In this document: positions 1-64,000 of the stretch, one piece after another | How the letters are laid out: every line of letters begins with the position of its first letter | Position numbering within the stretch: the stretch's first letter is position 1 | Source: Henricia sp. BOLD:AAB3569 | Taxonomy: Eukaryota > Echinodermata > Asteroidea > Spinulosida > Echinasteridae | Assembly (NCBI GenBank): GCA_037783545.1 | Contig: JBBELK010000305.1 | Location: forward strand, 434,001 to 498,000 | Reading direction: 5' to 3' | DNA length: 64,000 nucleotides | Position numbers and translations under genes: made by a program | The notes under the pieces: model-generated | Seen by the model: only the letters and a program-made list of their open reading frames with translations | Databases searched by the model: none | What the model was told of the DNA's origin: nothing

Positions 1-1027
1 TTTTTGTTGAGCGTGGCAGATTTTATTTTCCGTTTTTTCTACGCACGCACGGTCGTTGTCCATCTTGTTTTTACCAAGCAAGAAAACAACGCCCTCTATT
101 GACAGTAAATACATGTAGACTTGTGCAAGTCTATGACATTTCCGTCCGCACCAAGACACTCCTGTGCGTGCGTGATTGCATGCAAACTGGGCACGCGTGC
201 AGACCGCGACTGCAACGAGTCGCGATTCAGACTTCTGCAAGTCTATAGTTACCAAGATGGCGCCTGAAACGTCCGTGTAGTGTGTCGTGTGCGCGCGTGT
301 TTTTGCATGAACTGGTCGCCCGCTGCGCCTAGAGTTGACCGGCCGCTCTCGCTGGCAGGTTTGCTGACACGGCCTGCCTGGCCTGCAGTCCTTGCCCCGT
401 CCATCCATGGCACAGCCGTGCCGTGCAGTGATAATTTTAAAGTGGAACGGATACTGGCCGTGTCCGTTAGCGATGTCGATCCTGCAGATCGTGCAGTTCC
501 CGGGCCGGGAAGCGGCCTGGTCTATGTAAAAAAGTTTTACCAGACCGACCAGACTGTCGCAGTGGATTTGGGTTGTAAGATTGCAGCTTATTGACTCCCA
601 GAAAGTGAAAATGTAATGAAAAGTCATCATACAAAAATGTACTAACTGCGAATAAATGTTGACAAATATTTTTTTTTTTTAAATGTCGGCCTTCATAAAG
701 TTTTTGCATTAAAAATATTTAAATGTGCACAAAAACATGAATCCATGTGAGTTTGTAACAAAGGAGCCTTTTTTTAAGACCCAAGAATACCGGTAGCTCA
801 AAAATTCACCACACATTTTCAAACTTGTTCTGGGGAGAACCTTAATGACTATCAAACTTTCCTAGTTTATTCACTCTTTATTGCAAACACTAAAGGTCGA
901 CTGTGTTTAAAATAAACAACCAGAATTGAAATTTGAACCGGGCCACTTGAAATGCCAACGGGCCAGTCAAAACTTAAGCCAACTGGTCCTGGTGGCCAGT
1001 TAGGAAAAAAGTTAAGGGCGAACGCTG
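1..1027 (+). mobile_element. hAT-like non-autonomous element, copy 1 (5' end outside window)
   Basis: This stretch is nearly identical to 7314-8303, where the same element is complete. It ends with the terminal inverted repeat CGAACGCTG at 1019-1027. The left end lies upstream of the window. Compared with the second copy it has about 38 extra bases at 500-537. No transposase is visible; the short open frames here (around 280-594 and 467-709) recur in the other copy and look incidental. The right end abuts a tRNA-like repeat unit exactly at its A-box, so this copy landed inside the tandem array. The hAT assignment is an inference from the sister copy (short TIR starting CAG, 5-bp duplication). 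Confidence 0.8.
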
Positions 1028-1965
1028 TAGCTCAGCTGGTAGAGCATCTGCCCGGTGTGTCAGAGGTCTTGGGGAAAACCTGAGGGAGTATACCACTGTG
1101 CCTTATAGCTCAGCTGGTGGAGCGCCTGCCCGGTGTGTCATAGGTCTTAGGGAAAATCTGAGGGAGTATACCACTGTGCCTTATAGCTCGGCTGGTAGAG
1201 TATCTGCCTGGTGTGTCAGAGGTCTTGGGGAAAATCTGAGGGAGTATACCCCTTTGCCTTATAGCTCAGCTGGTAGAGCATCTGCCTGGTGTGTCAGAGG
1301 TCTTGGAGAAAACCTGAGGGAGTATACCACTGTGCCTTATAGCTCAGCTGGTAGAGCATCTGCCCGGTGTGTCAGAGGTCTTGGGGAAAACCTGAGGGAG
1401 TATACCACTGTGCCTTATAGCTCAGCTGGTGAAGCATCTGCCCGGTGTGTCAGAGGTCTTAGGGAAAACCTGAGGGAGTATACTACTGTGCCTTATAGCT
1501 CAGCTGGTAGAGCATCTGCCCGGTGTGTCAGAGGTCTTGGGGAAAACCTGAGGGAGTATACCACTGTGCCTTATAGCTCAGCTGGTAGAGCATCTGCCTG
1601 GTGTGTCAGAGGTCTTGGGGAAAATATGAGGGTGTATACATGTACTACTGTGCCTTATAGCTCAGCTGGTAGAGCATCTGCCTGATGAGTTAGAGGTCTT
1701 GGGGAAAATCCGAGGGAGTATACCACTGTGCCTTATAGCTCAGCTGGTAGAGTATCTGCCCGGTGTGTCAGAGGTCTTGGGGAAACCTGAGGGAGTATAC
1801 TACTGTGCATTATAGCTCAGCAGCTGGTGGAGTGTCTGTCTGGTGAGTCAGAGGTCTTGGGGAAAATCTGAGGGAGTATACCACTGTGCCTTATGGCTCA
1901 GCTGGTAGAGCATCTGCCTGGTGTGGCAGAGGTCTTGGGGAAAATCTGAGGGAGTATACCACTGT
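1028..1965 (+). repeat. Tandem array of about 12 tRNA-half units (78 bp)
   Basis: Units begin GCCTTATAGCTCAGCTGG at about 1100, 1178, 1256, 1334, 1412, 1490, 1568, 1652, 1730, 1807, 1888 and 1966. Spacing is 78 bp, with a few indels (84, 77, 81). Each unit has a good Pol III A-box (TAGCTCAGCTGG) and a D-arm plus anticodon-stem-like start. The T-arm is replaced by a constant spacer ending in GAGGGAGTATACCACTGT, so no unit has a B-box until the last. Because 78 is a multiple of 3, the array carries a long open frame (1098-1685) that is an artefact. The array probably arose by unequal crossing-over of a tRNA-derived sequence. Confidence 0.9.
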
Positions 1966-2038
1966 GCCTTATAGCTCAGATGGTAGAGCTTCTGCCCAGT
2001 GAGTCACAGGTGTCAGGTTGGAATCCCGATAAAGCCCT
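1966..2038 (+). pseudogene. tRNA-like terminal unit with A-box and B-box
   Basis: The final unit of the array keeps a complete tRNA-like layout. It has an A-box TAGCTCAGATGG (1972-1983) and a B-box-like GGTTGGAATCC (2016-2026). The acceptor-like ends GCCTTAT and ATAAAGC pair imperfectly. The anticodon arm does not fold into a standard 5-bp stem with a 7-nt loop, so it is more likely a tRNA pseudogene or SINE head than a working tRNA gene. It may be the founder of the array. Confidence 0.6.
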
Positions 2039-2584
2039 TACGACCAAGTGTGGATGCCGCTGTAACTATTCGCCGCGACACAGATTACAAACAGACACAA
2101 GGCGTGTCTAGTTTGCTTATTACTAAAATGGTGCACTTACATACTTCACTTTATTGAATTCATTTCGCATGGGTGGGCTATCTTGCACTTTTGCTGCTAT
2201 ATCATCTTTGAGGAAGCCCTATCCATGCATGCCTATAAGCGGAAGCTAGACAAGTTTTAATACAGTGGAAAGTCACCATAAATGGGCATCGTATCTGAAC
2301 CATACAAGTGTTTGTTTTGGTGGCGTTTGACGCGAACAAATGATTGGGAGCCATGAGCGATGTTCACTGTAGCTGAATGTTCTTTTTGGTGTTCATTATA
2401 GCGAAATTCCACTGTAATAAAATTGGAATGATGGCCAAAAACTCACCTCTCCTGTGTTTTCAGTATCCATGGCAACACGTCAATTTTTGTAGTGTGTAAT
2501 ATGAAGCTCCACAGTCTGTGGGCTCCATCTCCAATCTGTGAATACATAATGAACAAAAATTAGCAACTGTGACAGAAATGCAAC
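2039..2584. other. Intergenic, nothing recognised
   Basis: No open frame of interest, repeat partner in the window or RNA signal was found. The text is ordinary AT-rich sequence. Confidence 0.5.
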
Positions 2585-3181
2585 CAATCCAGGCTTTGAC
2601 ATTAACCAAAGTCACCAAGGCCGATGGCCTCATGCCCTGCTGAGTTGGCCCCGATGCCCCTTCAAGATACACTTTCAGAAGCCAACTTGGCCATCATGCC
2701 CTATGACGTCGTGCCAATGACGTCATTTTAGGAGTAAAACAATGCTGCGTCAATGTGGAAGCAATGTGCGTGCACGTTGTGTGTCCATAGCGCGCGTAAC
2801 GCGCTATGATGAGGCTCCCATTGGTGAACTAAACCGCGTTACGCCCACAAGAGACACACACAACCCGCACGCACATTGCTTCCACAATGACTCAGCATTA
2901 TTTGACTCCCAAAATGGCATATTCGCACGTGTTCGAAAGGGTTCAATCCCAGGCTTTGACATTAACCAAGGCTACCAAAGCCAATGGCCTTATGCCCTGC
3001 TGAGTTGGCCTCATGCCCTGCTGAGTTGGCCTCATGCCCTGCTGAGTTGGCCTCGATGCCCCTTCAAGATATACACTTTCTGAGGGCAACTTGGCCAGCA
3101 TACCCTATCCCAGGCCTTGACATTAACCAAGGCTACAAGGCCAATGGCCTCATGCCCCTTCAAGGTACACACTTTCTGTAA
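2585..3181 (+). repeat. Triplicated block with 21-bp tandem core
   Basis: The phrase GGCTTTGACATTAACCAA followed by a GGCCAATGGCCTCATGCCC-type stretch and CCTTCAAGATACACTTTC occurs three times (about 2590-2690, 2950-3085, 3110-3180). In the second copy the 21-bp unit CATGCCCTGCTGAGTTGGCC is tandemly repeated (2990-3055). A palindromic MITE (2727-2923) lies between copies 1 and 2. Small open frames here follow the repeat and are not supported as genes. Confidence 0.75.
2727..2923. mobile_element. Palindromic MITE
   Basis: The left arm (ATTTTAGGAGTAAAACAATG...) is the imperfect inverse of the right arm (...CATTATTTGACTCCCAAAAT). Both arms share GTGGAAGCAATGTGCGTGC and a CGCGTTACGC-type core. 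The arms are about 80-95 bp with a short centre. Exact ends and TSD are unclear. Confidence 0.65.
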
Positions 3182-3491
3182 AGCTATACTTTCTGATAAG
3201 CTGATAGCAAAAAAAGGACATGTCAAATTGACCTCTCGTGCTCCTTGATCCTGTTTTGCATCTTCCAATTTTATGCGCAAGTTAATTTTAGCTTTGTTTA
3301 CAAAACTAGCCCCTGTTCAGCCAGGTGTGAAATTCCCAACATGATGACGAAGTTAATGAAAACTCGAAACCTATGTCTACCGATATTTCAATATTAGTGA
3401 GCCAATTTTCTAAAAATACTACAATTTTCATTTTATCTACAATTTTATGAGTGTCTACTTTTTCTGATACACCCTGTATAACTTCAAATGT
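3182..3491. other. Intergenic, nothing recognised
   Basis: AT-rich sequence. It ends in a short TACACCCTGTATAACTTC motif just before the MITE at 3496. No gene is seen. Confidence 0.4.
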
Positions 3492-3495
3492 TGAT

Positions 3496-3744
3496 GGGTC
3501 TTTCTATAAATTAGGGGTCCAGCTTTGGTGTCCCCCGTTACATTTTACATCTTGTTTTTGTAAATTCAGGACACATTCTACAAATACTTTCCATCTCAAA
3601 GAGTGAGTACATAAAGTATAATTCAAACAAAATGGTTTAAAAGCCATTAATAATGATTTTTGTACGAAATATAACACATATCAGGTGTAACGGGGGACAC
3701 TAAATGTCACACTTTTGGACGGTCCCTAATTTATAGAAAGACCC
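3496..3744. mobile_element. MITE with 21-bp TIRs and TGAT duplication
   Basis: Perfect 21-bp terminal inverted repeats (GGGTCTTTCTATAAATTAGGG) bound a 249-bp element. A second inverted motif, GTGTCCCCCGTTACA, lies further in. TGAT flanks both ends (3492-3495, 3745-3748), consistent with a 4-bp TSD. No coding sequence. The superfamily is not assigned. Confidence 0.85.
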
Positions 3745-3748
3745 TGAT

Positions 3749-4409
3749 AACTTAATATATCTTCAAGCAAACTTGAATCCGTCGTTTTGATTGGTGGATC
3801 CATGGCAACCAACAGTGTGATAATGTTTCATAATACTCTTCCGATTCTTATATTGCACTCTGCGTACCGGTAAATGCACCATGGTATTCCAAGATAACTG
3901 TGTCCCTACGCATATGCGCGCAGTACATGTAGTACTTGCAGAGTGCGCGTGTTATTAGTGCGTCAATTTTGCTTGAAGATAATATTAGTTATCCCGCGAG
4001 CATGAGTGGAATACGGCATTATCATGATTATGTAGGAACGTGACAGTCAGACGTCACGTGACCACATTCGTGTGACTAACTATGTTCCTTTTTTTGTCTG
4101 TCGCCTGAGGTGTATGATTTTTAAACATCTATATCTGGGAGGTTTTAATTTCGTCAAAAGATTAGTTAGTCGTACATTATTACATAATGAAACTATTTAT
4201 AGCCTGATACCCAAAATCTTGGAATCATCTAGATTGTACCGTTACATTGTTTTAAATTGTTATAAATAATATAAAGAAATTTATATTGATAAAATTCTCA
4301 CTTTGTTTTGTTAGTTTGCTTTATTTGTATTTCTTCTTTCAAACAAACAAATAAGAAAGAAACAACCTGCAGTAAAACCCCCGTTGATCATTTTAAATTT
4401 AATTTGCTT
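3749..4409. other. Intergenic, nothing recognised
   Basis: AT-rich sequence with a TGACGT-containing stretch near 4040-4060 and a small unsupported open frame (4072-4269). No repeat partner was identified. Confidence 0.4.
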
Positions 4410-4410
4410 A

Positions 4411-4500
4411 AGGGCGGTCCGGTTGGCGTAGTGGTTCTTTCCTCGCCTTTCCTCTGGCGTACCCGTTTCAAATCCTGGGCATGTATGTGGATTGGGTTTA
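4411..4500 (+). mobile_element. tRNA-derived SINE head, interrupted
   Basis: This matches the head of the SINE at 32979-33229 (other strand): GGTTGGCGTAGTGGTT (A-box) and a degraded B-box (GTTTCAAATCC), then GTGGATTGGGTTT. The SINE text resumes just after the next element, at about 5282-5301 (GATTAGGTTAGCAGTCCCT against GATTGGGTTTGCAGTCCCT). The MITE at 4501-5279 therefore inserted into it. Confidence 0.7.
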
Positions 4501-5279
4501 CCCCTAGAACTATGGGGGATAATGTATCCCCCATAGGTAATGTTGTTTTTTTCCAATATGGCGGCGCCTGAACTTTAAGATCGGACAGAAACGTTTTCGG
4601 CTAGCGCAATAATCCGCTGCCCAATCGCCACCAAACTCCGTCTGATAGTTCTTGAGACACTCACCTTGCGTGTGTCTAAGGAATTTCGGTAGCATTTGTC
4701 CATTAAATTCTCCTAAAAAAATGTTGGGAAATGAACGGGAACATGTGCGATGCGTCCACATGCGTGATCCAGGCATTCGGTAAAAGCCGGAGTTGCCAGA
4801 ACTCCCAGAGTTGCCGGAACTGCTTGGATTTTTTATTAGAAAAAGATCACGTCTGGTAACCATTGCGCATTGGTATTCCTTTGTACACAGACTAGGCAGA
4901 TAGACTTTTTGAACACAAATATTACAACCAGACAACGGCTAGGCTGTGAGCATACCGGTTTGTTTCGCTGGAATTGTTGGCAAAATAATCATCGTGGCTG
5001 GTTATTTCCCTCAAGGACCTGCGTAGTGGTTATGCCTGACAAGGTTTGGGCGAGTTTTAGGGGGAATTAGTGTGTCACGGTGAGAAAATGACACATTTGT
5101 TTTGTGATAGCGTGTTCATGTTCTTAAAGCTTCTCAGCTCTACTGGTGAAAAGACCACATCCCAATGAAAAATGATAAAGCAAGAGCTGAGATTATCTTA
5201 GCTAAGGCGCCGCCATATTGGAAAAAAACAACATTACCGGTACCTATGGGGGATACATTATCCCCCATAGTTCTAGGGG
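4501..5279. mobile_element. Tc1/mariner-type MITE with TA duplication
   Basis: Inverted repeats of about 70 bp begin CCCCTAGAACTATGGGGG and end with the complementary sequence. Both arms end in a GGCGCCGCCATATTGG-type stretch. TA flanks each side (4499-4500, 5280-5281). A 141-codon minus-strand frame (4510-4935) covers the left half; I recognise no domain in it. The TA target and CCCC/CCCT-like ends suggest Tc1/mariner, but no transposase is visible. Confidence 0.8.
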
Positions 5280-5528
5280 TAGATTAGGTTAGCAGTCCCT
5301 TAGTATGGCGAGCATCTTTAAAGAATTGTAGAGTATATATTCACAAATACAACAAAAATTTGTGCTCATCTTTAAAGAATTGAGAAGTTTATTATGGCTT
5401 CAGAACTCGTGTACAAACAGACTGGAAAATTTCTAAGTGTTTCCTCACAAAATCTTAAACTATTCTCACCCAAAATATTGGTTTTTCCCATCAAATCTGC
5501 ACAGGTTAACCCTTTTAACGGGTGATAC

Positions 5529-5815
5529 TATATACCGGAAAACACCGGAAAATACCGGAAAACACCGGAAAACACACTAAATACCGGAAAACACCGGAAA
5601 ACACACCGGAAAACATACTAAATACCGGAAAACACCGGAAAACACACCGGAAAACATACTAAATACCGGAAAACACCGGAAAACATACTAAATACCGGAA
5701 AACATACTAAATACCGGAAAACACAGGAAACATACTAAATACCGGAAAACATACTAAATACCGGAAAACATACTAAATACCGGAAAACACCTGAAAATAC
5801 ACTGAATGCCGCAAA
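5529..5815 (+). repeat. ACCGGAAAAC minisatellite
   Basis: Irregular tandem copies of ACCGGAAAACA, many linked as ATACCGGAAAACATACTAA (about 19-20 bp). Unit length varies because the inner CACCGGAAAA step is repeated a variable number of times. Confidence 0.9.
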
Positions 5816-5830
5816 ACATACAAGACACTG

Positions 5831-6077
5831 TACTAGTCTTGTTGCAAGACCGAATTTTGGTTCCCCCTTCCACGCCCCGCCTACGCGCTGTACCCACTAC
5901 CGATAGAGGGCGCCATTCACACTTCGACCTACCGAATTTTACAGACATAAAGAACCGAATGTCTGTGCCGAATTTCGGTAGGTCGAAGTGTGAATGGCCC
6001 TCTATCGGCAGTGGGTACAGCGCGTAGGCGGGGCGTAGAAGGGGGAATTACCAAAATTCGGTCTTGGGACAAGACTA
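5831..6077. mobile_element. Palindromic MITE with 11-bp TSD (MULE-like)
   Basis: Two arms of about 115 bp are near-perfect inverses around a centre near 5955. The ends read TAGTCTTGT...ACAAGACTA. A perfect 11-bp direct repeat ACAAGACACTG lies at 5820-5830 and 6078-6088. Duplications of 9-11 bp are typical of Mutator-like elements, so a MULE-derived MITE is likely (inference). Confidence 0.85.
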
Positions 6078-6118
6078 ACAAGACACTGGAAAACACCGTT
6101 TGACCTACGATTTATTCC

Positions 6119-6263
6119 TTAGACTGGTTCCCGTCCACATATTCCACATAGGAGAATATAAGGACAGGTAAAGGGAGCTTTATCTTGATCTGTGATTAGT
6201 CGTATTTGCGCGTGCGCATTGTGTGTTTTATATTTAAAAATTGGCGAAGCCCTTTGCTTTTAG
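6119..6263 (+). mobile_element. Fragment of TAGACTGGTT-family MITE
   Basis: About 145 bp match the left half of the complete element at 9977-10326, starting TTAGACTGGTTCCCGTCC. The right end is missing, so this copy is truncated. Confidence 0.75.
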
Positions 6264-6538
6264 TTCAAAATCATTTGAAAAGCGCGGCATCTGTGCGTAG
6301 AATTGTGCCTAACTTTCCATCGACCTTTCGAGCATTTCCGGAAGCCGTAAAAATAACAATATGTAAAAAATCCGGCCAGCCGAAATTCCGGCCCGAATTT
6401 CGTGCTAGGTTCCGGCTGGTTCTCAACTCCAGAATTATTAACACGTCAACGAGGAAATCTGTCGGTCAGTTTGCATTCGGGAGAACATTTTTGCTTCAAA
6501 AACGGTGTTGTATTTTCTTTCAATCATTTTCCAATCAT
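6264..6538. other. Intergenic, nothing recognised
   Basis: A small open frame (6206-6550) runs across it without any recognisable domain. Confidence 0.4.
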
Positions 6539-6547
6539 GGACATCTG

Positions 6548-8337
6548 TAGCCCCGCGAGCAGTGCTTCGGAAACCTCAGCCCTGTCTTCTAATATACACC
6601 AAATCTGTGGCAAACTCACGCAAATGAAATTTGGCCCATGGCTCTGATATTTGCTCAATAGGTGAACTCACCCCAGTTTATAAATATTCCGAAGAGTACG
6701 CATCGATCCGTCTTTCCGATGTCTAGTTTCGGTGAAATCGTGGGGAAAGTTTGAGACTTTTCGTGCGTAAAATTCCGACTTTCACCATGCGCGAGAGCGG
6801 AGAGGTCAACACAATCTAGACTGGTTCGCTGTCCTCATATTTACTTCCCTTCATCTTACGACGAAGGGAAGTAAATTGAGGATGTGGAACCAGTCTAGTG
6901 TTGACCTCTCTGCTCTCGCGCATGGTGAAAGTCGGAATTTCACGCACGGAAAGTCTCAAACTTTCCCCACGATTTCACCGAAACTAGACATCGGATCGAT
7001 GCGTACTCTTCGGAATATTTATAAACTGGGGTGAGTGCACCTATTGGGCAAATATCAGAGCCAAGGGACAAATTTCATTTGCGTGAGTTTGCCACAGATT
7101 TGGCCTATATTAGAACTAAAGACAGGGCTGAGGTTTGCAGCGTTCGAAATAGCACTGGTCCGTTGGCCAAATGACAGTTGAAATCGTCTCGGGCCAGCTA
7201 GAAAGCCTCCCCAAATGGTCCGTTTGTCCAGTTGAATTCAAATAGACCCATGCCATGTATGTGAAATTTCCGCGTTAATTTCCTTAATGCGTTTTTGTTT
7301 GCATGTTTCCGCATTTTTGTTGAGCGTGGCAGATTTTATTTTCCGTTTTTTCTACGCACGCACGGTCGTCGTCCATCTTGTTTTTACCAAGCAAGAAAAC
7401 AACGCCCTCTATTGACAGTAAATACATGTAGACTTGTGCAAGTCTATGACATTTCCGTCCGCACCAAGACACTCCTGTGCGTGCGTGATTGCATGCAAAC
7501 TGGGCACGCGCGCGTGCAGACCGCGACTGCAACGAGTCGCGATTCAGACTTCTGCAAGTCTAGTTACCAAGATGGCGCCTGAAACGTCCGTGTAGTGTGT
7601 CGTGTGCGCCCGTGTTTTTGCATGAACTGGTCGCCCGCTGCGCCTAGAGTTGACCGGCCGCTCTCGCTGGCAGGTTTGCTGACACGGCTTGCCTGGCCTG
7701 CAGTCCTTGCCCCGTCCATCCATGGCACAGCCGTGCCGTGCAGTGATAATTTTAAAGTGGAACGGATACTGGCCGTGTCCGTTAGCGATGTCGATCCTGC
7801 AGATCGTGCAGTTCTACCAGACCGACCAGACTGTCGCAGTGGATTTGGGTTGTAAGATTGCAGCTTATTGACTCCCAGAAAGTGAAAATGTAATGAAAAG
7901 TCATCATACAAAAATGTACTAACTGCGGATAAATGTTGACAAATTTTTTTTTTTTTAAATGTCGGCCTTCATAAAGTTTTTGCATTAAAAATATTTAAAT
8001 GTGCACAAAAACATGAATCCATGTGAGTTTGTAACAAAGGAGCCTTTTTTTAAGACCCAAGAATACCGGTAGCTCAAAAATTCACCACACATTTTCAAAC
8101 TTGTTCTGGGGAGAACCTTAATGACTATCAAACTTTCCTAGTTTATTCACTCTTTATTGCAAACACTAAAGGTCGACTGTGTTTAAAATAAACAACCAGA
8201 ATTGGAATTTGAACCGGGCCACTTGAAACGCCAACGGGCCAGTCAAAACTTAAGCCAACTGGTCCTGGTGGCCAGTTAGGAAAAAAGTTAAGGGCGAACG
8301 CTGGTTTGCCCCACCCGAAGCACTGCTCGCGGGGCTA
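6548..8337. mobile_element. Foldback element with 9-bp TSD, split by a nested insertion
   Basis: The ends read TAGCCCCGCGAGCAGTGCTT and its inverse. The arms (about 300 bp) are inverse copies centred near 6860. The 9-bp direct repeat GGACATCTG occurs at 6539-6547 and 8338-8346. The right arm is interrupted by the element at 7138-8303; removing it gives about 619 bp. The inner centre contains TAGACTGGTT...AACCAGTCTA, shared with another MITE family in this window. Long inverted arms and a 9-bp TSD fit a MULE-type foldback. Confidence 0.9.
7138..8303 (+). mobile_element. hAT-like non-autonomous element, copy 2 (complete)
   Basis: The TIRs are CAGCGTTCG (7138-7146) and CGAACGCTG (8295-8303). 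The 5-bp sequence GTTTG occurs on both sides (7133-7137, 8304-8308). The uninterrupted left arm of the surrounding foldback shows the pre-insertion text. The interior is the same as copy 1 at the start of the window. Short TIRs starting CAG plus a 5-bp duplication fit some hAT lineages; no transposase is visible. Confidence 0.88.
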
Positions 8338-8346
8338 GGACATCTG

Positions 8347-9025
8347 AAACCACTGCAGGACACAACTAGGAGGAAATTTTTGGGTGTGATTCTAATTTGG
8401 AGGCAAAATGACAACAATCCACTGTATGAAAGAGGTACCTTCTGTCCCTGGCCCTACGGGAAATCCGTAGGGACAGAATTATTCTGTCTAGCGCCGACGT
8501 TGTTCACAAAGATTCATGACGAAATTTATTAATGCAAGCAAAATCGATCGTGCCAACTGGCTTCGGCGCCCCTCAGTTTGGCGTGAACAGACGAGCAGGC
8601 GAACATCTCTTGTTCCAAAAAGCAGGCCACGGAATCCCCAAATTTGACACAAAACGTGTCTTTGTTGTTCATTGTTTTTGCTCGTAAGGCCATTTCGACA
8701 TTTTCGCGGCCATTTTGAAGGAGGTGCAAAGAGCGCCCTCAAGCGACGCATGTGCGTGCACAAAACATATCTAAGGCGGCATCGCGCACTGGATACAACT
8801 TCGCAATGAATTTGTTTGACTAATTAAATCGATGGCTTTGACTATAAAGCTGGTTGATTGTGATTCTATATGAGTTGTTCTTATGCTTCAGTTGAAAAAT
8901 CTAAATTAAAAGTGCCTTCTTGTCTGAATAAATCGCATTTTAAGACCCCTTCTTATTTCCCAATTTCTCTAAGATTAAGGCGGCTTGATTCCGGCACTGG
9001 ATACAATTAATAGTAAAAAAAAATT
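8347..9025. other. Intergenic with a short hairpin
   Basis: A hairpin CCCTACGG...CCGTAGGG sits at about 8452-8473. GGATACAA-containing phrases (AAGGCGGC...GCACTGGATACAA) occur twice, at about 8774 and 8979. No gene is supported; the minus frame 8488-8763 has no recognisable domain. Confidence 0.4.
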
Positions 9026-9096
9026 AATACGAGATTCGAACCTGCAATCTCTCGATTGATAGTACTACGTCTTAACCACTAGACTACCAAACGACT
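9026..9096 (-). pseudogene. tRNA-like sequence or SINE head
   Basis: On the minus strand the sequence has an A-box-like TGGTAGTCTAGTGGTTA and a perfect B-box-like GGTTCGAATCT. A T-run (Pol III terminator type) follows within about 20 bp. The anticodon arm does not fold in the standard way. It may be a tRNA pseudogene or the head of a SINE; a functional tRNA is less likely. Confidence 0.5.
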
Positions 9097-9263
9097 CGAC
9101 AAACTCTGAATTTTCTTTCTTATATCCTTTTATTTAACTCTTGGAGGCGCTATATAGAAAATATGAATATTCATTTACAATGCACCAATCGATGAAGCCC
9201 CATAGCGAATATGTGGTACGGAAAAAAATTTCGCTGACCGCCCACATATTCCACACAAGAGAA

Positions 9264-9338
9264 TAGACTGGTTCCCGTCCACATATTTCACATTTTCGCA
9301 ATAAGCGAACCAATCTATAGGGATCGAGAACCAATCTA
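9264..9338. mobile_element. Short TAGACTGGTT-family MITE remnant
   Basis: It begins TAGACTGGTTCCCGTCC and ends GAACCAATCTA, joining the left and right ends of the 9977-10326 element with most of the middle gone. No TSD is evident. Confidence 0.65.
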
Positions 9339-9417
9339 TGAAAGATCACGCCCATATATCATTGCCAATATACACTATACTCACGATAAGTTAGGGATAT
9401 TGGGGTGTCGTTGAAAC

Positions 9418-9602
9418 CAGGAGGTCGGAGGTAACCCGGAGGTAGAATTTGTTGTGACCGTGTAGTACATGCTACAACCTACCTCCGGCTTGTTATTTTA
9501 ATACTGCGTAGCTCCGGGCCACCGCCAACGCACCAACTACACGTTAGCAAAAACAATCTACCTCCGGGTACTTTTGGGTACCTCCGACCACCTCCGACCT
9601 CC
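9418..9602. mobile_element. Palindromic MITE (GGAGGTCGGAGGT ends)
   Basis: The left end AGGTCGGAGGTAACCCGGAG and the right end CTCCGGGT...ACCTCCGACC are inverted copies, about 185 bp overall. The ends are imprecise because the terminal motif itself is repetitive. Confidence 0.6.
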
Positions 9603-9810
9603 GGGTTTTATAAATTTCCGGGATATTGTTGGGTGTACGCAGATATTTTGACATAATTTCGCTTGAATTATTTTGTATATGATTAGACAATTGTATCTGC
9701 ATGATCTATGTGTGTTTGCAGGACCCCAATGGAAACCAGTTTTTGTAAACTGTTTGGGCACACCCTGGGTAAATAAATGGAATAAATAAAATAAATAAAA
9801 ATAAATATTT
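9603..9810 (+). repeat. AT-rich stretch ending in an AAATAAAT microsatellite
   Basis: The sequence ends in (AAATA)n-type simple repeats (about 9772-9806), as at the tail of a retroposon. The body is not recognised. Confidence 0.5.
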
Positions 9811-9976
9811 CATTTAACCTCCCCAAAACACGCGTTATTAGACCTCGATTCGTGGCTTAGACAAGTCCACACTGCCCATGCGGCACGTGCTAAGCACACA
9901 TCCATGTACACAACTATAGCACACGTACCAATGGCGTTGTGTAACGAAATTGCACTACATTCAAATGAGCCCGCAC

Positions 9977-10326
9977 TAGACTGGTTCCCGTCCACATATT
10001 CCACACAGGAGAATATAAGGACAGGTAAAGGGCGCTTCATCTTGATCTGTTATTGGTCGTCTTTGCGCGTGCGCATTGTGTTTTTTATATTTAAAAATTG
10101 GCAAAGCCCTTTGCTTTAGGCAATGTACTTTATTTACATAATTGGATATGTTCGACACGCACGGCCAAGTTACAAATGTCACTGCAAAATCTGCGCAATT
10201 ACTATAATTTTTTTTTAAAATAATAACCACGTGACGGGCAGAATTCTGCCCGTCATGGCTGCCCTTTACCGATCCCTATATTTTCGCAAAAAGCGAACCA
10301 ATCTATAGGGATCGGAAACCAATCTA
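9977..10326. mobile_element. TAGACTGGTT-family MITE with 9-bp TSD
   Basis: The ends are TAGACTGGTTCCCG and the inverse of TAGATTGGTTTCCG. The 9-bp direct repeat AGCCCGCAC lies at 9968-9976 and 10327-10335. The element is 350 bp with no coding capacity. Related fragments occur at 6119, 9264 and 12285. The TSD length suggests a Mutator-like origin. Confidence 0.88.
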
Positions 10327-10335
10327 AGCCCGCAC

Positions 10336-11130
10336 GTATGTCAAAATATGAAAGGATTTGGCGCATGCGCAAACCGTGACATAGCCCCTTTAATAACGCG
10401 TGTTTGAAACCTAATTTTGCCGGCTGGGAACGAGACAGCGTGTTGAACTAAGACTGACCAGACTTGAAGTTGAGGAATTATTCGCTGGCTTGGCGCAATA
10501 TATCTCTGTGGGGGCGCTTCATACTGCACCGCATTCTTCGGTATTTTTTTCGTATACATTAAACAAAGATTTTAAGGAAATTACCTCCTTATCAACACAT
10601 AATGTAATTTTAAGATATACTTCCCACTTGCACTTTTGTCGCAAATGTTGCTTTTCTGTAGAAAAATCATGTTTTCTTTCTCAAAAATAGCCTTCAGTTA
10701 GTGCACAAGATAACCATTCAAGCGCGCGCGCAGCGCCTTCTGTTGTCGCGCTTACGCACAGACCGCTCGCACGTCATTTTGTTCATTACTTTATGCAGTA
10801 ATTTTATCATTTATTTATTTCAGAAATTTATCTCAGAACATTTGCGACGGAAGTGTCAGTGTGAAGTACATGTATATCTTAGAATTGAATAAGCTATCGA
10901 TTCCAACATATAAATTTACCCAAATCCGTGTTCAATGTATATGAAAAAAATACCATTCATCTCCAGCTCTCCCCTAATCAGTTTACACACATGATTTAGC
11001 GGTAAAAGAAGAGCTTGAAAAATGTGATTTTCCCACCTTTCTATAGTATATAGGGATGTACAGTGATCACGGTGAAGGATTAGTGATGTCCGTGAAACAA
11101 ATACTTACTGTGTAAAACCACACTAACAAC
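10336..11130. other. Intergenic, nothing recognised
   Basis: Mixed composition with several short open frames of no recognisable family. Confidence 0.4.
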
Positions 11131-11374
11131 CAGGGGCCAATTTCATAAAGCTGTTTAGCAGAAATATTTGCTTAATCAAAAATTTGTTTGCTTTATAAAA
11201 ATGAGTCACTAGTCAAAATTTCATGTCAATTTGTGTTTTTCACAAGAATATCTGCTATTCTTGCTAAAAACATAAGTTGACATAACTTTTTGACTATTAA
11301 CCCATTTATATAAAGCACACAAATTTTTGATTAAGCGAATTTTTTGCTTAATTGCTCTATGAAATTGGCCCCAT
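11131..11374. mobile_element. MITE with GGGGCCAATTTCAT ends
   Basis: The left end CAGGGGCCAATTTCATAAAG is inverted at the right end (ATGAAATTGGCCCC). Inner arms also mirror (GCTTAATCAAAAATTTG). About 244 bp; TSD unclear. Confidence 0.75.
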
Positions 11375-12849
11375 GACCGGCGAAATAATGACAAAAAAAG
11401 TCGACGCGACAGTGGGCAAAGCAACGTTAGTGTTGACGTACCTAGCTGGGCGCAGCCATCTTTACTGTGTCAGATGCAGGTCATGTGACAGAACCAACGT
11501 CAGGTGACAGAATCTAGCCAATCATGGCAAGTGTCATCCAGGCTCGGTGTTGGGTGACGTCACACCCACGCGCTTCGCAGGATTTGAGGCGAAGTTTAGC
11601 AGTGGTTGGAGCGGGCAAACTAAAGTGGCGCGCGCAAAGCACTGCTAAAGGAGTGTATATGCGATATGCGCAAAGACGGGGTTTCGGGAAAAATACACTA
11701 GTCTGGTACCCGGACCAAAAATTATTTGACTAGACTGAATTTAAGGTCCGGCAGCCGCCAATTCCGCCATTTTGAAACAGGAGGAATTTCTCCTTTTTCC
11801 GAAGGTTCCCGAAGTTACCCGAATGCACGTCCGGTCGTCCGGACGTTACCGTTAATCGTCGGGTACAATTCGTCATTGTTTCGAGAATTTGAATTGACGT
11901 CGCGTGCCGCTGCGTGTGTATTACGCAGTGGCTATCAGTGGCTATAGTTACGGTAACCGTATGAACGGCTATAGTTACGGGATTGTAACAGCAGATTAAA
12001 ACTACATGTGCAATATGGAGCTCACTGGGTGATGCAGACAAGGTTTTGAATTTTCTTTTTGATGCTAGCCTAGGCATACATGTATATTAAAATGGGCATA
12101 TTTAATATTTTAAGGTTAATATATTAAATTTGTATTGGTCAAATATGGAATAACCCCTTTCAAATTGTTGTACACTCATATGTCATATAGCCGCTTTGAA
12201 AATTAACGGTTATGTGCTCCTAAAAATAAATGCATGACGTAATGCTTAAAGTGCTATTTTAAACACGACAGTAGCCGGTCCTCATATTCAGTCGTTGTAT
12301 GTGGAATATGTGGAGCGGCAACCAGTCTAAAAATACACCAGCCACTAGACTTGACCAAGTCCAACTTCGAATAATTTGTAATGTTGGCGCGCGCAAGAGG
12401 GCGCGCTACTAAGGAAAGGCGCAAAGGGCACGGAGCCGTTTTACAGAAACAAACAAAACCGCGTCTTTGACAAAGACTAGGAAGCACCCACAAGATGCAA
12501 AACGAACGACACGGGGTTTCTGGGAACACATGTCAAAAGTTGTTGCCGGGTGGAGCTTTATAAACGCTGTTATCGTTTGACTCACGATGAAAAATGAAGC
12601 CGGCGCTACGCAAAAACAGTTGCCGTACCACAATAAACGTTGTCAATGCCCACAGACATCTACTGATTAAGCAAAACGTATTTACAGCCCTCTTCCCTTT
12701 TATTTTGAGTCATAAATCTGTGTTTTTCTTCGTACTCACGTCGCAATTCCAAACTGTTCGCCATGTTTTACTACTCGCGGTTACTAGATGACGTCATTAC
12801 ACCAGAGACCCAGCCGCGAGCTCGGGCAGCGGTGGCTGCCACCGGGGCA
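11375..12849. other. Intergenic with one MITE fragment
   Basis: No gene is recognised. A minus-orientation fragment of the TAGACTGGTT family lies at about 12285-12330. A stretch near 11700-11740 contains paired TAGTCTGG and TAGACTG motifs. Short open frames have no known domains. Confidence 0.4.
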
Positions 12850-12952
12850 GACTCGTGTATCACGTGATGGCTAAAAGAACGCTCCGGTGTAAGTGGGTGT
12901 TACCCGGTGTAAGCATCTCGAAGCCCCTTACCTTGAAGTCCATGCACTGGAC

Positions 12953-13823
12953 ACACCCCCCCCCCCCCCCGCCCGCCCCACACCCCCAGCTCCACACCCC
13001 CAGCAACAAAAATTTAGTCTGGTCCAGTGGGTTCTAAGTGTGCATGTACAAGAAAGTACGTCTGACGTACTCAGTACACGAGACCCTATTTATGTGAAAC
13101 ACGCAAAAGGCTAATTGACAAACATACACAAAAAGAAAAGCGGAAAGCCATATGCTCTGTTGTCAACAGACATACCTAGTTGTGTGTTGTACTTTTTACA
13201 GAGCTATTCACTCGTCTACTTGTTGGATAACGGTTTTCCAATAAATATTTGTGGCCTAAGCGAAGTTTCCTGGGCAACGTGTACATTCTCCCTCATCAAG
13301 ATTGTAACGGCTGATTTCCCGGCATTGTGTTGTTAGACTATAATTGCCGTGTCTGGTAGAGTGTGACGAAGGCCAAACAATTAAGGAAACACTTTAGCAG
13401 GTTGTTGGCGGTACACAGTGATAATTAATTTTAATTATCTACGCAATGCGTTATTTAATTGCGGAACGCTACAATGAAAATCACTTTAATTTGTAAAACC
13501 GCGTTCAATTTCCAAAAATAAATTAATTGACGTTTTATTAGCCTATTCATTAAATATTGACCTGCGCACTGGAAAATTGTTAGTCAATTTACTCTGGCTT
13601 AACTGTACGTTCGCTCTTTTCGCGAAAAGTCGTGTTTTTTTTGGGGGGGGGGGGGGGGGGGGGGGCGTCGCCACATTCTTTTCGCGCAAAGCATGCTGAG
13701 AAAAGCATGCTGCGGCTACGCGCGAAAAAACGCTTGACGCCCGAGTTGGTCCATGCGATATGTTTGGTGCGTTTTCGCGCTAGTTAACACGGTCCACACT
13801 AGCCGAATCGTATACGCGCGTCA
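12953..13823 (+). repeat. Dispersed long repeat R, copy 1 (3' part)
   Basis: From about 13012 to 13823 the text matches 21675-22515, and up to 13435 also 19380-19720. Shared phrases include GTGAAACACGCAAAAGGCTA, GGGCAACGTGTACATTCTC and CGAATCGTATACGCGCGTCA. It starts next to a C-tract and AC-rich stretch (12953-13000) and contains a 23-bp G-tract (13643-13665) where copy 3 has an interrupted one. No coding frame is conserved between copies, so I treat it as a non-autonomous mobile or segmental repeat of unknown class. Confidence 0.8.
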
Positions 13824-13864
13824 TAGTATACAAATATCACATGGTTTGAGGGTGGATAGTCCGA

Positions 13865-14285
13865 AGCCACGTGCCACGGCCCAGCCCAAAGCCACCGCGG
13901 CCCAGCCTAAAGCCATCTTGGTCCTGCCTGAAGCCACTCTAGCCTAGCCCGAAGCCATCCGGCCCAGTCAAAGCCATCCGGTCCAGCCAAAGCCATCCGG
14001 CCCACCCAAAGTCATCCGGCCCAGCCAAAGCCACCCCAGCCCAGCCCCAAGCCACCTCGGCCCAGCCAGGCCCCAAGCCACCCAGTACCCAGCCGAGCCC
14101 AAGCCACCACAGCCCAGCCCAAAAACCACCCCGGCCCAGACCAAACCCAACCCAACACCCCAACCCAGCCCATTCCAGCCCCAGCCCAGCCCCAGCCCCA
14201 GCCCCCACAGCCGCAGCACAGCGGAGCCCCCACTAGCCCCAGCCCCAGCCTGAGCCCAGCTTGCCAGCCCAGCCCAGCCCAAATG
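13865..14285. repeat. GCCCAGCCAAAGCCA minisatellite
   Basis: About 20 imperfect copies of an 18-24 bp unit such as GCCCAGCCAAAGCCATCCG, passing into pure CAGCCC repeats. Long minus-strand frames (13939-14345) read as Gly/Trp/Leu-rich low-complexity protein and are products of the repeat. Confidence 0.88.
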
Positions 14286-14289
14286 CAGT

Positions 14290-14664
14290 CTAACGCGTCC
14301 CAATACCGGACAAGGTACTGATCGACAACCACTCTGGAAACGCATTCAAATCACTTCCGCTGGTCCAGGTGTACCTTCGATTCATACAGCAATTAAATAT
14401 GTTCTACTTCTAGAGGAGAATCCTGCAGTTAAAGGCTCCAAGAAAACAAGTTTGTTGGATTTTATCCTGATTAAACCTGCGTGGGATGATCTGACCTCCC
14501 TGAATCGCACGTATCAAAAGCAGTCCGAGAAGTGCATTCATGCACACCCTGCCTTAGTGGCACACCCTGCCTTAGCGGCTCTTATGGATGCGAATGCAGC
14601 CAGCCTTGCTACAGACGTAATCATTGACGTTGAGCCCGCAAACGTTAAGCCCATTGACGTTTGA
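14290..14664 (+). CDS. Unassigned open frame, possible coding remnant
   Basis: An uninterrupted + frame runs from the end of the minisatellite to a stop at 14662-14664. It includes the phrases PGVPSIHTAIKYVLLLEENP and LLDFILIKPAWDDL, then a small duplication HPALVAHPALAAL. There is no in-frame ATG near its start, and composition is balanced, unlike repeat-derived frames nearby. It could be an exon, a transposon-protein remnant, or chance. I recognise no family. It ends just before a 100-bp palindrome. Confidence 0.25.
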   Translation, partial: LTRPNTGQGTDRQPLWKRIQITSAGPGVPSIHTAIKYVLLLEENPAVKGSKKTSLLDFILIKPAWDDLTSLNRTYQKQSEKCIHAHPALVAHPALAALMDANAASLATDVIIDVEPANVKPIDV

Positions 14665-14668
14665 GTGC

Positions 14669-14771
14669 CGCAAACTACCAACGCAAACAGTAACGCAGAC
14701 AGTCGGCAAAGTTGAACCAAGTTCAACTTTGCCGACTGTTTCCGTCAGTGTTTGCGTTGCGGTTGTTTGCG
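14669..14771. repeat. Near-perfect palindrome
   Basis: Arms of about 50 bp: GCAAACTACC...AGTCGGCAAAGTTGAAC is mirrored by GTTCAACTTTGCCGACT...GGTTGTTTGC around a 3-nt centre. The inner 20 bp of each arm are a perfect match. It may be a small foldback MITE. Confidence 0.8.
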
Positions 14772-14979
14772 TCTAGTCTGCGTGCGCGCGTTACGATTAT
14801 ATGGAAACCAGGCTTTACTGACCAATAAAATGTTACGTATCCAACACCAGCAGTTGAGGAGAAGTGTACCTACAATGAACATACAAATTCAAAAGCTTGA
14901 TTTTTTTATACCATTTCAAGGGCCCCTCAAATATTTGTTTCCACTGTTCCAATATTATGGACCCATAAAGAGGCAGATT

Positions 14980-14986
14980 GGGGGGT

Positions 14987-15033
<47 letters not shown>
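14980..15033 (+). repeat. Long poly-G tract
   Basis: The tract is interrupted once by T (14986), then has 47 uninterrupted G (14987-15033). Frames through it give poly-Gly or poly-Pro and are not genes. Confidence 0.95.
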
Positions 15034-15034
<1 letters not shown>

Positions 15035-15539
15035 GAGCGTTCAGCTCTTACACCATTGCAACAATAGAAAATGTACATGTATTGCATTATATGTGTCTTC
15101 CTTTCTGAGCATTCTGACATACATGAAATTATAGGATGAATGATCACTGCCCTGATTTGAAAAATCACTGACTAGTATATATAGTGTTATGTTTTTGAAG
15201 ATGGTTCATTGTCTGTGCACTTTATCTCACCCTGAAAATATGTTACATTTGAACAGAAAATGCGGCATACCTTTCTGATTTGCTCTGCAGCTTTTTGGAG
15301 AAATTCCTGTGCAAAAAAGGGGCAATTTTTACAACTTCCTGATCTGTGCAAAGCTGCATTAATTCTACTGATATATTTTGTTGTCTACAAAGTAATTTTG
15401 CTCCAAATTTAATTACGGCAGATGCAGAAATTGTTCATATTTCATTCACAAACAGTAATCCTCTGCAGTAGCAGGTATATGAACATTCTGTGCATGGCTG
15501 CAGGTTACATTGAAAAATGAGTGTGAAAGGCAAATTGAA
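15034..15539. other. Intergenic, nothing recognised
   Basis: AT-rich. No conserved features were seen. Confidence 0.4.
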
Positions 15540-16935
15540 CACTGTATAGTAATAAACTCATGTGTGTAGCTCATTATTGCAGTTGTGTAGCTCAGAATGC
15601 ATGTTTTTGAATCTTGATGTACTCCTACTGAATTCAGGAATTCAGTTTTGTTAAAAATTGCAACTGAAAGATTAATAATTTCTTGTTTTGCAGATTAACA
15701 TTCCATTCTTTTGAAAGTACACTGTTAATGAAAACCCTCATTGCAATTCAAGAATACTCATAATTGATTAGTTTTGTGTTTCACATGTTGAGACACTGAA
15801 AAATATGAGACTTCTAAATTTGAAGGAATGGAGTGCTCACTTGCAGTTTTGCTTCACACCCCATGCCATTTTTAAATGAATGTTCAGGTCATATAGGCCT
15901 ACCTAGGCAATTATACTGGCTGAGGATTGTTGTATCAACTATATTAGGCCTAATTTGAAATGTTTGAACTTGAATAAATGTCTGGGAACTTATTTTGTTG
16001 AGTTTGTATTGAGGTGGCATAGTCATGAAGTCCCCCGGCCTGGCATTTTTTCTACAGGAGGGAAACATTTCCTGTAAATTGTGTGCCTGCTTATTTGCAC
16101 ATTGCAAAAAAAATGTATGTTATCTGAAAGGTCCCTTCAAAAATACTGGATCATGCAAATGGTTTGAAGGATTTAACACAAATAAACTCAAGTGTGTAAC
16201 TCAGTCTTAATTCAGAATGCATTTTTAAAATCTTGATGTACTGTCATACTGAATTCAGTTTTATTAAAAATTGCAACTTAAAGATGAATAATTTTTTTTA
16301 GATTAACATTCCCATCTGTTAAAAGTAGGGATGGGCATTTACGGTTAATTCAGAAGCCGGTTTGCAATTCTTTCCAGTGCCGGTTAACCGTTCAGCCGAC
16401 ACCAAAGTTGTTGGTGTTGTTTTACTTTATAGGTGCATTTGCAATGCACACAATACCCCAGGCCCCCAAAATATCATTGAATCTTTATCGGGTGAAAATT
16501 TTACTACGACTCCATATACATTTATTTCAATTTTATGAAGTAAATACAAAGAACCTTTGAAAACTATTGTAAATTCTTTAAAATTGGGTTTCGTTTAAAC
16601 GTTCGGCAAAATGGTTTTTAATTTTTTCCCCGGTTAACCGGTTAAATGTCCAATCCCTGGTTGAAAGAGTGCATTATGTTAATGAAAACCCTCAAATCAA
16701 GCATCCTCATGATAATTTGATTAGTTTTGTGCTTCACAAGTTAATCAGACAGATACATGAGACTTCCAAATTTGAAGGAATGGATTCAATGGACTGCTCA
16801 CTTAATTGCAGTTTTGTTTCACACCCCATGTCGTAGTTAAATGAATGTTCAGGTCATAATCCCATTACTAGGTGACTCTTGTGTCAAATATTAATTTAAA
16901 TAAGACTACCGAGAACTTATTTTGCTGAGTTGTGT
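15540..16935 (+). repeat. AT-rich tandem duplication (about 640-bp unit)
   Basis: The text at 15540-15900, and its extension to about 16060, recurs at 16180-16935. Shared phrases include CAGAATGCAT, GTACT...ACTGAATTCAG, TTAATGAAAACCCTCA and AATTTGAAGGAATGGA. The second copy is split by a hAT-like MITE (16326-16659). Divergence between copies is moderate, with many small indels. Confidence 0.75.
16326..16659. mobile_element. hAT MITE with 8-bp TSD
   Basis: The ends are TAGGGATGGGCATTTA and the inverse of CAGGGATTGGACATTTA. The flanking 8-mers are GTTAAAAG (16318-16325) and GTTGAAAG (16660-16667), one mismatch apart. The unduplicated counterpart of the flanks near 15700 lacks the insertion. 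Repeated GGTTAACCG motifs lie inside. TIR form and TSD length are typical of hAT. Confidence 0.88.
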
Positions 16936-17494
16936 ACCTGCATGCTTTATTATTTTGTGCATTGCAAAACATGTCTTATCTGAAGCTCCCACCCGGCGGG
17001 CCACAAAAATATTAGATCTGCTACTACATTGTACATGTACATGTTGAACTTCAAGAAAAGGATAAACAAGAACAGTTGGTTTTTATATTATTTTCGTTTT
17101 TTTGCACTTTTAGCATGAAACTGAAATAAATGGCACAGCAAGGAATAAGCTATCCAAATGTTGTTTTCCCATGCAGGACCCCACCCAATCACTCGCACCC
17201 CCCTCACAGTAAACCTCCCAGGTACACCAGTCCCCCTACGCCCACCCCCAAAGTGACCTAGCCATTAAAACGTTCGTGCTGGCTATATCTCTATTCTCGC
17301 TGCATGAGCTGAGTCACATACACACTGCATGCAATACGCGCTATGTGTACAGTACAGTACTCGTATGCAGTTTGCGCACACGTACATGCATGCTGCGCGC
17401 TGCAGATATCGATATCGCGGTATCGAACACCGCGACGGAATGAATATTTATGAGCTCGATTGACCTTTGACCCCAGCGGGGAATTTGAGGTTAA
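16936..17494. other. Intergenic, nothing recognised
   Basis: AT-rich, then mixed sequence with a GATATCGATATCGCGG palindromic patch near 17405-17420. No gene. Confidence 0.4.
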
Positions 17495-17592
17495 GTTCTG
17501 GACTATATTATGCGCTGTCCAAATAATATCGATATTCCGCCCTCTATAGTCGGCCGCGCTACGATCCAATATCGCAATAATATAGTCCAGAA
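17495..17592. mobile_element. Short hairpin MITE
   Basis: GTTCTGGACTATATTATGCG at the left is inverted as CGCAATAATATAGTCCAGAA at the right, with one base of difference. Total about 98 bp. Confidence 0.7.
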
Positions 17593-17899
17593 TCTGGACT
17601 ACGGCCGCCATTGTACACCACGAACATTGATTGGCCTAAACTGCACCCCGGTCCATGCGATCGCTTGCATTCCACTTAACACATGCAGACCATGATGTAG
17701 ACTAGTGAAGACAGTATGACCAGTCTAGGCAAGGCATTGTGTGTGGTGGGGTACAATGGCGGACGGTGGCTTCAATTTTAGACGTCGTTGCTTCATCCAG
17801 TGTATATATATATCTATGGGCAGCGTAAACAACTGCGCCTTTCCATTGGGCGAAATCCCTCGATGTAGCGAAAGTTTTCCCAACTGGTTTACAAGAAAA
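17593..17899. other. Intergenic, nothing recognised
   Basis: A small inverted pair TAGACTAGT...GACCAGTCTA (about 17698-17727) resembles the TAGACTGGTT MITE ends. Nothing else was identified. Confidence 0.35.
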
Positions 17900-19735
17900 A
17901 GACGTGACCTCGTGGTCACGTGTCGTAAACAATTTTGGCCAATGAGGGCGCAAACAGATTAGCCCGTCCCAGCGCCCTGTAAGGGCGGTGGGTACGAGCA
18001 AATAAAATATACGGTAATTTTTTACAGTAAATGAAGTGAACCTGACCGCCTTTCTGACAATGAGACGAGAAACGGTGTTGGTGTCTGCCCTGTCGTTGGC
18101 TGAAAGTTTGTTCCAAAAATATTTCCATGCACCATGTTGACCAATTAAAGGTACACACCGGCCTACTGTTTACATGATTTAGTGATGTAGCATCATTGAC
18201 AATACGTTTTTGATGGTCGTTGTGAGAAAGATCATCAAAATATCGCGTAATTTACTAAAGAAGTGCAAAATTAACAAAAACGGTCAAAAGACGGGTTATA
18301 CGCTTTAGCAGCCGTTGCAACTACGCGCGAGCCTCACGACTTTGTCACAAACGATTCGCTCTTCTCCTACTCAGGATATCTCCAATTTTCTGCTCACGAT
18401 TTCACTTTTGAAGAGTTGGCATCATGTGTTTTTCTTCATGAGCGTACACCAGAGCAACACACCAATGTATACGGTGTGTGCACTCGGGCTATTTGCCGTG
18501 CTGCGCGGGGAAAATATCATACACTCCACGGTAGCCTGCCGTAGCACGGGCTCGCTCCCGTTCTCCGGACTCTCGAAACAAAATTTATGTTCGAATTTTC
18601 ATTGTTATGTTTAACTTTGTTTCATACCTGTATAAATATGGTCTGTCTTTTGTCAATTACTTATAAATATTGGGGGGAAATCAGAGTTAAATTTGGTGCA
18701 GTTCTGCAGTAAGAAATTTTCATACGGCTGGAAGTACAACTAACTCACAAGACCACGTGATTTTTCGGAACCAAAATCGGGTTCCGAAAAGTCACGTGAC
18801 CTGTAATTTTTGAAAAATGCTCAGAAACGGCCAAATTTGACGGCGTCTTTTCAGGATATATCTAATTTACTCTGGAAAGCGCTTCAGAATAATGTATTGT
18901 TCTATTTCGAGCCCAAAACAGCCCAACAAAGCCGGTGTGTTCCTTTAAGGCAACACGCGTTTTTTTCTCCAATTAGCCTTCTGCGTGTAACGTTTGCATG
19001 ATGGCTGAAGCCCCGAATTCTTCACTTTCTAAAAGACAGCCGAAGTGTGACTTGTTGCCATGGTAATTGGCTCTAAACATCATGGCCGTCGGAAAAAGTA
19101 CCATTGCAAAAGCACAGGGACACGGTTCAGTGATTTGTATTGTAGAGCCATTGTCTAGGCAACTAACAAAAGATGACGTATTCACTTCGACAGTCTATGG
19201 AGGTGCAGTTTATAAAGTCGCATACTACGCTGTTGTTGCTACGTGGTGCACGCCAATGCCTAGCAACCAGCAGTCTGGTTGCTTTATGCCATTCTCTCCG
19301 TATCCTAGGTGAACACGGTATTGATTCGTTTTCTGTATACTTCACACCTGTCACGTGCACCACACATAGCAGCAAACATTTAGTCTGGTCAAGTGGATTC
19401 TAAGTGTGCATGTAAAAGAAAGTACGTCAGTACACGAGGCGCTATTTATGTGAAACACGCAAAAGGCTAATTGTGTGTTGTACTTTTTACAGAGCTATTC
19501 ACTCGTCTACTTGTAGGATAACGGTTTTCAAATTAAAATTTGTGGCCTGGGCGATTTTCCTGGGCAACGTGTACATTCTCCTCATCAAGATTGTAACGGC
19601 TGATGTCCCGGCATTGTGTTGTTGGACTATAATTGCGGTGTCTGGTAGAGTGTGACGAAGGCAAAACAATTAAGGAAACACTTTAGCAGGTGGATGGCGG
19701 TACACAGTGATAATTATCTACGTTTGTTTGTGGGG
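17900..19735 (+). repeat. Dispersed long repeat R, copy 2
   Basis: It matches 21008-22105 after removal of the TTAA element at 18149-18944. Shared phrases include GCGCAAACAGATTA, CGGTAATTTTTTACAGT, CTGCCCTGTCGTTGGCTGAA and GGCTGAAGCCCCGAATTC. It ends at about 19735, where copies 1 and 3 continue. The frames shared between copies (for example 19067-19312 and 21373-21705) are collinear but differ by indels, so coding is not supported. Confidence 0.8.
18149..18944. mobile_element. TTAA-target DNA element, copy 1
   Basis: The ends are AGGTACACACCGGC and GCCGGTGTGTTCCT. TTAA flanks both sides (18145-18148, 18945-18948). The sister copy of the host repeat shows the empty site at about 21231-21250 (GACCAATCAAATCAACAAGCG against GACCAATTAA[element]TTAAGGCAACACGCG). 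It is 796 bp. It has a hairpin core CACGTGATTTTTCGGAACC with its inverse at about 18753-18800. Kolobok or piggyBac families use TTAA; no transposase is visible. Confidence 0.9.
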
Positions 19736-21007
19736 GGGAAGAGTGACGCAAACACACAGCATTTTCAAATCGAGTAAATTGGCAAAACTTAACATGGAGT
19801 TGTATTTTTATCAGAGTGTTATGAAGTTTCAATTGCTCACTTCTGCTTATTTTAAGGGGAAGAGGTAGTGCTTGCAGAAAATATTCTACAGTACCGGTGC
19901 GGTCCGGCAATGCTCAATCGGCAATTGTTTTATCGTGGATTAGCAACCACTTGTTGTTTGATCAATGTGCCGTATGTGAAACATTGCGGACCCGAATTCC
20001 TTTAGATATTTATTTTTTGAAAATCTTTTGTATAGAGTGCTTGAAGCCTTGGGTTAATTTTCGGTTCTATGTGCAAATTGTATTTACCCGTAAGGCAACA
20101 AGTCTCGTATAATGACTTATTGGTTTATTTTGGGCTATGGCTTTTATCGTATGGCCGCAATTCCTTTAAGGTTCTTTTTTAAGATGGCTTGGCTCAAACG
20201 ATAACCCATGTATGCCCGTGTCTTTAAGTTTTTAAGTAGGTTCTTTTTGTGGATTTTATACTATTAAATGCCGTTCACGGGAGTGTACTATGTACACCTT
20301 TGCAAAGATGGATTCACCAAGCGCTTTTTTAGAATTTTGGCTTTGCCTTTTAGATTTTTCCTCAAAATCCGTTAAGCGTCCTGAGCGAATCCTTATTGCT
20401 GTCATTTTCATAGTTTAATTGTTTTTGTTTTAACAGATCTTTCGCAGTCTCTTGGTCTATCAATTAATTGTGGTTTTTATTTACTGGTGATAGGACTCAA
20501 AGAGACGCGATGTCTGGACATTTGCAGTTTTACCACAATGGGGGTTCTCATCATGTCTGTCAATAAGCTCCTAACTTTGTTACGCTGTTTGTCGCGGGAT
20601 CTTTGAATTCCGGTTTGGTCAGCGGCTATATTGACAAGACATGTGTCCCCCATTTGTAAAGAATTCATAATTTTCACCGGTAAGAATATGCTGGCCCGCC
20701 AGATTTAGTTTTTTTGTTTGTGGGGGTATCCAGGCATATTTTATGTGTAATTGCACGTCATCAGTCCCGGTATTTCGTTTTCTTTGCTTTCAAGCCATTT
20801 CTGGCTTTTGTGCTTGTAATTTGGACTACGTGATAGGCTTCAACCTTAGGTTGTTATTTTCATAACATTATTTTTTTATCTCTATCACAGAAGTTCAATT
20901 ACACACATCATACCTGTTAACAAGAGGTATGGAATTTGTAAAGCGATCAATTTCCTAAATTTCCTAAATGGTGAATGTTTACTTTTGATTATTATTATTA
21001 TACAACT
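19736..21007. other. Intergenic, nothing recognised
   Basis: About 1.3 kb of single-copy sequence in this window. Small frames at 19683-19910 (-), 19897-20112 (+) and 20477-20677 (-) show no recognisable domain. Confidence 0.45.
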
Positions 21008-22515
21008 CTATGGTCACGTGTCGTATACAATTGAGGGCGCAAACAGATTAACCCGTCCCAGCGCCTGTAAGGCGGTGGGTACGGGCGAACAAAATATACG
21101 GTAATTTTTTACAGTGTAAATAGAGTGAACCTTACCGCCTTTCTGACAATGAGACGCGAAACGGTGTTGTTGTCTGCCCTGTCGTTGGCTGAAAGTTTGT
21201 TCCAAAATATATTTGCATGCACCGTATTGACCAATCAAATCAACAAGCGTTTTTGGTTTTATATTTTTCTCTCCAATTAACCTTATTTGCGTGTAACGTT
21301 TGCATCATGGCTGAAGCCCCGAATTCTTCACTTTCTAATAGACAGCCGAAGTGTGACGTGTTGTCATGGTAATTGCCTCTAAACATCATGGCCGTCGGAA
21401 AAAGTACCATTGCAAAACAGGGATACGGTTCAGTGCTTTTTATTGTAGAGCCATTGCCTAGGCAACTAACAAAAGATGACTTACTCACTTCGGCAGTCTG
21501 TGGAGGCGCAGTTTGTAAAGTCGCATACTACGCTGTTGTTGCTACGTGGTGCACGCCAATGCCTAGCAACCAACAGTCTGGTTGCTTTATGCCATTCTCT
21601 CCGTATCCTAGGGTAAACACGGTATTGATTCGTTTTCTGTACTTCACACCTGTCACGTGCACCACACATAGCAACAAAAATATAGCCTCGTCAAGTGGAT
21701 TCTAAGTGTGCGTGTAAAAGAAAGTACGTCAGTACACGAGACGCATGTTTAGAAAGCCCCTCCAGGCGTTTTCATGCAGTATAAAAAAATTCTGAAGATT
21801 CTGTAAGTTTACAAAGGAGGAGATGACGCTATCTATGTGAAACACGCAAAAGGCTAATTGTGTGTTGTACTTTTTACAGAGCTATTCACTCGTCTACTTG
21901 TATAGGATAACGGTTTTCAAATTAAAATTTGTGGCCTGGGCGATTTTCCTGGGCAACGTGTACATTCTCCTCATCAAGATTGTAACGGCTGATGTCCCGG
22001 CATTGTGTTGTTGGACTATAATTGCGGTGTCTGGTAGAGTGTGACGAAGGCCAAACAATTAAGGAAACACTTTAGCAGGTGGATGGCGGTACACAGTGAT
22101 AATTATCTACGCAATGCGTTATTTAATTGCGGAACGCATACATTTAAAATCACTTTAATTATTTTGTAAAACCGCGTTCAACTTCCAAAAATAAATCAAT
22201 TTATGTTTTATTAGCCTATTCATTAAATATTGACCTGCGCACTGGAAAATTGTTAGTCAATTTACTCTGGCTTAACTGTACGGTCGCTCTTTTCTTTTTT
22301 TTGGGGGGTGGGGGGCGGGGGTGCGTCGCCACATTCTTTTCGCGCGTTAGCGAGTTGCGCGACGGACGCACGCAAATAAAAAACATGCTGCGAAAAGCAT
22401 GCGGCTACGCGCGAAAAAACGCTTGACGCCCGAGTTGGTCCATGTGATATTTTTGGTGCGTTTTCGCGCTAATTAACACGGTTCACACTAGCTGAATCGT
22501 ATACGCGCGTCAAAG
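21008..22515 (+). repeat. Dispersed long repeat R, copy 3 (longest)
   Basis: This covers both the 5' part shared with copy 2 and the 3' part shared with copy 1. It ends at CGAATCGTATACGCGCGTCA, as copy 1 does. It has about 80 bp not present in copy 2 (near 21748-21830), containing a TATAAAAAAATTCTG stretch. A G-rich tract (22301-22322) replaces the pure G-tract of copy 1. No TIRs or LTRs were identified at its ends. Confidence 0.8.
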
Positions 22516-23130
22516 CTTGAAATATGGGCGGCCATGGCGTAAATAGTTAGTGAAGCATTGTTTGCATTTTTACTGTGACAAGAGTTTGTAAGGGTTAGAC
22601 AGTGCAACAAATGGCAATTATTTAAAGGTAAAAATGTATATTGAAACCAACTCATCCAATCGAAATGATTTTTACATAGATTGAAAGCTTATTCCATATA
22701 TTTTCTCATGCCGTGTGAGGGGGATTTATAGAGCCTTGTTTGCGAGTTTGCTGTTCTGTTTAGTGAGAGGCTCCTCTGGATTTTCCCCAAAATATGCTTT
22801 GACCTCCATAGACATTAAAGATTTATCACTTTTTTACCTATTTTTCAAAGAAAAAGGACCCTAATGTCTGTAGGTCCAAATGTATTGATATACATATCAT
22901 ATGAAAGAGAAACATTTGTACTTTATTTTCCTGGGCGAGGGGCTAAGTTCTATGAAGAGATATCCCGAGGACGAGTGATTATTTGCAGAGTGAGCTTGTT
23001 TTTGCAGCAAAATCCCCGTGTGTATATGAGCAAATGCGCGCAAGTTTTCCATATGGGTATATTGTGTCGCGTTTTTAGGAGGCGACATGCTTCAAATTTA
23101 CGCGCGTTGACGCGTGAAAAGGCCGACTTA
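22516..23130 (+). other. Unassigned region with a 150-codon open frame
   Basis: A + frame at 22864-23316 begins MSVGPNVLIYISYERETF and runs into the MITE at 23131. Its C-terminal half is therefore MITE sequence. I recognise no domain and no signal peptide. The left part (22516-22860) shows nothing. Coding potential is doubtful. Confidence 0.3.
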
Positions 23131-23434
23131 AGGCGGATACACACTATCGCGGAAAAATCACACTTTCGCGCTGCGCTCACCGCATTGCATGAGCTCCCAA
23201 TCGCCGATTATTCCAAAATAGAAAATTCCACTCTGGTAACTTGGGGCTTCTCTGATACCTCATTGGCTGCGCGTTTGAAAGGTCAGCGCACCGCGGTCAA
23301 AGTTCAACAAATTTGAACTTTGACCCAGCTGAAAACGTTTTGCGCATCGCGATAGGCCGCGCACAAGCGGCAAACCAGTTTGTGTACAAACCAATGGAAC
23401 AGTGTGATTTTTCCGCGATAGTGTGAACGCGCCT
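23131..23434. mobile_element. MITE with 35-bp TIRs and TTA duplication
   Basis: The left end AAGGCGGATACACACTATCG is inverted at the right (...CTATCGCGGAAAAATCACAC shared). TTA flanks both ends (23128-23130, 23435-23437). A 3-bp TWA target is typical of PIF/Harbinger, so that origin is likely (inference). Confidence 0.8.
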
Positions 23435-24204
23435 TTATTCTCTAATAACGCTGCGCTTAAACGCGAAAAAATCATGTTCTAACGCGCCTATACGCGCCGT
23501 CGCTGCGCACCATCGCTGCGCACCTGTGGAAGAAAACGGTAAAAATACACTTTATACTTGATTAGGAATTCGGCTTTACCGCAGTAGGGCAGGACTTGGA
23601 CGTCGACTTTCGTGGAGGCGTTAGGTGTCATTTGGGAGACTAAAGCAGACCTCCCACTGCGCGATCCCCGCCACGAACCCCCCACTAATTGGCACGATTA
23701 TCGGAGCATGCCTACAGACTCTACACACAATCGCAGCCAAAACGGACAAAAACCGTTTTAGCTTGGGAACTGGGCAGGTAGGGTTATTCGATCGTTGATG
23801 CAATAATAACCCAGGCACCCTGTCTATACATGTCTGTTTTGCTCGTCTCGACAAAAATATTGACAACATTATCAAAGAACATAATATCGGATCTCTTTAT
23901 AGCGACGAGTTCACTGAACCTGAAAAAACCTGCGAAACCTACAAGACACAAAGTGCATAATCTAAGGTCCATAAGTGATGCATTGGGATGTTCGTAAATA
24001 AGACAACTTTGTCTGCTTATTTGGGTTTAAATGGCGATTTCTTGAGAACCGGTTTGGCAAGCATTCGTTTGCACCGTTCCAGTACTACCTTTAAAAAAAT
24101 GTGTGTTGCACAGATTATCGAAAAAAAAATTATATCTTGGATCCATTTAAGACCATAAAAGGTCGACTCAATGCTTGAAAAAAGCATGTCCTTTGCTGCC
24201 TTAA

Positions 24205-25224
24205 AGGTACACACCGGCCTAATGTTTACATGATTTAGTGATGTAGGAGCATTGACAATACTTTTTTGATGGTCGTTGTGAAAAAAGATCATCAAAATAT
24301 CCCGTAATTTACTAAAGAAGTGCAAAATTAACAAAAACGGTCAAAAGACGGGTTATACGCTTTACCAGCCGTTGCAACTACGCGCGAGCCCCACGACTTT
24401 GTCACAAACGATTCGCTCTTCTCCTGCTCAGGATATCTCAAATTTTCTGCTCACGATTTCACTGGACAGCCCGGACGACCGAATAGGAATTTCCGTTTTC
24501 TTTTGAGGAGTTGGCATCATGTTTTTTCTTCACGAACGTACACCGAAGCAACACACCCGGTTGTGTGTTTACTCAGGCTATTTGCCGTGCTGCGCGGGGC
24601 AAATATCCTACACTCCACGGTAGCCTGCCGTAGCACGCGCTCGCTCCCGTTTTCCGGACTCTCGAAACAAACAATGATGTTTGAATTTTCATACTTATGT
24701 TTAACTCTGTTTCGTACCTGTATAAATAGTCTCTCTTTTGTCAATTACTTATAAATATTGGGGGAAAATCAGAGTTGAATTTGGTGCAGTTGTGCAGTAA
24801 CAAACTTTTATACGGCTGGAAATACAACTAACTCACAAGACCACGTGACTTTTCGGAAGTGTGGGGTGTTATGGCCGAGCGGTCTAGTGCGTCGAACTTA
24901 AGTTTCTGTGCTAGTACTAGAATGTAGGTTCGATTCCGGGCCGCGACGGGTTGTAGCACCTGTGCCCTTGGGCAAGGCACTCAACCACACTTGCTCCAAT
25001 TCCTGCAATTGGCGGTCCTTCCGCTGTTGGATGTGGTAAATAAATAAAAACCAGAATTTGGTTCCGAAAAGTCACGTGACCTTGAATTTTTCAAAAGTGC
25101 TAAAAAACGGCCAAATTTGACGGCGTCTTTTCAGGATATATCTGATTTACTCTCGAAAGCGCTTCAGAATAATGTATGGGTCTATTTCGAGCCCAAAATA
25201 GCCCAACAAAGAAGGTGTGTCCCT
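24205..25224. mobile_element. TTAA-target DNA element, copy 2
   Basis: Same family as 18149-18944: AGGTACACACCGGC at the left, GGTGTGTCCCT at the right, TTAA at 24201-24204 and 25225-25228. It contains a SINE (24861-25052) and about 38 extra bases (24462-24499) absent from copy 1. It sits inside the recombinase remnant, whose reading resumes on each side. Confidence 0.9.
24861..25052 (+). mobile_element. tRNA-derived SINE (Ser/Leu-type head)
   Basis: A-box ATGGCCGAGCGGTCTA with a long variable arm and B-box GGTTCGATTCC, as in type II tRNAs. A body with CTTGGGCAAGGCACTCAACC follows, ending in (AAATA)n. Copy 1 of the surrounding element lacks it, so the insertion point (after TTTTCGGAA) is clear. 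Confidence 0.85.
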
Positions 25225-25599
25225 TTAATGAACCATATAATCTGCAACATGGCTGGCGGAAGCAGAAAGAGGACAGAAGTCTTTGGAGGATGCTCACTCA
25301 GCCCAGCGCTCGAAACCTCTTCTGTATCTGACGGAAGTAGAAGGTGCTCTTGAGGATAAAAGAACTTGAACCGTGTGTAAAACGTCCGAGCAACCCGTCA
25401 TTCGGTCGTGATGAGAATATGGCAAAATGCCTGTTTGAATAAATACAAGAATTTGAAACAATAGTTTATCAATAATTACGTAATACATGCAACTGCACAT
25501 AGAAGGGCTTGTGCCCCAGTTCTTCTCAGAAACTGTCACCTGCTGTATACTCGTTCCTCTCAGGAACTTGTCACTACATCAATTTCGTTTCCCTCGGAA

Positions 25600-26198
25600 A
25601 CGTACCTATACTGTTCAGAAATCCGTCCTCTCGGGAACACATGTTACAGGTTTAACTGTCTGCAGAAGTATTCAAGCGAATAACCAATACCGGGTCATTA
25701 AATGTTTCTGACCCAAATTAGAATTGCATTGCCGCAGCGGCCTCCTACCAAAACTCTGTGAGGATTCCCAGTCCTCAAATATCCTTCGAAAAATTAGAAA
25801 TGAACTATTGCTTGAAGGAAAATTGGCCAAGATCGAACCAATAAACTGAAAAAAAGATGTGCGAAACACCCTAATCATCGAGATCGATTAAACTGCTCAA
25901 ATCGTCCGCAATCTGGTTCTCTTCTCTGGGGATCCACTGGGGATCCAATCAATCATGCTATCATGGCATAACCTGAAACTAGCAAGGCTTATCGAATGTA
26001 ACTTGAGTATCATATAACCCGCCTGGATGATTTATACCACGGACAGATTATCCGTAAAGAGCTTATACTGACCTCTTTGTTAATCTTTGTTAAAATGCGT
26101 GAAGAGCAGTTTTGATGCCTTCCAATTCCCACCAAGTGGAACTTTCTCGGGACTCGGTCTCAGATCATGATCTATAATAATCAAATCCGAACCTAGTA
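25600..26198 (-). pseudogene. DIRS-type RNase H, C-terminal part
   Basis: Minus-strand frames contain ESRESSTWWELEGIKTALHAF, then YKLFTDNLSVV with IIQAG, then WIPREENQIADDLSSLIDLD followed by FFQFI. This is the order of the RNase H end of DIRS-group pol (SSTWREL, TDN, WIPRE-N-AD). Several frameshifts and stops separate the pieces. Its N-terminal half lies at 29796-29960; a 3.6-kb foldback transposon separates them. Confidence 0.85.
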
Positions 26199-26562
26199 TA
26201 CAAAGTATGGTGTTCAGCACCTGCCATCTCGCATCTCCCTTCTCGGGTCTGGCATTTTGACTACCAAATATCGAAGACATAATCTAGAATGCATTCACCA
26301 GAGTATATTTTCCACACGGGGCTGATGAAGTGGGAACAATTTCACCATTTTCCAAACAGACTCCAGTAAAACTTATTCATACTGTCCTCTTCAACTTAAA
26401 AAGTCTAATTGATTCTGATCCAAAGCACACTTAATTTGGTTTCAGCTTCAACCGCACACTAATTAGAACCTATTTAGGGAGATAAAGAGACCCCTGCCAA
26501 AGAAAGGAACTAAAAAGCAAAAAGTAACGCACATCTTTAAATTCTGTACCCTTTATGTTGTA

Positions 26563-27744
26563 CAGGGTGTCCCAGAAAAAAACGAAACAGATTTATCGAT
26601 GTTTAATCAAACTTTAATCTCAATCTTGAATAATAAATGACACATATTTGGAAAGCTTAGTTCCTCATCTTTCATTTGATACCACTCATATGATACATAC
26701 TTCACGCATGAATGAATAAAGACAATATGAAGCAGGGCTACCAACAATTCGTTTGCACAACGATACCTGAATTTCAGGGGTTTCAACACGCACGTTTTTA
26801 ATGCACACGTTACCATCTCCGAATCCATTCATGCGAAAAATCGGTCAGGTGTGAAAAAAACTCAATACATATTTAAATGCAGGATATCTCTGTCATCCCT
26901 GGCTCATTTTTCCTTACTGAGGTATCATACGAAAGGGAAGGAAATGAACTTTTTAGAAATGTGATTATTTCTTTGAAAGTCAGGTATCGTTGTGCAAACG
27001 ACTTTTTGGTAGCCCTGCTTCATATTGTCTTTATTCATTCATGCGTGAAGTATGTATCATATGAGTGGTATCAAATGAAAGATGAGGAACTAAGCTTTCC
27101 AAATGTGTCATTTATTATTCAAGATTGAGATTAAAGTAGAGCTGCGACGTTTAAACGTTTAAACGTTTAAACGACCGAAATTTAACTATCCGTTTAGAAA
27201 AATGCTAAACGGATATCCGAAACCAACTTGTGAAAAAACGATCCTCCCTTTTTCAAAGATCTAATGGCCGTTTTGCGCCGCCAGAAATTTCTAAAGCGGT
27301 AATTTTGTTCGTAAGAATCAGGCAGCATACCGCTGTGATGAGCCCAACGGTAACCTTTGTGGTTTCAAGCCGAAGATGTACAGTTGCGTTCGCGGGCGGA
27401 AGCGATTTTACTGGTTTACGGTTTAACCTGGTTGAATTCAAAGCAAGGCGGTAAACACTGTTTACTATATAGCTGAACTTTCGTGGCCTGCATCATGTAT
27501 GCTCCAATTCAATGAAGTATCAGTGGTGCCGCGCGAACGCACATGATACCAGGTCAAGGAACTTTTTATTGCGAGCGCGGTAATAAGTTTTACTTTTTGT
27601 TATGTTTACTGTTCGTTTAAACGTTTAAACGAACGTTAAATTGACGTTTAAACGTTTAGAAAAATAAACGGTAACTCCCAGCGCTAGATTAAAGTATGAT
27701 TAAACATCGATAAATCTCGGTTTCGTTTTTTCTGGGACACCCTG
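26563..27744. mobile_element. CAGGGTGTCCC foldback element with TA target
   Basis: The ends are CAGGGTGTCCCAGAAAAAA and its inverse; TA lies on each side (26561-26562, 27745-27746). The arms mirror for about 260 bp, including CATGAATGAATAAAGACAAT. The mirrored arm of the host foldback shows the empty site (GTGTACAACATG at about 29369-29380). A TA target suggests Tc1/mariner-type mobilisation. A hAT element is nested in the right arm. Confidence 0.88.
27137..27686. mobile_element. hAT element with perfect 8-bp TSD
   Basis: The ends are TAGAGCTGCGAC and the inverse of TAGCGCTGGGAG. GATTAAAG occurs at 27129-27136 and 27687-27694. GTTTAAAC palindromes are repeated near both ends (about 27150-27172, 27612-27652). 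The uninterrupted left arm of the host element gives the pre-insertion text. No transposase. Confidence 0.9.
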
Positions 27745-27899
27745 TACAACACATTTTCTAACTGATTCTAGTCCCGGGCACACTTATGTTTGGTTCCAGC
27801 TTCATTTATATTATTAATACATATGGATATGTTCACACGCGCTTCACATTATAGTGGGTTTTTACAAAGCTAATATTCCACCTAAAACATCGAGATACA

Positions 27900-28134
27900 T
27901 AGGTGGGTGGCGCCATTGGCAGCCACGAAAGAGTGCGCCTAGGATCTTTTAAGTGCGTTACACAACAAACGACCAACGGCTTTACATCCATTTCGAAGGA
28001 TGGAGCAAGTGTGTTTAAGTGCCTTGCTAAAGGGCACAGGTACCACGACCGGGTATAGAACCTGAAACCCCAAGTTTTCACCCGAGTTTTGCAAGTCAGT
28101 GGCCCAAACCACTCGACCACTGTACCCCATATTA
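27900..28134 (-). mobile_element. tRNA-derived SINE, minus copy
   Basis: On the minus strand: ACAGTGGTCGAGTGGTTTGG (A-box), GGTTCTATACC (B-box-like), then TAGCAAGGCACTTAAACACA and GGCTGCCAATGGCGCCACC. It mirrors the plus-strand copy at 28640-28905. Confidence 0.8.
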
Positions 28135-28639
28135 ATTAGTACCTAATTAGGGAGTTAAAGGAACTCTTCCCCACAAAGCTAAAAAGTAAAGATTTTTCAC
28201 CCAAACAATTACGAACATCATTCAAAGAATTTGTACCTAGCTATATGTTGCACAAATTAGCAAGTATTAATGCATTTTCTAATTGACTTTAGTCCTAGGC
28301 ACACTTAAATTTGATTTTAGCTTTAGTCACACATCATTTAGTACGGTACCTAATCAAGGTACAAATTCTTCGAAAGATTTGCGTTATACTGTTTTTGTGA
28401 CTTTGTAATTACTGTTCTAAATGAGCTCGTTGGGGAAGGGCCTCTTTAACTCCCTATTTAGGTACTACATGTAATTTGTGAGCGGTTGAATCAATTAGAA
28501 AATGCATAAATAGGTGTTAATTTGTACAACATGAAGGTACAATTTCTTTAAAAGATGTGCAATATACTTGGGTGGAAAATCTTTACCTTTTACCTTTGTG
28601 GGGAAGGGTCCCTTTAACTCCCTAATAAGGTACTAATTA

Positions 28640-28905
28640 ATACGGGGTATTGTGGCCGAGTGCTTTGGGCCACTGACTTGCAAATCTCGGGTGAAAACTT
28701 GGGGTTTCAGGTTCTATACCCGGTCGTGGTACCTGTACCATTGAGCAAGGCACTTAAATACACTTGCTCCATCATTCGGAAGGATTGTAAAGCCGTTGGT
28801 CGAGTGTGTTGTGTAACGCATGCACTTAAAAGATCCCAGGCGCACTCTTTCGTGGAGAGTAAGGGGATTCCCTGGTGTCGCTGGCCGTCGGCTGCCAATT
28901 AGCCT
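28640..28905 (+). mobile_element. tRNA-derived SINE, plus copy
   Basis: TATTGTGGCCGAGTGCTTTGG (A-box region), GGTTCTATACC (B-box-like), GAGCAAGGCACTTAAATACA and a tail shared with the minus copy. Being inverted to the other copy within the foldback, it probably became duplicated with the arms rather than inserting twice. Confidence 0.8.
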
Positions 28906-29795
28906 TTTCGAAGTATAGCGGACACAATAGGAGGGCGCACTTTGCAGTGGGTATAAAATCGACTAAAATGCAAAATAACTCCGTTTTTCACTTTACACTT
29001 ATCAATTTTATTTATAATTCTGTCTATGTATTATAATTACAACATGTAAATCAAGTTTTTGGAAAGAAATACAATTGATAAAAAAATTCATACCCAAATG
29101 AAATTGCGCCCTCTCCTTTTGTTCCGCCATACTTCTAAAAGGCTAATGGCGCCACCCACCTATGTCTGTATCTCGATGTTTAGGTGGAGTATTAGCTTCG
29201 TAAAAACCCATTATAATGTGAAGCGCGTGTGAACATATCCATATGGAATATGCGCTATGTAGTAGTAATAATGTAGTAATAATAATAATAGTTTCCAGCT
29301 GAAGCTGGAACCAAACATGAGTAGTGTGCCCGGGACTAGAATCAGTTAGAAAATGTGTTAATTTTTTGTGTACAACATGAATGGCACAAAATTAAAAGAT
29401 GTGCATTTTTGCGCAAAATCTTTACTTTTTAGTTCCTTTCTTTGGCAGGGGTCTCTTTATCTCCCTAAATAGGTTCTAATTAGTGTGCGGTTGAAGCTGA
29501 AACCAAATTAAGTGTGCTTTGGATCAGAATCAATTAGACTTTTTAAGTTGAAGAGGACAGTATGAATAAGTTTTACTGGAGTCCGTTTGGAAAATGGTGA
29601 AATTGTTTTCACTTCATCAATCCCGTGTGGAAAATATACTCTGGTGAATGCATTCTAGATTAAGTCTTTGAGATTTGGTAGTCAAAATGCGAAATGCGAG
29701 ACGCGAGACGCGAAACGTAACGCGAGATTTGGTAGTCAAAATGCGAGATGCGAGACGCGAGATGCGAGATGGCAGGTGCTGAACACCATAACAAA

Positions 29796-30620
29796 GGGCC
29801 CGCAACCGGTATTACTGGCGTCACTGTAAACGAGAACCTGAGAAACTGAAAAAGGTAAACCAAGACATTTGTTAAAAGCAACCAAATTATGTTTCCAACT
29901 CTTGTATGGCCAGGCTACCCGAGGAATTACGGTCCCAACTTGAACTGCCGTTAATTTCATGATGGAGGAATCTGATCATAATTCTGACTACAGGGCCAAC
30001 TACTGGCATAGAAGAACTTATCTTTTCTGCAACAAATGCCAATTTCAAAGGAAAATTATTGATAATACCATCAATGGCATCATGTGTCATTGATACGTCT
30101 TCCCGCAATATAATCGACCCGTCTGTGTCGTTCCACGTTAACCCCAACCATGCATTCAATACTTTGTATAGGAATCCACTTGGATTTTCTCGACTCTAAT
30201 TGGGAACTAATCCCGCATTGATCAAATCATATTTGACAGTGTCTTTTAGCCAAACCTTCATCAGGGGCTCTAGTACCACACGTCGACGTCGTCAAGATAA
30301 AGACCGATGAAAATCCCTGGTTCCCTCCAGTGTTTGACCAACGGTCGAAGGCACTTGGTAACGATGGGGCTATTGACAATCCAAAAGGAAGAACTGTAAA
30401 AACAAAGAATCGATCTATATCGTTACGGGGCTAAGAAAAAAACAAAACACGTTTGATGGGGCTAAACATTTTCCAGGTTATGAAATCCTGACTCGGGATC
30501 AAGAAAAATAAAAAAATCACCTTTGCGAAATATTCTACAGCCACTTATTACCAGTCGCCGAATTTAGTGGATATTTCCAATATGTGCATTAACGTAAGTT
30601 AAATATAAAATGAACCCGTT
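29796..30620 (-). pseudogene. DIRS-type reverse transcriptase and RNase H start
   Basis: Minus-strand frames contain, in order: RKGDFFIFLDPESGFHNLE (RT finger/palm), KCLRPLVKHWREPGIFIG with LYLDD (30288-30299, the catalytic YxDD), LGLTWNDTDGSI, PVVGPVVRIMIRFLHHEING, and YSDASNTGCGP (29796-29828, the first RNase H aspartate block). Frameshifts and stops occur between blocks. The gene copies RNA into DNA in the DIRS group. The RNase H is cut at 29790 by the foldback transposon. Confidence 0.88.
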
Positions 30621-30639
30621 TTTGCTCGCAGAATTTAAT

Positions 30640-31620
30640 TGAGACTGAAAGTGGTTTAACAACTGTGGGTTGTGATTTACTTGCCGAACTAACCCTTTGA
30701 AACAAATCTTCGACTGCTTCTGTATAACAAAGTAACGAACATTATCAAAGACACATTTAAATTAAAGTAAAACTGAAGGTGGGGTGGCGATCAGCGGAAT
30801 TGTATAGCCTTGATTAACACACTGATAACAAACTTGTTTGTTCCTATCTTTTCCCAAAACTTAATAACCCGTAAATTCCTCCTTTGACTATTGGCTAAGA
30901 GTTTGCCGCGAAATGTCCGGCCTGGGGCTTTCACGGTAGCTACTGAACTCTTCAGCTGCACAATCTGGTTAAAAAATGGAAATAATTTTATAAAAGGACA
31001 CGAAACTATACCATCTGCAAGAATGCACCTAGGCGTAATTAGGCATAAATCCATACAGAACCATTATATATGAAAACAATGGTTCCAATCGATTAATAAT
31101 GAACACAATATGCAATCATTCACATTGTTGACTTACTTGCCGAACTAACCCTTTGAAAACATCTTCGATTGCTTCCGTAACGAAACGAACACTGTCAAGG
31201 GCACATTTACTATTACTATAATTATAACTGAAGGTGGGGTGGCGATCAACGGAATTTTATAGCCTTGATTAAACACACTGATAACAAACTTGTTTGTTCC
31301 TATCTTTTCCCAAAACTGAATAGCTCGTAAATTCTTCCTTTGACTATTGGTTAAGAGTGTCCTTGTTCGTAATAAACTGAAGAGGCTTTGCCGCAAAATG
31401 TCCGGCCTGGGGATTTCACAGTATAGCTCCGGAACTCTTCAGCTGCACAATCTGGTTAAAAAAATGGGAAGAATTTTATAAAAGGACACGAAACTATACA
31501 ACCTGGAAGATAACAGTTATGCACCTAGGCGTAAATGGCAATAAATCCACATAGAACCATTATATATGAAAGTAATGGTTCCAATCGATTAATAATGAAC
31601 ACATTATGCAATCATTCAAC
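30640..31620 (-). pseudogene. DIRS pol N-terminal region, tandemly duplicated
   Basis: Two copies, about 30660-31100 and 31130-31620, both contain on the minus strand FWEKIGTNKFVISV followed by an IP/IQF-type stretch. The second has GYKIPLIATPPSV, the phrase that precedes RT in DIRS-type pol. Copies are roughly 470-490 bp apart and differ by small indels. A local duplication within the retroelement is the simplest reading. Confidence 0.75.
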
Positions 31621-31699
31621 AGCATTAGTATTGTCTTTCTGGAACAAGGCCATAATAATTGAATTACCTGATCCGAAAACACACAACAAACAGAGCTGA

Positions 31700-31960
31700 C
31701 AATGACCTTGGTGCAACGTCACTAACACTGCTTAGTGGTGTTGGTCTGACCGGTGGTCGCAGGAGTTGCGAGGGTCACGGTAACGGGGCATGATCGTCTC
31801 CAGTGACTGGTACTCCCGCAACTGAAACAAACGTCGGTTGAGGCTGGCTGCCTTTGGCCAAAGCGTCGTCTACCGAATAGACTATGCAAGTCTCGCGGCA
31901 AAGGTCAAATCTGAGCTTCCGGGCACAACACGACTAAAACGCCTATTCCTATAACACGGG
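31700..31960 (-). pseudogene. gag-like zinc knuckle of the DIRS-type element
   Basis: The minus strand encodes GQRQPASTDV then CFSCGSTSHWRRSCP (31786-31830), a CX2CX4HX4C knuckle. Such motifs bind nucleic acid in retroelement Gag. It lies directly upstream of the pol remnants in the same orientation, so it probably belongs to the same element. The rest of gag is too decayed to delimit. Confidence 0.7.
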
Positions 31961-32978
31961 CGAGATTTTGTTTTTTGTATATAAATTTTTCTGTCCAATC
32001 TTAAGTATACAACCGACCCGAAAGTGATTCGGCTAACTAAAATGTTTTTTTACAATATATAATACATGCATAATTATCTCTAAAAACGATACAAATTTAT
32101 TAAAATTTCGTGACCTGAATAAATTTCTCTGCTAGCATATTCTTCATCCAATTTGGAATGGATGACCCAAGTGTGGATTCATGTGAAAATGAATGCTTCG
32201 AACTTGGGCACTCTAAAAAAAAAAAAAGTCTGCAAGCTCTACTTTTGGTAGATGGCGTTTCGCCTATCGCTAGCGATGCATGTATGTACACTGTAGTATA
32301 GCCTACGTACGTCGGCTGTTGTGCGTGTTGCATATCTTTTGCTGCATGTAGTTTACGATCTTCAAAGATTGACTCGTCGGCTCAGAAAAGATCGTGAATT
32401 TTTACATTTCGATTGCTTATTTTTGATTATATACCCCACTTCATCAATTGCAATGCAAGATTTTATTTAGAGATACGCGTTTTGGGCCGTCTGAGTTTAC
32501 AAAAACCTGCGTAAACAAAATAATCAAAGAATTTGGCTCGCGACGTGCGTTGAAGAGAAGGGGTCTCGTGCCCGGAAATAACGTTCGCGAGGTCAACTTA
32601 CGTAGTCTATTGCATATCTACCTTGGCCGAGGAGAGAAGGTTTTGGGCCTGTTCTACCTTCAGGGAGATACCGGAATTGAACTCTCACTGAATTGTATTA
32701 CTTGTGAACTTAAATGTAGGTGTTGATGGCTTAATTTCATCAGTTTTTTCCTGCGAGGTGTATGTTTGGTGCTCAATTTCCTTCTTGAAGTCAGTAAGTT
32801 TGTCCTCGAAATAGGACTTGAACGAGTCCAATAATTCTAAAATGGAGAATTAGTCCCGGAATTGCCCGAAGCACACAGCGTGTTTTCTTCAGACATTCCA
32901 CTATAATGGTAACACGGCGTTGAGAAAGAAAATTTAGTACGTCCTGTCTGTGGCGTGCGAAAAACCTGAGTGACAAAT
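31961..32978. other. Intergenic, possible 5' part of the DIRS-type element
   Basis: A + frame of 92 codons (32448-32726) and minus frames (32100-32333, 32791-33022) show no domain I recognise. An A-run lies at 32216-32227. Confidence 0.35.
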
Positions 32979-33229
32979 GTTGTTGTTGTTGTTGTATATT
33001 TCATGGCATCTTCGGCAACCAAGGCCCTTTATGCCATTAACTATACGGTTTTAGCTTTTAGTTGCAGTTTTAGAAGTGGGAGGAAACCCCCAGAGAAATG
33101 CCCCAGGGGAAAACCCACGCGGTCAAGTAGGGACTGCAAACCCAATCCACATACACGCCCCGGATTCGAACCCGGGACCCCAGAGGTGAAAAGTCAAGGA
33201 AAGAACCCGTACGCCAACCCGACCGCCCC
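32979..33229 (-). mobile_element. tRNA-derived SINE (GGTTGGCGTA head)
   Basis: On the minus strand: GGGCGGTCGGGTTGGCGTAC (A-box region), CGGGTTCGAATCC (B-box), a body with CTGGGGCATTTCTCTGGGG, and a 3' tail of (CAA)n at 32979-32996. It is the same family as the broken copy at 4411. Confidence 0.85.
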
Positions 33230-34507
33230 TCTTTATACTGCATTGCTACAACGGTTATTCAATGCACCAGTTCACCTGTGCCCCAAGTATGCGACACGCT
33301 AACTGCTTCCTTAGAAAATACATTTGTGAATTCACCCTAATTATAGTGTACTCCAAATAGCATTTAGCGAGCCCGCCCTCTTGTGGTTATTCCATCGTTA
33401 CTGTGGTGTATGTCTATGTAAACGCGTTGGAGATACACCACAGTTTATGTTCGTCGGATTAGTCTACAGACTGCTCTGTAGCTCCGTGTGTGGAGAAACC
33501 GTTCACCATTTTGTTACAGAAAAACCTGTCGACTGTGTAGACTGGTTATTCTTAGAATATATGTAGTTTTACTAAAATGCATGCATAATACATGTATAAG
33601 TGAATAAAAGCGACATAAGCAAAGTATTGTTATCCTTCCGCAAGATGGCAGTCGCGTTGCTTCATTTCTTGCATAGCCACTGTCTGCAGGCTGGCTTCTT
33701 CTATTGTACATCCAATCCATTGCACAGATATCAGTGGTCTGAGACAAGTGTGCATCACGTTTTATCACCAAAATACAGTAGGTGATTGGTCGATGCAATC
33801 CGCGGGCGGAGCCTGAATGTTTTGTTGTGCATCTATAACTATGTTTATCTACCAGTGTCTCTGGTTTGTCTGCGCACACTAAGTTTTGGTTGACTCAGCG
33901 ACAACACACTTGATTACGACTTCAAGATCTTGTTCCAAGGGAGCCGAGCCACACAGGTACGTGTACACTGGAAGTTATTCTAAAGCTCATTACATCATTT
34001 GCAGTGATCAACCATTTTACTTCATAGAAGTTTTCACAAACACCATGATTTTTTACCATGCATGTAAAATGCTACCTTTGTGTCAGAAATTACCAAGGTG
34101 CTTTATTTTAAAGAAACGTTTGCAAACGATGTTTACCATTCATTCTACACAAAAACCATGCGTGGATTTTAAAGGTTTTTCAAAGTATTACTGAATCTAT
34201 ATGGCTAAAATTTCTACAAGGCAGTTCATCAACATTGTTATAATGTCGTTATAATTTTAGTTATAATGCTGTTGTTCCTGGATATCATTCGTTAAACGTT
34301 TTATCTGCAAAGTGATGATATTATACGCCTTTAAAGATGTATTGTCCGTGCGTTTTGGGTGTGGCACCTAGAAAAATAAAAGGTTTTTGAATTCATATTT
34401 TTCTATAGAAACATAAAAGTGATTTGCTTTCAAATGAGACATTAACGAAAAAAAATCAACGAACATCTAGTTATCGAACACTTATTACTGTCAATATTTC
34501 TGTCAAT
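33230..34507. other. Intergenic, nothing recognised
   Basis: Several short frames (33381-33566, 33514-33879, 33886-34194) without a recognisable family. No repeat partner in this window. Confidence 0.4.
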
Positions 34508-34735
34508 ATTATTGGCGGTCCGCCAATAATAAAGGCGTTTAGACTTGCCCAAGACTGACTCCCGTGTTTGGTTCGCAATGCGCAGCGCACAGCGCGCCCT
34601 CCGGGCTGGCGTCCTTTACAATCTCCTTTCTTCTGTGTCAGAAGAAAGGCGATTTGACTGGCCACCAGCCCAGAGGGTGCGCCGCACGCCGCGCACAACA
34701 GACCGAACACGGGAAGTCGGACTTGGGCAAGTCTA
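34508..34735. mobile_element. Palindromic MITE preceded by a short palindrome
   Basis: 34540-34735: the ends TAGACTTGCCCAAG and CTTGGGCAAGTCTA, with arms of about 90 bp (CCCGTGTTTGGTTCG against CGAACACGGG). Just before it, ATTATTGGCGG and CCGCCAATAAT form a 23-bp palindrome (34508-34530). No clear TSD. TAG...CTA ends resemble the other 9-11-bp-TSD MITEs here. Confidence 0.75.
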
Positions 34736-35131
34736 GGCAAGGTGCAAAAAAAAAACCCGACCGTATAAAAACGGCGTTTTCATGTCGACCGATGCTGTCT
34801 AAAATACAAAGTATGATGTTTTTTTCGTTAAATTAAAGTAAATGCTTTAAAAGTTCGTTTGGAGAAAAAAAATCGAATTTGCGGGGAACCACTGACAATA
34901 TAACTATAAAAGTGGCTATAACTTCCTTCTTTTCGGTTTTTTACAATTGCTTACCCACTAATATTCTGATGTACTAAACACCTAACACGCGTCCAAAAAT
35001 AATTTATACAAACAGCTAAACTAAAGCATTGATGCCAAAATAAAACTTTGGATTTAAAATTCAAAACACAGTTTACAAGCCTACACTTTATCCAAAATTG
35101 CGCATACGCTTACAAAATGAACGAGCATTAA

Positions 35132-35264
35132 AAGGCACAGGCTCGTCAGCAATGCGCGCCCGCCAAATTCGTGCTCGAAACACGCAGCTCCATGCCTTTG
35201 CTATGGAGCTGCGTATTGCGTGGCACACATTTGGCGGGCGCGCATTGCTGACGAGCCTGTGCCT
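35132..35264. mobile_element. Palindromic MITE with TTAA duplication
   Basis: At least 36 bp of perfect inverted repeat starting AGGCACAGGCTCGTCAGCAA, continuing imperfectly to the centre. TTAA lies at 35128-35131 and 35265-35268 (one base offset on the left). It is unrelated in sequence to the TTAA element at 18.1 kb. Confidence 0.82.
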
Positions 35265-35482
35265 TTAAAGGCAGTAAAGCAAAAGACACAATGCTAGCGT
35301 ACACAACTCTATAATGTATTCTCGACCTTTTCGTCTTTCCATTTCTATGGTCACTATTGCGAAGCACGTCAGTCTTATTTGACGAATCAAAGGATTTCCG
35401 GAAAATTTAAAAAAAATATATTCCGGGTGTTTACGGCAGGTTTTTCACTGACATGAAAGTCATGGTAAAGCAAGTACAGCAG

Positions 35483-35642
35483 CCGATTTCACGAAACTTA
35501 CGCAGTTGCGTGAGCCCACTTGCGCAACATTTTATTGCGTAAGTTGCGCCACATTCTTCCGAAAATAACACGCAAGCTATGGGGCTTGCGCCATTTGTCA
35601 AAAGTTGCGCACGCTGCGCAATGTTTCGTGAAATCGACTGCA
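35483..35642. mobile_element. Inverted-repeat element (CGATTTCACGAAAC)
   Basis: GCAGCCGATTTCACGAAAC at the left mirrors GTTTCGTGAAATCGACTGC at the right. Several TTGCGCA/TGCGCAA pairs lie inside. Confidence 0.7.
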
Positions 35643-36639
35643 GGTCCGAAGCGGCAGCAGCTGACATTGCAGTCTTCCATTCATGCACAACATTATCCAA
35701 GAAATCCTAGCATTGTATTTCCCCCAGAATGAGTCATTTAAAAACCGGCGATAGGCTAACTTGTATCTCATTCAGTGGGATGTATGGAAATAATTTATGT
35801 CAATGTTCACAATAACTCTATTTCAAATCAAGTGTCTTCGAGATTACCGAAAACAGGTTATTAAGCGGCTCTATATGAAATTGGGCAGAGGGATCTATGA
35901 CTTTGTCACTCAGCCATGATGTTTCATCTTATCGCTCAATTATTATAATAATTTGATTTCATACGTTATAACTGATCGACTTCCAGTGATGTGTGCTTTA
36001 GATTGATATGTGGGTTGTGTGAATTGAAGGCTTCCTTTCGATTGACATTACTTAACAATGCTATTTGATTTACAAGCTGAAATGCTCCAAAAGAATTCCG
36101 TGTTACATGTTTATCTGTTAAGTGTTTTGCATTTGCCGTCTTCTGTATAGCAGTTTGCGAGAAAACAACCAGAATGTATTTTAAGAAAGCGTGACCAGAT
36201 TAAACAAAATAATGGATTTCGTTCGAACCTAACAATCATGTAAAATATAAACCCCACCCCCTCTCCCCCCTAAAAAATACTAGTCAGGGAAAGAAACATG
36301 AAAATCGCAATCACCAATTTGGACGTGGAAGCAAAATAACTACATTGCTTTATGTAACCGTATATTAAATTTAGTTTACTTAACTTCGGTGGATTTTTGA
36401 CGATATCCATCAAAATATATGGATTGAGGGCGCAAAATTTCAGAATGGTAATGAGAAAAATATAACACATGCTATATGGTATCAAAATCTTCACACCTAT
36501 GGGGAAAAATGGGTAAAAAATTTGATCTGGTCACGCTCCTTTAAGTTTTGCACAAATTTTGCAAGCTTGTGAATGGTGAATGTTTACTTTCGATTACTAT
36601 TATGGGACTTTTATGTATAAGCGATTGACAGGGTGCACC
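35643..36639. other. Intergenic, nothing recognised
   Basis: AT-rich single-copy sequence. Minus frame 36270-36494 is hydrophobic (YSMCYIFLITILKF) but has no family match and no coding support. Confidence 0.4.
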
Positions 36640-38450
36640 CAACTAAATCGGGCCCCGTAGGAACCAATTCTAAATGCCCGAATTTCAAAAATAATTAATA
36701 AATACTTTTCGAGACAACAAACAAAATACTCATTGAAGTCTCATATTTTGTAATTCTGTTCAATTCTATAGTGGGGAGTCCGTCACTTTTATTCACTAAT
36801 TTTCGCTTGAAATAAAACCACATTTGGAAGAGTGAAAATTGACAAACAAACCAGCGTCCATTTCGGAAAAAAAGTTCAATAAGTTACTGCGCAAAATAGG
36901 AAGACTTTTACGAGCTATAATCTGAAATACTTAGTTGAAATAAAAACATACCCCACAACACGATGATAGGCAATTTGTACACTAGACCACACTCGTTCAG
37001 GTCTTGACGCCCTATAATATAAACTCCTCAAAAAGGTTCGGAAAGTCAAGTTTGACTGACGATTTATCTCTTGTTACTAAACCGTTTCCCTTGAATTTGG
37101 CATCATTTGAAAGCCCTGTTATTCCTCTTTACAGTGATACGTCAATTGTTATGATTAATCAATTGGGGGATGTGCAGTGTAGCGAAATACAGGGATGGGT
37201 GGAAAGTGAAATGTCCGAAAATTCACTGCTATTGTCAGTAGTCTATTAACGATGCGGAAGTCAACAGAACTGGTAACATTTTTTATTCAGGACTTTAGCT
37301 CAAACTCCCTTGCCGGCTCGCTCGATTAACCCAAACAGGCAGCCTTTACCGGCGGGCTACTTTGCGTCTGATATAGTCATATTTGCTATTTTGGAAGGAA
37401 CTTCCCATAGGCCCAATAAACTTCAAATGTGGTGCAAATTTTGTAACTTTTTCTTCCAAACCGGCCGAGTATGGTGGCTTACAAGGGACATCGCATACCA
37501 AAGATATCTTTGCAAATATTTGCGATGTCGCACATTTTTTCGCAAAGGTGTTTGAAAATATTTGCGATGTCGTACATTTTGTCACATACTCTGTTGCATA
37601 CTTGGCATGTCTAAGCGGGCCGGGCGTTTCTTGTAGAAGCTAGAGGGTTTACCTATCGCGCGTCGCCAGGAAAAGATGGGAAACTGACTTGACGCCCTAC
37701 AGCTTCCAACAAAGATCTCGCTAGTAAATATGGCTCCCACAGGAACCGATGCTAAATGCCCAATTTTCAACAATCATTTAAAAATACTCACAACTCTCTC
37801 ACCTTCTCAGCACAACAACCAAAATACTCATTGAAGTCTCATCTTTTCAATTCTGTTCAATTTTATGGGGGTAAGCTGTCACTTTGATTCCCTAATTTCC
37901 ATTTTAAACAAAACTAACCCAGCAACAGTGGAAATTGCCAAACAGACCAGCATCCATTTTGGAACAAAGGCACATACGCCACTGGGCAAAATAGGGCCAC
38001 TTTTAGGAGCTACATTGTCCAAAATGTTTATAGTTGGAAGAAACAATACCCCACATCACGGCGATAGCCATATTCTACACAAGACCACACTCGTTCAGCT
38101 CGCGTCTCTCTCTTCTAAAGAAGAATTTGAGGGCATACAAAATATTCATTAGGCATGAGAAGTAGGCTATACAATAGAGTTATGCAACGCAAATGTATGA
38201 CATTGTAAATATTTGCAAACATATTTGCGAAAAAATGCGACATCGCAAATAATTGCAAAGATATTTGCGATTTGCGATGTCCCTTGTACGCGAGCCACTA
38301 TATTCATGTCTTAGCTCTCCTGCCCTGCTAGCTCACTCGATTTTTGTACAAGCAGCCCCCGCCCGCGGGCCACTTTGTGTATGATATGCGCGCTATTTCG
38401 GAAGTCAAGGAATTTCCCGATAAACTTGCTATTTTTATACTTTTCAAAGG
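36640..38450 (+). repeat. Duplicated segment with inverted flanks
   Basis: 36640-37000 recurs at about 37727-38100 (GGAACC...CTAAATGCCC, AAAATACTCATTGAAGTCTC, ACCACACTCGTTCAG). 37265-37440 recurs at 38310-38450. Between them an inverted pair of about 120 bp rich in TTTGCGATGTCGCA (37470-37600 and 38168-38300; ends ACAAGGGACATCGCA) encloses the second copy of the first part. The pair may be the TIRs of an 0.8-kb element. No gene. Confidence 0.65.
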
Positions 38451-38566
38451 CATGCCGTTTCTTTTTAGGTTGGACTGAAGATTAGGAACTACGCCAACTG
38501 TTTTGCACCGATAACTTGAATTGTTTAATAAGCGTTTTTTCAACGAGTCAACATCGTATACACGAG

Positions 38567-39079
38567 ATGACTTCCGAAATGCAGCGTCGACCCCGTGCCG
38601 TTGTATTAATGCTGCTTTTCTCTATCAGCGGTCTCCATGCTACTTGCAACCCTTGTCCGTTCCAGTGGACGCCGTTTAACGGATCTTGCTACAGGCTCTT
38701 TACCGAGATTCCGACTCGTTCATGGTCCGAAGCTGAGAGTCACTGTCAGCAGTTTTCAAGTCGTCGTTTCGGCCATGGTCATCTTGCTTCAATCAAAAAC
38801 CAAGCGGAGCAAGACTTCATGATTGAATACTTGACACATAGCATACATAGTGGCTACATGTGGATAGGGTTATCGTTAGAGAGTCCCACTGATATTTCCA
38901 AATTTGTCTGGTCCTCAGATGGATCTGAAAATACGTACTATAGTGGCTGGTATAGTGTTTATCCATTATCGAGAACCGCGGCGCAATGCGCCGCATCTCG
39001 CAGGTCCCATGCCTTTAAATGGATTAATTTGCCTTGCTCAAACAACTACAATTTTATTTGTGAATTAAGATTAATGTGA
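38567..39079 (+). CDS. Secreted C-type-lectin-like protein
   Basis: A 170-residue protein from the first in-frame ATG (38567; another ATG at 38579 would also give a signal peptide). Residues about 6-26 form a hydrophobic signal peptide (AVVLMLLFSISGLHA). The rest is one long-form CTLD: CNPCPFQWTPFNGSCY, then SWSEAESHCQQF, WIGLSLESP, WSSDG, and a C-terminal WINLPCSNNYNFICEL. The paired CxxC start and the internal and final cysteines fit the usual disulfides. The EPN/QPD sugar motif and the WND calcium triad are not present (SVYPL and WIN instead), so classic calcium-dependent sugar binding is doubtful. It lies in one uninterrupted frame with no introns in the domain. It may be a complete single-exon gene, or the last exon of a longer one. 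It is probably an immune or adhesion lectin (inference). Confidence 0.85.
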   Translation: MTSEMQRRPRAVVLMLLFSISGLHATCNPCPFQWTPFNGSCYRLFTEIPTRSWSEAESHCQQFSSRRFGHGHLASIKNQAEQDFMIEYLTHSIHSGYMWIGLSLESPTDISKFVWSSDGSENTYYSGWYSVYPLSRTAAQCAASRRSHAFKWINLPCSNNYNFICELRLM

Positions 39080-39112
39080 ACCAAATGTGTACGGTTTGCA
39101 ATATAAAAACTA

Positions 39113-39232
39113 CCGGGTCAGAGGGCTGACCCCTTTTAATTCCTGCTTTGGCCAGGAAATGGGTCGTTTTGACCCAGAAAAGTGTTACTTTTTGAACCGG
39201 AAAAGGGTCAGGCCCCTCTGGCCCAGATTCCC
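39113..39232. repeat. Inverted repeat just after the lectin gene
   Basis: CCGGGTCAGAGGGCTGACCCC mirrors GGGTCAGGCCCCTCTGGCCC; arms of about 25-55 bp, imperfect. It is probably a small hairpin MITE. It starts about 34 bp after the stop codon and so might lie in the 3' UTR. Confidence 0.6.
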
Positions 39233-39585
39233 AGATCAATCTGACCAGGGAGTTTGAGCTCTTTCAGGCATTTACCGGTAATATGCGTTTGTGATTAAAT
39301 ACATCATACGTACCTCAGCGGGACTGTCGTTTCCTATAGTATGACCCTGCGAAATACTGCAAAAAAAGTGGAATAACTCGAACGGTAAAACTAACTACAG
39401 TTTGGCGGTTTTTTTTTTACAAACGCAAGGTGATCGGGCGACATGAACATTGACTTCATGATGACGTCTTACTTGGTTGAAATTGGTTGAAAACTAGGGT
39501 TGGTCGATGTTGCAAAAGAAACATTCACATATCGATTGCCAGTATTGGAATTCATACGACTCTGACTATATTCAACGCTAAAATT
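39233..39585. other. Intergenic
   Basis: Contains ATTAAA at about 39293, a possible poly(A) signal for the lectin gene. Nothing else was recognised. Confidence 0.35.
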
Positions 39586-40315
39586 GTGTGTCTGATGACG
39601 TCATTTATGGCGCAGTCAATCTCACCATGATGTCACTATTGTGTGCACAAATTGTTCAAGGATCTACTGAAGAACAAGTTCTTACATGTGGTGAAAGAAT
39701 CTTTCCAATATCTATTACAGTTCTCAAGATTTTGTCATTTGAGATCATATTACGTAACCACCGTGCACGTGATGACGTCATCGTTGGTATACATGTAGTC
39801 ATCAAGTCCACATGTGAGGGAACATTTCGTTCCGTAAAACTATGATCAAATTCTGTAACATATTGGCTCTATTTGCATTCAAAATGCTAAAAATTTCAAA
39901 TTTCCGAACAACGTCCGGTTCGGACTGGACGTAGGGGTCACACAGGGGTCGTGTCTTTGTATGATTTGTTCAGTTCATTGAGACCTATCATGCTGTGAAA
40001 GAATTGTTCAAGTATCTATTACGGTTCTTGAGATATGAATTTTTGAAATAATAACCTTTGAATCTTTGTAATTCGACACCTGTGACGACATCATGACGTC
40101 ACAATTGTGTGCACAAATTGTTCAACATTTTGAAGAACATCAAGTTCTTAAATGTGCGAAGGAATCATACAAATATCTGTTGTAGTTCTCAAGATACAGC
40201 ATTTTTAAACAATTCAGCTCCAACATCTTGCGTAATTTGACACCATATTACTTAACCACCGTCGATGTGATGACGTCACCATTGGTATAGTCACAAAGTC
40301 CACATGTTGAATGTC
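39586..40315 (+). repeat. Two diverged tandem units with TGACGTCA
   Basis: The phrases TGTGTGCACAAATTGTTCAA, GAACAAGTTCTTA/GAACATCAAGTTCTTA, AGTTCTCAAGAT and GTGATGACGTCA recur at an offset of about 490 bp. Both units contain CRE-type TGACGTCA palindromes. Short frames are unsupported. Confidence 0.65.
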
Positions 40316-41040
40316 AAAGCATTTCCTCGCAGGGAACAAATAGCTGCATTACGAGCGTACAAATCTTAAAATACATTTTCCTTTAGCCTCATTTTTTCTA
40401 ACTTGATAAACTTCTGTAAACTTATCCTGTACATACGAGTAATGTTGATAAATTTATTATCCAATCCACCATATAGAACCTTACATCTCAATGCCCAAAT
40501 ATTTCTATGCATACGTCCAATTAACATAAAAACAATAGGTTCATAAACATTCACTCATACAATCCTCCTAACATCATCCAAAATAAAACTGGGATCTTGC
40601 AAATATTTTCTAATACAATTTTCTACTAATAACCAAGGATCAATGATCTTAGAACAATTTACAAACAGATGTTGAATATTCTCTTCATTCTGATTACAGA
40701 GAGGGCATTCATCATCGTCAGTTAAACCATATTTCTTTAACCGGTTTTTGGTTGGCAAGATTTTGTGTTTTAATTTAAACCATACATTATGATCCTCTAC
40801 TTCCATCAAGTTGCATTTCCCAACTTTCCAAACATGATTCCAATTGATATCTTCAGTGACAAAGTAATCCGCCCAAAACGTTTGTACAATTGGTGGAACA
40901 AAACAATAATCTCTTAAACATTGATAAATCTGTTTCGTAGTCAGTTTACACAAATTAACCTCTTCACCATTAACATTTTTAAAAACAACCTTCTCTATTT
41001 TCAGTAACAAAATCTCTGCATATATTTTTCTTCAGAGCAC
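40316..41040 (-). pseudogene. LINE ORF2, 3' part with zinc-knuckle end
   Basis: The minus strand encodes LKHKILPTKNRLKKYG, then DECPLCNQNEENIQHLFVNC (CX2C...HX4C; CPLC at 40696-40707), then IGRMHRNIWALRCKVLYG. This is the C-terminal zf-RVT region of L1/Tx1-like ORF2. It continues the part at 52401-54526; an 11.36-kb retroelement lies between. A stop at 40553 separates the last piece. Confidence 0.88.
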
Positions 41041-41119
41041 TAGTAACCTATTTGCACAACCGCCTTTGTTTCCGTCCGACTCCGGTATCTATAGGGTTTA
41101 GATATGGGTTAGATGGATT
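41041..41119 (-). repeat. Split direct repeat B2 (element 3' end)
   Basis: Identical to 41386-41464 with an offset of 345 bp. It contains CTATTTGCACAACCGCC at the outer end. It borders LINE sequence. Confidence 0.88.
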
Positions 41120-41325
41120 GAGTATAGAAACCGAAGCCAGAGGAAAGCTCAGCAATGAGGAAGGAGGTCGGGTGGGCGGGGAAAAAAAAGGTATATATAT
41201 AATAATACTCACCAGAAGCTGGCCGCCGAGGCCAAACTATTATCTTACCACCGTTGAGACATACAACCGTATACCGTCCTCTGCCGACTCGTTCCTTCTC
41301 GTCCAAATACTCCCCACCTGCCACC

Positions 41326-41464
41326 TTGGTATACTCGAGACTGCGTAGATTCCTACGCAGCCCTCAACGTCGGCGGTTGTGCAAATAGTAACCTATTTGC
41401 ACAACCGCCTTTGTTTCCGTCCGACTCCGGTATCTATAGGGTTTAGATATGGGTTAGATGGATT
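41326..41464 (-). repeat. Internal A2-B1 junction with lox-like palindrome
   Basis: A2 (41326-41387) joins B1 (41388-41464). At the join, GGCGGTTGTGCAAATAG and CTATTTGCACAACCGCC form perfect 17-bp arms around the 4-nt spacer TAAC (41372-41409). A2 also holds the hairpin CTGCGTAG-ATTC-CTACGCAG. It looks like a circle junction, the expected substrate of the tyrosine recombinase. Confidence 0.85.
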
Positions 41465-41722
41465 TCGCCAAAACCTGCCCCCTTAATTAGGCCGCCGAGA
41501 ACCCACAAACCTGCCCAAATACACCCCAATCCTTACCCAAACCTCAAACGAAAGCGGGAGACTGTATCAGATAGAAAGGAAAGAAAAACTGGACTAGTTG
41601 TCTTGCTGCCTTTCTTTCATTTTATTTTCTTCTCTTTTCTTTTCTCAAGCTGTCGCTGCCTATAAAATTGATTAAAAAACAAAATGGGTAGTTTTGTTAG
41701 TAGGTGATGGCATTTATAGACA
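41465..41722. other. 3' non-coding part of the Ngaro-like element
   Basis: Pyrimidine-rich stretch (CTTTCTTTC... at 41600-41650) and no frame of interest. Confidence 0.5.
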
Positions 41723-42046
41723 TCAGCTGCATGTAGATGGCGGGAAAGCTACGCGGGCCCCGAGGCCCGAGTTCAGACGCCTATAGAATTGTCCGACGAT
41801 ATCTGCCATTGGACTTTGTTCAGCTGTGGAGACGGCGTCGCGTAATACCTGGACCGTGCTCTGACGCCTCATAACTCTCTCAACCTGGGTATAGTGCTTG
41901 TACGTCTTCCGCGACGCCCATTGGCAGTGGTCCATCACCTGCTCCTCCGATGCCTCCAGGAGCCGCAGTGTGGTTGCTACCCAGGCACGGCTGTTGTGCG
42001 CTCTCAAAAGCAGGTTTTCAGGATTGTCTGTTGCGGCAAAATACAT
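41723..42046 (-). pseudogene. Tyrosine recombinase, C-terminal catalytic part
   Basis: The minus frame carries AHNSRAWVATTLRLLEA (HxxR), VMDHCQWASRKTYKHYTQ (the conserved H/W position and the nucleophile tyrosine; KHYTQ at 41885-41899). These are the last catalytic residues of the RHRY set. The frame has no stop before this point within the domain, but the N-terminal part of the recombinase (to about 43000) is scattered over other frames. It would join circular cDNA to the target through the junction palindrome. Confidence 0.82.
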
Positions 42047-43049
42047 CTTCAGCCGTGAATTCGGTCCGTTAACAGGCGAAGGGTTTGTTTACGAGGACTC
42101 TGCGATTGGCCGCCAAGGGGCGAAAGATCAACCAGACTTTGAACTGCGCCGACTGGATCCATCTTTCCTTGGTCCTGCAACTTTGGAATCATTATCAATG
42201 ATGAGTCAACCTCACTTAGTGTGGCTGAATAAAAAATCGCCTCCTTCGATCCTTGTTATTTTTCAGGTTCTGATTCCTCCTAGGTCACCAGCTCTGTCCC
42301 CGGCCCATTATAGGCAGAGGAAAAGGGCCAAGTCTCGTTGTACACGTAGCGCTAGGGGAAAAGACCTTCGCCTTTGCCAAGTCTCCAGGATCGGTCAGTG
42401 ATCTCTTTCACCGACCATCGTAACTTATCAGAAAACAATGGAATTGCCTGCTTTGAAGTAATGTGAGACTCAGCCTGCTCCAGCTGCATTGCATTCATGT
42501 ATCTACGAACTTGGTGAGAGATGCAAGGGTTTGCGAACTTTTATCCCACTCGCCAGACTTCGGTGCTACCGAATGAGTTAAAGTATGCCCTTATCTGCCC
42601 AACATAAGAGTCCACAGTGCATGCCGCTAATATAAACGGGCACCCACAAGAGCAGATCCCGTGCTTACCCAAATTTTTTCACCCTAAGCCGTGAATCTGC
42701 GTGCGACCTTCCGAGTCACGATCTATCGAAAAGCGTAGGATGTCAAGTGGTGTCACCGACTCCAGATCCTCCCCTTCAGTACAGCATCATTTGCTTTGAT
42801 GCTCCCGCAGAAATCGGTCTAATGCTGCAAATAAGTCCGCTCTTTTGCACTTCATATCCCTGCGTATCCAACTCGTTTCCTAGTTTTGTCAGCCTGGTTG
42901 CCGCACTGATCATCTTCAAAAGGATACCAAAACGCTCTCGTGAAGAAGGGGAGGGCATGATTGAAGAAGAAATTTAGCATTGTATCGCAATTCCCGAGGG
43001 CAAGCCCGAAACGGATCTTAAAAACAGCCGCAGCCTGCGCTGGAGCTTA
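42047..43049 (-). pseudogene. Presumed recombinase N-terminus, unreadable
   Basis: In this position the recombinase core domain is expected. I found only short frames (for example 42776-42958) without a clear first catalytic arginine motif. The + frame 41898-42401 overlaps and is judged a shadow. Confidence 0.4.
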
Positions 43050-43718
43050 GATATCCCATCGTCGATAGGTGCACAATGTCCGCAAGATCCTGCTCCACGA
43101 TGTAATCGTTCGAGAAAAACTGCCAGCTAGCATTCACGACAGACCTCTTTCAATAATGAGTTGACTACGGCGACTGAGCGATTGATGCCCACCATCTTGG
43201 TTTGGCACATTGAGGAAAGAACAAATATGCATATTGGGAATTTTTTCCCTGATCAGTTGGGCAACAGCGCGAAAAACCCCTACCACGTCAAGTACACCCT
43301 GCGAAGGGTCGGTCACTCGGCTGAAATCATTTATGCCTCCGCGCAGAACTGCCACCTCCGGCTGAAAAGCCCTGCAAGATACCACCAGATGTCTACATAA
43401 CGGGGCCATTTTTGTGCCTCCGTTGGCTAACATTTGCACGCTCAATGCCTTGGGCCAGCCGAATCCTTTGAACCCTCTGAACATTGAGTCGGACACAAGG
43501 AGAACATGGTGACGCTTAGCGTAAGCGATATCCATTCGGGGGGTGATCGACAATACGTGGGAAGTAGCACTGGAAGGCCCAGAGCTCAAACCCCAGCCCT
43601 TGAAAAATTCGGGACATATCCCGTAGAAGACGGGTATTCTAAAAACCCCTGCTTGACCTGCCTCTGACAGGCGAAAGGAAGAACTTGAGTGGAGACCCGT
43701 TCCTGCGCGCCGGGACAT
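43050..43718 (-). pseudogene. SGNH hydrolase domain of the Ngaro-like element
   Basis: The frame has HVLLVSDSMFRGF (block I Ser; VSDSM at 43482-43496), MLANGGTKMA (Gly block), VAVLRGGINDFSR (Asn block; 43323-43340), and after a +1/-1 shift near 43137, DLADIVHLSTMGYL (D-x-x-H block V; DIVH at 43069-43080). All four SGNH residues are present. Esterase-like domains of this fold are known in some Ngaro/DIRS and CR1-type elements. It may act on lipids or other esters; the role in retrotransposition is unknown. Placed between RNase H and YR. Confidence 0.8.
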
Positions 43719-43739
43719 TTGACGAAAGTGCCGTCAAAT

Positions 43740-44225
43740 CAAAGGTGAAAACCTGTGGGACTACCAGATGGGACCTAGGTCAACTTGAGCGAAAAATTTG
43801 CCTCCAAGGAGAGGGCAAAACAAAAAATTAAACTTCAACATTTTTGAAAGCGGTTTAGACCTAGCTCGGAGGCCAGTCCAAGCATCCACCACATTTCTGG
43901 AATCTCCAACCACATCCACCATCAAGTTCCATAGCGAATCAAAGACTGAGAGCCACACAAAATATAGATCAAGGGCCTCCTTGCGACATATACCCGTGTG
44001 TCCCAAAATGTCTGCAGACCAGTAATCTCAGAAACTTACACAACCGTCTGGTAAGACTAGGGTACCGCCCTATTTATAGCCAGATGCGTCTGCCGACAGT
44101 GCGATGCGATAGCAAGGTGGCGGCCTTGACTTCAAGGGATCAGCTGCGAGAAGCTATCGACAAACCTCCAAAATAGAATCTCCTCCCGCACTTGTGGTGA
44201 CAGAGGCGTAGGCACGAGATCATAT
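43740..44225 (-). pseudogene. RNase H region (weak)
   Basis: A minus frame (43761-44006) contains NVVDAWTGLRARSKPLSKML followed by FAQVDLGPIW. These resemble the late RNase H blocks (D-N-x-VV-x-AW and the V-x-W-x-P turn). The first aspartate block was not found. Assignment rests mainly on position after RT. Confidence 0.5.
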
Positions 44226-45275
44226 CAAGTGTAGATATGAAGGAGGAGCATTCCCTCAGAAACAAACAAACACCAGAGCAAAACTTTGGCCTTTGCCCAC
44301 AAAACGTTGCATCTGCTTTTAGAGCATTTTATCCTCCCGCAAAATTGTCTCTCGTACCTCAGCGAATGATACCTTTTTATGCTCAGGAATCGGAAATGAT
44401 AGGGTTTGGAGCAGATGCCGAACCCGAGATGCACCATGCTGTTCGATGGCTGCCGATGACTTTTCTTTAAGTTGCTGAACAAGTCGAGCTTTAACTGTAT
44501 GTAGCGTACGACGTAAACGGCCCTTACAGCTCTGATGTAGGAACCGTCCCCATGCATGTCGTGTTCACACCGCAATAAAACAAACACGACTGAAGTGTTT
44601 TAAACCTTCGTATACTTTGCCCCTCCATCGCTGGGATGGCATTCGCCAATGAAACGGTCGTCTATCCAGATTTCTGTATGTATACCTCTGTTCTTAAGCC
44701 CTGCAGGAAGACAAAAGCCAATGGATGAGTAAACTTATGCACTGTTTTTTTTTTTTTTTTTAAACCAAACCCACTCGAAGCCGGAAAAGGTTCTGGACTC
44801 CTTGGTCAAGAAGATTTGCTTGTATCCCTGGCTGTTGTCGGTACTTGAGAAAATATCGCCTTTGGTTATGGGTCTGACAACATTGCCTAAAGGTACCACA
44901 CGTACTGAAGGGTGTGTCCTTGCGCCAAAGATTAGGTCCCTTCATTGATAGAAGCAGACGCGGCTTCTTGGGTTCAACTGTCAATGCAGTCACACATTTC
45001 GGCGGCTGTACTTCCTTGACCCTACCCACAACGTATATAGAGCCCTCTATCCACCGCCTGGTGATTGTGTCTATGAAAAAGGCGACATAATCTTGACAAA
45101 TGAGCGCATTTAAAATACCTTTCGGTGGGCAATTATAAACAGCAATTCCTGCCCCTGTATCTGCCATGAAACGACTGGAAAAATCATACAGACTAATTCC
45201 ATGATGAAGCCAACCATGAACTTCGTCCCTATTGGGTGACTCTGCTAAGATATCGTCCCAAAGCACCAGGATCAT
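44226..45275 (-). pseudogene. Reverse transcriptase N-terminal part
   Basis: The minus frame 44760-45275 begins MILVLWDDILAESPNRDEV. It contains VHGWLHHGISLYDFSSRF, NCPPKGILNALI, FFIDTITRRWIEGSIYVVG, then CVTALTVEPKKPRLLLSMKG. That is the order seen at the start of YR-retroelement RT (PP...N..A, W..G.I, PLTV...KPRLILD). A YxDD block was not identified with confidence downstream. A T-run (44746-44761) interrupts the 3' part, and 44225-44587 reads as an unrelated or shifted frame. Confidence 0.7.
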
Positions 45276-45323
45276 TGCTTAATGTGCCGGCTACAAAATA
45301 GTTGGATCTCTGAACCCGAGCGC

Positions 45324-45781
45324 CTATAAATCTACCTGTAGTCTACCAGAGAGAACTTCAGGCGGGGTGGGTGTAAAAGGGACTGGCAAGCCACTTAATT
45401 TGCCATTGAAAACTACCCGCTGGGAGGTGCCTCGTTTCCGCTTCGCTGCGTGCGTAGCGATGGGATCAAAAGATTGATCAAAATCTCTCTCACACAGATG
45501 ACTCTCCAGCATTTTCAAATACCACTGGTACTCAAATGTTTTTCCTTTACATCTTCGGCAAACAAAGGCTCGAACTCGTCCACGTATTCTCTAAACACAG
45601 ACATCACGTAGACAACCTTGCGATCATAGCTCGTCTCCATGCACGCTTGAGCAGCTGCAGGCGTCTTGGCTTGTGGACATCCAGAGCCGACTTGGGCTGC
45701 ATGTATGGAACAAACCATCACATAATTCGTTGACGTGCTAACGGGGCCCGCCGTTCGACCTTTCATAAACGCACAAACCAC
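45324..45781 (-). pseudogene. gag C-terminal or linker frames
   Basis: Two adjoining minus frames (45515-45781 and 45324-45518) include STSTNYVMVCSIHAAQVGSG, MSVFREYVDEFEPLF and FTPTPPEVLSGRLQVDL. No zinc knuckle is present. Placed between the repeat tract and RT, they fit the end of gag; I recognise no named domain. Confidence 0.5.
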
Positions 45782-45939
45782 GGCACTTTTATTTATTTTT
45801 TTTGCTTTTTTTGTTTTGTTTTGTTTTTACATTTTTTAGCAAAACTTTGCGAACGGGGTACTTGAACTTTGGGATTCACAAAATGGCACAAAGAGGTGCC
45901 CCTGGACCACATTAAAATCAGCGTGCCAGCGAAGGCCCA

Positions 45940-46830
45940 TCAACATGGCATACAGAGGCCCGCCCTCTGCCAGGTACAGAGTACATATATGCGAAATAGA
46001 AGTACACTGTACCCCAAACATGGCAGTCAGAGGCCCGTCCTCTGCCAAATACAGAGTATGCGAAATAGAAGCACATTGTACCACAAACATGGCATTCAGA
46101 GGCCCGTCCTCTGCCAAGTATAGCGAGCATATATGCAAAATAGAAGTACATTGTACCACAAACACGGCATTCGGAGGCCCGTCCTCTGCCAAGTACATTT
46201 GTACCTTAAACATAGCATTCAGAGGCCCGTCCTCTGCCAAGTACATTGCACCATAAACATAGCACTCAGAGGCCCGTCCTCTGCCAAGTACATTTGTACC
46301 ATAAACATAGCATTCAGAGGCCCGTCCTCTGCCAAGTACATTGCACCATAAACATAGCATTCAGAGGCCCGTCCTCTGCCAAGTACATTGCACCATAAAC
46401 ATAGCACTCAGAGGCCCGTCCTCTGCCAAGTACATTTGTACCATAAACATAGCATTCAGAGGCCCGTCCTCTGCCAAGTACATTGCACCATAAACATAGC
46501 ATTCAGAGGCCCGTCCTCTGCCAAGTACATTTGTACCATAAACATAGCATTCAGAGGCCCGTCCTCTGCCAAGTACATTGCACCATAAACATAGCATTCA
46601 GAGGCCCGTCCTCTGCCAAGTACATTTGTACCTTAAACATAGCATTCAGAGGTCCGTCCTCTGCCAAGTACATTGCACTATGAACATAGCACTCAGAGGC
46701 CCGTCCTCTGCCAAGTACATTTGTACCATAAACATAGCATTCATCAGAGGCCCGTCCTCTGCCAAGTACATTGCACCATAAACATAGCATTCAGAGGCCC
46801 GTCCTCTGCCAAGTACATTTGCACCATGAA
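45940..46830. repeat. Core 47/48-bp array with AGAGGCCCGTCCTCT hairpins
   Basis: About 17 units of the type GCATTCAGAGGCCCGTCCTC then TGCCAAGTACATTGCACCAT. Two variants (ATTGCACC, 47 bp; ATTTGTACC, 48 bp) alternate in places, giving a 95-bp higher-order unit. Each has the hairpin AGAGG-CCCGT-CCTCT. Frames on both strands repeat as a result and are not genes. Confidence 0.93.
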
Positions 46831-47970
46831 CTTGCGCGCATCTGCTCACTGAGCTCCGTGACCCTACGCTCAGCGCAGGAAAATGACACGGAAAACAGCC
46901 CCTCACTGCGAACTTTTGTGAGTACATAAAAAAAGTACGTCTATGTTTCTCCCCAACTCGCTATGCATTTCAAAGTACAGAGTATTACCTTTAGTTTAAG
47001 TATTATTTTATAAAATATATGATGCACGGGGAAAAGGGGCTTTTTTCACTCAAAGAACGGGTGTTGAACCTCAAAATCGGCAAAGTCAATGGAGGTCAAC
47101 ACGATTACTGATCATTTTTCAGTGGGTTGTCTCACTGAATTGAACGGCACAGTCGTTCTCTGTGACACACAGATTCAACTCGCACTTATGCATAAACTAC
47201 ATAAAATTCCCGTCCCACTCATATATGAATCATTTTGATTGGACAAGGGGAAAAAGGGTTTTTTTTGCTTCAAATCATAGAATGTCTCTCATCTAAGACC
47301 ATGACCCGATTGTAATATGCAACGTGTTTCTATAGTCTGGCTACACATATCCTCTTATAATCACGCGTGTATTGGTAGGATGAACGGGGAACTAGATCAG
47401 GCCACGTATTCGTCTCGCCGAAACAGAAGCACGTTGGAAAGCTGTTCGCTTTGTCCTCCTGATTGTTCGTTTTTCACCGATTCATCGCCTCAAAACTACA
47501 TTTTTTAGTAAATGAATATGTCTTCATACCATAGGATTTCTGTTATTTTCGTAACATTTACTGGATATCGGTAAAACGAGGTTTATTTGCCGTCAATGCT
47601 AGTCAGACCAAAGCATTAATCCTTGGAGGGGTGTAATATACATATTACGTGAATAAGTGGGTTTGTTTATCAAACCTTGCATTCATACCGTTGTTAATGT
47701 GATGAAGAAAACATCAGTACTTATGAAATAAAATTTCATTTAGCTGAACAGTTTTTAAACTCCAAAATCTTGTATTGTGTACTACTGCATACTGTCTACA
47801 GTAGCTATAATCTCTTCGTCCCCTCCATTGTGTGAAATGGTCCAGTCCATTTGACCTGCTTCACAAAGAATGTGTGTGCTGTGTACACAAGGTCAGAGGC
47901 CACGCTGCATGCGCTACACACACAGGGTCCGTTGTTTGTTGCACAAAATCAGGGCAAAGTTGTTCATATG
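46831..47970. other. Non-array stretch inside the Ngaro-like element
   Basis: No AGAGGCCCGTCCTCT motif. A phrase GGGGAAAA(G)GGG-CTTTTTT-type recurs at about 47027 and 47250. No gene is supported. Confidence 0.45.
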
Positions 47971-48485
47971 ATAGCATTCAGAGGCCCGTCCTCTCAGAGG
48001 CCCGTCCTCTGCCAATTAGTACAGAGCACCTGTATGCGAAATATAAGTACATTTGTACCATGAACGTGGCTTTCAGAGGCCCGTCCTCTGCCTATCACAG
48101 AGTACATATCTGCGAAAAAGAAGTACATTGTACCATAAACATGGCATACAGAGGCCCGTCCTCTGCCTAGCACAGAGTACATATACGAAATAGAAGTACG
48201 TTGCACCATAAACATGGGCCCGTCCTCTGCCTAGTACCGAGTGCATACGGTGTATATGCAAAATAGAGTTACATTGTACATTGTACAATAAACCTGATAT
48301 TCAGAGGCGGCCCGTCCTCTGCCTAGCACAGAGTACATACGGTGTATACGCAAAATATGGTTACATTGCACATGTACCATAAGCCTAGCATTCAGAGGCA
48401 CGCCCTCAGCCTGGTACCGAGTACACATGCAAATCAAGGGTACATTCATACAGAGGCCCGCCCTCTGTGTATCGCACCTGCAATA
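47971..48485. repeat. Diverged hairpin-motif array, second block
   Basis: About 8 units with spacing near 60-95 bp, each with AGAGGCCCGTCCTCTGCC or a close variant, joined by CATATATGCGAAATAGAAGTACA-like spacers as in the first part of the core array (45960-46140). Confidence 0.88.
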
Positions 48486-48955
48486 TAAATGCTCATTAAA
48501 GTTGCACTGCCCGTACTTGGGCCTACTTGGGCGAACAATTTTTTTTTTTTTTTTAAGGTTAAATAGGTAACTTTCCCGAATAGAAAAAGTTATCAGCCCC
48601 CACTTGGCACCAAGAACGTAAAAATCCGTCAAGGACCAACGCCAGTCGATCAAAAACAAGAAACGACCAAATGGCTGGCAGGTCACCCAATCGACAGGGC
48701 CATGACGCAAATGCACATGTGCGCGCACATGTGCACATTGCACACACACCATGTACATACGAGCGCACGCGCACATGCACAACATGAAAAGCACGTTTCA
48801 AGAAAAAGGCCTGCATCTCCAACTCCCGACGTCGGAAACTTAAGTTTTTGATATTTTTCGTTACAGAGACACGTAAGCTTTATAAATTCGTTCGCTTGTG
48901 TAAATTAATTTTTATTTTTAATCCTTTCACCGAAACACGGGCAATGCAACTTTAA
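48486..48955. other. Spacer with T-tract and alternating purine-pyrimidine stretch
   Basis: A T-tract at 48539-48555, and CATGTGCGCGCACATGTGCA-type alternation at about 48713-48784, which could form Z-DNA or hairpins. Minus frames here are low-complexity. Confidence 0.5.
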
Positions 48956-51030
48956 GCTTGGTGTCCCGAGGCCCGTCCTCTAGCACACACGCCATTTATG
49001 GGTATATTACACTTGACATACGGGGACCCGTCCTGTGCCTAGTACCTGTATCTATACACATAGAAAACATGGGCACATTAAAATTTGGCATTCATAAAAT
49101 TGATTTTTATTGAAATTTTGAATTCAGAAACCCGTCCTCTGCCTATGTACACGCCCTTATGTACCAATACCAAATAAGAGCGCATATTAATAGGGATACG
49201 CTAATTCAGAGGTCGGCTGTCTAGTAAAGGGTACCCATGCCAAAATTAGCGTCACATCAGAACTTGGCATCTCAACTTGGCGTTTAGAGGCCCTCCTCTG
49301 CCTAGTACACATGCAAGCTATGAACATATTAAACTTGGCATTGGGAGGCCCGCCCTCTATCTAGTATATAGAGTACGTGGGCAATATTTACTCGGTCCGT
49401 CCTCTGTCTAGTACCGAGTACATGTGGAATATGTATTACCACTTAGTATTCAGAGGCCCGATCTCGGCAAGTACACATGTAATCTATGGGTACTTTGAAC
49501 TTGCCCTTTAGAGGCCCGTCCTCGGCCTATACAGATTCTGACTAAGGTTATGACGAAACTAAGTATTGTCAAGCCAAACCCCCAGTGCATCTATGCTTGC
49601 TGCCTAATGGCGACACATATCTATCATTCAGTCTAATTGACGTGCTCACGAACAACAGCATAGCATTCAGAGGCCCATCCTCTGCCTCCTCGAAGGAACT
49701 GGAAATTAAGACATGGGCTATTTCACAATAAGTGTACACTTTCAGTCTCACTGGCAAATCGGGGTAAAATTTCAAACTTGTCCAACTCACAAAACTTTGT
49801 TGATCTAAAAACTTCAGGATGTATACTAATAATTCAAAAAATATCAGAGCGTGGCATTATGATTAACGTGTTTATTTTTTCCACTGAAATAATAATTTGT
49901 AATTGGTTGTCTGGAGAGGACATTTTGTTAAACACAGAATATCACAATATAATGGCCAGACTAAATGTTGAAATGGTAATGCCATGTAATGTCCTGTTAC
50001 AAGGAATGGTACTGTTAATTTTACAAACCTAACAACGAAATATTTCAATCATGGTTGACATGTTATAGTACAATTAACTGCTGTCCTGGAGAGGACGAAT
50101 GTTTAACGGATTTTCCACAACCCTGAATATGATCTTGATAAAATTTACTCAAATCTCTCCCACGATGTGTCATGTGATGATACAAACATCTTTGTGAGTA
50201 CATATCTCCAAACTATTCCATTGTGTGGAATACCTTGACCTGGAGAGGACATTACCATATTTTGTTTAACGGGAAATTCACTTTATTTTGAAAGGTTCAT
50301 AAAATTAACATTTATTTTGACCGAATTACACCAACCCAAGTTTCACAATATTGTTGAACACTATATATCCATGATTGATCACCAAATTTACCACAATAAT
50401 GCATCATCAACAAATGATTGCACTTAAACTAATGCAAAACTTGAAATGAGACTCCAAAATGGTGTTAAAAGTGCATGTAAATAGAGAAATTCAAAACGAA
50501 TAACTCGTAGAATTATGTAAAAAGAGTTCTGTAGCTTGTCCTTCATATTACCCGTCATATAAAATCACTCATAACATGTATATGCACTGATAAAGTTATC
50601 CAGGATGGGTTATACTGTAATCTACTCAAATGACCACCCACTGTGAAATAGCCCACATGTACTCAGGGACCAGTCCTGGTCCATAGAAATACGATCTAGG
50701 CCTTGATACTCGGAAGCCCAACCCGTGCTTCGTAAATTGCCTAACAAAAGATGCGCTTAAACTGCGCGTTTGGGGGCCCGTCCTCCACTTCATACATTTA
50801 GTAAGCAAGAGTCCATTCACTTGCCACTTAGGGCCTGTTCCATTACCTATGAGGGCGCTAACACAGGTACCTTGAAACAAAAGGCCAGAACCAGATTTCC
50901 CAAATGCTAGGCTGACTCCTTTTTTATTGCTGTATTGCGCTCGCTATACATGCTCGAGCAATAACAAAATAAGAATTGTGAGGGCACTTTCCGAACTACG
51001 AATCTTGAAAGAGGCCCGCCCTCTATCATC
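48956..51030. repeat. Highly diverged hairpin-motif repeats
   Basis: Variants of GAGGCCCGTCCTCT remain at about 48968, 49024 (GGGACCCGTCCTGTGCC), 49130, 49275, 49346, 49452, 49512, 49668, 50775 and 51011. The spacing is large and the spacers are unrelated. The phrase CTGGAGAGGACA recurs at about 49910, 50083 and 50240. The series suggests one old array that decayed outward from the core. Confidence 0.7.
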
Positions 51031-51117
51031 TAACGAACCTGCCAAACTGGTATTTTAATTCCCATGATTCAAGGGCGTGCCCCGTTTATAAACATGCTAG
51101 AATTGCACCCTGAGCCT

Positions 51118-51335
51118 TGTTTACCCGTTGGAGCATTCGCTCCAGATTTCGGCGTTGTCCTCCATATAGATCCATAGGACGCCAAGGTGAACAAATTCTC
51201 CCTCCAGCGGTCTTCCAGACCTTGCAATTGGTCGATGTCTTCCCAACCATCCTTGGCGAGCTCCTTAAAACACTTAGATGAAATATTAAAAGTGCCGCAC
51301 AGGCCTATAATTAGGCGCTTGCTGAGTCGTCAATG
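51118..51335 (-). pseudogene. gag-like fragment near the element 5' end
   Basis: The minus strand reads SKRLIIGLCGTFNISSKCF, KELAKDGWEDIDQLQGLEDR, WRENLFTLASYGSIWRTTPK in one frame. The composition is that of a soluble helical protein, unlike its flanks. By position (after A1, before pol) it should be Gag. I do not recognise a named domain. Confidence 0.5.
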
Positions 51336-52338
51336 GCCTGGTTGGTGGGCATCCGCCTTTTCCTATAGGGAGCACGAAAAAGGCAACAAAGAAAATTGAA
51401 ATTTCGGAAACTGTTTGTGTAAACGCCTATTATCGAAAACATTTTCACCTGCCCATGCCTTCTCCGACCCACGCTGTACCTTGGCCGCCTGGCTCCATGA
51501 AAAGGCGGAGAAAAGCACTGTTTCGGAGACGCGTGTGTTAAACTGCCCTTAGCTTTTCTTTTTTTTTTAAATTGTTATAATGCGTACTTGTGCATGGTGG
51601 GCTTAGTAGCCCAACATAATTAAAGAGTCGTATGCATTTGTATACGTACAAAATATTTGGCTGTATACCTTGTATACCTGTCGAATGGTTGGGCCCCCGT
51701 CGCCACACGGGTGATACCTACAAAATACGAGCCTGAGGCTACTAGGCCTAATTCGCCATATTTATGGGCCTGACAGATGTTTTACCAAAACTGAATAATA
51801 TCTTATGACATATAAAGCATTCAAGCAATTCGTACCTCAACTAAGGCGTAAATCATGTCCATCTTCAGCACATTCAGCAAACGAGTACATGTAGTTGGAA
51901 ACTTGTCCGGTACGTAAAACACGACGAGGCAGCATAACCCGCACACAGCATTGGCACTATAGCCTATAATACACACGCAAGCCCAATGAGAGGTGCATTG
52001 CTTAAGGCACGCGAAAATTCAAAAGGAATTACTGGAGCGCGCTCTACCATTGTTGAGAAAGAGCCAATTTGACTATGTACGTACGTATAGGCTTTACCCA
52101 ACGTAGTGCCAACCATGCGTGCGGTAACGGCGATTGCTTGAAGCTGCCCACACCTCACAAATGTTTAAATGCCTCTAAATTACTCTGGTTACCTGATTTC
52201 GCCTTACAAAACATCCCAAACTCGACGCTAGGTAACACACTGCTGCACTTTCATTTTCCTCGAAATATATCAGCTAATGGATGATAATTCAAAACCATTA
52301 ATTATCCCGAGCGATCACACACACGTCCACCCGACGGG
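51336..52338. other. 5' region of the Ngaro-like element
   Basis: No clear coding blocks. A minus frame at 51964-52158 (SFSTMVERAPVIPFEFSRAL) is of unknown nature. Confidence 0.35.
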
Positions 52339-52400
52339 TTGGTATACTCGAGACTGCGTAGATTCCTACGCAGCCCTCAACGTCGGCGGTTGTGCAAATA
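52339..52400 (-). repeat. Split direct repeat A1 (element 5' end)
   Basis: Identical over 62 bp to A2 (41326-41387), ending GGCGGTTGTGCAAATA on the + strand. LINE sequence follows (GCAATCC...). Confidence 0.88.
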
Positions 52401-54526
52401 GCAATCCGTCCCGCATTGATAGGGGGAATGTTATATATCTGAGCCAGCTTATCAAAAGATATTAATTCTCCATTACAAATTATTTTCCCCAGACGTTCAA
52501 CTCCCATGGGCCTCAAAATTTTGCTATCCATAAATTTTTCCTCATTATTTGTCACAACATTATTTTTCCAGAGCGGTAAATTAAAAGTTTCGTTAACACA
52601 GAAAAACAGCTTACTACTATGTATATGTATCTTAACGTTAGAACAAACATTAATTACATCTTTATAATACGGCTGAGGTCCTTGAATGACCACTTTGGGA
52701 CACTGTAAAACATACCATCTTAAATTACATTCTCCACATTCTCCTCTCTCCATTTCCCAGTGCCTTCTCGAAATCGCCTTAAAACATTTATCTTCCAAGC
52801 TTGTAGTTTTAATTTAATATCAATTATGCCCGCACCACCTTTTTCAACAGGGCCACACATAGTTTTCCTTTTAATTTTGTCAATCTTACCATTCCAAAAA
52901 AACGACAATTTTAACCTTTCCGTTTAATCTATGTATTTGTCCGGGCAGTTAAGAACTGAGCCATAATATGAAAGACTAGCCCCCAAAAACGTATTAACAA
53001 TTAAAGCTTTTTCCTTCATGGTTAAGTCTCTGGTTCTCCATCTATTCAAAACTGTTTCTATTTTGCATAAAATAGGCCCCCAATTTCTTTCTTCGTTGTC
53101 ATCATTACGCACGTAAATTCCCAGAATGTTCAAATGGTCATTCACCCATGAAAATCCCCCCGGTTGATCAATCCGACCCTTCATTGTCCTAACCATAGCC
53201 CTTGAGATTTTTGCACGTTGATTCGAGATCCAGACCCTTTACCATATACATCAAAAATATTTTCCAAAGCACCAAATTCCTAATTGTCAGTTATAAAAAT
53301 AGTGGTATCGTCGGCGTGTTGTATGAGCCTAAAGGACAAGTCACTATTAGGCAAAGATATACCCCAAAGCAGGATTACTTCTAATTAAACATGCTAAACC
53401 TTCTGCACACATAGAAAACAAAAGAGGTGAGAGTGGACACCCCTGTCTCACTCCCCTCGTTACTTTAAAGGGCTCCGTTACAAAATTATTTACAATTACA
53501 GAACTAAAAGGGATATAACGTATTAACCCATCCAATTAAACCTTTGGGAATTCCCATTTTTGTCATTATTAAAAACATATATTTCCACTCGATTCGGTCG
53601 AAAGCTTTCTCCTGATCGATACTTAATAAGGCACCTTGTTTATCTTCATTATTTACAACATAAATGACATCTCTAAAAATCATTAGGTTATTTTGTATGT
53701 TTCTACCAGAAACTCCGCACGACTGGTCTTCGCCAATAACGTGCGGCATCAATTTTTTGAGACGGTTAGTAATTATCTTTGAAACAATCTTATAATCAAC
53801 ATTAAGAAGACTAATTGGCCTCCAGTTTTTCAAGTTATCTCTTTCACCCTTGTTTTTGAAAATTAAACCTTCATTTTTACTTACATTAATAACTTCGCAA
53901 AGATCTTCCTTAATAAGAGGCCAAAAAACTTGATAAAATTCGACCGTCAGGCCATCTACACCGGGAGATTTATCTTTGTTCATTTGATTTAGTGCAAAAA
54001 AATTCATTTTCATCGCAATCTTTTTCCATATCATTAATAGTGTCTTGATAAAAAACAGTGTTATCAACAGAATCAAGTATTTCATCACAGGCCTCGTCGC
54101 TAATTTTTTCGCTTGTATATATAATTTCTTATAGAAGGAGTTGACTTGGTTTAAACATAAAAAATGTGAATCTTGTACGTTTTGCCATCTTCACCAATCA
54201 AACTTCTTATAGTATTAGCATCAGTTTTTTGCTTAAACGCTCTTAAAAAGAATTTTGTTGGCTTTTCCCCGGCCATTTTGTTTATATGAGATCTAATTCT
54301 GGCTTTTTGCAATTTTTCATTTTTCAAAGCCTTAATTTATCTTCGATTTTATTAATTTCAACAAAATCATCTTCTCTATTGTTGTTCAGAAGATGAGTGA
54401 GCCTGTTTTGTAATTTATCTTTGCGCTTCTTTTCAATGTGATATTTGTCTAGGCTGTAATCTTCAATTATTTCCTTTATTAACTTTGCCTTTCCGATATC
54501 CCACCATTCCAAAATACTATGAAATT
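52401..54526 (-). pseudogene. LINE ORF2 (L1/Tx1-like), RT part, 5' truncated
   Basis: Minus-strand blocks in order: WWDIGKAKLIKEI (54512 region), GEKPTKFFLRAFKQKTDANT, KSPGVDGLTVEFYQVFW, NWRPISLLNVDYKIVSKII, DQEKAFDRIEW, RGVRQGCPLSPLLFSMC (about 53417-53458), HADDTTIF (catalytic block, 53307-53318), WRTRDLTMKEKALIVN and FFWNGKIDKIKRK. This is the RT and connection region of the L1/Tx1 group. Frameshifts separate several pieces. The apurinic endonuclease is missing: homology stops at 54526, where a minisatellite begins, consistent with 5' truncation. Confidence 0.9.
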
Positions 54527-54675
54527 GGGCGGTCTTGTCGACGGACTTGCGGGCGGTCTTGTCGGCGGTCTTGTCAGCGGACTTTTCGTTGGCTGTCTTT
54601 TCGGGAAACTCGTTGGCGGACTTGTGAGCGAGCTGATCGGCGAGTTTATGAGCGGACTAATCAGCGGGCTGGTTG
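54527..54675 (+). repeat. GGCGGTCTTGTC minisatellite, left part
   Basis: Irregular 12-bp units (GGCGGTCTTGTC, GGCGGACTTGTG, AGCGGGCTGGTT). Same family as the array at 57210-57595; two transposons lie between the parts. Confidence 0.8.
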
Positions 54676-54681
54676 TTAGTG

Positions 54682-55970
54682 CACTGTTAAAAAAATCTCT
54701 GTTCATTTACAGTACATTCATATGTCAATTGGCATTACATAGCGTACTGTTTTTGAACAGTACATTCTACTTTTTTGTTTTCTCTGTTTGCATACAGTAG
54801 ACTCTACTGTTATTTGGAATTGTAAATTTACAGAAGATGCTTCTGTTTTTTTTAACAGACGACTAAGTGTTCGTTTTGTGCATGGTTTTGTTCCTGAACA
54901 TAGCCTTCTGTCCAGAAACAACTCTTATGTAACTGAACGAAGCATATTATGGGTTATTGACGACTGTTTCTTGTTGTAGACGTTTGAGTGTGGATATGCA
55001 CAGTTTGCCCTTCACTTTTTGTGTTGGAGATGCACCATCACCTCGTGGAAAATAAGTCGGCATTTCCTCTCAATTTCGCTTTTATTTGCATGCTGAGATG
55101 TAGTGGAGGGTCAACACAACGTTCAGTATACCGGGGATTTAACTTGGCTCATTACAATACAGGAAAACCATGAATTAAGGGGCAATTGCCGTCTGAATCC
55201 ATTGTATTCCTGTACTATGAGGCAGGCTGCACGCTCCTGTATACCTCCACTGCACGCAGTATAGCACTGCACTACATTACAAACAACACGCAAATAAAAA
55301 CCAAAAACGCAAGAGAAATACCGACTTGCCTTTCACGACATGTAGAGCAGCTACTTCACGTTTAAATCAGCACTTCACTGAGGAATTTTCAGTACACATT
55401 TCGGCATGAAACGCCTAGCAAAAGCTGGTATTTTCAGACATGAAATTGCACGCCCAACTGCATGCACAGTGCAGTTATTTATGGTTGAATTTTGCTGTTG
55501 TAATTTCCCGCGCGCGTACATCGGAGTCGCGTACATTGGTACTCGCGTACATTCGGTACTCGCGTACATTCGGTACTCGCGTACATTCGGTACTCGCGTA
55601 CATTCGGTACTCGCGTACATTCGGTACTCGCGTACATTCGGTACTCGCGTACATTGGTACTCGCTATCAACGCCGCACAGTTGTTGCCGCGTACCAAAGA
55701 ACATGGGCGGAAAACAGTAAATTTAACTGTTGGTGAACAGTAGCCTGTCTGTACTTGAACAAATAAGTATTCAAAGTGTCTTGTTCCTGAACAAAACTGT
55801 AATTTAACGGCAAATCGTCTGTAATCAAACAGAAAAATATTTTTTAAATGTACACAGACGGAAGAATGTTTGTGCAATAAGAACAAATTCCAAAAACAGT
55901 AAAAGTTACTGTTCGTTTTTTACTTTTTCAACAGAAAAACGACTGTAACACAACACAATTTTTTACAGTG
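54682..55970. mobile_element. CACTG-ended DNA element
   Basis: The ends are CACTGTTAAAAAAATC and the inverse of CACTGTAAAAAATTGTG. TG flanks each side. The interior has many ACAGTA/TACTGT pairs (for example 54714-54840, 55890-55960). CACTG ends suggest the CMC/Chapaev group. No transposase is recognised. It carries a 17-bp tandem array. Confidence 0.65.
55538..55662 (+). repeat. 17-bp tandem array (GTACATTCGGTACTCGC)
   Basis: About 7 nearly perfect copies. Since 17 is not a multiple of 3, each of several frames repeats every 17 codons, producing long but artefactual open frames on both strands. Confidence 0.93.
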
Positions 55971-55976
55971 TGGTCA

Positions 55977-57197
55977 GGGGCCTTATTCACAAAGCCCCCA
56001 CAACGATTTGCGGGCACGCAACTACCCAGTACCCCCACTTAAGCTTTTGCGGGTTATTTACAAAACCGACTTAAATCTGTGTTCACCCGTAAACTGCCCG
56101 TGAATTTGCGGGAACTCCAGACTTCCCGCAACGGGCCCACAACTTGAGTGAGTCGTCTTAAGTGTAAAAATGGCGGCACTCATGGCAGTATATTCGATTC
56201 AAGAAGAACTGAATCGACAGTAAAAAAAAAAAAGGTCATGTACAAATATTTGTTACATGTACCCTTGTTTGTGATAAAACATATGTATTGTGTAAAACAT
56301 ATGTACAGTAAATTACTGTAAGAGATTACAGTAAGGTACTGTAAAACAATTACAGCTATTTTTTACAGTGTAGTATGGACACAGTAATGGCGGATAGCAG
56401 CCGTTGTCAAGCCAAGTGAAACCCAAGAATACCGTAAACCGGGTCACATTACATAGCAACCACACATTTAGTCTGGTCATCTAAGTGTGCAAAGGCTTAT
56501 TTTATAACGACACCATCCGCTGATGACAGATGTATTTGTCATTGTGTGATTTTATGAAGCCCCGCATTAGTGTCATATGTGGTATTTATTTCACGAAGTT
56601 GTGCATCTCTTTTAAAGGGTGGGTTTCTTACTATAATTTGCGGCCGCACGATAATAACTTGTGGCACTATAAAATGGAGCTTCATAATGATTCGGATTGG
56701 CCACAGAGAACATACTTAACTTGAAGGGATCTTTCTAATAGTTTTTTTTACATGCCGTTTTTTTTTGGTCTTTTTTTCTGGTGTTATGTATCCTTTAATC
56801 ATATTTGTAGAGTGTGACTTGCTCAATAAACAAGTGTTTGAACGGTGAATTGATGTGCAAAATGACACTCATTTCGACAATTATGTTTCAAACTGATATT
56901 CGAGATATAATTGTTTTTGGCATTCAACTACTGTACATTCATAAATTTCTAAGACAGTTTACGCATCCTCATTGGCTGAGAACACATCACGAGGCTGGAT
57001 TTAAACGAACGATAATAACCAGTGATTAAAACTTGCTCTTTGCGTTAAGTTGCCGGTGCCCGCAGTTTGCGGGTCTTCAAAGGAAACTCTCAGGGTGCTT
57101 CGTGAATAACACTTAACGCAAGTCCTACGTGCCCTTAACATCCACTTACTGGCCCCGCAAAACGCAAAATTTGCGGGTGCTTTGTGAATAAGGCCCC
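55977..57197. mobile_element. Element with GGGGCCTTATTCACAAAGC ends
   Basis: The left GGGGCCTTATTCACAAAGC is inverted at 57179-57197. Further TGCGGG/CCCGCA pairs lie inside both ends (56005-56130, 57045-57180). An inner piece ends in TTTTTTACAGTG near 56370, like the neighbouring CACTG family. About 1.2 kb; frames at 56530-56724 and 56814-57029 are unassigned. Confidence 0.7.
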
Positions 57198-57204
57198 AGC
57201 CCCG

Positions 57205-57598
57205 CAGACCGGTCTACCCCAACGGGCTGTCCAGCGGGTTGATCGGTGGGCTGGATGGCGGAGAGGTCCATGGGCTTATCTTTGGACTGGTCAGCGGGCC
57301 GGTAGGTCGGTTGGTCAGCGGGCCGGTAGGTCGGTTGGTCGGCGGGCTGGTCGGCGGGCTGGTCGGCGGGCTGGTCGGCGGGCTGGTCGGCGGGCTGGTC
57401 GGCCGGCCGCTCGGCGGGCTGGTCGATGGGGTGGTCAGCGGGCCGGCCCGTGGACTGATCGGCGGGTTGGTCGACGGGCTGGTCGGCGGGTTGGTCGACG
57501 GGCTGGTCGGCGGGCTGGTCGGCGGGCTGGTCGGCGGGCTGGTCGGCGGCCTGGTCGAAGGGCTGGTCGGTAGGCTGTCCTGTGGGATGTCCAACAGT
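57205..57598 (+). repeat. GGCGGGCTGGTC minisatellite, right part
   Basis: About 30 units of 12 bp. As 12 is a multiple of 3, all frames are open: GGLVGGLV, RRAGRRAG and TSPPTSPP repeats. No signal or domain supports a protein. Confidence 0.93.
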
Positions 57599-57779
57599 CT
57601 GCCCAAAAAATAATAAAATAAAATAAAACTAGAGCTACGTCTGTTCTATGAACAGGGCGTAGGGCTTTTTCACATTTTTTAACTTCATAACTTGAAAAAC
57701 GCCTAACCAGAATACAATTAACCAAATTCTCCGTCTTTGAACAATTTTAAATTATAAGCCAAAAACTGTTTGACCAATG
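57599..57779. other. Intergenic
   Basis: An AATAAAATAAAATAAAA patch (57606-57628), then unrecognised sequence. Confidence 0.4.
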
Positions 57780-58100
57780 GTTATCGAGGTCAAAGGTCAC
57801 CCTTTTCATTTTTTAAAAGCTTGGCTATACCTAACCATAATACTATGAGTCCCGTGTTGTTTGTTATCACTGTAAAATTATAAGCCACTGGGAAACGAGG
57901 TCAAAGGTCAAGCAATGTGCGCGTCTGCATATACTTTTATTTCATGCACCTTTAATCTGTCACGTGATGACGTCATCATTACGTCATTAATTTTATTTTA
58001 TGCACCTTTAATCTGACACGTGATGACGTCATTATGACATCATCAGTTAAATACCTTTGTATATGGTTCAGGAATCACGATCATAGGTCAATCGGCTGAT
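57780..58100 (+). repeat. Fragment of the DR1/CRE repeat family
   Basis: AGGTCAAAGGTCA at 57787-57799 and 57898-57910, TGACGTCA at 57968-57975 and 58024-58031, and the phrase TTTAATCTG-CACGTGATGACG twice. It is related to 60880-64000. Confidence 0.8.
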
Positions 58101-59036
58101 TTGTTATGAATGTTTGAATATGGAAAACATTGAATTGTATGCTCCTTTAATCTCATGATGAACAGTTTTTGAGTTGTGTCAGTTTGCCTGGGTGGGGGAA
58201 CTACTGCTATACAGATCTACTACTTCCAGGTGTTTGATGAACTGTGAGATACTGAGTCATGGTGCAGGTAAGATTCCTTATCTTTTGATTACTTAATTAG
58301 CTGCTTGAGGAGTATCATAACATGTAGGTTCAGGATTTATACTAAGAGTCTTGAGCCAAATTTCATATAAAACAAAATAACACGTACATTATGTAAATAG
58401 TACAGAAGCCTTCATCGATTGAGAAAAGATTTGTTTATATTTGAAAATATGGCAATTTTCAGTTTTTGCACTTTTAAAAACATCAATTAAGTCATTATCA
58501 AATTAGTACTATTTGTAATAATGTCACATGGCGTTATAAATTAAATATTTAAAAAGTTTATCCTGAAAACTCAGTTAAGAGGCAAGTTTTATTTCCCTTT
58601 GCGAATTCTAAACTGTTCATTTTTAGTTTGTTTTGTTCACATTTGGGATGGAAACGCGATGTTTACTCGAAATACTGATATACATATATTAGTCATCAAA
58701 GGCAGAAATAAGAGCACATAATTAGTTAAGATTGAAAAGAGTTCGGCCAAGGAGGACAATTTCGTAATTATATTTTTTTTAGATGGTTCAATAAAATCCA
58801 GACAATGACTTAATTATTTCAGGCCTATATTAAGCTTTTGTTTTTAAATGGGACGTGCACTGCATGTTCGCGCAACTTACAACAAGTACATGTACTATAT
58901 GTTTACACGTACTGCGCATTCTCTCTTTAGGTATACATGTATAACTATGAGGGCGCTATATCACTTTCACGGTAGCAAAACGCGAGTGCATGGCCTGGGG
59001 GCGGGGTGGCTTATGCATGGTTTTACGCAAATTGCG
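58101..59036. other. Intergenic, nothing recognised
   Basis: AT-rich; the + frame 58848-59087 has no recognisable domain. Confidence 0.4.
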
Positions 59037-60215
59037 ACTTGGCTGAACTTTGGCCTTCAATTGACCCAGGACGGAAGGGTCAGATGAAAATGACTACACA
59101 AAGCAAATTGTAGCCCATGATCTGATCTATGTCTGCTAAATATGAAGACCCTGGGCCATGTGGTTTTATAGAGAGAAACATTTTACGAAATGCATTTTTG
59201 TGTCATTTTAATGACGAAAATCCATTTGCCATTTTTAAATTATTATAATTACGTAATCAGTGACGTCATGGTGATGTTCTACATGGTGGTGGAGGTTTGT
59301 GATGGGGCCCATGCCTGTACCTAGTTTTGTAAAGATCAAGCGTTGTTTAATAGCTAATATTGCTTCATAAGTACAAAAACATACAACAAAATTTATTTTT
59401 GAATTGCCTGAACTTTGACCTTCGATTGACCCAGGAAGGAAGGGTCAGATACAAATGCCTACATGAACAAAATTGTAGCCCATGATCAGATATATATATG
59501 TCGGCCAAATATGACGACCCTGGATCACGTGGTTTTGGCAAGGGAAGCATTTTAAAAGTGCATATTTTGATCATTTTCATTATAAAAAACCATTTTTGTA
59601 GCATTTTAAAATTATTATAATTATGTAATCAGTTATGTTATGGTAAAATTCTACATGGTGGTGGAAGTTTGTGATGGGGCCCATGCCTGTACCTAGTTTT
59701 ATAAAGATCAAGCGTTGTTTAATAGCTAATATTGCTTAATAAGTACAAAAACATACAACAAATGTTATTTTTGAATTGGCTGAACTTTGACCTTCGATTG
59801 ATCCAGGAAGGAAGGGTCAGATGAAAATGCCTACACAAAGCAAATAGTAGGCCATGATCAAATCTATAATGTCGGCCAAATATGACGACCCTGGGTCACG
59901 TGGTTTTGGCAAGGGGAGCATTTTAAAAGTGCATATTTTGGTCAATTTCAAGATAAAAATCCATTTTTGTAGCATTTTAAAATTATTATAATTATGTCAT
60001 CATTGACTTAATGGTGATGTTCTACATGGTGGTGTACCTAGTTTTATGAAGATCAGACATAGTTTAATAGCTAATATTGCTTCATAAGTACAAAAACATA
60101 CAACAAATGTTATTTTTGAATTGGCTGAACTTTGACCTTCGATTGACCCAGGAAGGAAGGGTCAAATGAAATTGCCTACACAAAGAACATTGTAGTCCAT
60201 GATCTGATCTATATG
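59037..60215 (+). repeat. Tandem repeat of about 350-370 bp (3.3 copies)
   Basis: The phrase CTGAACTTTGACCTTCGATT with GACCCAGGAAGGAAGGGTCA starts near 59041, 59407, 59777 and 60123. Each unit contains ATATGACGACCCTGG-type text and TCTACATGGTGGTG. Confidence 0.88.
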
Positions 60216-60224
60216 AAAAAAAAA

Positions 60225-60730
60225 GAAAAAAAATAATCAAAACGAAAACAAAGGCTTTTTCGCCACAAAGCGAAAAAGCCAACAATAAGAACGAAAACAA
60301 AGGATTTTTCGTCCTAAACGAAAAAGCCAAAAATCTAAACGAAAACAAAGGCTTTTTCGCCGCAAAGCGAAAAAGCCCCATAAAAGACAAAGAAATTGTA
60401 AAATAGTAATAGGTGATCGGGGATTACTATTGTACGATTTCTTTGTCTTTTTTTAGGTGATCGGGCTGATCCCCGATCACATATTACTATTGTACGATTT
60501 ATTTGTCTTTTTTTAAAGGTGATCGGGCTGATCCCCGATCACCTTTTACTATTGTATGATTTCTTTGTCTTTTTTTTTGCTTTTTCGCTAGGACGAAAAA
60601 GCCTTTGTTATTGTTCTGATTTATTGGCTTTTTCGCTTTGCGGGGAAAAAGCCTTTGTTTTCGTTCTGATTTTTTTCCTTATTTAGCTTTTCCGCAAATC
60701 CTGCGGAAAAGGTATTGTTTTTGTCCGGAT
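60225..60730. repeat. Cluster of GGCTTTTTCGC and GTGATCGGGGATC hairpins
   Basis: Hairpins at about 60254-60281, 60300-60328, 60348-60375, 60576-60603, 60628-60654 and 60687-60712 each pair a (G)GCTTTTTCG/CCGC arm with its inverse across a 4-8 nt loop. Between them GTGATCGGGCTGATCCCCGATCAC-type palindromes occur (about 60454-60480 and 60518-60543). The left and right halves also mirror (CGAAAACAAAGG with CCTTTGTTTTCG). Confidence 0.88.
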
Positions 60731-60880
60731 TATTATTTTTTTTATTTATTTTTCTTTTAACCCGGAAGTACCATTAACAATGCACATAAACCGTTTACAT
60801 CCCTATTTCAATATGTTCCTCAATTCTAATGACAATGAAACTTGGTATGAATAAAGATCGTATTGTAAGGAGGGTCCTAA
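60731..60880. other. Intergenic
   Basis: Nothing recognised. Confidence 0.4.
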
Positions 60881-63800
60881 AACAAATACGTCATTATGAC
60901 GTCATCACGTGTCCGATTAAAGGGGCATGAAATTTAATGTTTTCCATATTCAAAAATTCATAAGAAATCAACCGTTTGACCTACGATCTTGATTCCTTTG
61001 GCATATACAATCCTTAATAGAGGTCTTTGAAATTCCCACATGCCTTGACCTTTGACCTCATTCCCTATTGGTCAAACAGACTTTGCCTTGTAGTTTGAAA
61101 GTGTTAATGGGTAGAGGGATGTGGTAAACTGTTTTATGGTTCGACTAGGGTGGGGTATCCAAAAAATATTACGATGACCTTTGACCTTGTTCACTTCCGG
61201 CCGAAACCGGAAGTGGCCCTTAGTTTTAAAATGGTAGGAGGTATCGAGATGCGGTCAACAGTGTTAGTCTCAGTGCCCATCAGGCATTCCAAAAATAAAA
61301 GTAATGACGTCATCGTACGTAATAGCGCCCTCTAGCGACAAGATACAAATTCTTCAAAACGTATGCACAAACGTAGCTATAAAACTTAATTTGGGGACTT
61401 TTTAAATGTTGCCGATAGAGGGCGTCCTTTCACACAATGACGTCACCACCTACATTTATAGAAAGCCCGTTTACCTTGGACACTAACAATATCAACCCGA
61501 ATTCTGCATGTTTTACCACTTTAAAAAAACAGGTTAATTTAAGTGCACTTCCGGTTTCTACCGGAAGTGATCAAAATTAAAGGTATTGTCTGTGTACGAA
61601 ACTTAGATCTTGGTTAGTTGTGACTGCTACCACAAGAATTAAAATCATATGTTAAAACGCTGATTTGTTAGTGATTTTTGAAAATTTGGACCTTTAATTT
61701 TCAATTCATTGTAATATGCTACACGATGACGTCTTCACGATGTCATTACAATATGTCACTAACCTTCAGACAACTAATCACAGACAACATAACCAGGGGC
61801 GAATCCAGGGGGGCGTGGGGGGGCGTGGGGGGGCGTGGGGGGGGGGGGGGGGGGGGGGGCGTGGGGGGGGGGGGGGGGCGTGGGGGGGGGGGCGTGGGGG
61901 GCCACCCCCCCCCCATTTTCCAAAGAAAATTAAATTTAAACTAGACCTGTGTTGGTTCTTGACAACGAACACATGGCTGTTCCCCTCCTTTTTACAAACA
62001 TATATGGTGTTCGGGATGACCTTTGTTAGTGATCGTATATGAAGAAATCACGATCGTAGGTCAAACGGTTGAGTTTTTATCGATTGTTAAATATTGAATA
62101 TTATTACATGCCTCTTTAATCTGACATGTAGGGAAGTTCAAAGGTCACGGCCATATTTTTTGGATACACCACCCTAGGTCCAAGTGTAATACAGTTGACC
62201 ACATGCAGATATCTTGTACCACTTTCAAATGGCAAGGCAAAATCTGTTAGACCAATAGGAAACGAGGTCAAAGGTCACGACCATATTTTTTGGATACACC
62301 ACCCTAGGTCCAAGTGTAATACAGTTGACCACATGCAGATATCTTGTACCACTTTCAAATGGCAAGGCAAAATCTGTTAGACCAATAGGAAACGAGGTCA
62401 AAGGTCAAGGCGTGTGCGCATCTTAAAGACTTTTGTTAGTCATCGTATATGGCAAAGGAATCAAGATCGTAGGTCAAACGGTTGAATTTTTATTGATTTT
62501 TGAATATTTAATTTATTAAACTTCATTCCCCTTTAATCTGACACGTGATGACGTCATGATTACGTCATTAATACTATGCACTAATTCACATAGTGACCAA
62601 TGTCCATGTGAAGTTTGAAGTCAATCATGAATGTGCAAGTGCCCGAAAAAGCGTCTGAAAAAAGTGGAAGAAGGAAAAGAAAAAAAAGAAGAAAAACTAG
62701 AAATGTGTTCGTTGAAAACGAACACATGGCTGTTCCCCTCCTTTTTATAAACATATGTGGTGTTCGGGATGACCTTTGTTAGTGATTGTATATGAAGAAA
62801 TCACGATCGTATGTCAAACGGTTGAGTTTTTATCGATTTTTAAATATTGAATATTATTACATGCCACTTTAATCTGACATGTAGGGAAGGTCAAAGGTGT
62901 TGCTATATGTTTGGATACCCCACCCTAGTCGAAGTGTAACACAGTTGACCCCATCGTGATATATTGTACCCCTTTCAAATGGCAAGGCAAAATCTGTTTG
63001 ACCAATAGGAAACGAGGTCAAAGGTCAAGCCATGTGCGCATCTTAAAGACATTTGTTAGTGATCGTATATGCAGAAGGAATCAAATTTGTAGGTCAAACG
63101 GTAGATTTTTTATTGATTTTTGAATATTTAATTACGTAATCATCTTGTCGCTAGAGGGCGCTATTTCCTACGATGACGTCATCACTTATATTTTTGGAAA
63201 GCTTAAGGGCCTCTGGTAATAACACCATTGACCCTATCTCAATACCTCCTTTCACTTTCAAACTAAGGGCCACTTCCGGTTTCGACCGGAAGTGAGCAAG
63301 GTCAAAGGTCACGGCCATATTTTTTGGATACACCACCCTAGGTCCAAGTGTAATACAGTTGACCACATCCAGATATCTTGTACCACTTTCAAATGGCAAG
63401 GCAAAATCTGTTAGACCAATAGGAAACGAGGTCAAAGGTCAAGCCCTGTGCGCATCTTAAAGACATTTGTTAGTGATCGTATATGCCACAGGAATCAAGA
63501 TCGTAGGTCAAACAGTTGATTTTTTATTGATTTTTGAATATTTAATTACGTAATCATCTTGTCGGTAGAGGGCGCTATTTCGTACGATGACGTCATCACT
63601 TATATTTTTGGAAAGCTTAAGGGCCTCTGGTAATAACACCATTGACCCCATCTCAATACCTCCTTTCACTTTCAAACTAAGGGCCACTTCCGGTTTCGAC
63701 CGGAAGTGAGCAAGGTCAAAGGTCACAAAAATATTTTTTAGATACCCCACCCTAGTCGAAGTGTAACACAAGTGACTTTGTCCAAATATCTTGCACCACT

Positions 63801-64000
63801 TTCAAATGGCAAGGCAAAATCTGTTAGACCAATAGGAAACGAGGTCAAAGGTCAAGGGGTGTGCGCATCTCAAAGACCCTTGTTAGTCATCGTATATGGC
63901 GAAGGAATCAAGATCGTAGGTCAAACGGTTGATTTTTTAATGATTTTTGAATATTTAATTGATTAAACTTCATGCCCCTTTAATCTGACACGTGATGACG
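60881..64000 (+). repeat. Long repeat domain with CRE, DR1 and paired ETS-like motifs
   Basis: Recurring blocks in direct and inverted order. AGGTCAAAGGTCA at 62265, 62395, 63015, 63299, 63429, 63713 and 63842; inverted near 61043 and 61172. TGACGTCA at 60897, 61305, 61438, 62549, 63174 and 63588. CACTTCCGGT and ACCGGAAGTG about 4 bases apart near 61187, 61549, 63270 and 63685. The last copies have a 413-414 bp period; 62139-62400 contains a near-perfect 130-bp tandem duplication; a block at 61955-62130 recurs at 62712-62890. Frames here are repeat-derived. Confidence 0.9.
61799..61916 (+). repeat. GGGGGCGT-interrupted G tract
   Basis: Five or more G-runs separated by CGT, ending in a C-run (61905-61914). 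Frames give Gly- or Pro-rich strings and are rejected as genes. Confidence 0.93.

Follow-up and report, generated by a model that had tools for sequence, protein, structure and literature searches.

A Ngaro-like retrotransposon of Henricia with decayed genes and perfect split repeats, very probably moved in trans

Organization of the element and its repeats

The window analyzed here is a stretch of 64,000 nucleotides from Henricia sp. BOLD:AAB3569 (contig JBBELK010000305.1). It contains a large insertion, read on the minus strand, which lies within a LINE. The ends, repeats, and host flanks are as follows:

41043..52400, minus strand, 5′ end at 52400: whole element, a net insertion of 11,358 bp, delimited by the repeat boundaries and the exact empty site in 3/3 LINE paralogues
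52401..54190, minus strand: host flank, RT part of the LINE (PF00078, E=1.7e-17 on 53507-54190)
52339..52400, minus strand: A1 repeat, 62 bp; 63/63 against A2 when the C at 52401, common to the host, is included
41388..41464, minus strand: B1 repeat, whose last bases are the spacer GGTTAC; 79/79 against B2 when the next two bases are added
41372..41409, minus strand: B1/A2 junction, the presumed recombination core site, with perfect 16-bp inverted arms and a 6-bp spacer (41388-41393)
41326..41387, minus strand: A2 repeat, carrying an 8-4-8 inverted repeat (CTGCGTAG/CTACGCAG)
41043..41119, minus strand: B2 repeat, recognized by its identity to B1, with the spacer GGTTAC at its end adjoining the host
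40555..41042, minus strand: host flank, 3′ part of the same LINE ORF (zf-RVT; PF13966, E=3.8e-11)

Comparison of the repeats within the window gave the order A1...B1-A2-B2, reading from 52400 to 41043. The matching segments are 41386-41464 and 41041-41119 for B1 and B2, and 52339-52401 and 41326-41388 for A1 and A2 (62 bp without the host-shared C). The initial annotation had proposed this layout, with A1 equal to A2 over 62 bp and B1 equal to B2 over 79 bp, and the repeats are indeed where it placed them, but on the minus strand. Its span of 41041..52402 ran two bases too far at the A1 edge, as judged from the empty site. The terminal repeats are direct, and no inverted pairs of at least 30 bp were found within 40500-53000. 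Split direct repeats arranged as A1-[ORFs]-B1A2B2, together with a tyrosine recombinase (YR), characterize Ngaro elements in the excerpts of the papers that we cite (PMC4157794, PMC9210276, PMC8547959).

Insertion site and target core

When joined, the two host flanks match three LINE paralogues. The empty site, GATTG-CTA-G, is present in 3/3 uninterrupted paralogues of the target LINE, with no duplication and no loss, and the insertion outcome of the window copy is therefore YR-like. The copy sits in the coding frame of the LINE, itself a jumping element. The left joint keeps host bases, while the right joint carries the spacer of the element, and the internal spacer equals the terminal spacer in 21/21 copies. 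Over 16 paired insertion sites, whose flanks differ, the target core is C at 16, T at 15, and A at 14; a terminal C is found in 16/17 distinct left flanks (17 distinct among 19 rows). Right-end counts exclude rows L030-L035, L037, L038, L040, L042, and L044-L048, which are reversed left ends.

Gene remnants

The 3′ half of the element carries the remains of several genes, again on the minus strand:

45327..45590, minus strand: decayed frame in the gag position, labeled solely by that position; Pfam gave no match
44603..45278, minus strand: decayed reverse transcriptase (RT) pieces (44763-45278, 44738-44941, 44603-44734), with motif-A-like and IDD-like motifs seen by eye
43764..44564, minus strand: decayed region in the expected RNase H place, labeled solely by position; two scanned pieces had no informative Pfam match
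43137..43733, minus strand: decayed SGNH/GDSL hydrolase frame of 199 aa with a GGIND block (PF13472, E=0.0018; 4q9a_A, E=0.0018)
42651..42652, minus strand: approximate point of a 162-bp insert with inverted ends, present in 17/19 aligned rows; the window copy is without it
41726..42540, minus strand: decayed YR pieces (42355-42540, 42052-42255, 41726-42088), the last of which retains H-x-x-R, W, and Y

The initial annotation had named gag-like, RT, RNase H-like, SGNH, and YR pieces, and these labels now stand at different strengths. The GGIND block is one that we take to indicate an SGNH/GDSL hydrolase, and the frame has weak matches to PF13472, below the curated cut-off, and to the PDB chain 4q9a_A. 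We presume the RT pieces to be such from their motif-A-like and IDD-like motifs, and the YR from its H-x-x-R, W, Y pattern, which was judged by eye against those of other YRs in this genome; both identities are thus putative readings of motifs. The gag-like and RNase H labels are positional. Pfam and PHROGs scans of RT and YR pieces returned nothing useful: neither 44763-45278 nor 44738-44941, the RT pieces scanned, matched any Pfam profile, PF00589 did not match the YR tail piece, and a PDB search with the YR tail was likewise without a match. No Pfam match to a methyltransferase-like domain was seen in nine frames of the element, although decay could hide one. Read by motif, the pieces appear to be parts of one gene. 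If the YR label is correct, the YR pieces precede B1-A2-B2 (41464-41043), and the internal repeats lie downstream of the YR.

The non-coding 5′ half

Two features mark the remainder of the element:

45933..51025, minus strand: 25 stem-loops of the CAGAGG-RCGGG-CCTCTG kind across the non-coding 5′ half
46144..46831, minus strand: tandem array of ~14 units of 47/48 bp with the stem-loop in the units

At least 18 such stem-loops occur in 18/20 fetched copies, compared with 25 in the window copy; a loose stem test of the rest of the window (52.5 kb) gave 1 match on one strand and 3 on the other. In folding, the 688-nt array outperforms 20/20 shuffles (z -3.9), while the folding of two short array pieces is not outstanding (z -1.1 and -1.7). 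No RNA family was found in the window by Rfam at gathering thresholds.

Copies of the family in the genome

We searched the genome to which the window belongs (741 Mb). Among the scored matches, the 424-bp right end recurs nearly full length at 40 places (98-100% identity) and the left end at 40 (94-100% identity), a recurrence that puts the repeats well outside chance. The B1/A2 junction is a perfect 16-6-16 palindrome; its central 32 bp with a GRTTAC spacer occur at 39 exact places genome-wide, and with any spacer and up to three mismatches at 165 places, with controls at 0 in both cases. The family is present at well over a hundred places, and the A and B repeats are accordingly not peculiar to this locus; a restriction to it would have gone against the initial annotation. 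L011 and L046 have identical left flanks, as have L047 and L048; some contigs thus seem to be duplicates, so that copy counts overstate independent insertions. The B1-A2 stretch also showed very strong RNA folding (z -8.9), as any long palindrome would.

Twenty copies, selected by their B1-A2-B2 end, were fetched, and with the window copy a full B1-A2-B2 right end was read in 21. The decayed interior is common to 20/20 fetched copies, and each of them carries RT, SGNH, and YR pieces together, which speaks against an origin of the RT and YR pieces from unrelated nested elements. Within copies, 6 differing sites separate B1 from B2 over 21 copies x 77 bp; between copies, differences average 1.65 per 77 bp. 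A1 equals A2 in 3/3 tested copies, and a private A variant of L011 is present in both of its repeats. Such homogenization of repeat variants within a copy is expected from reverse transcription. A second lineage is represented by two copies that agree at 96% over 2.6 kb; it has no YR gene, and its copies have B1-A2-B2 right ends and different flanks.

Broken frames shared among copies

The coding frames are broken, as had been noted initially: the longest sense-strand stop-to-stop frame in the coding part of the window copy is 199 aa, and the other 20 copies have no sense frame >225 aa. Many lesions recur. In 21/21 rows the YR changes frame between its middle and tail pieces, with the same offset; in 20/21 rows an identical TGA ends the SGNH piece; and 20/21 rows agree in the frame step between two of the RT pieces (L009 differs). 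Other lesions vary among sub-lineages, and one further YR break is common to 64/150 scored rows, as counted from the table. Length differences also set the window copy apart, in the RT part (absent from 20/20 copies, and including a break inside one RT piece) and in the SGNH part (absent from 19/20 copies). Genome-wide, the longest open frame was 229 aa among the best 150 of 603 SGNH candidates and 206 aa among the best 150 of 459 YR-tail candidates. Between-copy substitutions numbered 88/73/86 by codon position, with no third-position excess, and 28% of the changes were synonymous against 23% expected; these changes look neutral. The initial reading of a recent Ngaro-like insertion with broken frames is supported.

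How the family may have spread

The initial annotation had left a choice: assembly errors hide an intact element, or the element moved with proteins from another copy. That assembly or base-calling errors mask an intact autonomous element has a negligible chance of being right. The length differences peculiar to the window copy may be such errors, or real private decay, but the same YR frame step and SGNH stop recur at different loci, none of the other 20 copies has long frames, all 150 scored matches of each of the two genes have short ones, and substitutions are neutral by codon position. The alternative, movement by other proteins, stood, except that "another copy" need not be of the same family, given the lack of any long-frame copy among the best-scored matches and the many other open YR frames in the genome. 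It is scarcely credible that the breaks are spliceosomal introns or programmed frameshifts in functional genes: some are common to nearly all copies, as this would require, yet third-position changes are not in excess, lesions vary between sub-lineages, the insert interrupts the YR region in most aligned copies, and one lineage has no YR gene. We also regard as very improbable an origin of the copies by duplication at the DNA level, or by an RNA-free cycle in which a YR excises and reinserts them. Crypton-type YR elements do move as DNA, and a few flanks are duplicated between contigs. However, the flanks of the 16 paired sites differ, the within-copy homogenization is what reverse transcription predicts, and excision between the left end and B1/A2 would be expected to lose A2-B2, whereas all 21 copies read, of which the 20 fetched ones had been selected by that end, keep B1-A2-B2.

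We consider that this is very probably a non-autonomous Ngaro-like YR retrotransposon, moved in trans with its decayed genes as dead weight. Given the broken genes of the copies viewed and the presence of the family at well over a hundred places, the element was most likely moved by the proteins of other elements; and the common lesions, short frames, neutral changes, and the lineage without a YR gene indicate that the family multiplied after gene death. A possible account of the helper, which we hold to be somewhat doubtful, is that family members with intact genes and identical ends, present now or until recently, supplied the proteins. This would then be a family like most retrotransposon families, in which dead progeny are numerous. 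The scored matches comprised the best 150 of 603 SGNH candidates and the best 150 of 459 YR-tail candidates, so that an intact partner, if more diverged, could lie among the rest. Against this, at 39/39 exact core-junction places a YR-tail or SGNH match with a short frame lies no more than ~1.8 kb away, and whole sub-lineages share a single lesion, so that lesioned forms were themselves copied. The same-family account overlaps with movement in trans as we propose it, which leaves the family of the helper open. Possible helpers exist: open YR frames of other kinds abound in the genome (141 PF00589 matches scored), and among 20 of these that were sampled none was close to the YR of the element (best 37% over 49 aa).

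Movement in trans might proceed as follows. A helper enzyme would reverse transcribe the element RNA from A1 through B2. The internal B1-A2 segment would then serve as template to regenerate both ends and close a circle with a B1-GRTTAC-A2 joint, steps suggested by the repeat identity and the inheritance of the spacer. A helper YR would recognize the 16-bp arms and recombine the circle with a CTA-like genomic site, with no target duplication or loss, the outcome seen at the empty site. A more elaborate scheme, which we think unlikely, is that the element parasitizes other YR retrotransposons with only its ends and 5′ non-coding half in use, the stem-loop array being a multivalent RNA signal that captures helper gag or RT, and the 16-6-16 palindrome capturing a helper YR of a different family.

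Relation to known elements and significance

The element resembles Ngaro, a group found in animals, fungi, and protists, in its split direct repeats and putative tyrosine recombinase. The lack of a target-site duplication also agrees with Ngaro, as does the position of the internal repeats downstream of the YR if that label is right; Ngaro is further expected to be devoid of a methyltransferase-like domain, and carries an SGNH gene in some lineages. As far as the cited excerpts go, the Xenopus Ngaro families have an added SGNH hydrolase, which follows the YR there, while the putative one here precedes it (PMC9210276), and the Cafeteria Ngaro elements are ~6 kb, compared with 11.4 kb here (PMC8547959). 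The excerpt on DIRS1-like elements describes recombination between a 3-bp circular junction and the same 3 bp in the genome, by which no target sequence is duplicated (PMC3266345), and such 3-bp-core integration is shared here, the core being CTA. DIRS1 itself has inverted terminal repeats, rather than split direct repeats, and a methyltransferase-like domain, to which the nine frames scanned here had no Pfam match. SIRE of Trypanosoma cruzi, a non-autonomous form of VIPER, is likewise a YR retroelement derivative without genes of its own; it is short, consisting of the A2-B2 region in the excerpt of one paper and of 5′ and 3′ pieces in that of the other (PMC6681497, PMC12278014). The giant DNA transposons of Ectocarpus are, according to the excerpt consulted, also large, with their own transposase predicted to be pseudogenized, implying movement in trans (PMC12477816). 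They are DNA transposons, whereas the Henricia element is a YR retrotransposon and, unlike SIRE, retains a whole gene carcass and both ends. It further differs from Ngaro in the decay of its genes in the copies viewed, and in the length of its non-coding 5′ half, which carries an array of stem-loops.

Among LINE/SINE and LTR pairs, trans-mobilization is a familiar phenomenon. For tyrosine-recombinase retrotransposons it is thinly documented in the excerpts that we drew upon, with SIRE/VIPER in trypanosomes the clear case. The Henricia family offers a large and recent set of copies that directly reveal the recombination site, the target core, an exact empty site, and the direction in which the spacer is inherited, so that the proposed circle-joint model of YR retrotransposition becomes testable. 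It also carries a warning, namely that perfection of the terminal repeats is no proof that an element works.

Layout and distribution of the element

The initial annotation had placed a Ngaro-like retrotransposon with an A1...B1-A2-B2 arrangement of repeats at 41041..52402. Comparison of the repeats within the window bears this layout out, with coordinates that were correct to within two bases. The element lies on the minus strand; A1 is identical to A2 across 62 bp (63 bp counting a C common to host and element), and B1 to B2 across 79 bp, the final two bases of which are also the host's at the right end. The features are:

52400 to 41043, minus strand: whole element, in the order A1 ... B1-A2-B2
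Between 51025 and 45969, in the 5' half, element's sense strand: 25 stem-loops, CAGAGG-RCGGG-CCTCTG or near forms
46144-46831: 47/48-bp tandem array of ~14 units, which carries part of the stem-loops

A 26th listed stem-loop match, at 44346, is unlike the other 25 and was taken as chance.

The window's own assembly (740.7 Mb) was searched with both ends. The right end (424 bp) gave 508 first-look candidates, with 40 near-full-length places scored, including the window's, at 98-100% identity; the left end (821 bp) gave 461 candidates, of which 40 were scored at 94-100%. From the 39 scored right-end copies outside the window, we fetched ~10 kb each of the 20 best-ranked (L009-L028), and the same interior was present in all 20. 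Most of their long aligned stretches are 93-98% identical and the shorter ones, chiefly in the repeat region, 80-92%; the copies carry indels and large deletions. At least 18 stem-loops were found in 18 of the 20, with five in L011 and none in L028, both of which have large deletions there. RNA folding of the region gave mixed support; that the stem-loops might serve helper capture is a guess.

Elsewhere in the window, 1-1027 and 7314-8303 are ~98-99% identical in direct orientation and represent a recent duplication or a repeated element. An array of ~78-bp repeats at 978-2011 is by chance open as a 235-aa frame, a C-type lectin frame (PF00059, E=6.9e-13) lies at 38489-39079 (+), and a frame built from recurring D-Q-P-A units (a PT disordered repeat in Pfam) at 57149-57628 (-).

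Insertion site and the B1/A2 junction

Joining the window's two host flanks leaves a LINE reading frame open across the joint, until a later gap; the host is identified by Pfam RVT_1 and zf-RVT matches in the flanks. The joined-flank query matched three other copies of that LINE spanning the joint, all of which read GGATTG-CTA-G there, and by comparison with these empty sites the insertion entailed neither target duplication nor base loss. Both ends were read in 16 copies: the host base that precedes the element is C in every one, and the two that follow are T in 15 copies and A in 14 copies (chance of each count <2e-6, with assumed base frequencies); 16 of 17 distinct left flanks end in C.

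The right-end spacer matches the internal B1/A2 spacer in all 21 copies (11 GGTTAC, 10 GATTAC), and the left-end bases differ site by site. This is the prediction of a mechanism in which a circle joint, B1-spacer-A, would recombine with a CTA-like site, if the joint were copied from the internal B1-A2 segment. The spacer agreement could also arise through shared descent of both spacers.

The junction itself reads GGCGGTTGTGCAAATA-GGTTAC-TATTTGCACAACCGCC, with perfect 16-bp arms flanking 6 bp. With GRTTAC as the spacer, the junction's central 32 bp occur at 39 genomic places (control, 0), and the pattern with any spacer and up to three mismatches at 165 (control, 0; the pattern being symmetric, 165 matches per strand are 165 places, the first 100 of which were listed). 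By-eye comparison placed a short-frame match to the tyrosine recombinase (YR) tail or to the SGNH hydrolase within ~1.8 kb of all 39 exact junctions. In a second lineage (L078 and L079) the two arms have changed in step, GGCGG/CCGCC becoming GACGG/CCGTC, and there is also one unmatched change; the change in step lends mild support to a use of the symmetry. The A repeat also holds an 8-4-8 inverted repeat and the B repeat a 6-7-6 one, which may be accessory sites.

State of the genes

The longest frame in the coding part of the window copy is 199 aa, and the longest sense frame among the 20 fetched copies is at most 225 aa. Some breaks are common to the copies. The YR middle and tail pieces are out of frame with each other, at one and the same offset, in all 21 rows (the window copy and 20 others), as are two reverse transcriptase (RT) pieces in 20 of 21 (the exception being L009), and an identical TGA ends the SGNH piece in 20 of 21 (L010 differs, its position being extrapolated). 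When the best 150 of 603 SGNH candidates were scored, the longest open frame was 229 aa and two recurring forms, of 191 and 166 aa, accounted for most rows; among the best 150 of 459 YR-tail candidates the longest frame was 206 aa, and 64 rows, counted from the table, begin at residue 33-35, a single common break. The window copy also has private length differences, absent from all 20 copies in the RT part and from 19 of 20 in the SGNH part, besides several smaller ones.

Distinct substitutions among copies number 88/73/86 at codon positions one/two/three, and 28% of between-copy substitutions are synonymous, versus 23% expected without selection; by these two measures, no trace of selection is visible in the frames. 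As the breaks recur and the substitutions look neutral, assembly error, which the initial annotation had entertained, is excluded as the general cause. The element's genes are dead family-wide, and not in the window copy alone.

Classification and candidate helpers

The RT and YR labels are presumptive, assigned by eye from motifs, and the element is therefore best named Ngaro-like. Split direct repeats, their position downstream of YR, insertion without target duplication and an SGNH frame with weak support all fit Ngaro. H-x-x-R, W and Y are retained in the YR tail, in the same order as in other YRs of this genome, which is rich in tyrosine-recombinase elements: at 141 scored places a match to PF00589, the phage-integrase family, exceeds the cut-off, most with open frames of at least 300 aa and up to 1057 aa. 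These open-frame loci are candidate helpers; the 20 sampled of the 141 included no close relative of the element's YR.

The comparison literature comprised PMC4157794, PMC9210276, PMC8547959, PMC6681497, PMC12278014, PMC3266345, PMC12477816 and PMC2632668. In titles and abstract openings of mostly open literature, Repbase apart, we found neither a long decayed, trans-mobilised Ngaro family nor a 16-6-16 core site described, and make no claim of absence.

Spread of broken copies

Within copies, B1 and B2 show six differing sites in total (21 copies, 77 bp each); between copies, B1 shows on average 1.65 differences per 77 bp. The A1 and A2 repeats are identical in all three copies tested, one of them L011, whose private A variant is present in both of its A repeats. 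Judged from these sequences, the family appears to be recent and RNA-mediated. A DNA-only cycle, with excision at the junction, was set aside: such excision would remove A2-B2, which is kept in all 21 copies read, the 20 fetched ones having been selected by that end.

A 162-bp insert in the YR region occurs in 17 of 19 aligned rows, L010 and L011 not being alignable at the site, and is absent from the window copy and L013. Near element position 9750, it is MITE-like, with inverted ends (GCAGCCGATTTCACGAA...), and is common to L009, L012 and L014-L028. Separately, an insert of ~178 bp near position 8358 is present in 13 of 21 rows (L010, L014-L020, L022, L024-L026, L028) and a B-repeat deletion variant in L021, L027 and L028, a distribution at odds with a simple tree and hinting at template switching between copies.

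L078 and L079 are 96% identical to each other over 2.6 kb and about 86-93% identical to the window element in long pieces. In the stretch read, both are without YR and the greater part of SGNH, yet each ends on the right in B1-A2-B2, and the flanking DNA differs between the two. The case for spread after gene death is made by the YR frame step found in all rows, the lesions that recur in sub-lineages and this YR-less lineage. Broken forms of the element were themselves copied and, since the family multiplied after gene loss, we infer, seeing no simpler reading, that the enzymes moving it came from elsewhere.
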